NCBI GenBank assembly: GCA_947450365.1
Contig: CANFVE010000002.1
Location: 1-64,000, forward strand
Reading direction: 5' to 3'
From: Cytophagaceae bacterium
GTDB lineage: Bacteria > Bacteroidota > Bacteroidia > Cytophagales > Spirosomataceae
Length of the DNA: 64,000 bases
In this document: in pieces, positions 1-64,000 of the stretch
Layout of the letters: each line of letters opens with the position of its first letter
Numbering within the stretch: position 1 is the stretch's first letter
Position numbers and translations under genes: made by a program
Notes under the pieces: model-generated
Told to the model about the DNA's origin: nothing
Database searches by the model: none
What the model saw: only the letters and a program-made list of their open reading frames with translations

Positions 1-963
1 GGTTTGGTCAGTGTGCAATTCGATTTCGAAGGCGATGCGGCCCATGCAGCCGGTGCGCCTTGGCGAGGGAAAAGTGCCTTGGATGCGGTGGAATTGATGG
101 ATATTGGTTGGAATTTCAAACGCGAACACCTAAAACCTACCCAGCGCTCACATTATGTGATTCCGGATGGGGGGGACCAACCGAACGTCGTGCCTTCTAA
201 AGCCTCCGTTTGGTATTATTTCCGCGAAAGAACCTATGAGGATATCCTTAAGAATTTCAAAGCTGGGATCAAAATCGCCGAAGGCGCCGCCATGATGACC
301 GATACCAAAATGACCTATCAAATGCTCGGAACCGCCTGGCCTGGCCATTTCAATAAACCCATGGCTGAGGCGATGTACAAAAATATTCAGCGCGTGGGGA
401 TGCCAACCTGGTCCGAAGACGACGAAAATTTAGCCCTAGCTGTTCAAAAACTCTTAGAAGCTCCCGCGAAAGATAACCAAGGAAAACCCATCTACGGCAT
501 GAAAAAAACCTTGGATACCTTGAAAGGATCGGTCCAATTTTCATGGGGCGGTGGCTCGGATGACATTGCGGATATTTCCTGGAATGTCCCGACGATCGTG
601 TTGCGCTATCCGGCCAACATCCACGGAACCAAAGGCCATCACTGGGGTGACGCTATCGCCATGGCCACACCGATTGCCCATAAGGGAACGTTGGCTGGCG
701 CAAAAGCCACGGCTTTGACGCTCGTGGATATGTTTACAAACCCGAGCATTTTAGCGAAGGCAAAGGAGTATTTCACCAACGTGCAAACGAAGGATCAAAA
801 ATACATTCCCTTCATCACCGAAAAAGATCCTGCCCCCATCCACCTGAACAAAGAAATCATGGATCAATACCGGGATAAAATGCGGCCTTTTTATTACGAC
901 CCAACGAAATATTCCACCTACCTAGAACAATTAGGGATTAAATACCCAACCTTATCCAAATAG
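1..963 (+). CDS. M20-family amidohydrolase/peptidase (AbgB-like), 5' truncated by window edge
   Basis: Frame is open to base 1; peptidase dimerisation-domain-like sequence FDFEGDAAHAAGAPWRGKSALDAVELM; TAG stop at 961-963. Confidence 0.8.
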   Translation, partial: GLVSVQFDFEGDAAHAAGAPWRGKSALDAVELMDIGWNFKREHLKPTQRSHYVIPDGGDQPNVVPSKASVWYYFRERTYEDILKNFKAGIKIAEGAAMMTDTKMTYQMLGTAWPGHFNKPMAEAMYKNIQRVGMPTWSEDDENLALAVQKLLEAPAKDNQGKPIYGMKKTLDTLKGSVQFSWGGGSDDIADISWNVPTIVLRYPANIHGTKGHHWGDAIAMATPIAHKGTLAGAKATALTLVDMFTNPSILAKAKEYFTNVQTKDQKYIPFITEKDPAPIHLNKEIMDQYRDKMRPFYYDPTKYSTYLEQLGIKYPTLSK

Positions 964-968
964 CCTAC

Positions 969-3644
969 ATGAAAAAATACACACTTTTATTTGTTTGCCT
1001 TTCCTTTTTTGCCCTCGCGCAATCGATTCCAAGTCCAAAATCTCATTTTGGTTTTGCCATCGGGGATAATTACCACTTGGCTACGTTTACCCAAACGGAG
1101 GCCTATTTGAAAAAAATTGCCGGCGTTTCACCACGCATGAAATTACAATCCATCGGCAAAACCGAAGAAGGACGCAATCAATACATGGTTATCGTGTCCG
1201 ATCCGGCCAACATCAAAAACCTAGCCAAATACAAAGCCATCTCCCAAAAAATGGCCCGCGCCGAAGGTCTTTCAGAATCCGAAGCGAGTCAATTAGCCAA
1301 GGAGGGAAAAGCCGTCGTGTGGATCGACGGAGGCTTACACGCCACCGAAACCGTCGGAATTCACCAATGGATCGAAACGATGTATCAGTTTTTAACGCGA
1401 AATGATGAGGAAACCCAACGCATCTTGAAAAATACCATTATCCTCTTTGTGCATGCGAATCCGGATGGGCAGGAATTGGTTTCTTCGTGGTATATGCGGA
1501 ATGCGGATACTTTGAAACGTTCTTACGCAAATTTGCCACGCCTATACCAAAAGTACATTGGGCATGATAATAACCGTGATTTCTACATGATGAACATGAG
1601 CGAGTCGAAGAATATGAGTCGCCAACAATACATCGAGTGGATGCCACAATTCCTGTATAATCACCACCAAACCGGCCCGCAAGGAACCGTGGTGGCCGGA
1701 CCTCCTTATCGGGATCCCTTCAATTATGTCTACGATCCTTTATTAATCACGGGTATCGATGCTTTGGGGGCGGCGATGAGCAGTCGGCTTAATGCCGAGG
1801 GAAAACCAGGCTATACGATGAAAGGCGGTTCCGTGTATTCGACTTGGTGGAATGGCGGTTTGCGGACCACGGCCTATTACCACAATATCGTCGGGGTTTT
1901 AACCGAAATCATAGGAAGTCCCACGCCGATGAAAATTCCCTTGGTTCCACAGCGCTTAATCCCGAATAGTGGTTTGCCATTCCCGATTACGCCCCAAAAA
2001 TGGTTGTTCCGAAATTCGATCGACTATTCGATTTCAATGAATTATGCGATGCTAAATCATGCCGCGCGCTACAAAGATGAGGTGCTGATGAATATTTATA
2101 AGATGGGTCGGAAATCAATCGAAAATGGATCCAAGGATTATTGGACCCTTTCGCCCAAAAAAGTAGAATCGATCCAAGAATTGTACCGAACGGACATCAA
2201 GAATCCTGAGGCGCGGATAGATACCTTACCGATGGCCTATTATGCGAAGATTTATCAAAACCCGAGTTTGCGTGATCCACGTGCCTATGTAGTGCCGGCG
2301 AATCAAAGCACTTCGGCAGTGGCGTTTATCAATATTCTGATTCAAAGTGGCATTCGGATTGAAAAAGCAACAACCTCTTTTCAGATCGCAGGGAATTCGT
2401 ATCCGGCAGGTTCTTATGTGGTAAAAACGAATCAGGCTTTCCGTCCGCATGTGTTGGATATGTTTGAACCTCAAGACCATCCCAATGATTTTTTATATCC
2501 AGGCGGACCTCCGGTACGTCCCTATGATGCGGCGGGTTGGACACCGGCGTATACGATGGGGGTGAAATTTGATCGGATATTGGAGGCCGTGGATGGGCCG
2601 TTTGAGACCTTGCCTTATGGGGTTTTGGAAAAAGCGGCAGGAGGATTTCCAACGGGTAATTTTGCTTATTATGGCTTTCCTACCTTGGATAATGCTTCCT
2701 TTACATTGGTCAATGAGGCTTTGAAGGCGGGATTGGAAGTAACGAAAAATAAGGATCATTTTGTGGTTAAATCTACGGATGCGGCGAAAAAAATATTGGC
2801 AGAGGCTTCGTTGACATATGGGATTCAAGTGCAGGGTTTGTCGGCGAGCTCGGCGACGATTCCAGTGAAAACGCGTCGGATTGCTTTGTGGGATACGTAT
2901 GGCGGGTCCATGTCGGCCGGCTGGGTGCGTTGGATTTTAGAACAGCATCATTTTACGTTTAGCCTTTTATATGCCAAAGAAATCGATTTAGTGAATTTAA
3001 AATCAAAATATGATGTGATCGTCTTTATGGGTGGAGCGATTCCGGGCTTAAAGGGCCAAGCGCTTAATCGGGAGGAGTATGAAAAAGAACCAAATGAAGC
3101 GGAAATTCCAGCGGAATATCATGCGCAAATGGGCAAGATTACGGTGAAGTCCATTCCGTCTTTAAAGGCCTTTTTGGAAGCGGGAGGGGATATTGTGACG
3201 ATTGGTTCCAGTGCTAATTTGGCCTATCATCTAGGTTTGCCGGTGCGGAATGCTTTGGTGGAAATGGTCGCGGGCAAGGAGCGTAATTTGCCGGGTGAGA
3301 AATTTTATATTCCAGGCAGTGTGATGCAGGTGGCAGTGGATCCGGATACGCGGGCGAACTGGGGAATGCCAGCGAAAGCTGATGTGTATTTTAGTATGAG
3401 CCCGGTGTTTAAATTGCAGCCGGATGCGGTTGCCCAACAGGTTTTAAAACCCTTGGCTTGGTATGCATCAGACAAAACCTTACGTAGCGGATGGGCCTAT
3501 GGTCAGGCCTATTTACAGGATGGCGTGGCGGCGTTTGAGGCGAAAGTTGGCACCGGTAAATTATTCGTCTATGGACCTGAAATCACCTTCCGTGGTCAGA
3601 CGCATAGTACGTTTAAATTATTGTTCAATCAATTGTATCAATAA
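969..3644 (+). CDS. M14-family zinc carboxypeptidase, secreted
   Basis: Signal peptide MKKYTLLFVCLSFFALAQS; M14-like segments (GGLHATETVG, NPDGQELVSSWYMRN, HDNNRDFYMMNMSES, YNHHQTGP). Confidence 0.85.
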   Translation: MKKYTLLFVCLSFFALAQSIPSPKSHFGFAIGDNYHLATFTQTEAYLKKIAGVSPRMKLQSIGKTEEGRNQYMVIVSDPANIKNLAKYKAISQKMARAEGLSESEASQLAKEGKAVVWIDGGLHATETVGIHQWIETMYQFLTRNDEETQRILKNTIILFVHANPDGQELVSSWYMRNADTLKRSYANLPRLYQKYIGHDNNRDFYMMNMSESKNMSRQQYIEWMPQFLYNHHQTGPQGTVVAGPPYRDPFNYVYDPLLITGIDALGAAMSSRLNAEGKPGYTMKGGSVYSTWWNGGLRTTAYYHNIVGVLTEIIGSPTPMKIPLVPQRLIPNSGLPFPITPQKWLFRNSIDYSISMNYAMLNHAARYKDEVLMNIYKMGRKSIENGSKDYWTLSPKKVESIQELYRTDIKNPEARIDTLPMAYYAKIYQNPSLRDPRAYVVPANQSTSAVAFINILIQSGIRIEKATTSFQIAGNSYPAGSYVVKTNQAFRPHVLDMFEPQDHPNDFLYPGGPPVRPYDAAGWTPAYTMGVKFDRILEAVDGPFETLPYGVLEKAAGGFPTGNFAYYGFPTLDNASFTLVNEALKAGLEVTKNKDHFVVKSTDAAKKILAEASLTYGIQVQGLSASSATIPVKTRRIALWDTYGGSMSAGWVRWILEQHHFTFSLLYAKEIDLVNLKSKYDVIVFMGGAIPGLKGQALNREEYEKEPNEAEIPAEYHAQMGKITVKSIPSLKAFLEAGGDIVTIGSSANLAYHLGLPVRNALVEMVAGKERNLPGEKFYIPGSVMQVAVDPDTRANWGMPAKADVYFSMSPVFKLQPDAVAQQVLKPLAWYASDKTLRSGWAYGQAYLQDGVAAFEAKVGTGKLFVYGPEITFRGQTHSTFKLLFNQLYQ

Positions 3645-3694
3645 ACAAAAAAGCAAGGCATAAAATTTAATATGAATTCTAAGGTTCAAGCAAT

Positions 3695-3702
3695 TAGCTT
3701 TG
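3695..3702 (+). promoter_or_regulatory. -7 element TAGCTTTG (TAnnTTTG)
   Basis: Exact consensus match about 20 bp upstream of ATG 3722; -33 element not obvious. Confidence 0.4.
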
Positions 3703-3721
3703 TAATCGATAAAATCCGCAC

Positions 3722-4657
3722 ATGAAAAAAATACTTGCCTATATATTGGCTAGCCTATTGGCTATGATTTGTTTGATCGGCATCGTCTTTTTTGAGAAAG
3801 ATGTCCCCTTGGCGGATTTGAAACCCCTGTATGCGAATGAACATTCCAAATTCATTCCGATACTAGGCATGGATGTGCATGTGCGGGATGAGGGCCCTTT
3901 GACGGATTCGATACCCTTGATTTTATTGCATGGGATGTCGTCCTCCCTGAATACCTGGGACAGCGTGGCCTATTATCTAAAAGATCAAAGACGTGTCATT
4001 AGCGTGGATTTGCCTGGTTTTGGAATGACGGGGCCGAACCCGGTGAATGTCTATAATTTCAAGGTCTATAATCAGTTTTTGGATTCCTTGACGGCTCGCT
4101 TGGGCATCGATCGATTTGTGCTGGCTGGAAATTCGATGGGCGGAGCGATTTCTTGGCATTATGCGGTGACGCATCCGAATCGCTTGAAACAATTAGTGCT
4201 CATCGATGCGGCTGGATATCCCAAAACCAAGGAAAAGGGAAGTTTGGGATTTTTGATTGCTTCGACCCCCATATTGAATAATTTATTGCTCTATTTTACG
4301 CCCAAAACACTGGTTCGCAAAAGTTTGGAATCGATCTATTTTGATCAATCCCGAGTAACAGACGAGCAAGTGACTCGCTTTCATGACATCGTGGTGCGCG
4401 AGGGAAATCGGGCAGCGGCTTTGGAAATATTCAAACATGGATTTGGAAAACCAACGGAAAAAATCAGCGACGTCAACGTACCCACGCTGATTCTGTGGGG
4501 CGATCATGATGTTGTGATTGATGTATCGAATGCGGATCGCTTTGAAAAAGATATCCCGGGAAGTAAAAAAGTGATTTTTCCCAAGGTGGGTCATGTGCCC
4601 ATGGAAGAAATTCCCCAACGTGTAGCACAAGAAATTAAAACCTTTGTCCAACCTTAA
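3722..4657 (+). CDS. alpha/beta hydrolase
   Basis: LLHGMSSSLNTWDSV, nucleophile elbow GNSMGG, WGDHDVVIDV, late catalytic His VGHVPMEE. Confidence 0.88.
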   Translation: MKKILAYILASLLAMICLIGIVFFEKDVPLADLKPLYANEHSKFIPILGMDVHVRDEGPLTDSIPLILLHGMSSSLNTWDSVAYYLKDQRRVISVDLPGFGMTGPNPVNVYNFKVYNQFLDSLTARLGIDRFVLAGNSMGGAISWHYAVTHPNRLKQLVLIDAAGYPKTKEKGSLGFLIASTPILNNLLLYFTPKTLVRKSLESIYFDQSRVTDEQVTRFHDIVVREGNRAAALEIFKHGFGKPTEKISDVNVPTLILWGDHDVVIDVSNADRFEKDIPGSKKVIFPKVGHVPMEEIPQRVAQEIKTFVQP

Positions 4658-4658
4658 T

Positions 4659-5576
4659 ATGGCTCGTTATCTTCTCGTATTCCTATTTTTAAGTCTTCAG
4701 CTTCCCGCTCAAAACAAGAAATTTAGTTTCATTGCTTTCGGGGATATGCCCTATCGAGTGCCGGAAGATTATCCGAAATTCGAACGGGTTATTCAGCGAA
4801 TCAATCAAGAAAAACCCGCATTCACCGTGCATGTGGGTGATTTTAAATCAGGTTCATCGCTCTGTTCGAATGACTATTTTGAGCGGATGAGAACCTATTT
4901 CACGACGTTCGAACAAGCGATGGTATATACGCCGGGGGACAATGAATGGACGGATTGCGATCGGAAATTGGCCGGGGAATATGTGCCGGAGGAACGCTTA
5001 TCTGTCTTACGAAAGCTATTTTTTGCGAAACCTGTGAGTTTTGGGAAAAAGCCTATGAAGCTATTTTCTCAGGCGCAAATCCCAGGTTATGAGACTTATG
5101 TGGAAAACAATGCCTGGACGTATGAGGGGATACAATTTGCGACGATTCATTTAGTCGGCTCGAATAATCATTTCAAACCCGATTCCTTGGCGAATGTGGA
5201 ATTTGTGGGCAGGGAAAAGGCGAATTTAGCCTGGTTGGATTATTTATTTGCGCAAGCGGAAAATCAAAAGGCCATTGTTTTGGTGACCCAAGCGGATATG
5301 TTTTACATGGGCATGAAGCCGAGCAAGGGATTTGAGAAAATCGTGGACAAATTAACCGTCCTAAGTCAGGCCTATAAAAAACCGGTTTTGTGGGTGAATG
5401 GTGATTCGCATCGTTTCATCACGGATAAACCACTGCTGATCAATAATCAAAAAGTCACGGTGATGAATTTCACGCGGGTACAGGTTTTTGGCGATGGCGA
5501 AATGGCGGCGGTGAAAATTACCTATGATCCGAAGGCTTCGCAGTTGTTCGTGGTGGAGCAATTGATGATTGATTAA
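4659..5576 (+). CDS. metallophosphoesterase-like secreted protein
   Basis: ATG at 4659 directly after the upstream stop; FGDMPYR, HVGDFKSGSSLCS, TPGDNEWTDC, WVNGDSHRF match calcineurin-like metal-ligand blocks. Confidence 0.7.
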   Translation: MARYLLVFLFLSLQLPAQNKKFSFIAFGDMPYRVPEDYPKFERVIQRINQEKPAFTVHVGDFKSGSSLCSNDYFERMRTYFTTFEQAMVYTPGDNEWTDCDRKLAGEYVPEERLSVLRKLFFAKPVSFGKKPMKLFSQAQIPGYETYVENNAWTYEGIQFATIHLVGSNNHFKPDSLANVEFVGREKANLAWLDYLFAQAENQKAIVLVTQADMFYMGMKPSKGFEKIVDKLTVLSQAYKKPVLWVNGDSHRFITDKPLLINNQKVTVMNFTRVQVFGDGEMAAVKITYDPKASQLFVVEQLMID

Positions 5577-5624
5577 CGAGTTAGCCTCCTTTTACGCGGA
5601 TTCATTTTATGTAAACTTGGTCAT

Positions 5625-7292
5625 ATGTCTTTCAAAAAAATAAGTTTCCTGTTTTTGTTGCTCGTTGCATGGGCAAGCCATGGGCAAGATCAGGCAAAAA
5701 TTCGGGTGGATGTAGCCAAAACCAAGGATGCAATGAAGCCCATTTATGCATGGTTTGGCTATGATGAACCCAATTACACCTACATGAAAGACGGCAAAAA
5801 ATTGTTGTCTAAAATAGCTGCCTTAAGTCCGGTGCCTGTGTATGTGCGGGCGCACAGTTTATTGGTCACGGGGGATGGGGTTCCGGGTTTAAAATGGGGC
5901 TCAACAAATGCCTACACCGAGGATGCCCAAGGAAATCCCATCTATGATTGGACGATAATCGATAAGATTTTTGATACCTATGTCCAACGAGGCATGAAAC
6001 CCTTGGCACAAATCGGATTTATGCCGGAGGCCCTTTCCACGCATCCGGTACCGTACAAACATTTTTGGAAACCAGGGGATAATTACAATGACATTTATAC
6101 CGGTTGGGCTTATCCGCCCAAAGACTATCAAAAATGGGCAGAATTAGTTTATCAGTGGGTCAAACACAGCGTGGCCCGCTATGGTCAGAAAGAAGTGGAA
6201 AGTTGGTACTGGGAGGTGTGGAATGAACCGAATTCGGCCTATTGGAAGGGAAGCCAAGCGGAATTTTTTAAATTATACGATTATTCAGCGGATGCGGTGA
6301 AAAGGGCATTGCCAACGGCTAAAATTGGGGGGACTGATATCACGGGCAACGGCATGAAATTCCAAGATGCCTTTCTAAAACATTGCTTGTTTGACACCAA
6401 TTATGTCACCCAAAAAATAGGTTCGCCGCTGGATCTCATTTTATTTCATGCCAAAGGTTCCCCGAAATTAGATCAAGGTAGGGTAGTCATGAGTGCAAGG
6501 GCCCAACTCAAAAACATCGAGGATAATTTAAAGGTAATCCAAGCCTATCCACAATTGAAAAAATTACCGATTATTATCGGGGAATCAGATCCGGAAGGTT
6601 GCGCCGCCTGCGGCATGGCCACGAGCCCTCAAAATGCCTATCGAAATGGAACGATGTATTCGAGCTACACGGCGGCGACTTTTGCGCGGAAGTATGAATT
6701 AGCTAAAAAATATGAGGCGAATTTAATGGGTGCGGTGACATGGGCCTTTGAATTTGAAAACCAGCCATGGTTTTATGGTTTTCGGGATTTGGCAACCAAT
6801 GGCGTGGATAAGCCGGTATTGAATGTTTTTCGGATGTTTGGGAAGATGCAAGGGGATTTTGTGGAGGCGAGTTCGGACCATGCCTATTCGTTGCAAATGG
6901 CCTTGGATTCAAGCTTCCGGGGGGAAAAAACTGATATCGGAACGCTGGCTACACGGCAAAAAAATACTGCCTCGGTTATGCTTTGGAATTACCATGATGT
7001 GGATAAAAAGGGGGAATCGACCCTGGTTTCCCTGGAAATAGCGGGCTTACCTGTGAGCTCGGCTACCCTGATGCATTATCGAATTGATGATGAACATAGC
7101 AATAGCTATGAAGTTTGGAAAAAAATGGGTTCGCCGAAGGAACCTACGGCGGGTCAGATAGCTGAGCTTGAAAAAGCGGGGCAATTGACCCCATTTAGCA
7201 AGCCCCAAAAAGTTTCGATTTCAAAAGGTCGATTAAGCTTATCGACCGATTTGCCTCGGCAAGCGGTGGATTTATATCAGGTGAGTTGGTAA
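5625..7292 (+). CDS. GH39-like TIM-barrel glycoside hydrolase (xylosidase-like), secreted
   Basis: Signal peptide; WYWEVWNEPNSAYWKG (acid/base NEP motif); IIIGESDPEGC. Confidence 0.7.
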   Translation: MSFKKISFLFLLLVAWASHGQDQAKIRVDVAKTKDAMKPIYAWFGYDEPNYTYMKDGKKLLSKIAALSPVPVYVRAHSLLVTGDGVPGLKWGSTNAYTEDAQGNPIYDWTIIDKIFDTYVQRGMKPLAQIGFMPEALSTHPVPYKHFWKPGDNYNDIYTGWAYPPKDYQKWAELVYQWVKHSVARYGQKEVESWYWEVWNEPNSAYWKGSQAEFFKLYDYSADAVKRALPTAKIGGTDITGNGMKFQDAFLKHCLFDTNYVTQKIGSPLDLILFHAKGSPKLDQGRVVMSARAQLKNIEDNLKVIQAYPQLKKLPIIIGESDPEGCAACGMATSPQNAYRNGTMYSSYTAATFARKYELAKKYEANLMGAVTWAFEFENQPWFYGFRDLATNGVDKPVLNVFRMFGKMQGDFVEASSDHAYSLQMALDSSFRGEKTDIGTLATRQKNTASVMLWNYHDVDKKGESTLVSLEIAGLPVSSATLMHYRIDDEHSNSYEVWKKMGSPKEPTAGQIAELEKAGQLTPFSKPQKVSISKGRLSLSTDLPRQAVDLYQVSW

Positions 7293-7400
7293 CGGGTCGG
7301 GAACAAATTTTCATCGATGAAATGGAATTGTTGGTCGGTTTATCCATCCATTGCCTAAAATTTCGCGTACCTTCGGTTTTTACATTCGCCGACTTCCTTC

Positions 7401-9803
7401 ATGAAAAAATATTTACTTCTTATCTTCCTTTTGCTATGGCTGATTCCTAATGTTCTGGTTGCTCAAACCATTACTGTTTCAGGTATCGTCGCCGATCAAT
7501 CGAGTCATTCCGCCATGGGTTACGTAAATGTCATCCTCAAAAAAGCTTCAGATAGTTCTTTTGTCACAGGAACCATAAGCGGAGAGGATGGACGGTTTAA
7601 ACTGCAAGCAAAACCGGGTCGCTATGTTTTAAATATCAGTTTTACGGGCTATGTTACCCGGAAAATGCCCCTATTCGTTGGAAGTCTTTCAGAGTTTTTG
7701 GACCTATCTACGATTGAAATTCAATCTTCCTCGAAAGAATTGGTCGAAATTACCGTAACTGCCAAACGGGATGAACTGGACACCAAAATGGATAAAAAAT
7801 CCTTTGCCGTGGATAATAACATCGCACAGGCCGGGGGTTCCGTGCTCCAAGTCATGCAAAATCTACCCGGCGTGACGGTCCAAGAAGGTAAAATTAATCT
7901 GCGCGGGAGTAGCCAAGTGGCCGTGCTTGTCGACGGGAAACAAACCGCCCTAACTGGTTTTGGCACCCAAGCCAGCCTAGACAATATTCCCGCTTCCGCC
8001 ATCGATAAAATCGAAATTATCAATAATCCCAGTGCCAAATACGACGCCAATGGACAAGCCGGAATTATTAACATCATCTTCAAAAAAAGCAAACAAGAAG
8101 GCTTTAATGGCAAAGCCAGCCTAAGCACTGGCCTCGGTGCGCTTTGGATTAAAAAGGCAAATTTGCCTACGATTCGCGATCAGTTTACCGCAACGCCCAA
8201 AATGAATCCCTCACTTTCCTTAAGTTACCGCGGGAAAAAATTCAGCACTTTTTTTCAAGGGGATTATAACTACACGCCTACGCTCAACAAAAACGAATTC
8301 GTCACCCGGACCTATGATACAGGGGAGGTGATACGCCAACAAACCAAGCGAAACCGTCGGACCACCATCGGTACCCTCATGACCGGATTCGATTACCGCC
8401 CATCTGAACAAAATCTCTTCACCACCTCCGTCCTTTTTAGCTCTGAAAAGATCTTGGATGATGGCGATGAACCTTTTTTCAATCAGGATTTGAGTACTCG
8501 AAAAAGGCTATGGCAATTCCTGGAAGACGAATTAAAAACAACGGTAACAGCTACTTCCTCTTTTCAGCATAAATTCAAAGAAGCCGGCCATACGCTTCAA
8601 TTAGGCCTAAATTACACCTGGCATCAGGAGGATGAAAAGTATTTTTTTACGAATATCTATCCGACCTATACGGGTTTGGATGCGTTTAAATTAATGTCGG
8701 ATGAAAATGTCACCGACTTCACGTTGGATTACGTACGGCCCCTTCGCTACGGTCGGGTAGAAGCCGGGATTAAATATCGGTATCGATTTATCCCGACGAG
8801 CATGTTGTTCATCCCCGGATTGAATTCACCCTTGGATGTATCAGCGGGTGGCTGGGCCGATTATAAAGAAAATATTCCAGCACTTTACAGTAATTATGTT
8901 CTTGAAAATGAGAGGTTTGAGCTGGAGGCCGGCTTGCGGATGGAATTTGTGAATGTGCATTATGACATCGATCCGAAGCACAATACCTATAAAAGCGATG
9001 GCTATTCCTATGCACAACCTTTTCCTAACATGCGCCTTGGATATAAGTTGGATGATGCCAATAAACTGACTTTTTCATTTAATCGCCGCGTAGACCGGCC
9101 GGCTGAATTAGACATACGTGTTTTTCCAAAATACGATGATGCGGAGATTGTCAAAGTGGGGAATCCGGCCCTGAAACCTCAATTTACGAATTCCTTGGAA
9201 CTTGGGTTTAAGCGTAATGTGGTCAAAGGTTATTTGTATTCGGCCTTATTTCATCGAATGTCAGACGCGACGATTACCCGGATTGCAAGTACCTTGCCGG
9301 GAACGACTTTGATTTATCATGTCATGCAAAATGCCGGACATAGTATGAATTCTGGCGTAGAAATGTTGTGGTCACAGGAAGTTTCCAAGGCCTTTAGTTT
9401 TCAATTTAATTTAATTGCCTATCGAAATCAAATCGATGCATTTTCGGTATTTAATCTGTATCCTCGGCCAAATTCCTATACCTCAGAAACCCAAGAAATT
9501 TATTCCGGAAGTGTCAAATGGAACGGATTAATCTCCTTGCCGAATCAATGGAACGCGCAGTTTTCTGCCGTGTATTTAGCGCCTGATTTGATACCGCAAG
9601 GAAAAATAGGTCAACGCTTTTCATTTGATCTCGGTTTGAAAAAATCAGTGAATCAAGGGAAGGGGGAATATTTTATCAATGCTACAGATTTATTGAATTC
9701 CATGGTGATTCGAAAAGATATTCAAGGAAAAGATTTTAACTTGCAGAGTGCCGATTATTACGAGACGCAAGTTATTCGAATCGGATTCGCTCAAAAATTC
9801 TAA
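7401..9803 (+). CDS. TonB-dependent receptor / outer membrane beta-barrel protein with CarboxypepD_reg-like N-terminus
   Basis: Signal peptide, ITVSGIVADQSSHSAMGYVNVILKKASD, plug domain (VLQVMQNLPGVTVQEGKINLRGSSQVAVLVDGKQT), beta-barrel to the C-terminal aromatic GFAQKF. Confidence 0.88.
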   Translation: MKKYLLLIFLLLWLIPNVLVAQTITVSGIVADQSSHSAMGYVNVILKKASDSSFVTGTISGEDGRFKLQAKPGRYVLNISFTGYVTRKMPLFVGSLSEFLDLSTIEIQSSSKELVEITVTAKRDELDTKMDKKSFAVDNNIAQAGGSVLQVMQNLPGVTVQEGKINLRGSSQVAVLVDGKQTALTGFGTQASLDNIPASAIDKIEIINNPSAKYDANGQAGIINIIFKKSKQEGFNGKASLSTGLGALWIKKANLPTIRDQFTATPKMNPSLSLSYRGKKFSTFFQGDYNYTPTLNKNEFVTRTYDTGEVIRQQTKRNRRTTIGTLMTGFDYRPSEQNLFTTSVLFSSEKILDDGDEPFFNQDLSTRKRLWQFLEDELKTTVTATSSFQHKFKEAGHTLQLGLNYTWHQEDEKYFFTNIYPTYTGLDAFKLMSDENVTDFTLDYVRPLRYGRVEAGIKYRYRFIPTSMLFIPGLNSPLDVSAGGWADYKENIPALYSNYVLENERFELEAGLRMEFVNVHYDIDPKHNTYKSDGYSYAQPFPNMRLGYKLDDANKLTFSFNRRVDRPAELDIRVFPKYDDAEIVKVGNPALKPQFTNSLELGFKRNVVKGYLYSALFHRMSDATITRIASTLPGTTLIYHVMQNAGHSMNSGVEMLWSQEVSKAFSFQFNLIAYRNQIDAFSVFNLYPRPNSYTSETQEIYSGSVKWNGLISLPNQWNAQFSAVYLAPDLIPQGKIGQRFSFDLGLKKSVNQGKGEYFINATDLLNSMVIRKDIQGKDFNLQSADYYETQVIRIGFAQKF

Positions 9804-9807
9804 ACCT

Positions 9808-11307
9808 ATGAAAAATCGTATTTTGTGGGCCCTTTTCTTGGGCCTTTTTGCTTTGTCCTTGCAGGCACAGCCTAATTTTACGTTTAAAATTCAAGTGGAC
9901 GCGTCCCAACAAGCCGCTTGTCTTCCCACCGGCCGACTCCTCATTCACCTCACCAAACAAAAAACGAACGAACCTCGTAACCGCTCCGAATGCGCCATTG
10001 GTTTCACCACCCAAAACTGGAATCCTAAAAAAGAAATCCTTGTCAAAACCAAAGATAAATCAGTGAATGTCTATGGTTTTGAAAAAATGAAGCTCAAGCC
10101 GGGAGATAAAATTTATTATCAAGTTGTCTATAAACAAAACGAAAACGACGGACAAGAAAATGTCGCCGGTAACCTATACAGTGAGGTGGATTCGCTGGTG
10201 TATGGTGAAAAAATTCTAGGGGAATTGCACTTACAACACCTGATTCCAGAAGCCAAAATCGTCCAACATCGCTTCGTGAAATCCATTCAAATCGAAAGTA
10301 AATTACTGAGTAATTTTTTCGGGAAACCGAAAAAACTGAAAGCTTCGATTTTGTTGCCTTCAACCTATTACGATCATCCTGAAAAATCATTTCCCATCTG
10401 CTACCGAGCCAGTGGATTAAATGGGCGCTGGACCGCTGTGAATGGCCGGATATCCAATAAGGAATTCATGGACATGTGGTTTGCGCCCAATGCCCCCCAG
10501 GTGATTTATGTGTATTTGGATTCGGAGGGGCCTTTTGGGGATACGTATCAAGTGGATTCCGAAAACAATGGTCCTTGTGGCGAGGCGCTGATCAAGGAAT
10601 TAATTCCTGCCGTCGAAAAGGAAGTGGGCTATGATCCATCGACGAAAAATAGATATTTGGCAGGATGCTCCACGGGCGGTTGGATCGTCGTCGCGCTCCA
10701 AGTTTTTTACCCCGATTTTTTCGATGGGGCTTGGTCCTACAGCCCAGATCCCTTGGAATTTGAGCATTATGGCTTGATCAATATTTACGAAGATGAAACG
10801 ATTTTTTACAATCGCTTTGGCTATTTGCAACCCGGAAATCGGAATGTATATGGCGAACCTACCCGCTCAATGCTCGATTGGATTAGCAATGAAAATGTAA
10901 ATAGTCGGACAAATACCTATGCCGTTTCGGGCGGACAATTCGGTGCCTACAATGCGGTTTTTGGACCAAAGGGCGCAGATGGTTTACCCTCGCTGATGTT
11001 TGATCCCTACACGGGTAAGATCGATAAGGCGATCGCCAAACAATGGGAGAAATACGATTTAAAGAAATATTTAGCGAACAATTGGGCCAGTCTAGGTCCG
11101 AAATTACAAGGAAAATTGTGGATTTGGTCGGGGGATTGTGACGGTTTATTTTCCAATGTTTCTACGCGCTTTTTTAAAGAATTTATCGATAAAACGACGA
11201 ATCCAAAATCAGATGCCCAGATTTCCTTCACGGCCATGGCAGGACATTGTCAGGAATATAGCGATGAGCAAGTGATCAAAATGATTGCGGCCAAGACAAA
11301 AAAATAG
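9808..11307 (+). CDS. putative esterase (esterase D/enterochelin esterase-like alpha/beta hydrolase)
   Basis: ATG at 9808 with signal peptide MKNRILWALFLGLFALSLQAQ; RYLAGCSTGGWIVVALQVFYPDFFDGAW; WIWSGDCDGLFSN; MAGHCQEY. Confidence 0.75.
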   Translation: MKNRILWALFLGLFALSLQAQPNFTFKIQVDASQQAACLPTGRLLIHLTKQKTNEPRNRSECAIGFTTQNWNPKKEILVKTKDKSVNVYGFEKMKLKPGDKIYYQVVYKQNENDGQENVAGNLYSEVDSLVYGEKILGELHLQHLIPEAKIVQHRFVKSIQIESKLLSNFFGKPKKLKASILLPSTYYDHPEKSFPICYRASGLNGRWTAVNGRISNKEFMDMWFAPNAPQVIYVYLDSEGPFGDTYQVDSENNGPCGEALIKELIPAVEKEVGYDPSTKNRYLAGCSTGGWIVVALQVFYPDFFDGAWSYSPDPLEFEHYGLINIYEDETIFYNRFGYLQPGNRNVYGEPTRSMLDWISNENVNSRTNTYAVSGGQFGAYNAVFGPKGADGLPSLMFDPYTGKIDKAIAKQWEKYDLKKYLANNWASLGPKLQGKLWIWSGDCDGLFSNVSTRFFKEFIDKTTNPKSDAQISFTAMAGHCQEYSDEQVIKMIAAKTKK

Positions 11308-11326
11308 AGGCAACGAATTGCCTCTA
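11305..11326. terminator. Perfect 9-bp hairpin at stop codon (tagaggcaa-cgaa-ttgcctcta)
   Basis: Exact inverted repeat including the TAG stop; no downstream T-run, so terminator function is uncertain. Confidence 0.5.
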
Positions 11327-11371
11327 TGGTAGCCAAATATTCATCTGGTGCAAACCCAGTTATTGCATTTT

Positions 11372-11533
11372 TTCAAAGCGGATATCTCGTTACAAAATGG
11401 CCGTCCGCATCATCTGTGCATTCGATTACATTACGGGCGTTCGCATCATTTGAGCCGTCATGCGCAAATCGGCCATCCGATTATTCCACGCATTCATTTA
11501 CAAAGCGGGCGTCAATACGATATTGCGATATTC
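11372..11533. repeat. Degenerate 36-bp tandem repeat (about 4 units) between convergent genes, reaching into the 3' end of the DUF1080 gene
   Basis: TTACAWWRYGGSCGTYCG-type units at 11390, 11426, 11462 and 11498, spaced exactly 36 bp; a partial copy lies upstream at about 11372. Confidence 0.6.
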
Positions 11534-12418
11534 CACCGGTCCATGATCTCCTTGGATCATGATGGGGCCGGGTTCTCCTTCGTTACTATCCAAGGCCCCG
11601 CCGGTAATGCCTGGGATGGATTGGGTATAAATGATTTGTTTGCCATTACCAATCACGGTGACCAAACGACCCACGAGGGTAATATCAAAACTTTGCCATT
11701 CGCCAGGTGCTTTCGCGATGTTTTCAAGCGGTACGATGAAGCCATAAATAGCGCCTAATTGATCTTTTGCCGCTTCCATGCCTTGGCTATCGGCTACCTG
11801 GACTTCGTAACGGCCGCGTAGATAAACCCCACTATTACTTTCTTTTGGGTAACGGAATTCGATGTGCAATTTGAAGTCATGGTAGGTATCTTTTGTCCGA
11901 AGATTAGCGCCTGATTTTGGACTTTTTAAAATACCATCCTCCACGATCCATTGATTTTTTTTATTGATGGCTTCCCATCCCGTTAAATCCTTGCCATTAA
12001 AAATCTGAATCGGAGTGCCCCATGTAGGCGCTTTTTCGCGCCACAAAGCCGGTGCACGCACGCCTTTCCAGGTATATTTTTCGCCCTTGGGGGTGCTTAG
12101 AGTGCCTGACAATTGGTCGTTCTCGTAAGTTCCTTCCGCGATTAAATCTTGTTCGGCATCTTCCCATTGGGGTGGAATTTGAAAGGATATTTTGTTATCC
12201 TTGAAATTGATTTTGGATATCGGACGGGCACTTCCTCCTTCGCCCACAAAATGACCTGTTAAGGTTCGGATGCCTGAATGATTGATTTCAAGCCAAGAAG
12301 GAGCTGTTTTGCCAGGTGCTTTCGTGATGGTGATGTCCCAGCGACCCTCGATCGGTTCTTTGGCAAAAGCCATACAACTCAGGATCATTAAAAATAAAAA
12401 TAAGATAAGTTTTTTCAT
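11498..12418 (-). CDS. DUF1080 / 3-keto-disaccharide hydrolase domain protein
   Basis: FNGKDLTGWEAINKKNQWIVEDGILKSP...NLRTKDTYHDFKLHIEFRYPKESNSGVYLRGRYEVQVADSQG. Confidence 0.85.
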   Translation of the reverse strand: MKKLILFLFLMILSCMAFAKEPIEGRWDITITKAPGKTAPSWLEINHSGIRTLTGHFVGEGGSARPISKINFKDNKISFQIPPQWEDAEQDLIAEGTYENDQLSGTLSTPKGEKYTWKGVRAPALWREKAPTWGTPIQIFNGKDLTGWEAINKKNQWIVEDGILKSPKSGANLRTKDTYHDFKLHIEFRYPKESNSGVYLRGRYEVQVADSQGMEAAKDQLGAIYGFIVPLENIAKAPGEWQSFDITLVGRLVTVIGNGKQIIYTQSIPGITGGALDSNEGEPGPIMIQGDHGPVEYRNIVLTPAL

Positions 12419-12487
12419 GTGAATAGGTGATTTTTAGACCCTTAATTTAGAAAAATTCAGTCAAATTGTACGCTGTTTTATGGGCTA

Positions 12488-12516
12488 TTTGACGAAAATA
12501 ATTAGCCTTAAATTTG
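12488..12516 (+). promoter_or_regulatory. Bacteroidota sigma-ABfr-type promoter TTTG-N17-TAAATTTG
   Basis: TTTG 12488-12491, 17-bp spacer, TAAATTTG 12509-12516; upstream of the CDS at 12572. Confidence 0.6.
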
Positions 12517-12571
12517 TTTCCTCCTGAAATCAGGATTAGTTTTAGGGCGAAAAATTTGAACCTATTCACTC

Positions 12572-13837
12572 ATGAAAAAAACTGGATTGATGGCCCTTTT
12601 GTTGGGGCTTGTTGTCGCGAGCACCACATCATTTATCACTTTCAAAAAACCAAACCACTCCTTCGTTCCGGTAGCAGCCGAGGAAATTAAAGTGCCTTCT
12701 GGATTCAAAACGGAAATTATTGCATCGAATTTAGGGGCTACCCGCCATTTGACGATTTCTAAAAATGGAGACATTTATGCCAAATTATCCAAATTGAAAG
12801 ATGGCAAAGGCATTTACCTGCTTCGTGATACGAATAAGGATGGCCAAATCGATGAAACAACGTTGTTTGGGGATTATCCGGGTACTGGGATTTTGATCAA
12901 CGGTGGGTTTTTGTACGCATCCTCTAACAAAGGCGTATATCGCTATAAACTGAATGCACAAGAAGAAGTCATTGATAAAAATAATCCTGAAAATATTGTC
13001 GATGGCTTATTAGACCATGGGCGGGATAACGCCAAAACCTTCTCCATCGACAATGCACGCAAGAATATTTATGTGACAATCGGCTCTTACAATGACCCTT
13101 GTCGGATCCCAGGTACGGGAACGGGCATGATGCCTTGTACGATTTTGGATTCTGCGGGAGGTATTTGGAGATTTGATTTGAATAAATTGAATCAAAAATT
13201 CGGAGATGGTAAACGCTATGCGACTGGAATTAAGAATGCGGTGGGACAAACTTGGAATACAAAAACCAATTCGCTTTTTGTGACAGCGCATGGTCGGGGT
13301 GCTTTTCATGATTTTTATCCTCAATATTATACGCCAAAACAAAGTTCTGAGATTCCAGCGGAGACGATTTATGAGTTAAAAGAAGGCGATGATGGCGGCT
13401 GGCCGTATATCTATTATGACCAATTTCAAAAGAAGAAAATCGTAGCGCCAGAATATGGGGGGGATGGGAAAAAGACGGGTGGCGAAAAGGCATTGGATCC
13501 GACCGTCGCATTTCCTGCGCACATGGGCCCGAATGACATTTTGTTTTACACGGGAAAAATGTTCCCTGCGAAATATCGCAATGGGGCCTTTGTGGCTTTT
13601 CATGGTCAATCGGCCGAATTGAAAAAAGGCTATTTGGTGGCTTTTGTACCATTTGTGAATAATAAGCCGTCGGGCAACTGGGAGATTTTTGCCGATAATT
13701 TCGCCGGCCAGGATTTAGTTAAGCCGACGGGCCCGATTCAACATCGTCCTTGCGGATTAGCCCAAGGTCCGGATGGCGCCTTGTATGTCTGCGATGATTT
13801 GAATGGTTCGATTTTCAAAATCAGCTATAAGAAATAG
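12572..13837 (+). CDS. PQQ-dependent sugar dehydrogenase-like / beta-propeller protein
   Basis: IKVPSGFKTEIIASNLGATRHLTISKNGDIYAKL, GHGRGAF..., HRPCGLAQGPDGALYVCDD. Confidence 0.75.
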   Translation: MKKTGLMALLLGLVVASTTSFITFKKPNHSFVPVAAEEIKVPSGFKTEIIASNLGATRHLTISKNGDIYAKLSKLKDGKGIYLLRDTNKDGQIDETTLFGDYPGTGILINGGFLYASSNKGVYRYKLNAQEEVIDKNNPENIVDGLLDHGRDNAKTFSIDNARKNIYVTIGSYNDPCRIPGTGTGMMPCTILDSAGGIWRFDLNKLNQKFGDGKRYATGIKNAVGQTWNTKTNSLFVTAHGRGAFHDFYPQYYTPKQSSEIPAETIYELKEGDDGGWPYIYYDQFQKKKIVAPEYGGDGKKTGGEKALDPTVAFPAHMGPNDILFYTGKMFPAKYRNGAFVAFHGQSAELKKGYLVAFVPFVNNKPSGNWEIFADNFAGQDLVKPTGPIQHRPCGLAQGPDGALYVCDDLNGSIFKISYKK

Positions 13838-13853
13838 TAACTGTTCGAAAAGG

Positions 13854-13885
13854 TCGCCATCTTCTTTGGAGGGTGGCGATTTTTT
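13854..13885. terminator. Bidirectional intrinsic terminator between convergent genes
   Basis: tcgccatc ... ggtggcga (one G-U pair) followed by TTTTTT; sits between stops at 13837 and 13884. Confidence 0.75.
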
Positions 13886-14600
13886 ATTTGCGTTCACCCA
13901 AGATCCAAAGTGGTTTTTGAGGTCGTTCTAATTTGGATGGATTTTTAGACGCATAGGCTTGAATATGTTCTAAGGCGATGTCGATTTCGTCGGTGAAAAG
14001 GATGTTTTGGAAATCGGTGAATCCGACGGTTTCTTCTGAAATTAATTTTTCGAAATAGGCGCGCAGATGTTCATGGTAGTTGACCCCCATGACCACCACC
14101 GGGAAATTGCTAATTTTTCGAGTCTGAATGAGGGTAATCACTTCGAAAAATTCGTCAAGGGTCCCAAGGCCGCCGGGCATGACAACAAAGCCTGTTGAGT
14201 ATTTTCGAAGTAATTCTTTCCGCACGAAAAAATACTTGATGTTCACAAAACGATCTAAATATGGATTGGCTTTTTGTTCGAAGGGCAATTCGATGTTGCA
14301 ACCCAAGGAAATTCCACCCGCCTTTTTTGCTCCTTTATTTGCAGCTTCCATGATGCCAGGCCCGCCACCTGTCATGATGGCAAATCCAGCTTGGGATAAA
14401 TTGAAGGCCATTTCCTCCGACATTTGATAATAAGGATGATCTTCTTTGAATCGTGCGGAACCAAAAATTGTGATGCAGGGGCCAATAAAGTGCAGGTTTC
14501 GGAAACCTTTGATAAACTGAAAAAAGACGCGAATGGTAAAAAATAACTCTTTCCACCGGGATTGGTGACCTTTTAAAAAACTCGATTCACTTGTCATCAT
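13884..14600 (-). CDS. TIGR00730/LOG-family Rossmann-fold protein
   Basis: [40 protein letters not shown] (PGGxGTxxE). Confidence 0.9.
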
Positions 14601-16050
14601 CTATAATAGTTTTTCCTAACACGAATGGCGCATCGGTTTTGTCTCGCACCTCCTGAACGCGCACACCTGGCATTAATTCCACCAAGCAAAAACCACCGCC
14701 CGGCAAGATATCAAAAACGCCCAACTCTGTCACAATTTTTTTTACGCATCCGATGCCTGTCAAAGGAAGTGTGCAGGTGGAAACTAGTTTAGAACGACCG
14801 TCTTTGCTGCAATGTTGCATCGCTACGATGATATTTTTCGCTGATGCCACTAAATCCATGGCACCGCCCATGCCTTTGACGAGTCGGTCCGGGATTTTCC
14901 AATTCGCAATATCTCCCTGTGCCGAAACTTGCATGGCACCCAATACCGTCACGTCTACGTGCCCTCCGCGAATCATCGTAAAGCTCGTCGCGGAATCGAA
15001 CAATGCGGCTCCAGGGATCATCGTAATGGGATGTTTGCCAGCATTAACGAGGTCGAGGTCTTCTTGGCCCTCTTCGGGATAGGGTCCGATGCCCAAAAGG
15101 CCGTTTTCTGATTGTAAAATTACATGTCTATCGACTGGGATAAAATTCGCCACGAGTGTCGGAATCCCGATGCCTAAGTTCACATAATCTCCCTCCTGAA
15201 TTTCCTGAGCGATTCGTGCGGCAATCAGATTTTTGATGGGGTCTTCCGGCGGGATGAATAAATCATTTTTTTCGGGGTTCAAATCGGAATTTGAATGTCC
15301 AGAACCATTCCGAAAGATATCATGTATCCCATGGGCGCCATTATGGCTAGGGCCGTCGCCTTTCTTCTGAAAGGCAAAATGAGTTTTAGGAGAGGAATGT
15401 TCTACCTCAAAAATCCGTTGGACATATATCCCCGGTGTATGGATTTCATTGGGATCCAAAGAGCCCAAGGGTACCAATTCTTCTACTTCGGCAATGGTGA
15501 TTTTACCGGCTGTGGCCATGATTGGATTGAAATTACGGGCCGTTCCGCGGTAGATTAAATTGCCATCGGGATCGCCTTTCCAGGCTTTGATGAGGGCGAA
15601 ATCAGCATGTAAGGCTTTTTCAAGCAAAAAGGTTTTGCCCTCAAAAAGGCGGATTTCTTTTCCATTAGCCACTTCGGTTCCTACGCCTGCGGGCGTATAA
15701 AAAGCGGGGATGCCGGCGCCAGCGCAACGAATCCGCTCCGCGAGCGTTCCCTGGGGAATCAGTTCGAACTCAATTTCATGTTTCAAGATCTCCCGTTCAA
15801 ATTCCTCATTTTCGCCTACATAGGAAACCATCATTTTTTTCACTTGGCGGTTTTCGAGCAGGAGACCGATGCCCACATGGTCATCGCCGCCATTATTGGA
15901 AATACAGGTCAGGTGTTTAACGTTTTTGTTGACAAGCGCCTGAACGGATTCTTCGGGAATTCCACAAACGCCAAAGCCCCCGAGCATGAGTGTCGCCCCA
16001 TCTTGGATATCGGAAATGGCGGCTGAGGCATTCGGGAAAACTTTAGGCAT
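14587..16050 (-). CDS. 3-oxoacid CoA-transferase, subunits A and B fused (SCOT-like)
   Basis: A-part: [20 protein letters not shown]-part: [26 protein letters not shown] and catalytic [12 protein letters not shown] in one ORF. Likely start is M13 of the ORF (16050). Confidence 0.85.
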
Positions 16051-16501
16051 GCCCATATTTCTGAAGGATGGCGATTTGACCCGCATGGTAAGCCGTATGA
16101 GAAACGATGCGCGCGAAGGCTTCTGCTAGCGTTTTTGTGCCAAATTCTTGTGTGTGGATTTCCTTTTCCCAATCCTCTTCTGTCTGCTTGGAGACGATGT
16201 CACAAAGGGCATCTCCGGCCTCTTGCATATAGCGCTGAAGGGCAGGCAGGTCGGTCCACTCCCCCGTATCTTTTTTGTCGATAACCGTTTTGGCTATCAC
16301 CTTAATATCTGGGGAACCAAACACATTTTTACCAAAAAGCAATTCGACATCCGCGATGTGACGTAACAAAAATCCAATGGAATTTGGGGCATCTCCGAGT
16401 TTTTTCCCTAGATCCTCTGACGAAATAAGATCCATTTGCTTTTGCAATCGGGTTCTAGCTTCTGCCCATATGTCGAGCAGCTGACGAGTTCTTGTTTTCA
16501 T
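16043..16501 (-). CDS. DinB-family protein (DUF1572/DUF664-like)
   Basis: [18 protein letters not shown]...[19 protein letters not shown] (conserved His pattern). Confidence 0.75.
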
Positions 16502-16520
16502 ATGAAGGCGAAATTGGGGA

Positions 16521-17747
16521 TTATTCCTGAGGGAATTTATGATATATGTCAGCGTTACGGATTATTTCGCCGCTGGCATTCACGTCGATTTTTGGGTACC
16601 AAATGAGCAAAAGGGTATTTCCTCTCAGTGGAACACTGACTGATTTGGGATTGATGCGATTCGTCGCAAAATTGACCGTATCCAAGGCGATTTTATTTTT
16701 TCCTAACAACCAACGACCTAATTCCAAGGGTTTCTCCAAGCGCACACAACCATGGCTGAAATAGCGCTGGCTCGCTTGAAATAATTTTTTTTCCGGACTG
16801 TCATGCAAAAAAATGGTGAATGGGCTTTGGAATTGCAATTTTATGAGGCCGAGGGAATTGTCGCAACCGGTACTTTGCCGCAACGTGTATGGAAAGTTTT
16901 TAGGACCTAAGGATTTCCAATTGACACTCGTCGGGTCAATCACCTCATTTCGCGCATTCAGCACTTGAAACTGATTGTCTTCAAAATAATGCTTGTTTTT
17001 GAGGATTTTGGGTAATAATTCCTTCGCCGCGATACGTTTAGGAACATACCAAAAGGGATTGATTATCAGGGTGTGAAATCGGCTTACTAAAGTTCTTGTC
17101 TGATTTTCAGGTTTGCCCAGAACCACCTTCATTTTCATGATGGGCCGAGTGGCTTGAAAGACTTCAAGTTCCGCTCGGGGAATATTGACAAGCACCACAT
17201 GTTGATTTTTTTTTAGGGCATAGAGCCAACGATATTCCTGAATCGCGTCCAATAAATCCGATTTTTTCCAAGGTTCCGCCTCGGTCCAATGTGCCAGCGC
17301 CTCGATTAATGAATTGACCTCCGGCACGCGTGTATACAATAATTTAGCCAAGCTTGCCAATGAATTACCTGCCCATGCGGCTTCGACCTGCGCCTCAAGC
17401 TTGGCGTCTTTGACGGGGTTTTTGACCCCGATAAAATCAAGGCTAGGGGCTTTATTGCCATAGCTTAAGTCTTCAAAAAAATGCAAGGCTATTTGCTTTA
17501 TTTTTCCAATGAGCTGGAGTGAATCGGCCGGAGGGATAGCAAGGTTTTTGGGTTGGGCCAATAGCGAATCGATGCATCCATGCGAATAATCACTCGACCG
17601 AAGCGCCATCGAGGGCGCCGCATGAATCAAACTGTCCAATGTGCGAATGGAGGCTGTTTGGTCTAGTTTCGACGTATTTTTTTGACCAAAGGCATGTATT
17701 CCACTGGAAAGTAGTAGGGTAATCAAGAAGGCGCCAGCTCGTTTCAT
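16521..17747 (-). CDS. L,D-transpeptidase (YkuD domain), periplasmic
   Basis: Catalytic region IFLHDSPEKKLFQASQRYFSHGCVRLEKP (HD...SHGCVR). Confidence 0.9.
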   Translation of the reverse strand: MKRAGAFLITLLLSSGIHAFGQKNTSKLDQTASIRTLDSLIHAAPSMALRSSDYSHGCIDSLLAQPKNLAIPPADSLQLIGKIKQIALHFFEDLSYGNKAPSLDFIGVKNPVKDAKLEAQVEAAWAGNSLASLAKLLYTRVPEVNSLIEALAHWTEAEPWKKSDLLDAIQEYRWLYALKKNQHVVLVNIPRAELEVFQATRPIMKMKVVLGKPENQTRTLVSRFHTLIINPFWYVPKRIAAKELLPKILKNKHYFEDNQFQVLNARNEVIDPTSVNWKSLGPKNFPYTLRQSTGCDNSLGLIKLQFQSPFTIFLHDSPEKKLFQASQRYFSHGCVRLEKPLELGRWLLGKNKIALDTVNFATNRINPKSVSVPLRGNTLLLIWYPKIDVNASGEIIRNADIYHKFPQE

Positions 17748-18451
17748 GGGTTGAAATAGTCCAAAATCGCCTGACTAATCAGCGCATGTCCACGCGCATT
17801 CGGATGGTTGACTTGGGACATTAATTCCGGAAGCGGAACGCCCTGATTCACCTGATTCCGAAAAATCCCATAGGAATCTACGCAACCGACGTGGTATTTT
17901 TGCGCCAAGGCTTTTATTTGATCTCCATGTTGGTCTAATATGCTGGCGGTATCGGAGATAGGTACCCGTTGGTCCGGAGAGGCCGTCAATAAAATGACCT
18001 TGATGTTTTTGGCTAAGGCCTTTTGAATCATGTCTTCCCAAGCGGCTTTGGCTTTTTCCAGTCCGGGGCCTCGGTCGTTTAGAGCATAATCGATGAACAG
18101 CACATCTGGGCGGTGTACCAATACTTCCTCGTCAAAACGCTTCGCGCCACTAATTGAATTTTCACCACCAATCGCGGTATTAATCAGATTGATGACGGCT
18201 AAAGGATAGTTATTTTTTAGGGCTTGTAGGACTTGGAAGGGATAGGCGCCGAGGGTATTGACTGTTGGCGTTTTAAAATAGCCCGCGGGTACGGAATGCC
18301 CATGAAATACGAGGTTGATTGTCCGGTTTTTGGGCCATTCGGTTTTCATGATGGCTTGAATGTCGGCGAGATAGGTTTTTTGATCCGCCAACTGAGCCAT
18401 TGTGACATGAGACAGGAAGAGACATACGAAAAAGACGAGACGAGTTTTCAT
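17744..18451 (-). CDS. SGNH/GDSL hydrolase-family protein
   Basis: LVFHGHSVPAGYFKTP, IDYALNDRG, NHPNARGHALISQAILDYF. Confidence 0.75.
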   Translation of the reverse strand: MKTRLVFFVCLFLSHVTMAQLADQKTYLADIQAIMKTEWPKNRTINLVFHGHSVPAGYFKTPTVNTLGAYPFQVLQALKNNYPLAVINLINTAIGGENSISGAKRFDEEVLVHRPDVLFIDYALNDRGPGLEKAKAAWEDMIQKALAKNIKVILLTASPDQRVPISDTASILDQHGDQIKALAQKYHVGCVDSYGIFRNQVNQGVPLPELMSQVNHPNARGHALISQAILDYFNP

Positions 18452-18529
18452 GGGCTAACAGATTTATTTCTTCAAGTTACTAAAAGCCAAATATATCCAT
18501 TCGCATTATGAGATAAATTCTTTTTTATC

Positions 18530-18558
18530 TATTATTGTATCAATTATACACAATAATA
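18530..18558. promoter_or_regulatory. Inverted repeat TATTATTGT-N11-ACAATAATA upstream of the carboxylesterase pair
   Basis: Exact 9-bp arms; directly followed by AACCTAT and the start codon at 18575. Confidence 0.35.
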
Positions 18559-18574
18559 AACCTATTTGTAACTA

Positions 18575-20206
18575 ATGAAAAAAACTAGTCTATTCACTGG
18601 ACTTCTTTGCCTATTTTTGCATGGCATGATGGCTCAAACTGATTTTACATTACCTGTTCAAACGACGATTGAGACGGGGACTATTGAAGGGAAATTCCAT
18701 ACCTTGACGGGAATTCAAACCTATTTCGGGGTACCTTTTGCGAAGGCACCGGTGGGAGCGCTTCGTTGGAAAGCACCACAGCCCGCTGCCGCCTGGAAAG
18801 GGGTGAAGGAAACGAAAGCCTTTGGTCCACGTCCGGTGCAAGCCATGGTGTTTGGCGATATGAATTCGCGTTCCGCGGGTTTAAGTGAGGATTGTTTATA
18901 TCTAAATGTGTGGACTCCGGCCAAGCGGACAGATAAAAATTTGCCTGTTTTGGTGTATTTTTTTGGTGGAGGATTTTCGGCGGGGGATGCTTCGGAGCCA
19001 CGCTATGATGGGGAGGCGATGTCGAAAAAGGGGATTGTGGTGGTGACGGTGAATTATCGGTTGGGTATTTTTGGTTTTTACGCACATCCAGAATTAAGTG
19101 CTGAGACAGCGTATAAAGGGTCGGGAAATTATGGCTTGATGGATCAGGCTTTTGCGTTGCAATGGGTGCAAAAAAACATTCAGGCTTTCGGCGGGGATCC
19201 GAAGAAGGTGACTATTGCCGGGGAATCTGCCGGTTCCATTTCCGTGAGTGCACAGATGGCTTCGCCTTTGGCTCGAAATACAATTGCCGGGGCGATCGGC
19301 GAAAGTGGTGGGGCGATTAACCCGACCTTGTTTCCTGTTCCTTTAGCCCAAGCCGAAAAGGAAGGAAAAGAATTTGCAGATAAAGCCGGTTTGAAAACCA
19401 TCGCGGACATGCGGGCTTTGTCGACCAAAGAGCTTTTTGAAATATTTAAAGACTCGCGTCGTTTTGGATTTTCGACGGTCATCGATGGATATGTGTATCC
19501 GAAAAGTTTGCCGGAGATTTTTAATGCGGGCCAACAAGCCCAAGTGCCTCTCTTACTCGGCTGGAATTCTGCAGAAGTTCCAGGTAGCGCATTTATGCAA
19601 GGAAAAGCCTTTACAGTAGATAATTACGCTGCCAAAGTGAAGGAAGTTTTTCCCGCGGATCATGAAACAGTGATGAAATTATATCCGGGTACTACTGAGC
19701 AGGAGGTGGAATATTCGGCTACGGCCTTAGCTGCCGACCGATTTATTTCCTATAGTACATGGAAATGGTTTGACCTACATCGGAAAAATAGCAAGCAACC
19801 GGTATATCGTTATTTATACAGCAAGCTACGCCCGCCTTTGGTCGATAAAACAACCACCGCTGCCTTAGCCGGCGGAACGGTTAAAGCAGATCCGAATGCG
19901 CCAAAACAACGTCCGGCGATTGGTGCGCCGCATGCCTGCGAAATCGAATATTGCATGGGTAATTTGCATTTAATCAAAGAATTTGCCTTTACTCCAGAGG
20001 ATTATAAAGTCTCGGAAACGATGTTTACCTTTTTTGCGAATTTCATTAAAACGGGTAATCCGAATGATGGGAAATTGCCTAATTGGCCGATGGCCGCCGC
20101 GCAAGATAAAAATCCGCCCGTGATGGTCTTGGATGTCGAATCTAAGGCCGTAAATGCAAAAGACGACGCACGTTATGAATTTTTAGATCGTTTTTATAAA
20201 AACTAA
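18575..20206 (+). CDS. Type-B carboxylesterase/lipase
   Basis: EDCLYLNVWTPAK, VYFFGGGFSAGD, nucleophile GESAGSISVSAQMASP, HACEIEYCMGN. Confidence 0.9.
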   Translation: MKKTSLFTGLLCLFLHGMMAQTDFTLPVQTTIETGTIEGKFHTLTGIQTYFGVPFAKAPVGALRWKAPQPAAAWKGVKETKAFGPRPVQAMVFGDMNSRSAGLSEDCLYLNVWTPAKRTDKNLPVLVYFFGGGFSAGDASEPRYDGEAMSKKGIVVVTVNYRLGIFGFYAHPELSAETAYKGSGNYGLMDQAFALQWVQKNIQAFGGDPKKVTIAGESAGSISVSAQMASPLARNTIAGAIGESGGAINPTLFPVPLAQAEKEGKEFADKAGLKTIADMRALSTKELFEIFKDSRRFGFSTVIDGYVYPKSLPEIFNAGQQAQVPLLLGWNSAEVPGSAFMQGKAFTVDNYAAKVKEVFPADHETVMKLYPGTTEQEVEYSATALAADRFISYSTWKWFDLHRKNSKQPVYRYLYSKLRPPLVDKTTTAALAGGTVKADPNAPKQRPAIGAPHACEIEYCMGNLHLIKEFAFTPEDYKVSETMFTFFANFIKTGNPNDGKLPNWPMAAAQDKNPPVMVLDVESKAVNAKDDARYEFLDRFYKN

Positions 20207-20210
20207 AACC

Positions 20211-21809
20211 ATGAAAAAAAACCTATTAACAATTGCTTTCCTTGCCCTTTGTTTTGGCACTCAAGCGCAAATTACCACAGGCGAGGATTTTGCTGTGGTC
20301 CCGACGGACAATGGTAAAGTACGCGGATATCTCCACCAAGGCATTTATACCTACAAGGGAATTCCATATGCTGAGGCTGCGCGATTTGAAGCTCCGCATA
20401 AGCCGAAGGCCTGGACCGGTGTTCGGAGTTCCTTGACCTACGGGCCGGTTGCGCCCTTGTTGGACCCGACCGTTGCCGTACAAGACGAGTCCGAATTCGT
20501 GTTTAATCATTCTTGGGGATATCCAAACGAGGATTGCATGCGGATTAATGTCTGGACGCCGGGCATTCAGGATGGCAAAAAACGTCCGGTCTTGTTTTGG
20601 ATTCATGGCGGTGGTTTTACCTCGGGTTCGTCCCAAGAATTGCCTTCAACGGATGGGGAGAATTTAGCCAAAAAGGGAGATGTTGTGGTCGTTTCGATTA
20701 ATCATCGCTTGAATATTACGGGCTATTTAGATATGTCGGCCTATGGCGATAAATACAAAACCTCGGCGAATAACAGCGTCCTTGATATGAAAGCGGCCCT
20801 CGAATGGGTGAAAGCGAATATCGCAGCATTTGGGGGTGATGCCTCGAATGTGACGATTTTCGGTCAATCCGGCGGTGGTGCCAAAGTGAACACCCTGATG
20901 GCCATGCCTTCAGCCAAAGGATTATTTCACAAAGCGATTAACCAAAGTGGGGCTTTTCGTTCCAATATGTTGGACAAAAAAACTACTCAAAGCATCACCG
21001 CTGAGGTATTAAAAGTATTGAACATCGCGCCAGCTCAGGCGGATAGTTTACAAAAAATCCCATTTGCCCAATTGGCTGCGGCTGGGAAAAAGGCCTTGGC
21101 GGTTGTAGCGGCTCAATTGAAAGCAGCAGGTAAGCCGGTGGGAGCTTTTGGATTAAGTTGGGGACCGAGTTTAGATGGAGAAGTGCTTCCCTACCAAATT
21201 TCTTCTCCCGAAGCTTTGGCCCTATCTAAAAATATTCCTTTAATGATCGGAACGGTAAAAAATGAATTTATGCCTTCCTTGGGCGCTGGATTGTCGAATG
21301 CGAGTATGCCTGAGATCGAGGCCTATATGAAAAAGCGCTATGGTGATAAGGCAGATGCTGTGAAATCAGCGGTGAAAAAAGCCTATCCGAATGATACCAA
21401 ACCCTCTGATTTAATCGATGTGGATGTGATGTTTCGTCCGGGGGCCGTGGATCAAGCGAATTTGAAATCAGGATTTGGGGGTGCGCCGGTGTTTATGTAT
21501 TTGTTGACCTGGCAATCGCCCGTGATGGGTGGGAAGTATAAGGCGATTCATTGCATCGATTTGCCTTTTTGCTTTAACAACATCGCCCGGAGCGAAGAAA
21601 TGACCGGCGGTCAAAAAGACGCCTATGTATTAGCAGATAAAATGAGCCAGGCATGGATTAATTTTGCACGCTTGGGTAATCCGAATCACAAGGGCTTACC
21701 GACATGGCCTGCCTATGATGCCTCAAAAACGCCTACCATGCATTTTAACAATACCTGTGAGGTGAAACCGCAATTGGATCAAGACTTATTCAAATTGGTC
21801 GTCCAATAA
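20211..21809 (+). CDS. Type-B carboxylesterase/lipase (tandem paralog)
   Basis: EDCMRINVWTPG, FWIHGGGFTSGSS, GQSGGGAKVNTLMAMP, HCIDLPFCFNN. Confidence 0.9.
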   Translation: MKKNLLTIAFLALCFGTQAQITTGEDFAVVPTDNGKVRGYLHQGIYTYKGIPYAEAARFEAPHKPKAWTGVRSSLTYGPVAPLLDPTVAVQDESEFVFNHSWGYPNEDCMRINVWTPGIQDGKKRPVLFWIHGGGFTSGSSQELPSTDGENLAKKGDVVVVSINHRLNITGYLDMSAYGDKYKTSANNSVLDMKAALEWVKANIAAFGGDASNVTIFGQSGGGAKVNTLMAMPSAKGLFHKAINQSGAFRSNMLDKKTTQSITAEVLKVLNIAPAQADSLQKIPFAQLAAAGKKALAVVAAQLKAAGKPVGAFGLSWGPSLDGEVLPYQISSPEALALSKNIPLMIGTVKNEFMPSLGAGLSNASMPEIEAYMKKRYGDKADAVKSAVKKAYPNDTKPSDLIDVDVMFRPGAVDQANLKSGFGGAPVFMYLLTWQSPVMGGKYKAIHCIDLPFCFNNIARSEEMTGGQKDAYVLADKMSQAWINFARLGNPNHKGLPTWPAYDASKTPTMHFNNTCEVKPQLDQDLFKLVVQ

Positions 21810-21828
21810 GCTGAATGTAAATCATGAG

Positions 21829-21857
21829 AAAGACCCGCCGAAAATCGGGTCTTTTTT
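21829..21857. terminator. Intrinsic terminator between convergent genes
   Basis: aaagacccg-ccgaaaat-cgggtcttt followed by T-run. Confidence 0.8.
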
Positions 21858-23073
21858 ATTCGAGGGCAGCATGTTTGCCGGCAATGAAACCCGTGGTCCA
21901 TGCGGCCTGAAAATTAAATCCACCCGTAATGCCGTCAATATCCATGACCTCGCCTGCAAAAAAAAGGCCGGGGTGACGCAAACTCTCCATGCTGTGTGGG
22001 TTGATCTCCGACAAATCAACACCGCCGGCAGTTACGAATTCTTCTTTGAAGGTGGTTTTTCCTTGGACGCGATACCGGTCGTTGAGGAGGCAATTGACCA
22101 ACTTATTGATATTTTTCTGACCGATGTCCACCCAGCGCGATGAGGGGTCGATCGAGTTTTTGGTCAATAAAAAATTCCATAGGCGCGCCGGAATCGGAAA
22201 GGGATTTAGATTTCCGAGCATTTTTCCCCCATGGACTTTCATGGTTTCCGCAAATGTCTCTCGAAGTGTGGGTTCCTTTTCTTGGTCGAGCCAGTTCACC
22301 AAAATCGCAAATTGATATTCCTTATCGGCCAAAATACGTGCTCCCCATGCGGATAATTGCAAAACCGCCGGGCCACTCATGCCCCAATGGGTGATCAACA
22401 AGGGTCCTTGGCCAAGCAGTTTTTGCCCTTCGATTCGTAAGGTCGCTTTTTCCACTACCAAGCCCATAAATTCTCGGATGGATTCGTGGGGCATATTAAA
22501 GGTAAAAAGGGATGGCTGGGGAGAAATGATGGTATGTGTTAATTCGGATAGAAAATCGAATCCGGTGGATTTGGGTTGGCCCCCTACGGTGACAATGACC
22601 CGATCGGCAAATTCAGATTCCTCCTTGAATTTCAATTCAAAACCGCCTTCTAGCGGGATGATGGCATCAACGCCCCTGTGTAGAATCGTTTGAATACCTA
22701 ATATACGGGATTCAGCAAGGAAGCAATTGATGATGCTTTGGGATTCGTTGGATAGGGGAAAAATACATCCGTCGGGATAGGTTTTTAAGGCTACGCCGCG
22801 TGACTCAAACCACTGGACCGTATCCTGCGCATTAAATTGCTCAAAGGCCTTTTTTAGAAATTTTTCTCCCCGTGGGTAATTGGCCGCGAGAAGGCGATTG
22901 TTAAACGTGGCATTCGTGACATTGCATCGCCCGCCGCCGGAAATCTTTACCTTTCCCAAAAATTTCGATGTCCTTTCATAGATGCGAACGTCCATGTCAG
23001 GATTTTCGATTTTAGCTGAAATAGCTGCAAAAAAACCGGCTGCGCCGCCGCCGATGATGGCAATCTTGGTCAA
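21856..23073 (-). CDS. HI0933/BaiN-family FAD-dependent oxidoreductase
   Basis: IAIIGGGAAGFFAAISA, KVKISGGGRCNVTNATFN, FAGEVMDIDGITGGFNFQAAWTTGFIAG. Confidence 0.92.
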   Translation of the reverse strand: MTKIAIIGGGAAGFFAAISAKIENPDMDVRIYERTSKFLGKVKISGGGRCNVTNATFNNRLLAANYPRGEKFLKKAFEQFNAQDTVQWFESRGVALKTYPDGCIFPLSNESQSIINCFLAESRILGIQTILHRGVDAIIPLEGGFELKFKEESEFADRVIVTVGGQPKSTGFDFLSELTHTIISPQPSLFTFNMPHESIREFMGLVVEKATLRIEGQKLLGQGPLLITHWGMSGPAVLQLSAWGARILADKEYQFAILVNWLDQEKEPTLRETFAETMKVHGGKMLGNLNPFPIPARLWNFLLTKNSIDPSSRWVDIGQKNINKLVNCLLNDRYRVQGKTTFKEEFVTAGGVDLSEINPHSMESLRHPGLFFAGEVMDIDGITGGFNFQAAWTTGFIAGKHAALE

Positions 23074-23089
23074 GGAATTTGGAATTAAA

Positions 23090-23113
23090 GGCCTGCGTTT
23101 TTACACGCAGGCC
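23090..23113. terminator. Perfect 9-bp hairpin between two minus-strand genes
   Basis: ggcctgcgt-ttttac-acgcaggcc; just downstream of the 23143 stop and upstream of the next gene's start at 23073. Confidence 0.55.
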
Positions 23114-23142
23114 AATGGGTTGCACAAAGGTACCCAAATTCT

Positions 23143-25782
23143 TTATTTTTTCTGTTCCGCCAAAAAGCTAATTAAGGACGCAAATTCTTCGTAGGAAAGT
23201 TCATTAGCTAAACCCGTGGGCATCATCGAATTTTCCATTTCCTTGCGTTGTGCGATATCGGCCACTTTAATGTTGGTAATCTGACCAGTAATATCCCGCA
23301 TCGTGATTCGTTCAGGCGTTTCTGACGTCACAAAGCCCATGTATTCTTTTTTGTTTTTGGTGGTGATGAGCACCGTGGCAAAGCCCTGAGAAATCGATGC
23401 GTTTGGTTTTAGGATGGATTCAGCGATTTGTTCTCGGTTCATAATGGCGCCAATTTGCCCCATATAAGGCCCTTTGAGGGCATCTCCCGCCTTTAAACTG
23501 TGGCATACCACGCAGCCTTGTTTGGTGAAAATAGCCCGACCATTCATCGGGTTCCCCGTAATTTTGGCCATGGCCAACATCACGTCTTCGATGGAAGCAT
23601 TCCCGATTTGCCCTTTTTTATTGCGAATCGCCTCTAAATCCACCTTACTTTCATCCTTTGCCACGAGTACTTCTGAATTTCCTAATTCGGTTATATCCAT
23701 TTGGAACTTCTCATTTAAATCCGCGAAATAGGCTTTATCCGAACTAGCGGCTTGATTACGTAGCAAAAAGGATTTGATGGAAGCAGAACCTTCCCATTCC
23801 ACCGGTCGGTAATAGGGGCCATGGCCATTCGGTTTCGTGCTCCACCAAAAGTCCCCCGCATAGGGGCCTTCTTTTTTGTACAACCGGGCAAGGGTTTGCA
23901 TGATTGATTTTTTGATTCCCGCATTTTCAGGTTTCGTATAGGCTTTTATAAGTCCATTCACCACTTTTTCACTTGGCATGTAGCGCAACGCCCAAAGCGC
24001 AATGCCACTATTTTTTGATCCCACGGCCTTTAATGCCTCATCTTCTGCTTGTAAACTGATTAAGGCACGAACGGCTACGTGGGCCGGAATGATGCTCGAA
24101 TTCGGCGTAGCGTGTGGGCCTTCTTTGTCTTTCGGAGGGGCAACGAATGAAGCCGGTAATTTCGTTTGCAATAAAGAGGAGATGGCTTCCCTTTTTCCCA
24201 ATCGGCCTAGGCCTATCGCCGCGGCAACTTGAATGCGAGGCGATGCATCCTTTAATCCGGCGATGAAGGGTGCGAGTGGCACTTGCTTCGCCCACGCTTT
24301 GCGGTCTGATAAGGCGCGTAAAGCCAATTCCTTCACATTGGGGTCCCCAACGAGGCTAAGTAAGGAAGGAATTCCGGTTTCCCCAGCGAGTTGGGCATAG
24401 GTAAAAATACCCGCTGATCGCGCGGCTCGACTTTGTTTTTTGTCGGCCGCAATCGCCCATGCGATGGCTGAGGCTTCTTTTTTATTGCGAGTGAGCAGTT
24501 CTTGTTGGGCCACTAATCGACCCACCGCACTCGTTGAACTTAACAGTTTTCCTAATTCGGCTACGGACAATTTGCCCACTTCTGGAAAGGCCTTGTAGGT
24601 CCAGCCTTTCGGTACCGCCCGCACCACAAACCCTTTGATGGGACTTCCTGAAAAACCAGCGCCATCCCAGGCGGCTAAATAGAGTCGACCGGAACCATCC
24701 ACGTCGAGGTCGGTGATTTGCTTCAATTTAATAAAATTCTCATCTTTTTGTGTATAACTCGCCCCATCAGGTTGCACGCGGTGGATATACAACATGCTAT
24801 TTCCCCAATCGGCCATCATCGGTACTTGGTTGTATTTAGCAGGCCAGGTCGGTTCATCCATAAATAAGGATCCTGTTCCAGATCCACCCCCTACATCCAC
24901 GAGCGCGGGTAAGATTTCCTCTGTAAAATGTTTAAATAAAAGGGGATAGCCATATTCACCGGATTGAATGTGGTGACTGAAACGGATGTTCCAGCCTGCG
25001 CCATCGTTCGTATTGTCCCGCGTAAAAATATTCATATAGGGATCGATGGCCACGTCATAAATATTCCGAGTACCATGCGTATAAACTTCCATTTCCGTGC
25101 CATCCGGACGGACCCGAACGATTCCACCGCCCAGCATCGTCATTTGTTTGCCACTGCGATCGGTGGCATTGTAAAAACCAAAGTCCCCCACGGCGATGTA
25201 AATCCATCCATCGATGCCCATGCGGATTCCATTGGTCGAGTGGTCAGTCCCCCGATTTTGAAGGAATTTAGGTGAACTGATGTGTTGGATCAATGGCTTC
25301 GACGGCCCATCCGCCTTTCCATCATGATCCGCATCTTCAAATACGACTAAATCCATGCCTGAGGCTTTGCCAGTTTCTTTTGAAAATACGGTATGAAGCA
25401 CATAGACCTTGTCACCCACAGAAAGAATGCCTCGAGGATTATCTACCTTGGCGAATTCCGTGCTTTTGTCGACTTTCCCATCCTGATTTTGGTCTTCTAA
25501 TTTTAAAATATATCCTAAACCTGGTGTTTTACCGAGGGACCCAATTTTATCAATCCCCACAAAGACCTCACCGGTCGCGGCCACAGCCAAACAAGCTGGA
25601 CTGGGAGCCAAATCGGAACTCGCGAAATTAGACACAGTTATGTCGTTTTCAGGCCATGCATTCGCATTTTTTAGGGTATCTACACGAACGAATTTTTTGG
25701 TTGGGGATGATTTGGGAATACTTATTTGCATGCCCCACAAAATCAAAAAGGCATACAGGATGCTTAATGAGAGCTTAATCAT
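23143..25782 (-). CDS. PVC-type heme-binding / sorbosone dehydrogenase-like beta-propeller with HEAT-like repeats and C-terminal cytochrome c domain
   Basis: Propeller (GIRMGIDGWIYIAVGDFGFY); HEAT-like helices; IFTKQGCVVCHSLKAGDALKGPYMGQIG (CxxCH); LISFLAEQ C-terminus. Confidence 0.85.
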   Translation of the reverse strand: MIKLSLSILYAFLILWGMQISIPKSSPTKKFVRVDTLKNANAWPENDITVSNFASSDLAPSPACLAVAATGEVFVGIDKIGSLGKTPGLGYILKLEDQNQDGKVDKSTEFAKVDNPRGILSVGDKVYVLHTVFSKETGKASGMDLVVFEDADHDGKADGPSKPLIQHISSPKFLQNRGTDHSTNGIRMGIDGWIYIAVGDFGFYNATDRSGKQMTMLGGGIVRVRPDGTEMEVYTHGTRNIYDVAIDPYMNIFTRDNTNDGAGWNIRFSHHIQSGEYGYPLLFKHFTEEILPALVDVGGGSGTGSLFMDEPTWPAKYNQVPMMADWGNSMLYIHRVQPDGASYTQKDENFIKLKQITDLDVDGSGRLYLAAWDGAGFSGSPIKGFVVRAVPKGWTYKAFPEVGKLSVAELGKLLSSTSAVGRLVAQQELLTRNKKEASAIAWAIAADKKQSRAARSAGIFTYAQLAGETGIPSLLSLVGDPNVKELALRALSDRKAWAKQVPLAPFIAGLKDASPRIQVAAAIGLGRLGKREAISSLLQTKLPASFVAPPKDKEGPHATPNSSIIPAHVAVRALISLQAEDEALKAVGSKNSGIALWALRYMPSEKVVNGLIKAYTKPENAGIKKSIMQTLARLYKKEGPYAGDFWWSTKPNGHGPYYRPVEWEGSASIKSFLLRNQAASSDKAYFADLNEKFQMDITELGNSEVLVAKDESKVDLEAIRNKKGQIGNASIEDVMLAMAKITGNPMNGRAIFTKQGCVVCHSLKAGDALKGPYMGQIGAIMNREQIAESILKPNASISQGFATVLITTKNKKEYMGFVTSETPERITMRDITGQITNIKVADIAQRKEMENSMMPTGLANELSYEEFASLISFLAEQKK

Positions 25783-25847
25783 AGATTGGTAGGTTTAGAA
25801 TTTGCGTGCTAATTTGGTAAAAAATAATGAATAAACATGCTTTTCCC

Positions 25848-25855
25848 TATATTTG
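25848..25855 (+). promoter_or_regulatory. -7 element TATATTTG (TAnnTTTG consensus)
   Basis: Exact consensus match upstream of the operon starting at 25881. Confidence 0.5.
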
Positions 25856-25880
25856 TAGCTATTCTAAACCTATATGATTC

Positions 25881-26819
25881 ATGGATTACCGTAAATTAGG
25901 CCAAACGGACATGCACGTGTCCATTCTTGGCTATGGGGCGTCTCCCTTGGGAAATGTGTTCGATGTGTGTGATGAACAAGAGGGGATTGATTCTGTGCAC
26001 ATGGCCATCGATCATGGCGTCAATTTTTTCGATGTGGCTCCTTTTTATGGAGAAACTTTGGCGGAAACGCGCTTGGGTCGGGCTTTGAAAGGGAAGCGTA
26101 CAGAGATTTATTTGGCTACCAAATGCGGGCGATATGGTTTGCGTGATTTTGATTTTTCGTATGATCGGATTATTCGAAGTATTGATGAGTCGTTAGCGCG
26201 TTTGCAGACGGATTATGTGGATTTATTTCAATTGCATGATATTGAATTTGTGAGTCGCCAACAAATCGTCGAGGAAGCCATTCCTGCCATCCAACACATC
26301 AAAGCCTCCGGAAAAGCGCGTTACGTCGGCCTGACAGGTTTACCCGTTCGGTATTTAGCCTCGTTGGTGCGGGAACATGCATTCGATACGGTTCTTTCCT
26401 GGGCCCATTATAATTTGATTCAAGATGAAATCATGGATGAATTGGTGCCTTTGTCGAAGGAAAAGGGATTTGGGTTGATGAACGCGGCGCCTTTGGTTCA
26501 GCGTATTCTTTCTGATGCCCAAATTCCCGCCTGGCATAATGCCCCTGCGGAGGTGAAGGCGATTCAAGGTCCTTTGTTGGCCCTCTGTCAAAAATACCAA
26601 GTTTCCCTGAGCGATGTAGCCATGCGCTTTGCCATGGATCAGGAAGCTATTTCGACCACGATTGTGGGCATGTGTGACATGCACATGATTCAAAGTAATT
26701 TGCGGGCTTTTCATTTACAGATGCCAGATGGGATTTTGGAGGAAATTGCGGCCTTGGTGGCACCGATTAAAAACAGGATGTGGTTTGAGGGTTTACCAGA
26801 AAATGATTTAAGAAATTAG
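25881..26819 (+). CDS. Aldo/keto reductase (L-fucose / D-threo-aldose dehydrogenase-like)
   Basis: MDYRKLGQTDMHVSILGYGASPLGNVF, HGVNFFDVAPFYG, DLFQLHDIEF, SKEKGFGLMNAAPL. Confidence 0.85.
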   Translation: MDYRKLGQTDMHVSILGYGASPLGNVFDVCDEQEGIDSVHMAIDHGVNFFDVAPFYGETLAETRLGRALKGKRTEIYLATKCGRYGLRDFDFSYDRIIRSIDESLARLQTDYVDLFQLHDIEFVSRQQIVEEAIPAIQHIKASGKARYVGLTGLPVRYLASLVREHAFDTVLSWAHYNLIQDEIMDELVPLSKEKGFGLMNAAPLVQRILSDAQIPAWHNAPAEVKAIQGPLLALCQKYQVSLSDVAMRFAMDQEAISTTIVGMCDMHMIQSNLRAFHLQMPDGILEEIAALVAPIKNRMWFEGLPENDLRN

Positions 26820-26821
26820 TT

Positions 26822-27853
26822 ATGAAGGCATTATTTTTAACGGCCATCGGGGAAACCGAGGTGCGAGATATCGAAAAGCCGGAGGTGACAGCGGGCCAAT
26901 TGCTTTTGAAAATTAGCAAAGTTGGCTTTTGCGGAGGCGATTTAAATGGCTTCAAAGGCTTATTTGAATTGCAAGAATATCCGAATGTGTTGGGCCACGA
27001 GGTGGGGGCGACGATTGAAGCGATCGGCGCTGAAGTTCCGGATGGTTTTCGAGTGGGTCAACAGGTAACCGTATATCCCTATTTGAATTGTGGAACTTGT
27101 ATTTCGTGCCGAAAGGGACGCCGGAATGCATGCCAGGATAATAAAACGATGGGTGTCCGCCGACCGGGTGCGATGACACGTTACATTACCTTGCCTTATA
27201 CGGATGTCTATGTTTCGGAGCATTTATCCATGACCGAGTTAGCTTTGGTGGAACCATTGACCGTGGGATTTCATGCGGTGGCACGGGGACGCGTGACGGC
27301 GCAGGATCGGGTGGCGGTGATTGGATGTGGCATCGTGGGGATGGGAGCGATTGCTTCTGCGGTGAATCGGGGAGCGGAGGTGATTGCCCTAGATTTAGAT
27401 GAAACGAAACTGGCCATCGCGCGGAAAATTGGTGTGGCGCATACGGTGAATACGAGTCAGGAATCTTTGGAGGAGGCTTTGGCGCGAATTACGCAGGGAG
27501 ATGGGCCGGATGTGATTATTGAGGCGGTGGGTAGTCATATTACCTATCGGGCGGCGGTGGAGGCGGTAGCCTACACGGGTCGGGTGGTGTGTATCGGATA
27601 TGCCAAAAAGGCCGTTGAATTTAACACGGGTGTTTTTGTGCGGAAGGAAATAGAAATAGTAGGCTCTCGGAATTGCACGGATGAATTTCCGGAGGTGATT
27701 GCGTATTTGGAAGCGGGTAAATTTCCGGTGGAGGAGGTGCTTAGTCGGGTCGTACCTTTATCCGAATCAGGAGCGGCATTAGCCGACTGGGCAGCAAATG
27801 CGCAGGGAATTGTCAAAATTATGGTGGACTTAGATGCGGAATCGGATGAGTAG
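26822..27853 (+). CDS. Zinc-dependent alcohol dehydrogenase (MDR family)
   Basis: VGFCGGDLNGFKG, GHEVGATIEAIG, structural-zinc Cys cluster NCGTCISCRKGRRNAC, VIGCGIVGMGA. Confidence 0.9.
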   Translation: MKALFLTAIGETEVRDIEKPEVTAGQLLLKISKVGFCGGDLNGFKGLFELQEYPNVLGHEVGATIEAIGAEVPDGFRVGQQVTVYPYLNCGTCISCRKGRRNACQDNKTMGVRRPGAMTRYITLPYTDVYVSEHLSMTELALVEPLTVGFHAVARGRVTAQDRVAVIGCGIVGMGAIASAVNRGAEVIALDLDETKLAIARKIGVAHTVNTSQESLEEALARITQGDGPDVIIEAVGSHITYRAAVEAVAYTGRVVCIGYAKKAVEFNTGVFVRKEIEIVGSRNCTDEFPEVIAYLEAGKFPVEEVLSRVVPLSESGAALADWAANAQGIVKIMVDLDAESDE

Positions 27854-28658
27854 ATCAAGTGTGACCATCGCCTTGGTGCCTGAAATCAAGCAAGGACCGT
27901 GGATTTATTGGCATAACCTAGAGACCTCGATACAAAAAGCTGCAGCCCTGGGATATGACGGAGTGGAATTATTTACGGCATCTGCGGATGCGGTGGATGT
28001 TTCGGTATTGAGGACATATTTGGAAGAATATTCGATGCGTATTTCGGCGGTGGGGACTGGCGCCGGTAAGGTGATTCAGGGCTTAACCCTCACGGATCCG
28101 AATCCTGAAATTCGTCAAAAGGCGATGGATTTTATTGCCGACATGGTGGCGTTTGGGGCGCAATTTCAGGCTCCGGCGATCATCGGTTCGATGCAAGGAA
28201 ATGCAGGTTCAGATCGGGCGGAGTCTTTGGCCTATTTGGCGCAGGACTTGAGGGAATTGGGGGCATTGGCGCTTTCCTTGGGGGTGTTTTTGATTTATGA
28301 GCCCTTGAATCGCTATGAGACGAATTTGTTTAATCGATTGGAGGATGCGGCGCAGTTTTTGGAGGATGAGGGGATCCAAGGCGTGGGTTTGCTGGCCGAT
28401 TTATTTCATATGAACATCGAAGAAAGCGATATTGCGGAATCGATTCGTCGGAATGCGAGTTGGATTCGCCATGTGCATTTTGCGGATAGTAATCGTCGGC
28501 CCATCGGAAATGGCCATACAGAAATGAATTCGGTAGCGGAGGCATTACGAGACATTGGCTATGACGGATTTGTTTCTGCGGAGGCTTTTCCTTGGCCGGA
28601 TTCGGAGGCGGCGGCCACCCAAACAATGACAGCGTTTAATCAATATTTTAAAAAATAG
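27846..28658 (+). CDS. Sugar phosphate isomerase/epimerase (xylose isomerase-like TIM barrel)
   Basis: LGYDGVELFTASAD, LIYEPLNRYETNLFNRLEDA, LLADLFHMNIEE, HVHFADSNRRPIGNGH, GYDGFVSAEAFPWPD. Confidence 0.88.
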   Translation: MSRSSVTIALVPEIKQGPWIYWHNLETSIQKAAALGYDGVELFTASADAVDVSVLRTYLEEYSMRISAVGTGAGKVIQGLTLTDPNPEIRQKAMDFIADMVAFGAQFQAPAIIGSMQGNAGSDRAESLAYLAQDLRELGALALSLGVFLIYEPLNRYETNLFNRLEDAAQFLEDEGIQGVGLLADLFHMNIEESDIAESIRRNASWIRHVHFADSNRRPIGNGHTEMNSVAEALRDIGYDGFVSAEAFPWPDSEAAATQTMTAFNQYFKK

Positions 28659-28660
28659 AT

Positions 28661-28996
28661 ATGCAAAAATTTTGTTTAGCCTTGGATTTAATTGACGATG
28701 AGGCATTGATTCAAGAATATGAAAAATACCACGCACCAGGAAATGCGTGGCCTGAGGTGACGCAGCATGACATCGACGCGGGTGTTTTAAACATCGAAAT
28801 TTTCCGGACGGGGAATCGGATGTTTATGATTTTGGAAACAGATGACAAATTCACGTTCGAGCAAAAGGCTATTTTTGACCAAACCAACCCGAAGATTGCC
28901 GCATGGGAGGAATTGATGTGGAAATTCCAAAAACCATTGCCTTGGGCGAAAGAAGGACAAAAATGGATTTTGATGGATCGTATTTTTAAATCCTAA
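28661..28996 (+). CDS. L-rhamnose/L-fucose mutarotase family (RhaM-like)
   Basis: 112-aa protein; YEKYHAPGNAWPEV, IEIFRTGNRMFMILE, WKFQKPLPWAKEGQKWILMDRIF. Confidence 0.85.
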   Translation: MQKFCLALDLIDDEALIQEYEKYHAPGNAWPEVTQHDIDAGVLNIEIFRTGNRMFMILETDDKFTFEQKAIFDQTNPKIAAWEELMWKFQKPLPWAKEGQKWILMDRIFKS

Positions 28997-29775
28997 GATT
29001 TGTTTTCAGCGCTTATAGGAGCTTGGCGATTTTTCACTTCGTCATAATGCGCTTCATAATCTTCGCGCAAGATATTCATCCAACGGTCCCAAAATAGGAA
29101 ATAAAGGCTATAATTTCCTTTGACATATTTATGGTGCATGTTGTGATTCACTGACGTATTCATCCATCTTCCAAACCAGTTTTTCGAAAATCCTTTGGGA
29201 TATAATTCCCAGCCCAAATGGCCATATACGTTGTACAAAAAGGAAAACAAGAAAAAGAAAAAAAGATGCGTTTTGTGCAAAGGCATTAGGAAAATAAAGA
29301 TGACAAAAATCCCCACCTCAACCACCGCTTCTCCAAAACTAAATGAATAAGCTGCCCACGGCGAGGGATTTGTGGACAAATGGTGTATGAGATGCATTTT
29401 TTTGTACAAGTACTTCGTATGTAATAATCGATGCATCCAATAAAAATAGGTGTCATGCAAAAAGGCCATGATAGGGAAGGCAAGGAAATAATAAAACCAT
29501 CCTCTTTCAGCTATTTCATCATATAATTGCGTGTAGGGTTTTAGCACCGGATTTTTAAAAAATAGAGTAGGAATTAAGGCAAAAAGGCCTATTGCGAAGA
29601 GGGAATTTAAGATTTCGCGGCGGTAATCCTTGGCCAGAGGAAATATTTTTTGAATCTTCTTATAACTCCATTTCGACTTATAAATCACATAAAATAGCAA
29701 GAAGAAAACGCCTGCAATGATGAAATAGCGACTTAGAATTTGAAGTAAAAAAAATAAATATTTCGTAATGGACAT
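28993..29775 (-). CDS. Sterol desaturase/fatty acid hydroxylase-family membrane protein
   Basis: His-box pattern: HDTYFYWMHRLLH, KKMHLIHHLS, NHNMHHKYVKGNYSLYFLFWDRWM. Confidence 0.92.
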   Translation of the reverse strand: MSITKYLFFLLQILSRYFIIAGVFFLLFYVIYKSKWSYKKIQKIFPLAKDYRREILNSLFAIGLFALIPTLFFKNPVLKPYTQLYDEIAERGWFYYFLAFPIMAFLHDTYFYWMHRLLHTKYLYKKMHLIHHLSTNPSPWAAYSFSFGEAVVEVGIFVIFIFLMPLHKTHLFFFFLFSFLYNVYGHLGWELYPKGFSKNWFGRWMNTSVNHNMHHKYVKGNYSLYFLFWDRWMNILREDYEAHYDEVKNRQAPISAENKS

Positions 29776-29862
29776 CGATGTGGTTAATCAATTAGGCTCA
29801 AATCTAAATAAAAAATCAATATCCTAAGACATAATAACGGTTAAAATTATAATCTAAAGGGT

Positions 29863-30570
29863 TTAATTTGTACGAAATCCATACACCATGGAATAGGAAC
29901 TTTGGGTTCCATCGCTGGTTTTGATGCACCAATAATAGGTGCTTGCTGCGTTTACATTGACCGTAAGAGATGCGGTCGTTGATTTAATGGAAGTGACACT
30001 TCGGTTTGTGACTTTGGCTACATCGGTATCGATGAAAATTTCATAGCTTAGTGTTTTGCTATCAGGATCTGAACCTAACCAGGTTAAATTCACCTTTCCT
30101 CCTATGGCGCTGATGGATGAGCCCGATGTGGGATTAATTGCCGTAGCTGGAAAAGGGGCGTAAGTTGATGTACCATCGCCGGCTAAATAGAATTTCCAAA
30201 CGGCACTGGCGGCAGTTTCTTTGACTTTGTTGGATTTGGAGATGATTTGCCAACTATACGGTACGCCTTTGTTCAAGGTCATTGTCGTCTTATCCCCATT
30301 CACGGTTTTCGTTGAACTCGTGAAATTCAACAGATTCGTCACTACCAAATCGTAATAATCCGTATCCTTTGCCACGCCCCACGAAAAACTTACATCGGCC
30401 CAGGTCTGACTTACACTTTGACCTTCCAAACAAACCGTTCCATTCGCCGGTAATGCCAACGTCGCCGCGACGGGAGGAGGCGATGTCGTCACGGGAACCA
30501 CATTTTCCCCACCTGATGAACAAGCGAAAAACCACAGACTCATGAAAACCATGATGGCTATATGTTTCAT
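29863..30570 (-). CDS. Lipoprotein with Ig/FN3-like domains
   Basis: Lipobox-like FFACSSG; two Ig-like beta segments (NPTSGSSISAIGGKVNLTWLGSDPDSKTLSYEIFIDT). Confidence 0.6.
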   Translation of the reverse strand: MKHIAIMVFMSLWFFACSSGGENVVPVTTSPPPVAATLALPANGTVCLEGQSVSQTWADVSFSWGVAKDTDYYDLVVTNLLNFTSSTKTVNGDKTTMTLNKGVPYSWQIISKSNKVKETAASAVWKFYLAGDGTSTYAPFPATAINPTSGSSISAIGGKVNLTWLGSDPDSKTLSYEIFIDTDVAKVTNRSVTSIKSTTASLTVNVNAASTYYWCIKTSDGTQSSYSMVYGFRTN

Positions 30571-32660
30571 ATTTTCGCGATTTTAATGCGTTGGTCTACC
30601 GAATTTCCTTTGACCCGAATGAGGTAGGTACCCACGGGAACTTGGCTGATGTCTAGGGCAACTTCTCTACTTCCATCTACCGGAAAGAGGCCTGTTTGAA
30701 TGCTTGCTCCTTGTAGGTCATGTATTGCGATATCCACCAGCGTATCTAAGCCATGAACTAGGATGTGGAATGGACCTGTGGTTGGATTCGGATAGGCTTT
30801 GACTTCTTCTGAGAAGAAAAATTCTTCCACATGCATGCCTTGGCAAGATAGGTCGGTACTGACTTGGATTTTCACGGCACCCGTAGGTAAACTTCCGGTC
30901 CAAAGGGGACCATTGACCCGATACGTGGCTTCATTGACCTGCACGCGGAATTGAGTAGCGCCGGAAAGGCTTAGGTCGATGGTTTGATTTCCGAGGTTAA
31001 TCACGGATTGGACGCTTAAGGTTGCCGGTTCGGTGATTTTTAGGTCAAAGGCTTGTTGGTAATTCTTTTGCCCGTCGATTGTCGCCACGACCGAATAATC
31101 CCCGATGGCCAAACCTGCCACGCTTGCGGAATTTGTACCTTTTGGAATCGCTATGGTTTTTTCAAATTTATTAGGCCCTTTTACGCTGAGTATATAGGCA
31201 TAATTACTATTCTCTATCGTACATTTAATGGCTCCATTGCTCGTGCCTGCGCAAGTAGTGGCGATGACTTCGACTTTGTAATTTGTGGCAGGGAGGGTGA
31301 AAACGGGGCAACCGTTAATATCCACCAGGGTACCCAACGGTGTATCTGGGCATAAATCCAATGGGTCCGCCACTCCATCTTCATCCGAATCGATGTAAGC
31401 GGCCTTGATGATTGGAATCGATGCGAAATCCGTATATAAAATGTCTTTCACCAAGGTTTTGCTTCCGCCCATCCATTGGGTAATGAGGGAACTATATACT
31501 TGACGGAAGTCAAATTGCCGATCCATTTCATATGAATAATTCGTATTTGAAGGTATCAGGGGATTTACGCCGCCGACGGTCGGGTCTAATTTATTACCAA
31601 AAAGGATGATGGGAGAAACGGATCCATGGTCAGTTCCACCGGTTCCGTTGGAATGCACGGTCCGACCAAATTCTGAAATACACATCCCCACCACCCGGTC
31701 CGATTTGTTCATGGCATCCAAACTTTTCATGAATGCGGCGACGGCATCGTCGATTTCCTTTAACAAATTCGCGTGGGTCCCTTTGGTTTTATCTCCTGAT
31801 TCCACCTGATTTCCATGGGTATCGAACCCGCCGATTTCAACTTTATAAATACGCGTATTCAAACCTCCTGAAATTAATTTGCTGACGATTTTTAATTGGT
31901 CCGCCAAATTAGACCTCGGAAATGTATAATCTGTTCCTTTTCCATAGGTTTCTTTCAATACTTTCCCGTAGGCGTTGGATTGCTTGCCCATGAGTTGCAA
32001 GTATTTTAATTTTTCACCCAAAGGCGTGGAAGGATAGCTATTATCAAACTCGTTGATAATCTCATAAAAATCACTCGGATTCGATGAAACTACGCTCGTA
32101 AAGGCCTTATTTCCGGTGAATAAAAGGGAAGAGTTCCAGCCGATTTCGAGGGCTAAGGGGTGTGGATACAGTTCCGTCGGGTAGGCATCCGGAAAATTCG
32201 GGTGTTTTTGTTCAAGGTAGCGGGCGGCCCAACCGCTATTCACGTATTTCAAGGCATCCGAACCTGAATTCCAAATATCCATTGAACGGAAGTGGGAATA
32301 ACTTTGGTTTGGGTAACCGACCGACTGTATGACCTTCAAGCGGTTTTCCGTATGCAAGGATTGCAATCCTGTTAATGAAGGATGAAGTCCTAGGTCGGTG
32401 CCTTTCAGGGGCAGAATTTTGTTGTCCGGCAGCATGACCGTGGACCGAATTTTATTTAATTCGGACAACTGGGTCATCGGGATTACTGTATTCAAGCCAT
32501 CATTTCCACCACTCATTACAATGATGACGATGATGTTTCCTTCGGCGACGGTATTCGCTAATAGGCTTTGGGATCCAAAAGATTCGGAGGGAAAAGAAGA
32601 AAACAGCGCCGGCATTGCTGCTGCGTGGGCCATTTGATGTATAAATTGTCTTCTTTTCAT
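30567..32660 (-). CDS. DUF1501-domain protein with TSP type-3-like repeat and C-terminal T9SS sorting domain
   Basis: MKRRQFIHQMAHAAAMPALFSS leader; IIVIIVMSGGNDGLNTVIPM; DSDEDGVADPLDLCPDTPLGTLVDINGCP; C-terminal KAYPNPTTGPFHIL...GTYLIRVKGNSVDQRIKIAKI. Confidence 0.88.
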   Translation of the reverse strand: MKRRQFIHQMAHAAAMPALFSSFPSESFGSQSLLANTVAEGNIIVIIVMSGGNDGLNTVIPMTQLSELNKIRSTVMLPDNKILPLKGTDLGLHPSLTGLQSLHTENRLKVIQSVGYPNQSYSHFRSMDIWNSGSDALKYVNSGWAARYLEQKHPNFPDAYPTELYPHPLALEIGWNSSLLFTGNKAFTSVVSSNPSDFYEIINEFDNSYPSTPLGEKLKYLQLMGKQSNAYGKVLKETYGKGTDYTFPRSNLADQLKIVSKLISGGLNTRIYKVEIGGFDTHGNQVESGDKTKGTHANLLKEIDDAVAAFMKSLDAMNKSDRVVGMCISEFGRTVHSNGTGGTDHGSVSPIILFGNKLDPTVGGVNPLIPSNTNYSYEMDRQFDFRQVYSSLITQWMGGSKTLVKDILYTDFASIPIIKAAYIDSDEDGVADPLDLCPDTPLGTLVDINGCPVFTLPATNYKVEVIATTCAGTSNGAIKCTIENSNYAYILSVKGPNKFEKTIAIPKGTNSASVAGLAIGDYSVVATIDGQKNYQQAFDLKITEPATLSVQSVINLGNQTIDLSLSGATQFRVQVNEATYRVNGPLWTGSLPTGAVKIQVSTDLSCQGMHVEEFFFSEEVKAYPNPTTGPFHILVHGLDTLVDIAIHDLQGASIQTGLFPVDGSREVALDISQVPVGTYLIRVKGNSVDQRIKIAKI

Positions 32661-32661
32661 G

Positions 32662-34410
32662 TTAAAATAGGTGGATTTCGCCCATTTGGAATAGGGCACC
32701 AAACATATTTTGAATGCGATTGGATATTGTCGACCGGGTTTCGTCGGTCGGTTTTGTCAGATGGCTTTGGTACAATTGCGTAAAATAGGTTGGAGTTACG
32801 CCATCAAGTGCCTTTGTTCGAATCCGTAAACGAGCCGCTTGTGAAATAGGTACGCTCATCAATCGATTGATGGTTTCGTCGACAACATCATCAATGTTGC
32901 TCGGATTTTTTAAACTTGCCAAATATTTAATGGCGTCAATTTGAATATTCACATTTCCTTGTGAATCACCATTCCCTATCCATTTTCCCCATCGACCAAT
33001 GCTATTTCCCCAATTGGCGCGTTTGGCAACCGTATCTGAATTAATCCAAAATAAATCATACACGGGTGCTTGGTAATAGGCAGGCCAACCGGATACGCTT
33101 GGTGGATCGGTAAAATTCAGGCCAATATTGCCCAATTCCCATTGAAATGACCGGTATTTATAAAAATCTCGATTTAAGTCTGTGGTGTAACGGGCAGGGA
33201 TATCGGAAGCTAAATTGAAATTGATATAATTGAATTCAAATTCCTTCATGATTCCAAAACTGAATTCAAGCGGGGATTTGATCATGGAATTGTAAAAAGA
33301 ACTGTCAAAGAAATGAGCGCTACCTAGAAGGGCTTTTAGCGGTACCATTAACTCGAAATTATTTTTTCGTAATAGATCGGCCATTGGCGTGATAACATTT
33401 TTTTCTACGGTGTCATCGATGATGGGATAACAGAAAAATTGGTATAAACGTCGGCATAAATACATCGCACATTCGTTGGTTCCAAAAATCATGTCCAAGG
33501 CATCGTCCAATTCTTTCATACCATCTTGCCCTTGACGGCCTTTGATTACCCGATTGCCATAAAATGCGGAGAACTGTTTATCACCAGAATCGTGGTTCCA
33601 GGCATTGAAAATATTTGTAATGGGTCCCATTTTGTCATTTTTACTTGGGACATAATATTGCCAACCCACAAGTAAACGAGCCATTTCAGTCACATCTTCT
33701 TCCGTATATTTCGAATTGGGCCCTTTCCCTACCGTAAATAATTCTTGAAGTTCCCGCGCGTAATTTTCGTCGGGTTTATATTTTTGGCTGTTTTGAAGAT
33801 TTAAAAAATCGAGCATGAGTGGGTCGAGTGTGACCTTATACATGATGGATTTGTAACTACCAAAAGCAGAATCAAAAAGCATTTTATAATGCTGATAGAG
33901 CATCTTCACGCTTCCCTTGCCGCAGGCCAATAAATTATGTAAGAAAAACACCATGCGCCAGTGAATGGAGGTGTTTTGCTCAATCATATTTTTGAATAAC
34001 CAGGAATCATGGGATTGGTGGCGTGGCCAAGGGGAGCCGTTGGGTTCCGGAGCAAAGACATATTCTTGTCCGGCGGGGATGTAATAATGGCCTTGTTTTT
34101 CGGTTTCTTCTTTGGTGATTTCGTAATCGTAATCGTTGACCGGTACCTTCGGAGTTTTGTCGGCTTTGAAAATTAAATCCAACGATTGACTCAGGCTGAG
34201 CGAGGAAATTTCTTGTAGATGTTTACTCGAAAAACCTGTTAAAACACGATTTAACAGATGTTTTTTTTGGGCATTTTCCCATATTCCCGTATAGGGTTCG
34301 AGACCACTAGTTACCTGTGTTCGAGAGGCTCTAGCTTGCTCTATTTGTTTTAAGTCAACTTTTTCTTTGTAGAACTGGTATACCAAATCTACTGAATTTG
34401 GTTTTTTCAT
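32662..34410 (-). CDS. DUF1800-domain protein
   Basis: YARELQELFTVGKGPNSKYTEEDVTEMARLLVGWQY, NECAMYLCRRLYQFFCYP, DPPSVSGWPAYYQAP. Confidence 0.9.
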   Translation of the reverse strand: MKKPNSVDLVYQFYKEKVDLKQIEQARASRTQVTSGLEPYTGIWENAQKKHLLNRVLTGFSSKHLQEISSLSLSQSLDLIFKADKTPKVPVNDYDYEITKEETEKQGHYYIPAGQEYVFAPEPNGSPWPRHQSHDSWLFKNMIEQNTSIHWRMVFFLHNLLACGKGSVKMLYQHYKMLFDSAFGSYKSIMYKVTLDPLMLDFLNLQNSQKYKPDENYARELQELFTVGKGPNSKYTEEDVTEMARLLVGWQYYVPSKNDKMGPITNIFNAWNHDSGDKQFSAFYGNRVIKGRQGQDGMKELDDALDMIFGTNECAMYLCRRLYQFFCYPIIDDTVEKNVITPMADLLRKNNFELMVPLKALLGSAHFFDSSFYNSMIKSPLEFSFGIMKEFEFNYINFNLASDIPARYTTDLNRDFYKYRSFQWELGNIGLNFTDPPSVSGWPAYYQAPVYDLFWINSDTVAKRANWGNSIGRWGKWIGNGDSQGNVNIQIDAIKYLASLKNPSNIDDVVDETINRLMSVPISQAARLRIRTKALDGVTPTYFTQLYQSHLTKPTDETRSTISNRIQNMFGALFQMGEIHLF

Positions 34411-34479
34411 ATGTTATAACGTATTCAAATATAAATGATTAATTTCGAAAAAAAATCATTTTCATTGAAAGGTCGATTT

Positions 34480-35013
34480 ATGAAGAGAGATCAATTCCTC
34501 CGGAAAACATGTCCCGCATTTATATTGACCGCCTTGGCGAGTTCGGAATTTTTGACCGCGTGCAAGGGTTCGGCTGAAGGAGAAATAAGCCCAGCGGGTT
34601 CGACGCCGCAACCTGTAACTACCCAAGAAGAAAAAGATTATTTGGCTCGAAAAAAAGCCATCGGGACGAAGGGATATTTACAGGAAAATTCAGTGGTTTA
34701 TGTCGACCTCGCGAATGCCACCTATGCAGCTTTGTTGACCGCCGGAAATTTCGTAAACGATCAGATGAATGGGGTTTTATTGCTTCGAAAGGACGAAACG
34801 AACCTGTTAGCTTTGGATAATTGCTGCCCGCATTTAGGTAGCCGCAACCAATGGTCTTATGCCGCCAATAAATTCACTTGTGCCAACCACGGAAATTCCT
34901 ATGGCACCGGAACTGGTCAAGTCGCGAATTGTAATTCCAACTCAGCTTTTGGCAACTTAAAAGCCTATAAAACTACCTTGTACAAGGATTTATTAACGAT
35001 TACCTTTGCCTAA
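34480..35013 (+). CDS. Rieske [2Fe-2S] domain protein, exported
   Basis: Rieske ligand pair CCPHLGSRNQW...FTCANHGNSYGTGTGQV; N-terminal leader with lipobox-like LTACKG. Confidence 0.88.
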   Translation: MKRDQFLRKTCPAFILTALASSEFLTACKGSAEGEISPAGSTPQPVTTQEEKDYLARKKAIGTKGYLQENSVVYVDLANATYAALLTAGNFVNDQMNGVLLLRKDETNLLALDNCCPHLGSRNQWSYAANKFTCANHGNSYGTGTGQVANCNSNSAFGNLKAYKTTLYKDLLTITFA

Positions 35014-35016
35014 GGC

Positions 35017-35772
35017 TTATTTCAAACGCCCGTCTTCCACTAGGATTTCATAGACATAACCTGCCCCAAAATCCTTATTTAACACCAATTTTCCTTCAAA
35101 GGCCACCTGAGCACCTAAAGGAATGTTTTCATTCGAGGTGATAGTTAAATCACATAATTTTCCATTGAATTTGGTTCCATCTTGAATGTGATACCAGTTT
35201 TTATTCATGATGCCATAGTTCGCCTTAACGCAAGTTCCTGCCACAAAAACCGTTTTGCCTTGATATTTTTTACTTTTCCCAAAAAGGTCTTTTAAGGCGA
35301 GGGTACCGGCGACTGGTTTAAAATCCTTGGGCGTGGGGGCGGTTTCCGGTCCGTGGTTATGTCCAGGCATTTCGGCAATCGAACCCGGATGCGCGGCGGC
35401 ATTGATGATTTCGGAAACGAGGTAAATTTTATCAAATACACGTTTATGTTCTACGCTTTCAAAATTGGTCTTTAATAATCCGCCTTTGTAGAAATATTGT
35501 TCTCCTACTTTAGCCTCTAATTTTGCAGTTGCAATCCAAAAAGTCTCCGCGTTTTCTTTGACCTTTAAATAGGTATATCGTTCCGCTTGTAGGACTTCGG
35601 TGACCTGAACTTGGTGCATGTCGCCCATTGGATTTTTGGCGGTAACAGGAACGCTGCTGCTCGGGGTGGCTGGACTTTCCGTTTTTGTATCTGCGACGAT
35701 GACCTTAGGTTTAGAATCGCAGGCGATTAGGGCCCATGTGGCGAAGGAAAGAGTATAAATATAATTTTTCAT
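35017..35772 (-). CDS. Lipoprotein with two OB-fold-like domains (NrfJ-like), at the end of the cytochrome operon
   Basis: Lipobox-like LIACDSK; QVQVTEVLQAERYTYLKVKENAETFWIATAKLEAKVGEQYFYKG; KNWYHIQDGT...VAFEGKLVLNKDFGAGYVYEILVEDGR. Confidence 0.65.
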   Translation of the reverse strand: MKNYIYTLSFATWALIACDSKPKVIVADTKTESPATPSSSVPVTAKNPMGDMHQVQVTEVLQAERYTYLKVKENAETFWIATAKLEAKVGEQYFYKGGLLKTNFESVEHKRVFDKIYLVSEIINAAAHPGSIAEMPGHNHGPETAPTPKDFKPVAGTLALKDLFGKSKKYQGKTVFVAGTCVKANYGIMNKNWYHIQDGTKFNGKLCDLTITSNENIPLGAQVAFEGKLVLNKDFGAGYVYEILVEDGRLK

Positions 35773-35776
35773 ATGC

Positions 35777-37414
35777 TTATTTTTTATTTCTAAATCGTTG
35801 GGTTAAGGTAATATAATAGCGCCCATAATTCACGGTAGGTTCAAATGTACCCTCATAGGAAAGCATGAGAGAAGTCCGTTTTTTTGTGTACATATTGGCT
35901 GAAAAACTGATGATGTCTTGTAACATGTTCGGTTGTTCTTTATCTACAAAGGTATAATCTACTTTTCGATAACTTAGTTCTGTAGATAAAAATCCATTGA
36001 ATAAATCTTTATTTAGGGTGACGCCGTAAATGGTTCCGTTGAAATAATAGGTATTCATCCAGTTCGCATTTAGGTTCAACATGGCTTTGAGTCCAGGCAA
36101 TTGGGAAAAGCTGAGGTTGGCAACATAGTTTTTTGTGGGTTCCGTTTTGTTGGATTGGTAGCGGTAAAAGCCGGACCCATTGGCATATATGAATTTGGAA
36201 ACTTTATAATTGACTTGTAGGCGGAGACCTTGGCGAGTTTCTTGGTTGATCAATTGATCCAAATAGCTCCGATAGGTTTCATAATAAATAACATTTCTCC
36301 GATTGTCATAGGAAGTAGTAAAACTAATCCGCTGGCTGGGTTTATAGCGAAGAGATACATAGGTGGATGTTAGATTAATTTGGTTGGTAGCTACACTGTC
36401 GATGCGTTGGTATAAATCCACTTCGACGGAATAGAAGAAATTTAGGTTTTTAATCAATGAATTATTATGCTGAAAATAGGCGAATCGACGGTCGGTTGCC
36501 GCTTGGTTTTTTTGTTCGGCGATGGCCAAACTACTTTGCATGGGCCCCTGTTTATTTTCAATCTCATGGGCGATGAATCCTCCGAATTGAATCAGGTTGG
36601 GGTTAAAGCCGTAATCATTTTGATCGGGTCGGGTACCTCCGAAAGCCCCAAAGCCTATTTTTTTTAGTTTAGTTTCAACCTGTATTCCGTCAATGGCCCC
36701 CATATTGGCCATTTGTAGGCTTAGTTTTCGACCTACCGAAACGATAGTTCGCTTGCCAACTTCATGGCTGAGCGCCAAGGAATAGATTTTGAAATCGTCG
36801 CTATTAGTCAATGAATTTTGATTTTCACCCAGTCGTTTGGAATAGATGACATAGGTTTCAAAGGAGGTTCTTCCGCCATTGATTCGGTTAATATCAAAGG
36901 AAAATGTGGATCGAATTCGGTCAAAATCCCGTCCGGCGATGTCCCTGCTTCCATTGGTTGATACAGAAATACGTCCGTCAAATGTTTGTTTCCGTTCGAT
37001 GGGGACTTCTACTTTTGGTACGTCTTCTTTGGGGCTTGCAAGTTTAGGGGCCTCTAGTTTTGCTTCGGCTACGATTAATCGATCAGGTTCTGCGATGCCA
37101 AGAGGCGTTGCTTTTTCATGAATTTCTAACTGAAATGCCACGGGCGTACCTATGGGGATTGTTTCTTTGGTTAGCGGAATGGTGACACAGGATTTGGAGG
37201 AAATGGATTCGACCAGGAGGGCTTTTTTCCAGGTATTTTGAAGAAAGATTTCGAGAGTATCTTTCACTTGGATGTTTTTGGTGGATTCGAAACGGACATA
37301 TACTTGTTGGATCGATACATAAGACACCTTTCCCTCGACCCGCGAAAACTCTTGGGCTTTCAGGATACTGCTGAATAAAACGAACAAAAGAATGAATATT
37401 CTCTGTTTATTCAT
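35777..37414 (-). CDS. Predicted outer-membrane beta-barrel protein next to multiheme cytochromes
   Basis: Likely start at M14 of the ORF; signal peptide MNKQRIFILLFVLFSSILKAQ; short N-terminal beta domain, then alternating amphipathic strands over about 370 aa. Confidence 0.6.
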   Translation of the reverse strand: MNKQRIFILLFVLFSSILKAQEFSRVEGKVSYVSIQQVYVRFESTKNIQVKDTLEIFLQNTWKKALLVESISSKSCVTIPLTKETIPIGTPVAFQLEIHEKATPLGIAEPDRLIVAEAKLEAPKLASPKEDVPKVEVPIERKQTFDGRISVSTNGSRDIAGRDFDRIRSTFSFDINRINGGRTSFETYVIYSKRLGENQNSLTNSDDFKIYSLALSHEVGKRTIVSVGRKLSLQMANMGAIDGIQVETKLKKIGFGAFGGTRPDQNDYGFNPNLIQFGGFIAHEIENKQGPMQSSLAIAEQKNQAATDRRFAYFQHNNSLIKNLNFFYSVEVDLYQRIDSVATNQINLTSTYVSLRYKPSQRISFTTSYDNRRNVIYYETYRSYLDQLINQETRQGLRLQVNYKVSKFIYANGSGFYRYQSNKTEPTKNYVANLSFSQLPGLKAMLNLNANWMNTYYFNGTIYGVTLNKDLFNGFLSTELSYRKVDYTFVDKEQPNMLQDIISFSANMYTKKRTSLMLSYEGTFEPTVNYGRYYITLTQRFRNKK

Positions 37415-37419
37415 AGGTG

Positions 37420-40400
37420 TTAGCTTCGTCCAGTCGGGTGGCATGAATAGCAAGCGGTGCTTACATACGTATACCCTTTTACTTGACGGTGATTACTATC
37501 GGTTGTTGTTTTTTTATGACAATTCAAACAATTAAAGGTGCTAAAATTGCCAGTGGTGGTATGGCATTCATTGCATTTGGTCCAAGTACCTCGGTGTGTC
37601 CCGCTGTAGATTGGGAAATATTGGGCATCATGGTTAAATGTGCTAGGTTTCCAGGCTGTTTGGCTGTGACAAGAGGCACAGTCGGTCGGGAATCCTGCCG
37701 TGGCATGATTCGGCGTGGCCGTATTGTAATTAGTCGCATGGCAGCCATAGCAGGTGGTAGGCGCGGTGCTGATATTTCCTGTTTTGTGACATGCGGCGCA
37801 ATTGGAGGCAATGGCGGCATGGGCGCCTTGCAAGGGATAGACGGTTGAATGGTTGAAGGTACTTGGTCTCCAGCCTGGGTTGGTCGTATGACAAGAAGCG
37901 CAATTGGTCGAAATGCCTAAACTCGCATGGGGTGGACTTTTGGATGCTATAAAAGCGGCATTGTGACAGGCGTTGCAATCCGTCGGGGTATTATTAAATT
38001 GTCCATTTTTGTGACAGGAGGTGCAGTTATTCGCGATAGTTGCGTGTGCGCCGGTCAAGGGATAAAAGGTACTATGATTAAAGGTACTTGGCCGCCAGCC
38101 GGGGTTTGTTGTGTGGCAAGAGGCACAATCTGTGGAGAACTTTCCTGTCACGTGGTTCGGATTTTTAGATCCTTGATAGGCGGCATTGTGACAGGAATTA
38201 CAGTCCTTAGGCGTATTACTAAATTGGCCATTGATGTGACATGCAGTACAATTGCTTGCAATGGTTGCATGTGCTCCGGTCAACGGATAAATGGTATTAT
38301 GATTAAAGGTACTCGGTCTCCAGCCAGGATTGGTTGTGTGACATGTCGCGCAATCGGTCGAGAATTTAGATGTCACATGGTTCGGGTTTTTAGATGCTTG
38401 ATAGGCGGCGTTGTGACATGAATTACAGTCTTTAGGGGTATTGCTGTATTGGCCATTGATGTGACAGGCGGTACAATTATTCTTAATGGTCGAATGGGCC
38501 CCGGTTAACGGGAAGAAGACATTATGGTCAAAGGTAGCTGGTCTCCAGCCTGGATTGGTCGTATGACAGGACGCGCAATCCGTGGAGAATTTCGCTGTTA
38601 CATGGTTCGGATTTTTAGAGGCTTGGTACGCGGTATTGTGACAGCCATTACAATCTTTAGGGGTATTTTTAAAGATACCGCCTTTGTGGCAAAGGGTGCA
38701 GTTCGTTGCGATGCTGGCATGCGCCCCGGTCAATGGATATATGTTGTTATGGTTAAATGTACTCGGTCTCCAACCTGGATTTGTCGTGTGACAGGAAGCA
38801 CAATCTGTCGAAAATCCAGACGTCGCGTGATTCGGATTTTGAGCAGCTTGATAGGCGGCATTGTGACAGGCGTTACAGTCAGTTGGCGTGGATTTTACAT
38901 CCCCTGTTTTGTGACATGCGGTACAATTCGCAGCCACGGTCGCATGGGCACCTGTGAGCGGATAGACGGAATTGTGATTAAAGTTACTGGGTCTCCAGCC
39001 TGGATTTGTACTGTGACATGTGGCACAATCTTTCGAGAATCCGGCCAATGCATGGTCGGGATTTTTTGCACTTTGGAAATTTGCGGTGTGACAGGCGGCG
39101 CAGTCGGTCGGCGTGGTTTTTACATCCCCAGTTTTATGGCAGGCGGTACAATTATTTGCCACGGATGCATGTGCACCGGTGAGCGGATAGACTGAATTAT
39201 GATTAAAGGTACTGGGTTTCCAGCCCGGATTTGTACTGTGGCAGCTGGCACAATCTTTTGAGAATCCTGCCAATACGTGGTTTGGATTTTTCGCACTTTG
39301 GAAATTGGCGTTGTGGCAGGCGGCACAGTCGGTCGGCGTGGTTTTCACATCCCTAGTTTTATGGCAGGCGGTACAATTATTTGCCACGGATGCATGTGCA
39401 CCGGTGAGCGGATAGACGGAATTATGATTAAATGTACTAGGTTTCCAGCCCGGATTTGTGCTGTGGCAGCTTGCACAATCTTTCGAGAATCCGGCTACTA
39501 AGTGATCGGGATTTTTGGCGCTCTGGAAATTGGCCGTGTGGCAGGCGGCGCATTCTTTCGGTGTATTTTTAGTGCTGGAATTCGTATGGCATTTGGCACA
39601 ATCATTCGCCACCGCAGCATGTCCGCCGGTGAGTGGATAAAATTGATTATGGTTAAAGGTACTAGGTCGCCATCCTGGAGCTGTGGTATGGCAGGTCATA
39701 CAATCGGTCGATAAGTCTAAGGTCACGTGATTCGGTTTGCTCGACTTTTTGTAGTTCTCGCTGTGACATGAATAACAATCTTTGGGTGTGTTTTTATAGG
39801 TGCCATTTTTGTGACATTCCTTACAACTCACATTGCTGTGCGCACCCGTTAAGGGATAAAATTCCTGATGCGGTGGGAATTTGGCCGGGGACCAGCCTGG
39901 ATTTGTTGTGTGACAACTCGCACAATCCGTAGAAAGCTTTAAATCCTTGTGATTTGGATTTAAGGCTTTGTTGAAATTATCCTGATGGCAGGCAAAGCAG
40001 TCCGTCGGGGTATTGCTATAATTTCCCCCTTTGTGACATGCCGCACAATTATTAGCAATCGCCTTATGGGCTCCCGTTAACGGAAATATAGCATCGTGAT
40101 TTGGGAATCTTGCAGGTGCCCAGCCTGGGTTCGTGGTATGGCAAGAGGCACAATCGTTCGATAAATTTAATTTGATGTGGTCTGGATTTTTAGCCGCTTT
40201 GAAATTTGCTGCATGACAACCCGCACATTCCCGAGGCGTATCTCCATAATGCGTACCCGTATGACATTTCTTACAATCCTGTGCTATGGCAGCATGCGCA
40301 CCGGTCAGTGGGTAGACGGCATCGTGATTTGCGAATTTATTGGTGTTCCAATCGGTGGTTGCGGTATTGTGACAAGAGGCGCAATCCGTCGACATGTTTA

Positions 40401-40911
40401 ATTTAACGTGATCCGGGCTTTTGGTATTTTTAAAATCTTGGTTGTGACAGTCCACACATGTCGACCCAATCGGATTGAACCGAATTTTACTATCCGCCTT
40501 GTGACATTCCGTACAGTTTACGGTTTTATGTACGCCCACAAGCGGGAAGGAGGTTTTGTCGTGCATTTTGGCAATGTTCTCTACGACCCAACTTTGTGTA
40601 CTGTGACATCGTGCGCAATCATTCCCCACCGTCTGATTGTGCATATCTTGGTGGCAAGTAACGCAGGATGAAGATGTTTTTTTAAAGCTTAAATCTGTGT
40701 GACAGGCCTTGCATTGAATAATTTTATGTTGGCCTTCCAAACCAAATCCTGTCGACTCATGCCTGAATTTCGAAGTTTTACTGAAGGTCCAAGCCCCTGA
40801 ATCGTGGCATTGGGCACAATCCATTTTAAAAGCCTTCCCATGAGGAGACTGCCCTTGGAGTCCAAAGGTCACTAAAACCAAGAAAGAGATTATAAATGAC
40901 AATCTATGCAT
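37420..40911 (-). CDS. Giant multiheme c-type cytochrome, 46 CxxCH motifs by hand count
   Basis: Signal peptide MHRLSFIISFLVLVTFGLQGQ; 46 CxxCH in 1163 aa; repeating unit FSTDCASCHTTNPGWRPSTFNHN..YPLTGAHA.I..NCTACH..G...NTP.DCN.CHNAAYQASKNPNHVT.K. Confidence 0.95.
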   Translation of the reverse strand: MHRLSFIISFLVLVTFGLQGQSPHGKAFKMDCAQCHDSGAWTFSKTSKFRHESTGFGLEGQHKIIQCKACHTDLSFKKTSSSCVTCHQDMHNQTVGNDCARCHSTQSWVVENIAKMHDKTSFPLVGVHKTVNCTECHKADSKIRFNPIGSTCVDCHNQDFKNTKSPDHVKLNMSTDCASCHNTATTDWNTNKFANHDAVYPLTGAHAAIAQDCKKCHTGTHYGDTPRECAGCHAANFKAAKNPDHIKLNLSNDCASCHTTNPGWAPARFPNHDAIFPLTGAHKAIANNCAACHKGGNYSNTPTDCFACHQDNFNKALNPNHKDLKLSTDCASCHTTNPGWSPAKFPPHQEFYPLTGAHSNVSCKECHKNGTYKNTPKDCYSCHSENYKKSSKPNHVTLDLSTDCMTCHTTAPGWRPSTFNHNQFYPLTGGHAAVANDCAKCHTNSSTKNTPKECAACHTANFQSAKNPDHLVAGFSKDCASCHSTNPGWKPSTFNHNSVYPLTGAHASVANNCTACHKTRDVKTTPTDCAACHNANFQSAKNPNHVLAGFSKDCASCHSTNPGWKPSTFNHNSVYPLTGAHASVANNCTACHKTGDVKTTPTDCAACHTANFQSAKNPDHALAGFSKDCATCHSTNPGWRPSNFNHNSVYPLTGAHATVAANCTACHKTGDVKSTPTDCNACHNAAYQAAQNPNHATSGFSTDCASCHTTNPGWRPSTFNHNNIYPLTGAHASIATNCTLCHKGGIFKNTPKDCNGCHNTAYQASKNPNHVTAKFSTDCASCHTTNPGWRPATFDHNVFFPLTGAHSTIKNNCTACHINGQYSNTPKDCNSCHNAAYQASKNPNHVTSKFSTDCATCHTTNPGWRPSTFNHNTIYPLTGAHATIASNCTACHINGQFSNTPKDCNSCHNAAYQGSKNPNHVTGKFSTDCASCHTTNPGWRPSTFNHSTFYPLTGAHATIANNCTSCHKNGQFNNTPTDCNACHNAAFIASKSPPHASLGISTNCASCHTTNPGWRPSTFNHSTVYPLQGAHAAIASNCAACHKTGNISTAPTTCYGCHATNYNTATPNHATAGFPTDCASCHSQTAWKPSTFNHDAQYFPIYSGTHRGTWTKCNECHTTTGNFSTFNCLNCHKKTTTDSNHRQVKGYTYVSTACYSCHPTGRS
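37666..40383 (-). repeat. 12 x about 225-bp tandem repeats coding three-heme (75-aa) modules
   Basis: The CASCH codon blocks opening the first and thirteenth modules lie 2703 bp apart (about 12 x 225). Adjacent units near 39085-39309 and 39310-39534 are nearly identical in DNA. Confidence 0.9.
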
Positions 40912-42728
40912 TCGTATTTCTCAATTTTATACAGTCGGATACTCGGGTTATTGGCTAATGTCGCTTTGTGACATTTCGCGCAGGATACTAATTTATGTTG
41001 GCCATCAAGGCGGTAATTCGTTGTATTATGGTCGAATTTTGTGACAGTCCACGCATTTACCGTGTGACATACCGCACAATCCGTTCGACCATTGTGCTCA
41101 AATTGTTTTCCGTGCACGTCTTGGTGGCAAGTCGCACATTGCTGGCTTAAGCCTTTGAATAATTGTTCCAAGCCCTGTTCGGTTTTAACCCAATGACAGG
41201 ATTTGCATGCCACGCGGCTGTGACCTCCAGCGAGTGGGAATTTGGTTTTGCCATGGTCGAATTGTATACTAGACCATTCGGAACTTGTATGGCAAGTCGC
41301 GCAGGATTGCTTTGGGTAATAGGAAGAATCTATTTTTCCTTCATGCACATCGCTATGGCAGGCAACACAAGTCGTTTTCAAGTTCGCGAAAACCCATTTA
41401 TTACCTGTTTTATGGCAAGAAAAACAAGGCTGTGCCACATGGGCGCCGTCCAGCGGAAAGGCGCTCTCCTGATGTTTTTCAATGGTATAAAGTGATGGCG
41501 AAAAGGACTCTACTTGATGGCACGAAGCACAATCTGGATATTTCGTTTTCTTGATCGCAAAATCCCCATTATGCCCATCTTTGTGACAGTCCATGCAGGT
41601 ATTATGCGCTAATTTATCCGTAAAATCAGCTTTGTGACATTGCTTGCAATCAACTTGGATGTGTTTGCCTTTTAATGGATAATCTGTTTTATCGTGGTCG
41701 AATTTTCCGACGAATTTCTTATTTTTCAATAAAAAGCTCGTTTGATTATGGCATGATTTACAATCATTTCCCAATTTACCTTCATGAACATCTTTGTGAC
41801 ATGTCACACAGGAAATGTTTTTCTTGTTTTTGAAATCTTGAAAAGAGGACGATTCATGACATTTTTTACAGGCAATATCATCGTGTTTTCCTTCTAATGT
41901 AAAGCCCGTTAAGCTGTGGTTAAATCCTTTGCTAGGGGATATTTTGTGGAAGGAATCGCTGGTGTGGCAACTTTTGCAATTCGTCCCAAATTCACCTTTA
42001 TGAACATCTTTGTGGCAACTCGCACATGAGACATACGAAACTCCTTTATATTTTGTCCAGGATTTTCCGTTTCGCATTTCGGTTTTGTGGCAAGATTCGC
42101 AGGATACTTTTTGATGCGCGCCATCCAAAGGAAAATCCGCTTGGTCGTGGTTGAATAATTTAGCCCCTTTGAAATCCTGCGTATCGTGGCATGTTGCGCA
42201 GTCGTTGGAAAGTGTTTTTTGATGCACGTCTTCATGACAGGATGCGCATTGGGTACTTAAACCCAAATACGTGTTGGGTTTTTTCTTGAGAATCGGATTT
42301 GCTATGTGGGAAGGCTGATGACATTCCTTGCAATTCTGGGCTTTTGTTTTGTGTGCTCCCTTGAGTTCATAGCCGGTAGAATTGTGGTTGAATGTTTTTT
42401 TGTCTAAGCGAATGAGTTCAAAATTTTCGCCATGATGTTCATTATGGCAGGAAACACATTCCTTATTTTTCACGAGCGCGGACACGTGGAAACCTTTGTT
42501 TCGGGCGATTTGCTGCCCTAAATCTTTATGACACGTCAAACATTTTTGATTTACTACCTTATTTCCGATGGTGTGACATTGCGTACAATTCGCAATACCA
42601 TCCAAACCCGAATGGGCTTTCGATAATTTGCCGGGAGACAATTGGGCATAACTCATTTGAGCCAAGAGCATCAGGCAAAGCAGGAGCAAGCCGAATTCGA
42701 GGTCCATATGTTGGGCTATATATCTCAA
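40890..42728 (-). CDS. Multiheme c-type cytochrome (cytochrome c3/c7-like modules), 23 CxxCH motifs by hand count
   Basis: 23 CxxCH; recurring FxHxxTxFxLxGxHxxxxCxxCH and CxxCHxDVHxGxxGxxCxxCH patterns; signal peptide near the N-terminus. Confidence 0.95.
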   Translation of the reverse strand: MRYIAQHMDLEFGLLLLCLMLLAQMSYAQLSPGKLSKAHSGLDGIANCTQCHTIGNKVVNQKCLTCHKDLGQQIARNKGFHVSALVKNKECVSCHNEHHGENFELIRLDKKTFNHNSTGYELKGAHKTKAQNCKECHQPSHIANPILKKKPNTYLGLSTQCASCHEDVHQKTLSNDCATCHDTQDFKGAKLFNHDQADFPLDGAHQKVSCESCHKTEMRNGKSWTKYKGVSYVSCASCHKDVHKGEFGTNCKSCHTSDSFHKISPSKGFNHSLTGFTLEGKHDDIACKKCHESSSFQDFKNKKNISCVTCHKDVHEGKLGNDCKSCHNQTSFLLKNKKFVGKFDHDKTDYPLKGKHIQVDCKQCHKADFTDKLAHNTCMDCHKDGHNGDFAIKKTKYPDCASCHQVESFSPSLYTIEKHQESAFPLDGAHVAQPCFSCHKTGNKWVFANLKTTCVACHSDVHEGKIDSSYYPKQSCATCHTSSEWSSIQFDHGKTKFPLAGGHSRVACKSCHWVKTEQGLEQLFKGLSQQCATCHQDVHGKQFEHNGRTDCAVCHTVNAWTVTKFDHNTTNYRLDGQHKLVSCAKCHKATLANNPSIRLYKIEKYECIDCHL

Positions 42729-44050
42729 ACCTTTTTTGATTTCATGGTATACCCAAAACGCTGTGTAATGTCAATTCCTGCCTTTTTTAAAAATTCCGTA
42801 GGCAATTCCCCCCCTGCAAAAATGAAAACCATGTCATTGGCAATCGTTTCTGTTCGGTCGAACAGGTTCATGACCACATCCTTTTCCCGTATTTCCTGAA
42901 CCGTACTCGCGTATTCCATTCTGATTTTGCCGGATGCAATGGCCTCCTCAATGTTCACGAGGTTTTTTGGTTTTAGTCGATTAAAATGTTCGCTCCGGTA
43001 GGAGAGGGTTACTCGATTTTCATCGGCCAACAACAACGCGTTTTCAATCGCCGAATCCCCGCCACCCACAACTAAAATATCTTTTCCCTGAATCAATTCA
43101 GGTTCTAGCAAGCGATAAGCCACTTTTTCTAATCCTTCTCCAGCGACGTTTAATTTTCGAGGGCTGCCGCGCCGACCGATGGCCAACAACACCTTTTGTG
43201 CCGTAATTTTTTCCCCATTTTCTGTTAACACCACAAAGCGATGATCTTCCTGTACGATTTCGCTGACTTTTGTATGTTCTTGAATGTGGATTTGGTTTTC
43301 CTTAGTCACTTTTTTCCATAAGTCCAAAAGTTCTGTTTTACTCGTTTCTGTCAATTTTATTTTTCCATAACCAGGCAAATCCATCGGTGAAGTCATCACC
43401 ACTTTTGCCCGAGGGAAATTAAATACCGTTCCTCCCACAGAATCTTGTTCCAAGGTCTTAAAACGTAAACCCATTTTTTTCGCCTGCAGCGAAGCCGAAA
43501 TCCCAGCAGGCCCCGCGCCAATAATCAGGACATCCACATCCGCCTGAATCTTGGCATCGATGGTTTCATGAATATTTTCCATGGCTTGTTTGCCCTGTTC
43601 CACGCTATTTTTAATTAAACCCATGCCCCCTAATTCTCCAGCGATAAACATGCCCGAAACGTTCGTTTCAAAATTTTGGTTGACATGTGGCAAATCCACC
43701 CCCCGCTTTTCCGTACCTATTTTGAGCGAAATTGCCTCCACGGGACAGGCATGAAAACAAGCCCCATGGCCTACGCAACTTGACGCATTGACCAAAACGC
43801 CCTTCCCATTCAAAATCCCAATGATGTCTTTTTCTGGACAGGCCGATACGCAGGCAGCCCCTCCAATGCAAATATTTGGGTCAATGAACGGATATAAACT
43901 GACAGGTTCATATACCCCGTTTTCTTTCGCTTGCTGGATTTTCTGCTCCACCACCTTGGATTTGTTCGATTTGATTTTGACATAGAAAAGCATCACCCCT
44001 GCGCAGAGCAATATTCCCAAACCATAAATCACAATTTCTTCGACTAACAT
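42725..44050 (-). CDS. Membrane-anchored Fe-S/FAD-NAD(P) oxidoreductase
   Basis: N-terminal TM helix; CIGGAACVSACP and CVGHGACFHACP; VLIIGAGPAGISASLQA (FAD) and ILVVGGGDSAIENALLL (NAD(P)); no CxxC redox pair in the FAD domain. Confidence 0.85.
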   Translation of the reverse strand: MLVEEIVIYGLGILLCAGVMLFYVKIKSNKSKVVEQKIQQAKENGVYEPVSLYPFIDPNICIGGAACVSACPEKDIIGILNGKGVLVNASSCVGHGACFHACPVEAISLKIGTEKRGVDLPHVNQNFETNVSGMFIAGELGGMGLIKNSVEQGKQAMENIHETIDAKIQADVDVLIIGAGPAGISASLQAKKMGLRFKTLEQDSVGGTVFNFPRAKVVMTSPMDLPGYGKIKLTETSKTELLDLWKKVTKENQIHIQEHTKVSEIVQEDHRFVVLTENGEKITAQKVLLAIGRRGSPRKLNVAGEGLEKVAYRLLEPELIQGKDILVVGGGDSAIENALLLADENRVTLSYRSEHFNRLKPKNLVNIEEAIASGKIRMEYASTVQEIREKDVVMNLFDRTETIANDMVFIFAGGELPTEFLKKAGIDITQRFGYTMKSKKV

Positions 44051-44056
44051 CCTATT

Positions 44057-44902
44057 TTAAAAAATCCAACGGTATCCAAAAGCCAACGTTATTCCCACGT
44101 GTACTAACATGATCACCAACATCACAATCGCAAATGGCAAGTGAATCACATGCCAATAATTAAATAATTTTTGCATCACATGTAAGCGCTCAATTTTCTG
44201 CTTCATCCCTAATTCATGACTCACCAATTCCATGACATGTATCAAATTTTCACGGTCTACCCGTGCCTTGATTAATTGTTTACGTATGGCTCTTTTGGTT
44301 TGCCAATCCGCATAAAACTGATAAAACAAATTATTCCCTTCGCCTGAACGATTAATCAATTCCGTGATATGTTGCCATTTTTCAGCGCCTAAAGCCTTTT
44401 CCAACATAACTGAAAATTCACCTCGCATTTCACTGATTTCATGTAGGCTCAATTCCCGACCTTGCAAGGTTCTCGGAATTTGTAAATAAATAAAACGACC
44501 CACCACCCCACTGGCAACCACCGCTACCATACTCCAGAAACTAATGGACACCAATCCACCGAATTTGAAGGACGTATGAAACAATACCAAAATAGGCCCA
44601 AGTGTGCACAAAAAAATATGGAATTCCAGCCAATGTTTCAGCAGCCAAATGCCCGAAAGCGATCGCATGTATTTTCGTGCCTGATAGCCAAAAACCCCCA
44701 CGACCATCATCAGTGTGCCAACGATTCCCATCCCATGTCCCAGTGGACCGCTCGGTTTTAAATTGGTATGATCCGGGTGATAAAAACGCTCCTCGATGGC
44801 CGTTTGGTAATAGGGCGAACCGATGTAAAAAAGGTAGCAAGTTACCCCAATCACAATGCTGGCCATAGTTCCCAAATAGATACGATGTGCGGTTTTATTC
44901 AT
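44057..44902 (-). CDS. Polytopic membrane protein, probably cytochrome b-like
   Basis: Several TM segments; helix-borne His (LLKHWLEFHIFLCTLGPILVLFHTSFKFGG; NYWHVIHLPFAIVMLVIMLVHVGITLAFG). Confidence 0.55.
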   Translation of the reverse strand: MNKTAHRIYLGTMASIVIGVTCYLFYIGSPYYQTAIEERFYHPDHTNLKPSGPLGHGMGIVGTLMMVVGVFGYQARKYMRSLSGIWLLKHWLEFHIFLCTLGPILVLFHTSFKFGGLVSISFWSMVAVVASGVVGRFIYLQIPRTLQGRELSLHEISEMRGEFSVMLEKALGAEKWQHITELINRSGEGNNLFYQFYADWQTKRAIRKQLIKARVDRENLIHVMELVSHELGMKQKIERLHVMQKLFNYWHVIHLPFAIVMLVIMLVHVGITLAFGYRWIF

Positions 44903-44903
44903 G

Positions 44904-47900
44904 TTAGGATTTCATTTGTTTGTTGAAATTCCGATACGCAAAAGCACTTAAGATCACCAAGGTAATCGTTGTATAATACACCGCCGGCGGCATAGGCACC
45001 GGATCACCAGCCGCATAGGAATGCAAGCCAGATAAATAATAATTAACCCCTAAATAGGTCATAATCACCGTGGCAAAGCCAAATAGGGATGCAAAATTAA
45101 AGGCGAAAATTCCCTGTAATTTGGGGATAAAACGCATGTGCAAAATGAAAGAATAGACCAAAATCGTCACCAAAGCCCAGGTTTCTTTCGCATCCCAGCC
45201 CCAATAACGGCCCCAAGATTCATTTGCCCAAACACCTCCTAAATAGGTTCCAATGCTAACCATGGCAAGACCGCCCAACAAGGTAATTTCACTGATAATC
45301 GTCAATTCTTTGATTGTGCGTAAAGTATTGGCTTTGTTTGCCGGTTTCATCAAAATCATGAGGACTAAATTCAACATGCCTAATACCGCACCCAGCAACA
45401 AAAATCCATAGCTTCCCGCCTCCAAAGACACGTGAATGGTAAGCCAATAAGACTTTAACACAGGTACCAGTGGGGTAATTTCGGGGTCTAGCCAAGACAT
45501 GGATGCCACAAATAAGATCGTAGCCGCAAGCGTCGCTGTCGCCGCTAAACCCCCTAAAGATTTTCGAGAAAAGAGGGTTCCGGCCAGCATCGTTGTCCAA
45601 CCGATGTAGATCATGGATTCATAACCATTCGACCAGGGCGCGCGGCCAGAGACATACCAGCGAAGCCCCAAGCCCAACGTATGAAAGAAAAATCCCAATA
45701 CCATCGCATACAGCGCTATGCGTGTCCAACGCGCTCGTTTGTCGGTTTTTTTCACCGTCATGTATAAAAAGCCACCCGTCAGGACTAAACATAAAATGCC
45801 ATAATAGCCCTTCAAGCGATTGAAAACATCCAATGAATTCAAAAATAACTCAGCTTTAACCTTTTCATCAGAGGGTAAAATATCCGGATTTTCGGTCTTC
45901 TGGAGATCTGAGATTTGACTTAAAAAGCCATTCGCTTGCTGGAAATCCCCTGAATTCACCCCTTCTGAAACCGCATGCAGGTAATTGCTGAACATGGTTT
46001 GCATATCCGGATTCGGATCGGCTGGCGAGCTCCATGTATGTGTGCTGTCGCTCGGATTCGGAAACAGGCGGAATATGCTTCCGGAGAAAATCATATTCAC
46101 GATATTCACTTTTTCGTCCAATTTAATCAGTGCCTTTTCCTTGGTTCCTTGTTCCTTAGGTATCATCGATTGGGCCGCGCTGACTTGTTCTTGTAACAGA
46201 TATTTTCCGTCTGCCCCAAAAAACGACGCATAGCTCGCCATGTTCGATTCGATGTGAAGGATTTGTTTGATTTCAGGATTATCCGGCACATAAATCAGAT
46301 TCGTTTTTTCCCAAGTCGCCGGATTCATGATCATCGACAAAATGATTTGATCAGCGTTTTGGTCGAAAAGATGTTCGGTGCGCGCGATTTTACGAAGCAA
46401 TTCTCCATTGTAACTGTTCATCGGTTTAATCCGACCATTATGGTCTTGCACCAAAATCTTACCAAAATTCGTCGCATGTTCAAGCGGAATGGCGGTGGTC
46501 ATTTGTCCAAACGTCAAGGTCGAAATCGATAAACCAAGCCCCAGCATCACCACGCGCAAGGCTGCGTTTTGGCTTTCTTTTAATTTGGCCATCAAATGCG
46601 AGAAGCGACTTTTCTTATCCACAAAAGACATCATGAGCCCGACGGTCAATAAAAAGTAGCCCAAATAGGAAATCCAGGTTCCCCAGAAATCATGGTTGAC
46701 ACTCAAATACGTCCCTAATTCATCCTGATCAAAGGACGATTGGAAAAAACGATAGCCCTCATAGTCCAAAATGTGGTTCATGTAAATGCGCTGATCGAAT
46801 TGAACTGCCTTTGCTGGATCCTGCAAAGTCACTTCGGAGGCATAGGAAGAAGGATTTTCTGTACCGGGATAGCGTTCCAAAATAAAATCTTTGCAAAGAA
46901 TCGAAAAAGGAAGGGTTTCTACTTTCGCGCCATATTGCAGGCTCATTTTCATGTCCCCAAAATCCAAACTCTGTGGCTGACCTTCGTCGCCTTTTTGACC
47001 GATCAGCATCGTTTTTTGGGTTTTCCCTTGGACGCTCACGGTGATTTGGGCGCCTACTTTGCTTTCATTGGTGATTTTAGCTTGTTCGGATTCCATGGAC
47101 ACGCGGCCTTTGGGCATGAAATCTCCTACGACAAAACTCGCGCTTCCCATCGTATACAGGGAACGAAGCATCAGCGGATGTGGCGTTCCCCCGGCTAAGT
47201 CGGAAACTTGTTGAGTCGCCATAACCCGTTGGTTTATACTTTCTTGCGTCACAAATTGTAAGTTTTGCCCATCGTAAGACACGTTAAATGCGCCAGGAAT
47301 AAATGCCTCGCTAAAATTGTACAAGAGTCCATGCCACTCACTTTGTTCCCCTTTTTTGAGGAAATATTCCTCGCGGCCCATGTTACCTGCGATGACGATT
47401 TTCAACACAGGAACTCCATTTGAGTCTTCAATGATTTTCTCTTTTGGATTGGGAATGATGTCCGTTACTTCGAGGTCAATGACTTGATTTTCAATTTGGT
47501 ATGAACTTTTAAACTGATGATTTCCCAAACTCGAAAATAGTACGGATTCAGCAAAGGAATAGGTTTTGTCTCCGAGAACAATTTGGCATTTTAAAAAATC
47601 TTCAGCGGATAAATACACGTGGCTACTTTCTCCTTCACGGATGTGCATCATGCCCTCCGTACCGAAATAGCGGGTCACCGCAGCTCCGATGACGATAATG
47701 ATGATGGCGCTGTGAAAGCAAAGAGAAGCCCATTTTTTCATGGGGATCATTCGGTAGCGAATGATATTCATGGCGATACTTAGGCAGAAAAGTACTAAAA
47801 GTGCTTCGAACCAATGGCTTTTGAAAATGACGTCTTGTGCGGAACTTGTACCAAAATCATTTTCGATGAACGTCGCGATTCCGATGGCAGCGGCGAATAA

Positions 47901-47978
47901 TAAAAAGTACATGCCCGCGGCACGGGTAGAGGTTAGGCTGTTGATGAATTTTTTCAAAAAAGAGAGTAGCATGAACAC
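44904..47978 (-). CDS. Fused ResB-CcsA cytochrome c maturation (System II) protein
   Basis: N-terminal ResB-like TMs and periplasmic domain; C-terminal CcsA with ANESWGRYWGWDAKETWALVTILVYSFILHMR (WWD-type heme-handling motif) and conserved TM His. Confidence 0.92.
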   Translation of the reverse strand: MFMLLSFLKKFINSLTSTRAAGMYFLLFAAAIGIATFIENDFGTSSAQDVIFKSHWFEALLVLFCLSIAMNIIRYRMIPMKKWASLCFHSAIIIIVIGAAVTRYFGTEGMMHIREGESSHVYLSAEDFLKCQIVLGDKTYSFAESVLFSSLGNHQFKSSYQIENQVIDLEVTDIIPNPKEKIIEDSNGVPVLKIVIAGNMGREEYFLKKGEQSEWHGLLYNFSEAFIPGAFNVSYDGQNLQFVTQESINQRVMATQQVSDLAGGTPHPLMLRSLYTMGSASFVVGDFMPKGRVSMESEQAKITNESKVGAQITVSVQGKTQKTMLIGQKGDEGQPQSLDFGDMKMSLQYGAKVETLPFSILCKDFILERYPGTENPSSYASEVTLQDPAKAVQFDQRIYMNHILDYEGYRFFQSSFDQDELGTYLSVNHDFWGTWISYLGYFLLTVGLMMSFVDKKSRFSHLMAKLKESQNAALRVVMLGLGLSISTLTFGQMTTAIPLEHATNFGKILVQDHNGRIKPMNSYNGELLRKIARTEHLFDQNADQIILSMIMNPATWEKTNLIYVPDNPEIKQILHIESNMASYASFFGADGKYLLQEQVSAAQSMIPKEQGTKEKALIKLDEKVNIVNMIFSGSIFRLFPNPSDSTHTWSSPADPNPDMQTMFSNYLHAVSEGVNSGDFQQANGFLSQISDLQKTENPDILPSDEKVKAELFLNSLDVFNRLKGYYGILCLVLTGGFLYMTVKKTDKRARWTRIALYAMVLGFFFHTLGLGLRWYVSGRAPWSNGYESMIYIGWTTMLAGTLFSRKSLGGLAATATLAATILFVASMSWLDPEITPLVPVLKSYWLTIHVSLEAGSYGFLLLGAVLGMLNLVLMILMKPANKANTLRTIKELTIISEITLLGGLAMVSIGTYLGGVWANESWGRYWGWDAKETWALVTILVYSFILHMRFIPKLQGIFAFNFASLFGFATVIMTYLGVNYYLSGLHSYAAGDPVPMPPAVYYTTITLVILSAFAYRNFNKQMKS

Positions 47979-48231
47979 ATAGCTTTATGTTAATAAATTT
48001 ACCGAATAAGCTCCGTTTGAACACGTTTGTTTTTGTACCAAAATCGCGAAAAACGTATTTATTTTTCATTTAGGCCCTTTTTTTCTTTAAAATTTTCATT
48101 TTCAGACCACGGTTTTTGTTTGAAAATATTAAAATTTTGGATTTTGGTACATGGCTTTGCCCTTGCTTAAATGAGTCCTAGGTTGTTGATTCGGAATATT
48201 TGTCTAATTTGTTGGCATAAAAACCTATTCC

Positions 48232-49056
48232 ATGAAAAAAATATGCTTGTTGGTCATTTTATGTTTAACCCAATTTTCCTTCAATCCTCCGGCACTGACT
48301 TGGGTCGCCATTGGCGATTCGATTACCTATTTAAATGATCATACCAATGAAACGGGCAATCGGATTTCAAAAGGATATATGTCGCAGGTCGTGGAGAAAT
48401 TGCCGCACATTCAATTTGTCAATAAAGGCTATAATGGCTGGACTGCCGTACGGATCGCCACAGAATTCGACCAATTAAATATCCCCCGCGGCGATGTATA
48501 TTCCATCTTTTTAAGTACCAATGATTGGTGGGGTTCCAAGCCCCTCGGTACCTGGGAGGATTACTTGAATAACACCGGGCCAGCCACCGTTCATGGCGCC
48601 TTTCGTGTCATGCGGGATAAGATTAAAAACATTAATCCAGATGCCAAAATCGTGTTCATAACCCCGATGCAACGTGTAGATTTTGTCTACATCAATAATT
48701 TTAAAAATAATGCCTATGGGTCTTACAAGTCTAAAAATGGACAAAATTTAGAAGATTTCGCGAATGCAATTGTGAAGATCGCGACGTTTGAAAAATGTCC
48801 TGTGGTGGATTTGTATCATATGAAATCCCTGGCGCATAAAAAACTTGTGAAGTTTAAACGCGTGAAGGATCCAGCCACCGGGGCATATCGAAATTATGGG
48901 TATCCGGATTTTATCGATGTGCCCTTCAATCCTGCCACAGATGAATATCCATATCCCGTGGAATCTATTGATATGACGTACGACGGTTTACATCCTTCGG
49001 ATGCAGGCTATACCGAAATATCGAATGCCTTGGTGAAAATCCTGAAGCGCTTTTAG
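48232..49056 (+). CDS. SGNH/GDSL hydrolase-family protein, secreted
   Basis: Signal peptide; TWVAIGDSITYLNDHTN, GYNGWTA, STNDWWG, DGLHPSDAGYTEIS. Confidence 0.88.
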   Translation: MKKICLLVILCLTQFSFNPPALTWVAIGDSITYLNDHTNETGNRISKGYMSQVVEKLPHIQFVNKGYNGWTAVRIATEFDQLNIPRGDVYSIFLSTNDWWGSKPLGTWEDYLNNTGPATVHGAFRVMRDKIKNINPDAKIVFITPMQRVDFVYINNFKNNAYGSYKSKNGQNLEDFANAIVKIATFEKCPVVDLYHMKSLAHKKLVKFKRVKDPATGAYRNYGYPDFIDVPFNPATDEYPYPVESIDMTYDGLHPSDAGYTEISNALVKILKRF

Positions 49057-49700
49057 TGTATTTGGTAATTACTGAATAGTACTTCGATGGTGCCTTTCTT
49101 TTTGATTTTGGAGGGATCTTCCACTTGGCTATAGCGATTGATATCCGTGGCGAGGCCTTTCGGAATTTTAAATTTTTTCACTTCAACGGTGACCAGCATT
49201 CGGTCGGGAAGACCTTTGCTAGCTGATGCCCCATAAAAATAATCACTAACAAGGGTACCATTCGTTCGCGTAGTGACTTGTGATTTAAGAATAAGAAGTT
49301 TGGCAGCGTCTACCCATAATTTTGCGAGAACTAAATCGCCTTCATTATCTAGCGGCAATAGCGTGATGATTTCAGTATCCCTTCCTTGCAGATTTTCAGT
49401 ACCCGTTGCGATTGCAGTGAATTTTTCCGCTTGTCCAAATAATTTAGGCAATTCAGAAAAGCCGTTTTTGGGTAAAATGGAAATTCCGGCCGCTTGAATT
49501 TCGAAATGGGTCGGATAGGTAAAAGACACTTTCGCCTTCACGGGAAGAATGCGAATTAGAGGAATGTTTGGTTTGATGGTCGCTTGAACTTCATAGGATT
49601 TTACCGACTGAAATTTTTTGACCAATTTCATGAATAAGGCCGTGGGTTCTTTTGCCTGGAGGCCAAAGGAAAACAATAGAAAAGCTAGGATGATACGCAT
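49053..49700 (-). CDS. LolA-like / outer-membrane lipoprotein-sorting-type secreted protein
   Basis: Signal peptide MRIILAFLLFSFGLQAK; FQSVKSYEVQATIKPNIPL...SFTYPTHFEIQAAGIS, consistent with a LolA-like fold; weak motif call. Confidence 0.5.
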   Translation of the reverse strand: MRIILAFLLFSFGLQAKEPTALFMKLVKKFQSVKSYEVQATIKPNIPLIRILPVKAKVSFTYPTHFEIQAAGISILPKNGFSELPKLFGQAEKFTAIATGTENLQGRDTEIITLLPLDNEGDLVLAKLWVDAAKLLILKSQVTTRTNGTLVSDYFYGASASKGLPDRMLVTVEVKKFKIPKGLATDINRYSQVEDPSKIKKKGTIEVLFSNYQIH

Positions 49701-49701
49701 A

Positions 49702-50547
49702 TTAGACAGTGATATCTTTTCGGTGGAAGGTAAGTAGGGAAATGCCGATGAGTAGCAAATTGTGTCCCACTAAAATATAAATTGAATTTCTGATTGATTC
49801 CCAAGGCATTGGGTCTTCAAAAAATGAACGCCAAGAAGCCATGTGCGTCGTAAATAAATAAGGTCGGATGGGATCAAAAATTGGCACGTCAAGCGTCCCT
49901 ATGATGGTGAATAATAAGATAATCGCCATCGTACTGACAATCGGCCCGATCGAATTATCTGAAAAACAAGATAGTGTAATCGATAATGAACTGACGGTCA
50001 ATAAGGCTAAAAAGGCCACACAAAACCCTCCTGCATAGCGCCAATTTACATCATCAGCCTGCAAAATGACCAATCCATCTGAGTTTAAGACCATTAAATC
50101 ACCGATGCCAAAGAGCCATTGGCCTACAACGACCGCTAAAAATCCCAACCAAAGTACAATCAATAAAGTATAGATTCCTCCGGCAAGGAATTTAGAAAGC
50201 AATAATTGGGTTCTGGAAATGGGTTTGCTGACCAGGAGTCGTAAAGTCCCCATCGCTGCTTCGCCAGAAATCAGGTCCCCTGTTACCAGGGCTACTAAAA
50301 GCGGAATGTGCACGATGAGCATTTGGAGGACAATAAAGGCGACCAAATTTCCATTCAGTAAATTTCCTTCAAAGCGCAGGGTTTGTTCGAACGATGAGGT
50401 CACGAATGAAATCATGGACATCCCGTCGGCTTTTAAAGCGAATAAAATAATGCCAACTAATCCTGTAATGGCCGCTAATCCCAGGTAACTACGGGGTTTA
50501 AGGGCAATTTTGATTAATTCATTCCGTGTGCTGCGTAGAAATATCAT
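49702..50547 (-). CDS. ABC-2-type transporter permease
   Basis: About 6 TM segments; TGDLISGEAAMGTLRLLVSKPISRTQLLLSKFLAGGIYTLL. Confidence 0.88.
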   Translation of the reverse strand: MIFLRSTRNELIKIALKPRSYLGLAAITGLVGIILFALKADGMSMISFVTSSFEQTLRFEGNLLNGNLVAFIVLQMLIVHIPLLVALVTGDLISGEAAMGTLRLLVSKPISRTQLLLSKFLAGGIYTLLIVLWLGFLAVVVGQWLFGIGDLMVLNSDGLVILQADDVNWRYAGGFCVAFLALLTVSSLSITLSCFSDNSIGPIVSTMAIILLFTIIGTLDVPIFDPIRPYLFTTHMASWRSFFEDPMPWESIRNSIYILVGHNLLLIGISLLTFHRKDITV

Positions 50548-51461
50548 GCGTGTAGGAGGTTAATGAAATAATCTTCAAGCTTGCGCTTGGTTTCGACCGA
50601 ATACACGGGAATCCCGGCCGATACGAGCGCCTGATTAAAAGCAGGAATGTCCGATTTGGCCATGCTGACTTCAAAACCATCCAAGCCTAATTTTTTAGTA
50701 TGACTCGTTTTCGGGAGTGTATGACAAAGTGTTAAAGCCGCATCTAAGAAGCCAGAGTCTGTCTGCACGCGAATCACTTGTTCTTGTTCGTTCAGCAATT
50801 CTTGTACAGAACCTTCCACGATATTTTTTCCTTGGTGAATGATGACCATGCGGTTGCACAAAATCTCCACTTCGGATAAGTTGTGCGAGGAAAAAACGAT
50901 CGTTTTATGTTGTTCGGTTTTCAAACGAAGAATTAAATTCCGCATGTCGATGATCCCCTGGGGATCTAAACCGGTGGTCGGTTCATCCAATACGATGAGG
51001 TCTGGGTTATGCAATAGCGTTTGGGCGATGCCTAAGCGCTGGCGCATGCCGTGGGAAAATCCGCCGACTTTATCTTTTTCACGGCCTTGTAAACCTACGA
51101 ATTCAAGCATTTCGTAGATCTCTTTTTTGGTCGAAGGTTTCCCGGATATGTTGGCAAATAAATCTAAATTCCGATAGGCCGACAGGAATTTGTAAAAATC
51201 AGGTTTTTCAATTAAACATCCCACACGTGCTAAAATGGCAGATCTTTCCTGCTGAAGATTTTTCCCGAAAAGCTGAATACCTCCTCTGTCGGGCTTAATC
51301 AGGGATAACATGCAGCGCATGGTGGTACTTTTGCCGGCGCCATTAGGTCCTAAAAAACCATAGACGTCGCCTGGATGTACCTCCAAACTCAGGTCTTTGA
51401 CGGCTTCGAAATGTCCGAAACGTTTGGCCAAATGGCGGATGGATATGATGGAATCAGGCAT
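50544..51461 (-). CDS. ABC transporter ATP-binding protein
   Basis: Walker A GPNGAGKST, signature GFSHGMRQRLGIAQ, Walker B LIVLDEPTTGLDPQG. Confidence 0.95.
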   Translation of the reverse strand: MPDSIISIRHLAKRFGHFEAVKDLSLEVHPGDVYGFLGPNGAGKSTTMRCMLSLIKPDRGGIQLFGKNLQQERSAILARVGCLIEKPDFYKFLSAYRNLDLFANISGKPSTKKEIYEMLEFVGLQGREKDKVGGFSHGMRQRLGIAQTLLHNPDLIVLDEPTTGLDPQGIIDMRNLILRLKTEQHKTIVFSSHNLSEVEILCNRMVIIHQGKNIVEGSVQELLNEQEQVIRVQTDSGFLDAALTLCHTLPKTSHTKKLGLDGFEVSMAKSDIPAFNQALVSAGIPVYSVETKRKLEDYFINLLHA

Positions 51462-51563
51462 GTAGTTTGAACAAAAGCGTACTAGTGTAACGGCGAATAA
51501 AATTAATTGTTTCGTTGGACTATTATTTTTTATAATTTTAGGCTACATCAAACCTTAACACCT

Positions 51564-52460
51564 ATGAAATTTCTACTCATTCCTTTCTTTACATTTATTT
51601 GTAGTTTTTTTCTCTTGGCACAAGGACCCAAGGTATTGGTGGTTACGGCCCATCCCGATGATGAAACGGGTTTCTCCGTCACCATGTTTAAAATTACACA
51701 TGAATTAAAGGGCATTGTGGATATGGCCGTGATGACCGATGGGGGAGGAGGATTTGCAGATTCGCAAATTGGCGCGCTGTATTATGGGCTTAATTTGACG
51801 GATTCGATCACCGCTCGGAATCATTTGCCATTGATACGTAAACAAGAAATCCTGAATGCAGGTAAGATATTGGGCGTTCGGAATATGTATTTCATGGAGC
51901 AACCGGACGATTGGTATACGCTTGATATCAAACCCTATATTTCCGGAAAGAATTGGGATATTCCGATGGTCCAACGAAAAATGGATCGCATTCTCACCGA
52001 CCAAAACTATGATTTTATCATCACAATGTTGCCGCATTCAGGTCAACACGGCCATCACAAAACTTCTGTCATGATGGCTTTGCGCGCCGTGCAGCGCTAC
52101 CAAGGTCCTAAAAAACCGATTATTATCGCCGGTAGCCCGATGTCCCTGACAAGTAAGCCGATGGAATTTACCATGCTGGAAGGCTTTCCCGAAACTAAAA
52201 TCAAGGATGGAGCGCCCCAATTTACGCTGAATCGCGCCTTTCGCTTGAAGGAAAATGATAAGGTCAGTTATAAAATCGTCGCAGATTGGGTGATTGCTGA
52301 ATACAAATCTCAAGGAGCCATTCAGGAAAATGGGATACATAAAACGGATTTTGAGGTTTATCGCTATTATGACCTGAATGATTCGAAAGGAATCGTGAAG
52401 GTGCAGGCTTTATTCGATCAATTAGCCAAAACTGGATTTGCCGCCCCGGAGGCAAAATAG
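51564..52460 (+). CDS. PIG-L/LmbE-family deacetylase, secreted
   Basis: ATG at 51564 with signal peptide MKFLLIPFFTFICSFFLLAQ; VVTAHPDDETGFSV; MLPHSGQHGHHKTSVM. Confidence 0.88.
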   Translation: MKFLLIPFFTFICSFFLLAQGPKVLVVTAHPDDETGFSVTMFKITHELKGIVDMAVMTDGGGGFADSQIGALYYGLNLTDSITARNHLPLIRKQEILNAGKILGVRNMYFMEQPDDWYTLDIKPYISGKNWDIPMVQRKMDRILTDQNYDFIITMLPHSGQHGHHKTSVMMALRAVQRYQGPKKPIIIAGSPMSLTSKPMEFTMLEGFPETKIKDGAPQFTLNRAFRLKENDKVSYKIVADWVIAEYKSQGAIQENGIHKTDFEVYRYYDLNDSKGIVKVQALFDQLAKTGFAAPEAK

Positions 52461-52481
52461 AAACGTTTGATTTATATATAA

Positions 52482-52516
52482 AAAAGCCCCACAAAAGAAT
52501 TGTTTGTGGGGCTTTT
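52482..52516. terminator. Bidirectional intrinsic terminator (14-bp perfect stem)
   Basis: aaaagccccacaaa-agaattg-tttgtggggctttt between convergent genes. Confidence 0.92.
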
Positions 52517-52531
52517 GAATGAATAGGGTGT

Positions 52532-53329
52532 TTATTTTACGCGTTGGTAGGTTTTAAATCCAACCGTTTTGTTTTTGGTATCAGCCGTTTCTTGTGTGTA
52601 CTCATCTTTGCCGTTGAAGACGACTTTGATGTCATATTTACCCACAGCACCGGCTAAACTACTTTTATCCAAATTTTCAGATAAGGCACCATCTTTTAAG
52701 GTAAATGTTCCGTGGCCTACCACATTTTTGAATACTTGTTTGGTGGTGTCTGCTTTGTAACGAGTTGCCCACATGAAATGCCCGCCAGAATAGATTTTGT
52801 ATTCGTTGTAGGTTTGGTCGGTCGTGTCTTTTCCACTGACAACGAGGTTTTTACTTTGTTTCCAAACTCCATCCAATTCAGATGTACCGGTCGTTGGAAG
52901 GCTCGTATATTCCTCGGTCAATTTCCATTTTTTACCTTGAATCATGATTTCAGGAATAACTTGCGTATAGCCTTTTTCACTTTTGGTGATTTCTAAATTA
53001 AAGGTACCCGCTGAGTCTAAGGCAGCCGCATTATAAATATTTTTCTCCTCGATTTTGGAACCGGCCAATGTATAGGATCCTAGCCCAAAAGAAGCAGCTG
53101 AATCTTTGCCCATCGCGATGTAGAAATAATTTTGGTCGGTGTAAATTTTAATTTGGAATCCGCCATCGCTCGCTTGGTTTATCGTCTCCGTTTTACCGTC
53201 AGATCCGATTTGTTTGTCCATCGAGTAAACACCTGCTTGAGATTCTGTTTTACTTTCTTCTTTGCTGCCGCAGCTGAAAAGACCTAAGCCTAGCGAAATG
53301 CTGAGGGCCATTAATACAATTTTTTTCAT
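52532..53329 (-). CDS. Secreted lipoprotein of unknown function
   Basis: Likely start at M21 (MKKIVLMALSISLGLGLFSCGSKEE, lipobox LFSC); lipocalin-like beta-rich sequence. Confidence 0.7.
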   Translation of the reverse strand: MKKIVLMALSISLGLGLFSCGSKEESKTESQAGVYSMDKQIGSDGKTETINQASDGGFQIKIYTDQNYFYIAMGKDSAASFGLGSYTLAGSKIEEKNIYNAAALDSAGTFNLEITKSEKGYTQVIPEIMIQGKKWKLTEEYTSLPTTGTSELDGVWKQSKNLVVSGKDTTDQTYNEYKIYSGGHFMWATRYKADTTKQVFKNVVGHGTFTLKDGALSENLDKSSLAGAVGKYDIKVVFNGKDEYTQETADTKNKTVGFKTYQRVK

Positions 53330-53589
53330 GGTAAATAGGTTTAAAGGGTTGAAATGAAATGTTAAACTACGGAATAAGTTTGCAATCATTGGTATTTTTA
53401 GAAGAATTTAATTTCCGATTAGTTGATTTTTTGTCCAAAAATCAGTGAAATCAGGATTTAAAAGCCCAATAATTGCTTTTAGGAATAGTATAACGTTATT
53501 TTATGTATTAATGCCTTTTGCAGGGAATATGCCGAATAATCATTCGTTGACCTGCATAAACATTTCAACCTAATAGGAGTTTAAGAACC

Positions 53590-54273
53590 ATGCGCTGGAT
53601 CTGTTTGATTCTTTTGGGGATTTATTTGGGGGCTTGTCAGGAAGCGCCTGTGGAAACCTCGATAAATCCTAGGATGGATTCGGTTTCCATCACCCTGTTG
53701 GCACTCGGGGATTCGTACACGGTAGGCCAAGGGGTGCAAATCGCTGAGCGTTTTCCGGCACAATTGCAAAACATTCTCCGCAACAAAGGAATCAAAACCC
53801 GACATATCGGTTATTTGGCCCAATCCGGCTGGACATCCACGGATTTAGATGAGGCTTTGAATGCTAGTAATCCGGGGATGCATGATTATGTATCCGTTCT
53901 GATAGGTGTGAATGATCAATTCCAAGGCTTGGATAGTGTTCAATATGCGAAAAAATTGACGAATATTTTAACGAAAGCGGTGGGTTTAGCGCAGGGGATT
54001 CAGGAGCATGTAATTGTGCTTTCGATTCCTGATTATGGGTTGACGCCCATCGGATTTTTGTTAGACACAGCTAAAATTCGTCGGGAAATAGATGGCTTTA
54101 ATCGGATTAATCAGCGGCTTGCCAAGGCGAATCAATGTCGCTATGTCAATATCACGGAAATCGGTCGGGCCGCGCGAAATAACCCCAAATTTACATCCGC
54201 AGATGGCTTGCATCCGTCCGCGGAGGCGTATCAACGATGGGCGGAGGCTATTGCGCCTAGCCTCCGATTGTAA
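53590..54273 (+). CDS. SGNH/GDSL hydrolase (TesA/arylesterase-like), lipoprotein
   Basis: Lipobox LGACQE; LLALGDSYTVGQGVQ, IGVNDQFQG, SADGLHPSAEAYQRWAEAI. Confidence 0.88.
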   Translation: MRWICLILLGIYLGACQEAPVETSINPRMDSVSITLLALGDSYTVGQGVQIAERFPAQLQNILRNKGIKTRHIGYLAQSGWTSTDLDEALNASNPGMHDYVSVLIGVNDQFQGLDSVQYAKKLTNILTKAVGLAQGIQEHVIVLSIPDYGLTPIGFLLDTAKIRREIDGFNRINQRLAKANQCRYVNITEIGRAARNNPKFTSADGLHPSAEAYQRWAEAIAPSLRL

Positions 54274-54307
54274 ACAAATAAGGCCCTTAAATTTTCGCTT
54301 GCAGTTT

Positions 54308-55594
54308 TTACTTTCCTTTTTTCTGTGCCGCCATCCATTCCATGATGGTAACAGGCTTGCCGTTAAGTTTCACGGCACTTCCGTCTAGATCCGTTCTTGG
54401 GAGATTTTGGTGTAAATAAACCCAAGACCAATGGCCATTGTACTGAAATCCGGAGCCACCATATTGATTGGTGATATCATTGACATGGTCATAATACGTA
54501 AAATGCACGTTTTTGGCCCCTGCGGTTTTTAGGCGATCGAAAACGGGAACGACGGTTAGATCGGGAATGGTCGTGCCATCGTCTTTGGAATGCACGAACC
54601 ACATGGGTACGTTTTTGATCTTTTGGATGTCTGCATCCGTGATGTATTGCGAGCGGTAGGCGAGCGCGCTGATGTAGCCAGCCGCGAAATAATCAGGGTA
54701 TAAAAGGATAAGTTTTAGGGCCATGTACCCACCGTTTGAACAACCTCCTACGTAAATGCGGTTCGGGTCGATGCTTGGATTTGCGCTGACATAGTTTTTA
54801 ATCAAAGCCATTAAACCTTCATTATATACATCATTTTCCTTTCCTTGGGTTCCTACGCCTTGGGCATTGTGCATCCAAGCGCCGGGGCATTGAGGTACGA
54901 GCACATAGGCGCCGTCAAAGATTGTTTGAATTTCGGTATCTACGTAATTGGCGGCTTTATTTCCCAATAAGGGCACCGTTGGGTCCGTACCGCCTTCTCC
55001 ACCGCCGTGTAACCAAATAATCAAAGGGGCTTTATCCTTTTTGTTTTTAGGGGAATAAGTGGCATAAGACATGGTTTTGTCTTGGTAGTTGAATTTTTTA
55101 CTGAGGTCGAACTCGTCGATGAGCGGCATGATTTTGCCGGTCGATTTATTCCAAATTTGTTGCGTTTTTGTCTGGATAATCGTCAGGTTATAATCAACCC
55201 ATACGTTACCTTTTACACGAATATATTGAAAGGGTGAAGCGATGGGGAGGGAGGGACCTACGCTGAGAACAAGTGTGATATTTCTGCCGGTTTTGATTCG
55301 ATCGCCTGTTTCATTGGAGATATAAGCGGAAATGACTTCCCGTTTTCCGCTGCTTTGTTCCGCGGGGATGTTTGTGCCGTCTAATTTTCGTTGGACAAAC
55401 ACGCTAAAATCGGCCGCGTTTACTTTCGAAGTGGTATCGGGTAAGGAAAGAATAATTTTATTGACGGCGGGGCCCCAGTCGAAACCTTCGACGACCATTT
55501 TATAGGTGCCCGGCTGGGAATCAGGATTGGCGCTGGCCAAGTATAAGCTACTGAAAAACGCAGCCACAAGGCTTATAAGAGTTTTGATTTTCAT
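54308..55594 (-). CDS. PHB-depolymerase/prolyl-oligopeptidase-like esterase, secreted
   Basis: PLIIWLHGGGEGGTDP, nucleophile elbow VGGCSNGGYMALKLILLYPDYFAAGY, HSKDDGTTIP. Confidence 0.85.
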   Translation of the reverse strand: MKIKTLISLVAAFFSSLYLASANPDSQPGTYKMVVEGFDWGPAVNKIILSLPDTTSKVNAADFSVFVQRKLDGTNIPAEQSSGKREVISAYISNETGDRIKTGRNITLVLSVGPSLPIASPFQYIRVKGNVWVDYNLTIIQTKTQQIWNKSTGKIMPLIDEFDLSKKFNYQDKTMSYATYSPKNKKDKAPLIIWLHGGGEGGTDPTVPLLGNKAANYVDTEIQTIFDGAYVLVPQCPGAWMHNAQGVGTQGKENDVYNEGLMALIKNYVSANPSIDPNRIYVGGCSNGGYMALKLILLYPDYFAAGYISALAYRSQYITDADIQKIKNVPMWFVHSKDDGTTIPDLTVVPVFDRLKTAGAKNVHFTYYDHVNDITNQYGGSGFQYNGHWSWVYLHQNLPRTDLDGSAVKLNGKPVTIMEWMAAQKKGK

Positions 55595-55680
55595 AGGAAT
55601 AGGATTTTAATGGGCTTAAATTATAAAATTTGTGCTGAATTTAGAGGGATTGTGTAAATTTAAAATTATTTGCCAGTTGG

Positions 55681-57183
55681 ATGAGTTCTACAAAAATGCG
55701 TCGTTTTATTGGGTTGGGTGTTGCCATGGTGCTGTTGGTGCATTTTTTGTTGATTCGTCAGCGGGTGGAATCCTATCCGAGTTGGGGCGATGATTGGGGA
55801 TTTATTTTATTGTTTGATACCCAGCTAAGCGAAGTTTTTTCTTCTTTTTCATCCTATCTCGTTTCCTTTCATGGAGGCATTCATGCCAATATTTGGGCAA
55901 AGGTCCATGTGATTTTATCTAGCTTATTTGTTTCAAAATTTAGCTACACGGCTACGATTTGGGTGGCGAATCTGTGGCTGCTGCCTATTTTATATTGTTT
56001 GGCGCGGTATGTTCGTTTGAAAGGACATCAGAGTTGGCATGTGTTGGGAATTACGTTATTGCTGTTTTCGTTGAAGGGCCAGCTGGATAATTTTTCGTTA
56101 ATTGGTGTTTTCCAGCATGGCGCGACGGTGGCCATGGTCGTGTTGATTTCCTATTTGATGACGATTCAAAAACGCTATATGGCCGGCGTTTTAGTGGCCA
56201 ATGCGAGCTTACTCATGATTTCTACGGAATCTTTGGGGATCCTGTTTTTTGCCAATGTGTTACTGGGCCTAATCAAACATCAGCACCGCTATTGTGTATG
56301 GGTATTGAGTGTGCTGAGTGTGATATTGTATTACAAAGGCATACAGATTTCTTCGGATATGTTGGGCATTCTGGGAGGGGCCATTCATCTCAATATGGGT
56401 TTATTCCCGGCGGTATTTATCTTTTTGGGTGGGATCATTTCGCGGGTTTGGGTGGCTTTTGCGCTAGGTGTTATCTGTTTTTCGGTGCTGATGTATCCGG
56501 TGTTTCGTTCGATTAAATCCGTGGGGAAGGAAGGGAATGAGCGGATGTTGTTTTTGCCGATGATCTTTTTGTCGATGTCCAGTATCGGTTTTTTGATCCA
56601 TTTAGGCCGAGGCGTGGATGCTTCCGGACAGGTGAGTTATGGGGTTTTATTGGCCCCTCGATTTTCCTTGTATCATGTGATTCCATTGGTTCTTTTGTAT
56701 ATCGGATTGTTAGAAATTCGACCCATTTTGGCGCCGCGCATACAGGGATTCATGGTGCTGGGTGCCTTGGGTTTTTATGGATTGAGCATGTGGACACAAT
56801 TGCCCTTGTTGCAGGTAGACCAACGCCGGATTTTAACGGACGCCTATGTAATGAAAACCCAACAAACCTGTTTATCCTATCCCATGGATCACCTATATGC
56901 CAAACGGATCGTCGGGAAACCCTGGTACACTTGGCCAGATTTTTCTGAAATCACGTCATTGGATAAGCAGAACCCAGTTTATTACACACGAAAAGAGGAA
57001 GGGGAGATCACACAAATACGCTGCTTGACACGCATGGATTCCCCTTATTTTGCCTTATTGGCCGGGGATAAAAAATATGTCGTTTCCGGACATTCGATCC
57101 CAGGAAATGCATTTCAAATCGATTTGAATCGGATTCAATTAGCTCAATTAGGTGCGTTTCGAGTGGTGCAAATGTTTCGGTAA
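55681..57183 (+). CDS. Polytopic membrane protein of unknown function (DUF6056/glycosyltransferase-like topology)
   Basis: About 10 hydrophobic helices; N-terminal YPSWGDDWGFILLFDTQ resembles the acidic first loop of GT-C-like proteins. Confidence 0.5.
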   Translation: MSSTKMRRFIGLGVAMVLLVHFLLIRQRVESYPSWGDDWGFILLFDTQLSEVFSSFSSYLVSFHGGIHANIWAKVHVILSSLFVSKFSYTATIWVANLWLLPILYCLARYVRLKGHQSWHVLGITLLLFSLKGQLDNFSLIGVFQHGATVAMVVLISYLMTIQKRYMAGVLVANASLLMISTESLGILFFANVLLGLIKHQHRYCVWVLSVLSVILYYKGIQISSDMLGILGGAIHLNMGLFPAVFIFLGGIISRVWVAFALGVICFSVLMYPVFRSIKSVGKEGNERMLFLPMIFLSMSSIGFLIHLGRGVDASGQVSYGVLLAPRFSLYHVIPLVLLYIGLLEIRPILAPRIQGFMVLGALGFYGLSMWTQLPLLQVDQRRILTDAYVMKTQQTCLSYPMDHLYAKRIVGKPWYTWPDFSEITSLDKQNPVYYTRKEEGEITQIRCLTRMDSPYFALLAGDKKYVVSGHSIPGNAFQIDLNRIQLAQLGAFRVVQMFR

Positions 57184-57196
57184 TGTGGGTTTAGAA

Positions 57197-57376
57197 AGGT
57201 TTGCCAAAGGAGGGTTTGCCAAAGTTCCTTTGGCAAACCTAGCCCGCAGGGCTTATTCCACAGATTAACCTTCGCGAGAAATCAGCAGATGGGAGAAGGT
57301 TTGCCAAAGTGCCTTTGGCAAACCGAAAGGACAAATTACTTTGACAAACCTACAGGACAAAATCCTTTAAAAAACC
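57197..57376. repeat. Cluster of REP-like palindromes (GGTTTGCCAAAG / CTTTGGCAAACC)
   Basis: Half copy 57198-57210; full hairpins 57213-57239 and 57298-57324; degenerate halves about 57339-57351 and 57364-57376. Confidence 0.8.
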
Positions 57377-57392
57377 GACAAGCCTGTCCAAT

Positions 57393-58247
57393 CTAATACG
57401 TCCCAGTCATGTCTTCCTCTACGCAAATGATGTAATCTGCTTTGCCCCAATGCTCCGGGAGGAGGGATTGAATATCTTTTTGACTCACGGTGGCGATGGT
57501 CGCGATTCGCATATTAGCTCGCGCCTGTTTTAAATACCACATAATCCCCTCATGAAATTCGGAGTGATAGGATCCATGGTAGTGAATAAATAATTCATCC
57601 ATATTCAAATGCTCCAAAATCGAATGGGCCATCGTCGCATCTTTCAGCGCTTGCGCTTTCGCCATGTTTGGGGATCCATGATCTCCCATCATCGTGAGCA
57701 TTTTTTGATAGCCGGGTAAATTGGGATCATAGGCAATCGGTAAGCGGGCGACCCAGGTTTTTTCCAAGGGCGACAACGTGTTTAATGCCTCAAATCCGCC
57801 CTTTGATACCATACTTGCCAACTTTCGCGGCACGTTGGTCGCCACAAATCCCACTTTATTTTCCTTCGCATAATTCACCAAAGGCGCATAATCGGTCTTG
57901 TAATTCTTCCACAAGCGTGCCAAGGAATCCAAGCCTTTGGCCGTTATTTTCTCCTCCAAATAGTGATTTAAGGGCTGTTGGTTATCCCGTTCAAACATCT
58001 CAGCGCCCAACAAAATCGCTCGCCTTTCCCCACAATCCTTCGCTATTTTTAATTCTAACCAATGGCTGATCGGATTATTATGAATCTCACCAAATAACAC
58101 CACCTCTTGCTTCAATAATTCCTTCAACATTTTGCCATAGCTTACTTGCTTCCCTGTGGCATTATACAAAATATAAGCAGGTTTATGCTGAGCAAAAATG
58201 CCAAATGAGCATAGCCAACATACAATTATCCCAATCGCTTTTTTCAT
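57393..58247 (-). CDS. ChaN-family (heme/iron-regulated) lipoprotein-like protein
   Basis: VVLFGEIHNNPISHWLELKIAKD, LGAEMFERDNQQPLNHYL, HYHGSYHSEFHEGIMWYL. Confidence 0.85.
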   Translation of the reverse strand: MKKAIGIIVCWLCSFGIFAQHKPAYILYNATGKQVSYGKMLKELLKQEVVLFGEIHNNPISHWLELKIAKDCGERRAILLGAEMFERDNQQPLNHYLEEKITAKGLDSLARLWKNYKTDYAPLVNYAKENKVGFVATNVPRKLASMVSKGGFEALNTLSPLEKTWVARLPIAYDPNLPGYQKMLTMMGDHGSPNMAKAQALKDATMAHSILEHLNMDELFIHYHGSYHSEFHEGIMWYLKQARANMRIATIATVSQKDIQSLLPEHWGKADYIICVEEDMTGTY

Positions 58248-58340
58248 CTGATTTTTTCAATTCATAAAGGTATATTTTTTATCAAAAAAATGATAAATTA
58301 GGTTTCTTATTTTCCATCGATTCGTTACTATTTAATGCTC

Positions 58341-59402
58341 ATGAAAAACTCCAATCGTCGCAATTTTTTGAAATCATCTTCCCTGGGTACCCTGGGTTTG
58401 GTCAGCGGAATCGCTGCTGAAAAATCCCTGAATGTCTCAAAAATCCCGAATCAAGCCAAAAAATCCAAACGTGATTTAATGGAAGATGTATTACAGCCCG
58501 GCTCCGCCTCTTCCTACATTCCCGCCGGATTTTTTATGCATTTCAATAAAAAGGGGGATGAAGCCGTAAAAGCGCATTTGGATTATTTTAGAGCCACTCA
58601 AATGGATTTTGTAAAAATTCAATTCGATGGCATGAGCTTGCCGCTCAATGAGCAAATAAAAACGGCCAAAGATTGGTATAAACAACCCATCATGCCCGCT
58701 TCTTTTTTTGAGCCCATCCTCTATGTGATCAAAAACATGGTCAAAGAAACCAAATCCGAAGCCATGGTCATCCAAACCCTATACTCTCCGTACCAAATGG
58801 CTAAACAGGCCGTACCGTGGGAATTATTGGTAAAACATGTGAAAGAAGATCCGGAGGCGGTTTGTCGGGGCATGGAAAACGTCACCCTTTCCATCCTCAA
58901 TTTTGTTCAAGCTGCGGCTAAATTAGGCGTCGACGGTTTCTATACCTGCGCACAAGGTGGTGAAACGAATCGCGTAGCAGATTATCAGTTGTTTAATCGA
59001 ACCATTAAAAATTTCGATATGCTGCTTTACAAAGAAGTAGCCCAATTAGTCCCTTATAATATTCTACACATTTGTGATTATGACGGTGAATACGAAGGGT
59101 TTGAACCTCGTTTCCAAGATTATCCTGGTCAAATCGTGAATGTGCCACTCAAGGCAGACGGGAAAGATTTAAGCCTCACTAAAGCCGCGCAGATTTTTCA
59201 AAGACCTGTCATGGGAGGACTCGACCGCCATGGGGTCATTTCCACCGGAACCGTGGATCAAGTGAAAAAGGCTACTTTAGAGGTTCTGAAGGATGCACCT
59301 GCCCAATTCATTTTAAGTGCAAATTGTACCGTTGCCTCGAACACCCCCATCGAAAACTTGCGCACCGCCATCCAAACCGCACACAATTACCGTCAAGGCT
59401 AA
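58341..59402 (+). CDS. Uroporphyrinogen decarboxylase (URO-D)-fold protein with Tat-like leader
   Basis: MKNSNRRNFLKSSSLGTLGLVSG leader; FFMHFNKKGDEAVKAHLDYFRATQMDFVKIQFDGM; HICDYDGEYEGF; MGGLDRHGVISTGT. Confidence 0.75.
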   Translation: MKNSNRRNFLKSSSLGTLGLVSGIAAEKSLNVSKIPNQAKKSKRDLMEDVLQPGSASSYIPAGFFMHFNKKGDEAVKAHLDYFRATQMDFVKIQFDGMSLPLNEQIKTAKDWYKQPIMPASFFEPILYVIKNMVKETKSEAMVIQTLYSPYQMAKQAVPWELLVKHVKEDPEAVCRGMENVTLSILNFVQAAAKLGVDGFYTCAQGGETNRVADYQLFNRTIKNFDMLLYKEVAQLVPYNILHICDYDGEYEGFEPRFQDYPGQIVNVPLKADGKDLSLTKAAQIFQRPVMGGLDRHGVISTGTVDQVKKATLEVLKDAPAQFILSANCTVASNTPIENLRTAIQTAHNYRQG

Positions 59403-60950
59403 TCAAGGATTTTCATAGACCAGGGTCACTACCGATTCCCGTGGGAGTGATACCTGGTTGCCCTTGATTCGATGTGCGGCTAAATTCTCTGATGCAGAAG
59501 TTACATAACTCATCATGGATTGCCTTTTTCCTAATCCCGGAATTTTCAAGTCGAAAGCATCGCCTAGGTTTACGAGCACAAGCACCGTTTGGTCATTCGT
59601 TTGATAGCCACTCACAAGCGTATTTACCCGATCTATTTGAACTTCAAATCGTTTCATGCCCGGTCGAACAAATCGCGCATAATTGCCAAATGCCCAAAGC
59701 GTCTTCGAATCGTATAGCCCCGCATCGTATTTATTCGCATCGTTTTCACCCTTTTGGCCCCCGTTCATGACATAAATCAATCCATCCTTATAATCATTCG
59801 CGCTTACCGAAAGCCACCAACTCCATGAGCTCGCCTGTGCATACACCAAATCCGCATGGATCACCTTGGCTACATACAGCGCTGTTTTCATCCCCAAGTC
59901 CATTCCGTTTCCCTTGATTTCTCCTGCATTATCGCCCAAAATACAATATTCACTTTGCCAAAAATTCACGCCATGTTTCGCTGTCTCGAGCTGCAGATCT
60001 TGTCTTTTTTGAATTAATTGGGCCGATGGCGAGGTGGTGAAATAACTATGCCCGGCTACCACTTTTTCCACGGAGGCTAAATTTCCTACGTATGCTGGAC
60101 TTTCAGCTTGAAAAAATTGCTCAATCTGATTGTCCTGCTGCGTGGCGCTTCGATTCGTGTTTTTTCGGTACAAATAATCCAATTGACCCGCCTCCGGAAT
60201 CACAATCTTCGTTTGCAATCCCTTTTTCCGAATTCCTTCATCTAACTGTTTGACCGCCCATGCGATATCTCCGTTGTTTATCGGCGTTCCCTCTTGCGAG
60301 GCATTGCCTGATTTTCCCGCGGCCCAATCCCACTGAGGTTCATTAAATGGGCTCACATAGGTAAATGAAAAATGGGTAGCGACATCAACTAAAAAATTGA
60401 CCCAATCGTGTATTTTTTCACGCCTAAAATTCCATTCACCTAATTTTCCACTTCCGAAAGCGAAGCCATTTTGCGTCATTTGAACCGGCGAGGAATTCAA
60501 GAAGCCGAGGGTATAGGGCACTTGATATTGTTGCGCAGCTTGAAGAAAATAACGCTGCCCGATTTGTTTCTCAAAATTCAATGACCCATCTGTCCCATAA
60601 AAACCCTCCGCCCGCCGCCACTCATTCGTAATCCGACTCTCCTTTCCCTGCTCCGCGCTTCCCGCACCAATATTAAATCGCCATTGGCTAAGGCCAATGC
60701 CCTTTGGATTTCCGTTCGCATCTTTTTCTAAGCTGAAAAGCCATTCAGCTATTTGCTTTTTTTTCTCCTCCGGATAATAACGGCCGACCATGGCCAGGGA
60801 CCAACAATCCGACGCCCCAAAACTATGTATCGTTTGATACGTTTGTGAATAATTCAATCGAAGGACCTGCCCATGTCCCGGCACGTAACTACAAGCCATA
60901 ACTAAACCCATGTAAGTCAGTCGCTTAAATAAATCCATAGTTTTAATCAT
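59403..60950 (-). CDS. GH30-like glycoside hydrolase, secreted
   Basis: SYSQTYQTIHSFGASDCWS, YVSPFNEPQWDWAAGK (acid/base), NFWQSEYCILGDN (nucleophile region), C-terminal beta-sandwich. Confidence 0.85.
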   Translation of the reverse strand: MIKTMDLFKRLTYMGLVMACSYVPGHGQVLRLNYSQTYQTIHSFGASDCWSLAMVGRYYPEEKKKQIAEWLFSLEKDANGNPKGIGLSQWRFNIGAGSAEQGKESRITNEWRRAEGFYGTDGSLNFEKQIGQRYFLQAAQQYQVPYTLGFLNSSPVQMTQNGFAFGSGKLGEWNFRREKIHDWVNFLVDVATHFSFTYVSPFNEPQWDWAAGKSGNASQEGTPINNGDIAWAVKQLDEGIRKKGLQTKIVIPEAGQLDYLYRKNTNRSATQQDNQIEQFFQAESPAYVGNLASVEKVVAGHSYFTTSPSAQLIQKRQDLQLETAKHGVNFWQSEYCILGDNAGEIKGNGMDLGMKTALYVAKVIHADLVYAQASSWSWWLSVSANDYKDGLIYVMNGGQKGENDANKYDAGLYDSKTLWAFGNYARFVRPGMKRFEVQIDRVNTLVSGYQTNDQTVLVLVNLGDAFDLKIPGLGKRQSMMSYVTSASENLAAHRIKGNQVSLPRESVVTLVYENP

Positions 60951-61181
60951 TCTTCATATTTTTTGGGGAATTTAGTGAAAATTGACGCGCAACACAATTT
61001 GTCGAAAGTGACTTAGTAAGCCCCATGCATGAATAGCATTCGTTAATAAATTCGGTATTCCAGATTTCGCATTTATCTCCTTACTAGAGTTATTCATCCC
61101 CCATGTGAGTCTTCCCATCGAAAAGCATATGGATAATTTGCCATTCTTAGTAGCTTGCACTTTCAATTTACTCATCAACCT

Positions 61182-62681
61182 ATGCCACACCTCATCCGCC
61201 TTCCCCATCTAATTTTTGCAATTTTTCTTGGCCTTTTTACAGCGCTCAGTTCATGTACCAAAACCGATACCGTCACGCCGTCAACCAACACCGTTACCAC
61301 CACCCCAACGACACCCTCCAGTTCCTACACTAATTTATGGATTCCACCCACCTTGAGTGGAACAAGCTTTAACCTGACCCTCGACAAATCCACAAAACAA
61401 TTTATGAGCGGAGCGGTCACCAATACCTATGGCTACAATGGTGCCGATTTTTGGGGCCCTACGCTCATCATGAATAAAGGGGACCAAGTTCAAATCAATG
61501 TCAAAAATAATTTAAGCGAAACCACCACAAGCCATTGGCACGGTTTCCATATCCCCGCCGAAATGGACGGTGGCCCCCATCAAACCGTAGACGCCGGCAC
61601 CACCTGGAGCCCCAGCTTCAAAGTCATGAACAATGCCGCCACCTATTGGTATCATCCCCATTTGCATGAATTAACAGCGAAACAAGTTTCCTATGGCGCC
61701 GGTGGATTTATCATCGTTCGCGATCCCGAAGAGACAGCCTTGCCCTTGCCTCGTAGCTATGGTGTAGATGATATTCCTCTGATGTTGACCAGCCGTCGGT
61801 TTACCGCCACCAATGCCATCGATTATAGCGGGGCTTATGGGGATTACCAACTCAGCAACGGCATCCAAAATGCCCAATTTACCTTCCCCAAACAAGTTGT
61901 TCGCCTTCGCATCCTGAATGCCGAAATCGAACGAGGGTATAACCTCGGGTTTAGCGATAATCGAACGTTTTATATTATTGCCAACGATGGTGGTTTATTG
62001 GATGCCCCGGTTCCTGTAACCCGCGTCAAATTAGTCGTAGGCGAACGCATCGAAATCCTAGTCGATTTAAGCAAAGATGCCCAAGGTTCTAGCCTCGATT
62101 TAAAAGCTTATAATGCAAATCAAGGTTTTGGGTTTGGGGGTAGCGAATCGGCAACGCAAGGGCAGTTTGGGAGCTTACTGAACAACAAAGACTTTAATCT
62201 CTTGCACATCAATGTCGGCCCTCCAAATACCACCGCCATTACCTCCGTGCCCACGACTTTGGTCAAAAATACCTATTGGACGGCTGCGGATGCGACTAAT
62301 AGTCGGACGATTACCGTCACCGGAGGCCAGCCGAATGGCCCTGCGTTCACCTTCGATAACAAAGCCTACGATCACCTCGTTTTCAACCAAACAATTAAAT
62401 TAAATGCCATTGAAAAATGGACAATCGTTAATAATAACATTTTTGGCCATTCCTTTCATATCCATGATGTGCAATTCAAAATCCTTTCTCGCAGTTCAGG
62501 CACCGTCGGAACCCATGAATCCGGCTGGAAAGATACAGTCTACTTGCCCGTAGGGGAATCGGTGACGGTCATCACAAAATACGAAGATTTTTCATCCTCG
62601 AAGAATGCTTTCATGTACCACTGCCACTTTTCCAACCATGAAGATGGCGGGATGATGGGCCAATTTTTGGTTGTCCCCTAA
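61182..62681 (+). CDS. Multicopper oxidase, lipoprotein-like
   Basis: Cu-ligand motifs: SHWHGFHIP, YWYHPHLHEL, GHSFHIHDVQF, MYHCHFSNHEDGGMM; lipobox LSSCTK. Confidence 0.95.
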   Translation: MPHLIRLPHLIFAIFLGLFTALSSCTKTDTVTPSTNTVTTTPTTPSSSYTNLWIPPTLSGTSFNLTLDKSTKQFMSGAVTNTYGYNGADFWGPTLIMNKGDQVQINVKNNLSETTTSHWHGFHIPAEMDGGPHQTVDAGTTWSPSFKVMNNAATYWYHPHLHELTAKQVSYGAGGFIIVRDPEETALPLPRSYGVDDIPLMLTSRRFTATNAIDYSGAYGDYQLSNGIQNAQFTFPKQVVRLRILNAEIERGYNLGFSDNRTFYIIANDGGLLDAPVPVTRVKLVVGERIEILVDLSKDAQGSSLDLKAYNANQGFGFGGSESATQGQFGSLLNNKDFNLLHINVGPPNTTAITSVPTTLVKNTYWTAADATNSRTITVTGGQPNGPAFTFDNKAYDHLVFNQTIKLNAIEKWTIVNNNIFGHSFHIHDVQFKILSRSSGTVGTHESGWKDTVYLPVGESVTVITKYEDFSSSKNAFMYHCHFSNHEDGGMMGQFLVVP

Positions 62682-62753
62682 TTTTTCAAGGAGAAAATCG
62701 GCAATCAATAACAGCGCTCATAAAAGCTTGATTGCAGATATGAATTTGACAAG

Positions 62754-64000
62754 CTATTCTCGAAGCCCCCAAGCATTCCATGTTTCGGGTTGGCTAAACT
62801 CCGCTTGAATCGCAAATGAGGCCGGTTTCAAACCCACATAAAGAATGGCTCTCTCTCCTTTCTTCAGTGATAAGCGAATGCGAGTTCCTTCTTGGGACCA
62901 AGCCTTCGAAGAGATTCCTAACACCTGAACTTTTTCAGTGAAATCCGTTTGTAATACGCACGGTTCACCGGCCTGGCTGATGACTTCGATGAATTTGGTT
63001 TGTCCATTTTCTCTCCGCGCAGAAACCAAAAACCCGCCCTCTGCTTTTAGATGATAAAAGGATGCATCCTTCCAAGTATAAGGCATCGCAGGAAATATCC
63101 GAATTAGACCTGAAAAGCATTGGAAAAGCATATCCAAGATGCTTCGCGAAGCGGAAATGGGAGACTCAAAGGTCGGGTTTTCTCGTTCACTGTACATCGT
63201 ATTCCGCGTGGCACTAGGAATTCGAGAAGGTCCTGGTGGTTTCCCGAATCGAGGAAGAATTTGCAGAGAACGATTTAACCATGTCAAGGCCTTATCTCCA
63301 TCTCCCAAAGATGCCCAAAGCGAAGAAGCTCCGGAAAATTTATACATGCAATTATCCCCGTCTAAATCCGTGAAATGTTGGACCGATGTTCGCATCATAG
63401 AAATGCGTTCAGGATCCTCAAACACATTCATTTCATACAAAGGGAATATGGAAAACAAATGGCTGTAATGCCGATGTGGTTTTGAAAAGGGAACGTCCTT
63501 TCCGATCATAATCCCGTTTTGATCAATCGAATAATCGGCCATATTCGCTAAGCGATCTTTCCAAATGGGGATATTGGGGTCCTTAATCTTCAATCGTTCC
63601 GCCGTCGAAAGGAGCGTAGCAAAACCCCATCGAGCTAACGCAATGTTTAAACTGGTTTCCTTGGCATTCCCATATTCATCCGAAAAAGTATAGGGAATGT
63701 GGTATTTCCCATCGACTTCTTTGTGAAGAATGCGGACATAGACTTGATAAGCCCGACGCATCATGGGATAAATTTTTTCGCGGAGGCGTTGGTCGTCCAT
63801 CGTCCGGCGATTATGTAAATAATACATCTGCATCAACCAAGGCAGAACAATGATATTAATTTCTTGCTCATTTTTCGGGTCATCCGATAAAAACAAGGGG
63901 GCAAATAATTCATCATAACCCACCGGATTGCGAATGGCGGCACAATCCGCCTGAAATTCGGGTGGAACATTCGCGATTAATTGGTCCTGATGCCGATCGA
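62754..64000 (-). CDS. GH95-like (alpha-L-fucosidase-type) glycoside hydrolase, 5' truncated by window edge
   Basis: Frame is open to base 64000 (DRHQDQLIANVPPEFQADCAAIRNPVGYDELFAP); FSKPHRHYSHLFSIFPLYEMN; HLKAEGGFLVSA. Confidence 0.7.
   Translation of the reverse strand, partial: DRHQDQLIANVPPEFQADCAAIRNPVGYDELFAPLFLSDDPKNEQEINIIVLPWLMQMYYLHNRRTMDDQRLREKIYPMMRRAYQVYVRILHKEVDGKYHIPYTFSDEYGNAKETSLNIALARWGFATLLSTAERLKIKDPNIPIWKDRLANMADYSIDQNGIMIGKDVPFSKPHRHYSHLFSIFPLYEMNVFEDPERISMMRTSVQHFTDLDGDNCMYKFSGASSLWASLGDGDKALTWLNRSLQILPRFGKPPGPSRIPSATRNTMYSERENPTFESPISASRSILDMLFQCFSGLIRIFPAMPYTWKDASFYHLKAEGGFLVSARRENGQTKFIEVISQAGEPCVLQTDFTEKVQVLGISSKAWSQEGTRIRLSLKKGERAILYVGLKPASFAIQAEFSQPETWNAWGLRE

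Follow-up and report, generated by a model that had tools for sequence, protein, structure and literature searches.

The cytochrome operon and its neighbours

The window, i.e. the whole 64,000 nt stretch of Cytophagaceae DNA that was analysed, contains a minus-strand operon of seven genes, in the order CcsBA, five-TM protein, FAD/NAD(P) Fe-S protein, 23-heme cytochrome, 46-heme cytochrome, outer-membrane barrel and lipoprotein. The successive intergenic gaps are +1, +6, -4, -22, +5 and +4 nt. The fifth gene (37420-40911), whose minus-strand orientation had been left unstated in an earlier note on this DNA, encodes the 46-heme cytochrome, which is composed of a signal peptide, an N-terminal cap with six hemes, twelve modules with three hemes each and a C-terminal cap with four.

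The first gene (44904-47978, minus strand) encodes a CcsBA-type cytochrome c maturation protein of 1024 aa. Its match to the NCBIfam CcsB model (7e-51, 173 bits) lies slightly below the 188-bit cut-off, and is the only such match in the genome. The second gene (44057-44902, minus strand) encodes an inner-membrane protein of 281 aa with five transmembrane (TM) helices and two predicted b hemes. A W-X3-H-X13-H motif is found in this protein both at residues 91-109 (TM3) and at residues 250-268 (TM5), while the SGXXG motif on TM4 reads SGVVG (131-135); this set of motifs fits most of the homologues, the first W being absent in some of them.

The product of the third gene (42725-44050, minus strand) is a membrane-anchored FAD/NAD(P) oxidoreductase (Pfam Pyr_redox_3, 1e-44; Fer4_10, 3e-10), with an N-terminal TM helix (residues 6-24), two Rossmann motifs and two Fe-S motifs. 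It should be noted that the second Fe-S motif has the form CxxHxxCxxxCP in 107 of 107 homologues, with an invariant His where the second Cys would be expected, and that the corresponding place of the first motif is occupied by Cys in only 15 of the 107, and usually by Ser, Thr or Gly. From this conservation pattern, the Fe-S cluster would be an unusual one, possibly with a His ligand.

The 23-heme cytochrome (40890-42728, minus strand; 612 aa, 26.6 aa per heme) shares 22 nt with the 46-heme gene. Signal peptides were predicted for both cytochromes, and the 23-heme protein is probably periplasmic. Downstream of the 46-heme gene, the barrel gene (35777-37414, minus strand), for which the ATG at 37414 was chosen as the start over an upstream TTG, encodes a small N-terminal beta domain followed by 22 predicted strands, as counted from the DSSP output for an AlphaFold2 model with a pLDDT of 80.4. 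The best Foldseek matches of this model were outer-membrane barrels, with low TM-scores, and MtrB was absent from the top 50. The last gene (35017-35772, minus strand), also found in close relatives, encodes a lipoprotein with a GW domain (PF13457, 4e-7) and the lipobox LIAC.

Beyond the lipoprotein gene lie a small Rieske protein gene (34435-35013, plus strand) and, adjoining it, a DUF1800/DUF1501 pair (32662-34410 and 30567-32702, both minus strand), the latter of which has a type IX sorting tail. All three genes are retained in G010 and G005, two genomes of the same genus that have no cytochrome operon, and were therefore dropped as candidate members of the operon.

Modular structure of the 46-heme cytochrome

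Computational recounting of the 1163 aa product gave 46 CxxCH motifs, i.e. one heme per 25.3 aa, exactly as counted by hand in the earlier note. A scan of the whole 1163 aa revealed no cysteines outside these motifs and neither CX3CH nor CX4CH. Shuffling the protein 2000 times yielded on average 0.58 CxxCH motifs and never more than 4, and a chance origin of the 46 motifs was therefore discarded. The spacings between the hemes are 35-16-16-34-19-25 in the N-terminal part, twelve repetitions of (33-36)-16-(24-25) for hemes 7-42, and 35-15-26 at the C-terminus, which reproduces the division into 6 + 36 + 4 hemes proposed earlier. Likewise, the predicted repeat of three CxxCH per about 75 aa (225 bp) in about twelve copies was found as twelve modules of 74-77 aa, and the 225-bp period was picked up by Tandem Repeats Finder. 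Eight of the modules are exactly 75 aa long and share 55-95% mutual identity, and alignment of the modules showed that every one of them contains, in addition to its three CxxCH, three conserved extra histidines.

A gene so repetitive raises the question of whether its heme count might be an artefact of assembly, with repeats expanded or collapsed; indeed, in the relative G019 the contigs break within the array. The two most alike modules, however, share only 92% DNA identity, so that no identical copies existed to be collapsed, and the mean divergence between modules (pS 0.71 vs pN 0.20) indicates a real coding sequence under purifying selection. In addition, comparable arrays are present in genomes assembled as single contigs (43 hemes in G181, 28 in G291). 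It appears, therefore, highly improbable that the count of 46 is an assembly error.

The protein begins with the signal peptide MHRLSFIISFLVLVTFGLQGQ. Domain and signal scans found neither a lipobox nor a type IX tail domain, and its status as type IX cargo was dropped for lack of this domain; an extracellular location is nevertheless probable. A phmmer search of the PDB with the complete sequence gave no match, and AlphaFold2, supplied with 24 aligned sequences, produced a model with a mean pLDDT of 46 and a pTM of 0.23, which was left out of all distance and fold claims. As the earlier note had suggested, the module was also searched as a profile, and its 71 positions matched PDB 3ov0 at 5.5e-7, an entry that we take to be GSU1996, the dodecaheme nanowire cytochrome of Geobacter. 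Against family models, the 46-heme protein scored 179.6 bits with Pfam PF14522 (cytochrome c7/triheme; cut-off 24.8) and 17 bits with NCBIfam TIGR04257 (the GSU1996 family; cut-off 40). Both proteins are single chains of repeated three-heme domains, but GSU1996 has four domains with one His-Met heme each, whereas the present protein has twelve modules with three extra histidines each. In GSU1996, the three-heme domains form a continuous wire with edge-to-edge distances of 3-5 A (PMC10138318).

Length variation and distribution

Among 88 complete homologues, the heme number of the variable cytochrome ranges from 9 to 85, so that the 46 hemes of our protein, although very dense along the chain as the earlier note had emphasized, are mid-range for the family. 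In 77 of the 88, the number is of the form 3n+1. The nominal binomial p of 7e-26 overstates the significance of this rule, because the relatives share descent and are not independent. The partner cytochrome, in contrast, varies little: 93 of 96 homologues have either 20 or 23 hemes. Across the variable cytochromes the chain grows by 24.3 aa per heme, and the number of histidines outside the motifs rises with the number of hemes with a slope of 1.01 (r=0.99, 88 homologues). This supply of one extra histidine per heme implies bis-His ligation.

The exceptions to the rule include L089 and L150 (35 hemes each), L155 and L140 (27 each), L143 (24), L130 (30), L122 (39) and L063 (38); lost or variant motifs, sequencing errors, or paralogues with other caps are candidate causes. 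A 64-heme relative (L068:6768-11750, minus strand) has a different module spacing (34-22-21, about 77 aa), yet conforms to 3n+1.

To trace the origin of the modules, pairwise scores, with no tree, were compared for seven close relatives carrying 37 to 55 hemes. For modules one to three, the best match was the module at the equivalent position of another species in 16 of 21 cases; of the middle modules, 25 of 45 were closest to a sibling within their own protein. Gain and loss of modules thus seems to be mainly central. The length of the wire would evolve by whole three-heme modules gained or lost in the middle, with both end caps constant, plausibly because the caps dock to partner proteins.

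Of 396 Bacteroidota genomes sampled, 42 (about 11%) encode the five-TM protein, with the same core cluster at most loci and the FAD gene located either ahead of the cytochromes or behind the barrel. A scan of genome contigs detected at least 562 relatives; the 80 that were retained nearly all carry Bacteroidota titles, and include cultured Lacihabitans and Emticicia. In Emticicia oligotrophica DSM 17448, the complete cassette, with cytochromes of 23 and 40 hemes, is located on plasmid pEMTOL02. As this type strain is in culture, it can be used to test directly how electron transfer depends on the length of the wire.

In the host's own genus, the operon is present in 3 of 37 genomes, and CcsBA is confined to the same three. 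In the operon-free G010 the flanks are syntenic, with other genes in between. This pattern of presence and absence is that of an accessory cassette. Distant homologues of the five-TM protein (about 24% identity) are present on plasmids of Sphingomonadaceae and Methylophaga, in a smaller flavoprotein/7-heme cluster. On the Methylophaga and Rhizorhabdus plasmids, they have an NAD/FAD/2Fe-2S reductase on one side and a 7-heme cytochrome on the other, which supports the pairing of the five-TM protein with a pyridine-nucleotide reductase.

Relation to porin-cytochrome conduits and proposed function

Among known systems, the operon most invites comparison with PCC3, described as a set of four genes in Alpha-, Beta- and Gammaproteobacteria (He et al. 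2017, PMC5566968). The PCC3 membrane protein has about 300 aa and five TM helices, with SGXXG on TM4 and W-X3-H-X13-H on TM3 and TM5; the PCC3 cytochromes have medians of 34 and 21 hemes and 26 aa per heme, with a range of 22-39 aa per heme (PMC5566968). In the present operon, the gene for a 22-strand barrel (pLDDT 80) adjoins the multiheme cytochrome genes, the cytochromes have 46 and 23 hemes at 25.3 and 26.6 aa per heme, and the membrane protein (281 aa, five TM) has all three motifs. What is shared is thus a barrel, a very large repetitive cytochrome, a second cytochrome of about 21 hemes, a five-TM protein bearing this motif set and a density of about 26 aa per heme; what differs is the phylum, here Bacteroidota, and the additional FAD/Fe-S protein, CcsBA and lipoprotein. 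PCC3 is described with the larger cytochrome outside the cell and the smaller one in the periplasm, a placement that is probable for the present pair as well. Judged by these genomic criteria, the operon is PCC3-like, the likeness being to the published description of the proteobacterial PCC3.

MtrCAB and MtoAB also have a barrel flanked by cytochromes on either side, but the cytochromes of those conduits are decaheme. The PCC3 outer cytochromes of Gallionellaceae include proteins with 11, 12, 14, 15 and 17 hemes (PMC10734462), counts that depart from 3n+1. As regards cytochromes whose subunits polymerise into filaments, no entry named OmcS, OmcE or OmcZ appeared in the PDB sequence match lists.

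The three CxxCH and three histidines of each module, the 1:1 supply of histidines and the location in a porin-cytochrome operon bear out the earlier view of a repetitive, heme-dense electron carrier and not an enzyme. A role of the protein as an electron wire is well supported by its sequence features. The earlier interpretation, correct as to a repetitive carrier, overlooked the multi-gene PCC3-like conduit to which this carrier would belong, and of which we consider it likely to be the extracellular wire; the linear or superhelical rod with closely spaced hemes that the note proposed is a possible shape for it. PCC3 cytochromes have been modelled as long and mostly linear (PMC10734462).

A different use of the 46 hemes is conceivable, namely chiefly as a charge store, located in the periplasm or on the cell surface, with chain length tuning its capacity and not its reach. 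Such a capacitor role has been proposed in the literature for large cytochromes, and GSU1996 itself, with its three-heme domains, has been described as a periplasmic capacitor. The combination of constant end caps, a variable middle and an adjacent barrel gene is, however, better suited to a connecting element, and we regard storage as the main function as rather improbable.

If the protein is the outer wire of a conduit, the path of the electrons may be the following. NAD(P)H would reduce the membrane-anchored FAD/Fe-S protein at the cytoplasmic face, and the two b hemes of the five-TM protein, in a ferric-reductase-like arrangement, would pass the electrons over the inner membrane. The 23-heme cytochrome would ferry them through the periplasm to the barrel, and through the barrel the 46-heme cytochrome would conduct them outward to an acceptor, e.g. 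Fe(III) oxide or humic matter. CcsBA would meet the high demand for heme attachment.

As to the direction of this flow, export is favoured because the flavo-Fe-S partner is NAD(P)-linked. Alternatively, the wire could draw electrons from an outside donor, e.g. Fe(II), into the quinone pool, NAD(P)+ or O2 respiration; uptake is conceivable because PCC3 occurs in Fe(II) oxidisers, where it has been discussed as an iron oxidation route, and because two heme-copper oxidases are encoded by the host. The flavoprotein, which is NAD(P)-linked and outside the PCC3 set of PMC5566968, indicates instead NAD(P)H as the donor, and PCC3 itself is termed functionally untested in later work (PMC12442390). Uptake thus appears unlikely, albeit less so than charge storage, and export is the preferred direction.

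As a broader and more tentative proposal, Bacteroidota may possess an NAD(P)H-driven nanowire made of a single polypeptide, whose count of modules between constant docking caps (10+3n, about 10 to 85 hemes) would set its reach genetically, and whose genes would form a mobile cassette that brings along its own enzyme for heme attachment. Cytochromes of giant size had been reported before, from PCC3 as well as from Bacteroidota. What appears to be new is the assignment to an operon, the rule of three hemes for the length, the flavo-Fe-S partner and the plasmid-borne example in a cultured strain; for the first two, this is judged on a limited literature search. What is known of PCC3 conduits comes mostly from genomes, and the present data tie giant Bacteroidota cytochromes to a conduit of this kind and provide a simple rule for their length. 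A known kind of conduit would thus extend over Bacteroidota, whose members have related versions that are longer or shorter by entire three-heme blocks. This suggests widespread extracellular electron transfer in a phylum mostly regarded as one of polymer degraders.

Bacteroidota cytochromes with more than 100 heme sites were reported in 2024 from Saprospiraceae of activated sludge (PMC11495043). They resemble the present family in their phylum and in the very many heme sites per protein; in the parts of that report available to us, they are termed undescribed and are presented without an operon, partner genes or a module rule. Among our own loci of Bacteroidota/Saprospiraceae, L102, L092 and L097 encode 85, 82 and 76 hemes, respectively, in single ORFs of 1899-2140 aa. 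In one MAG of Saprospiraceae, the cassette occurs twice, on contigs L091 and L092; one of the very large cytochromes has 82 hemes, and the other, which is cut off, at least 72.
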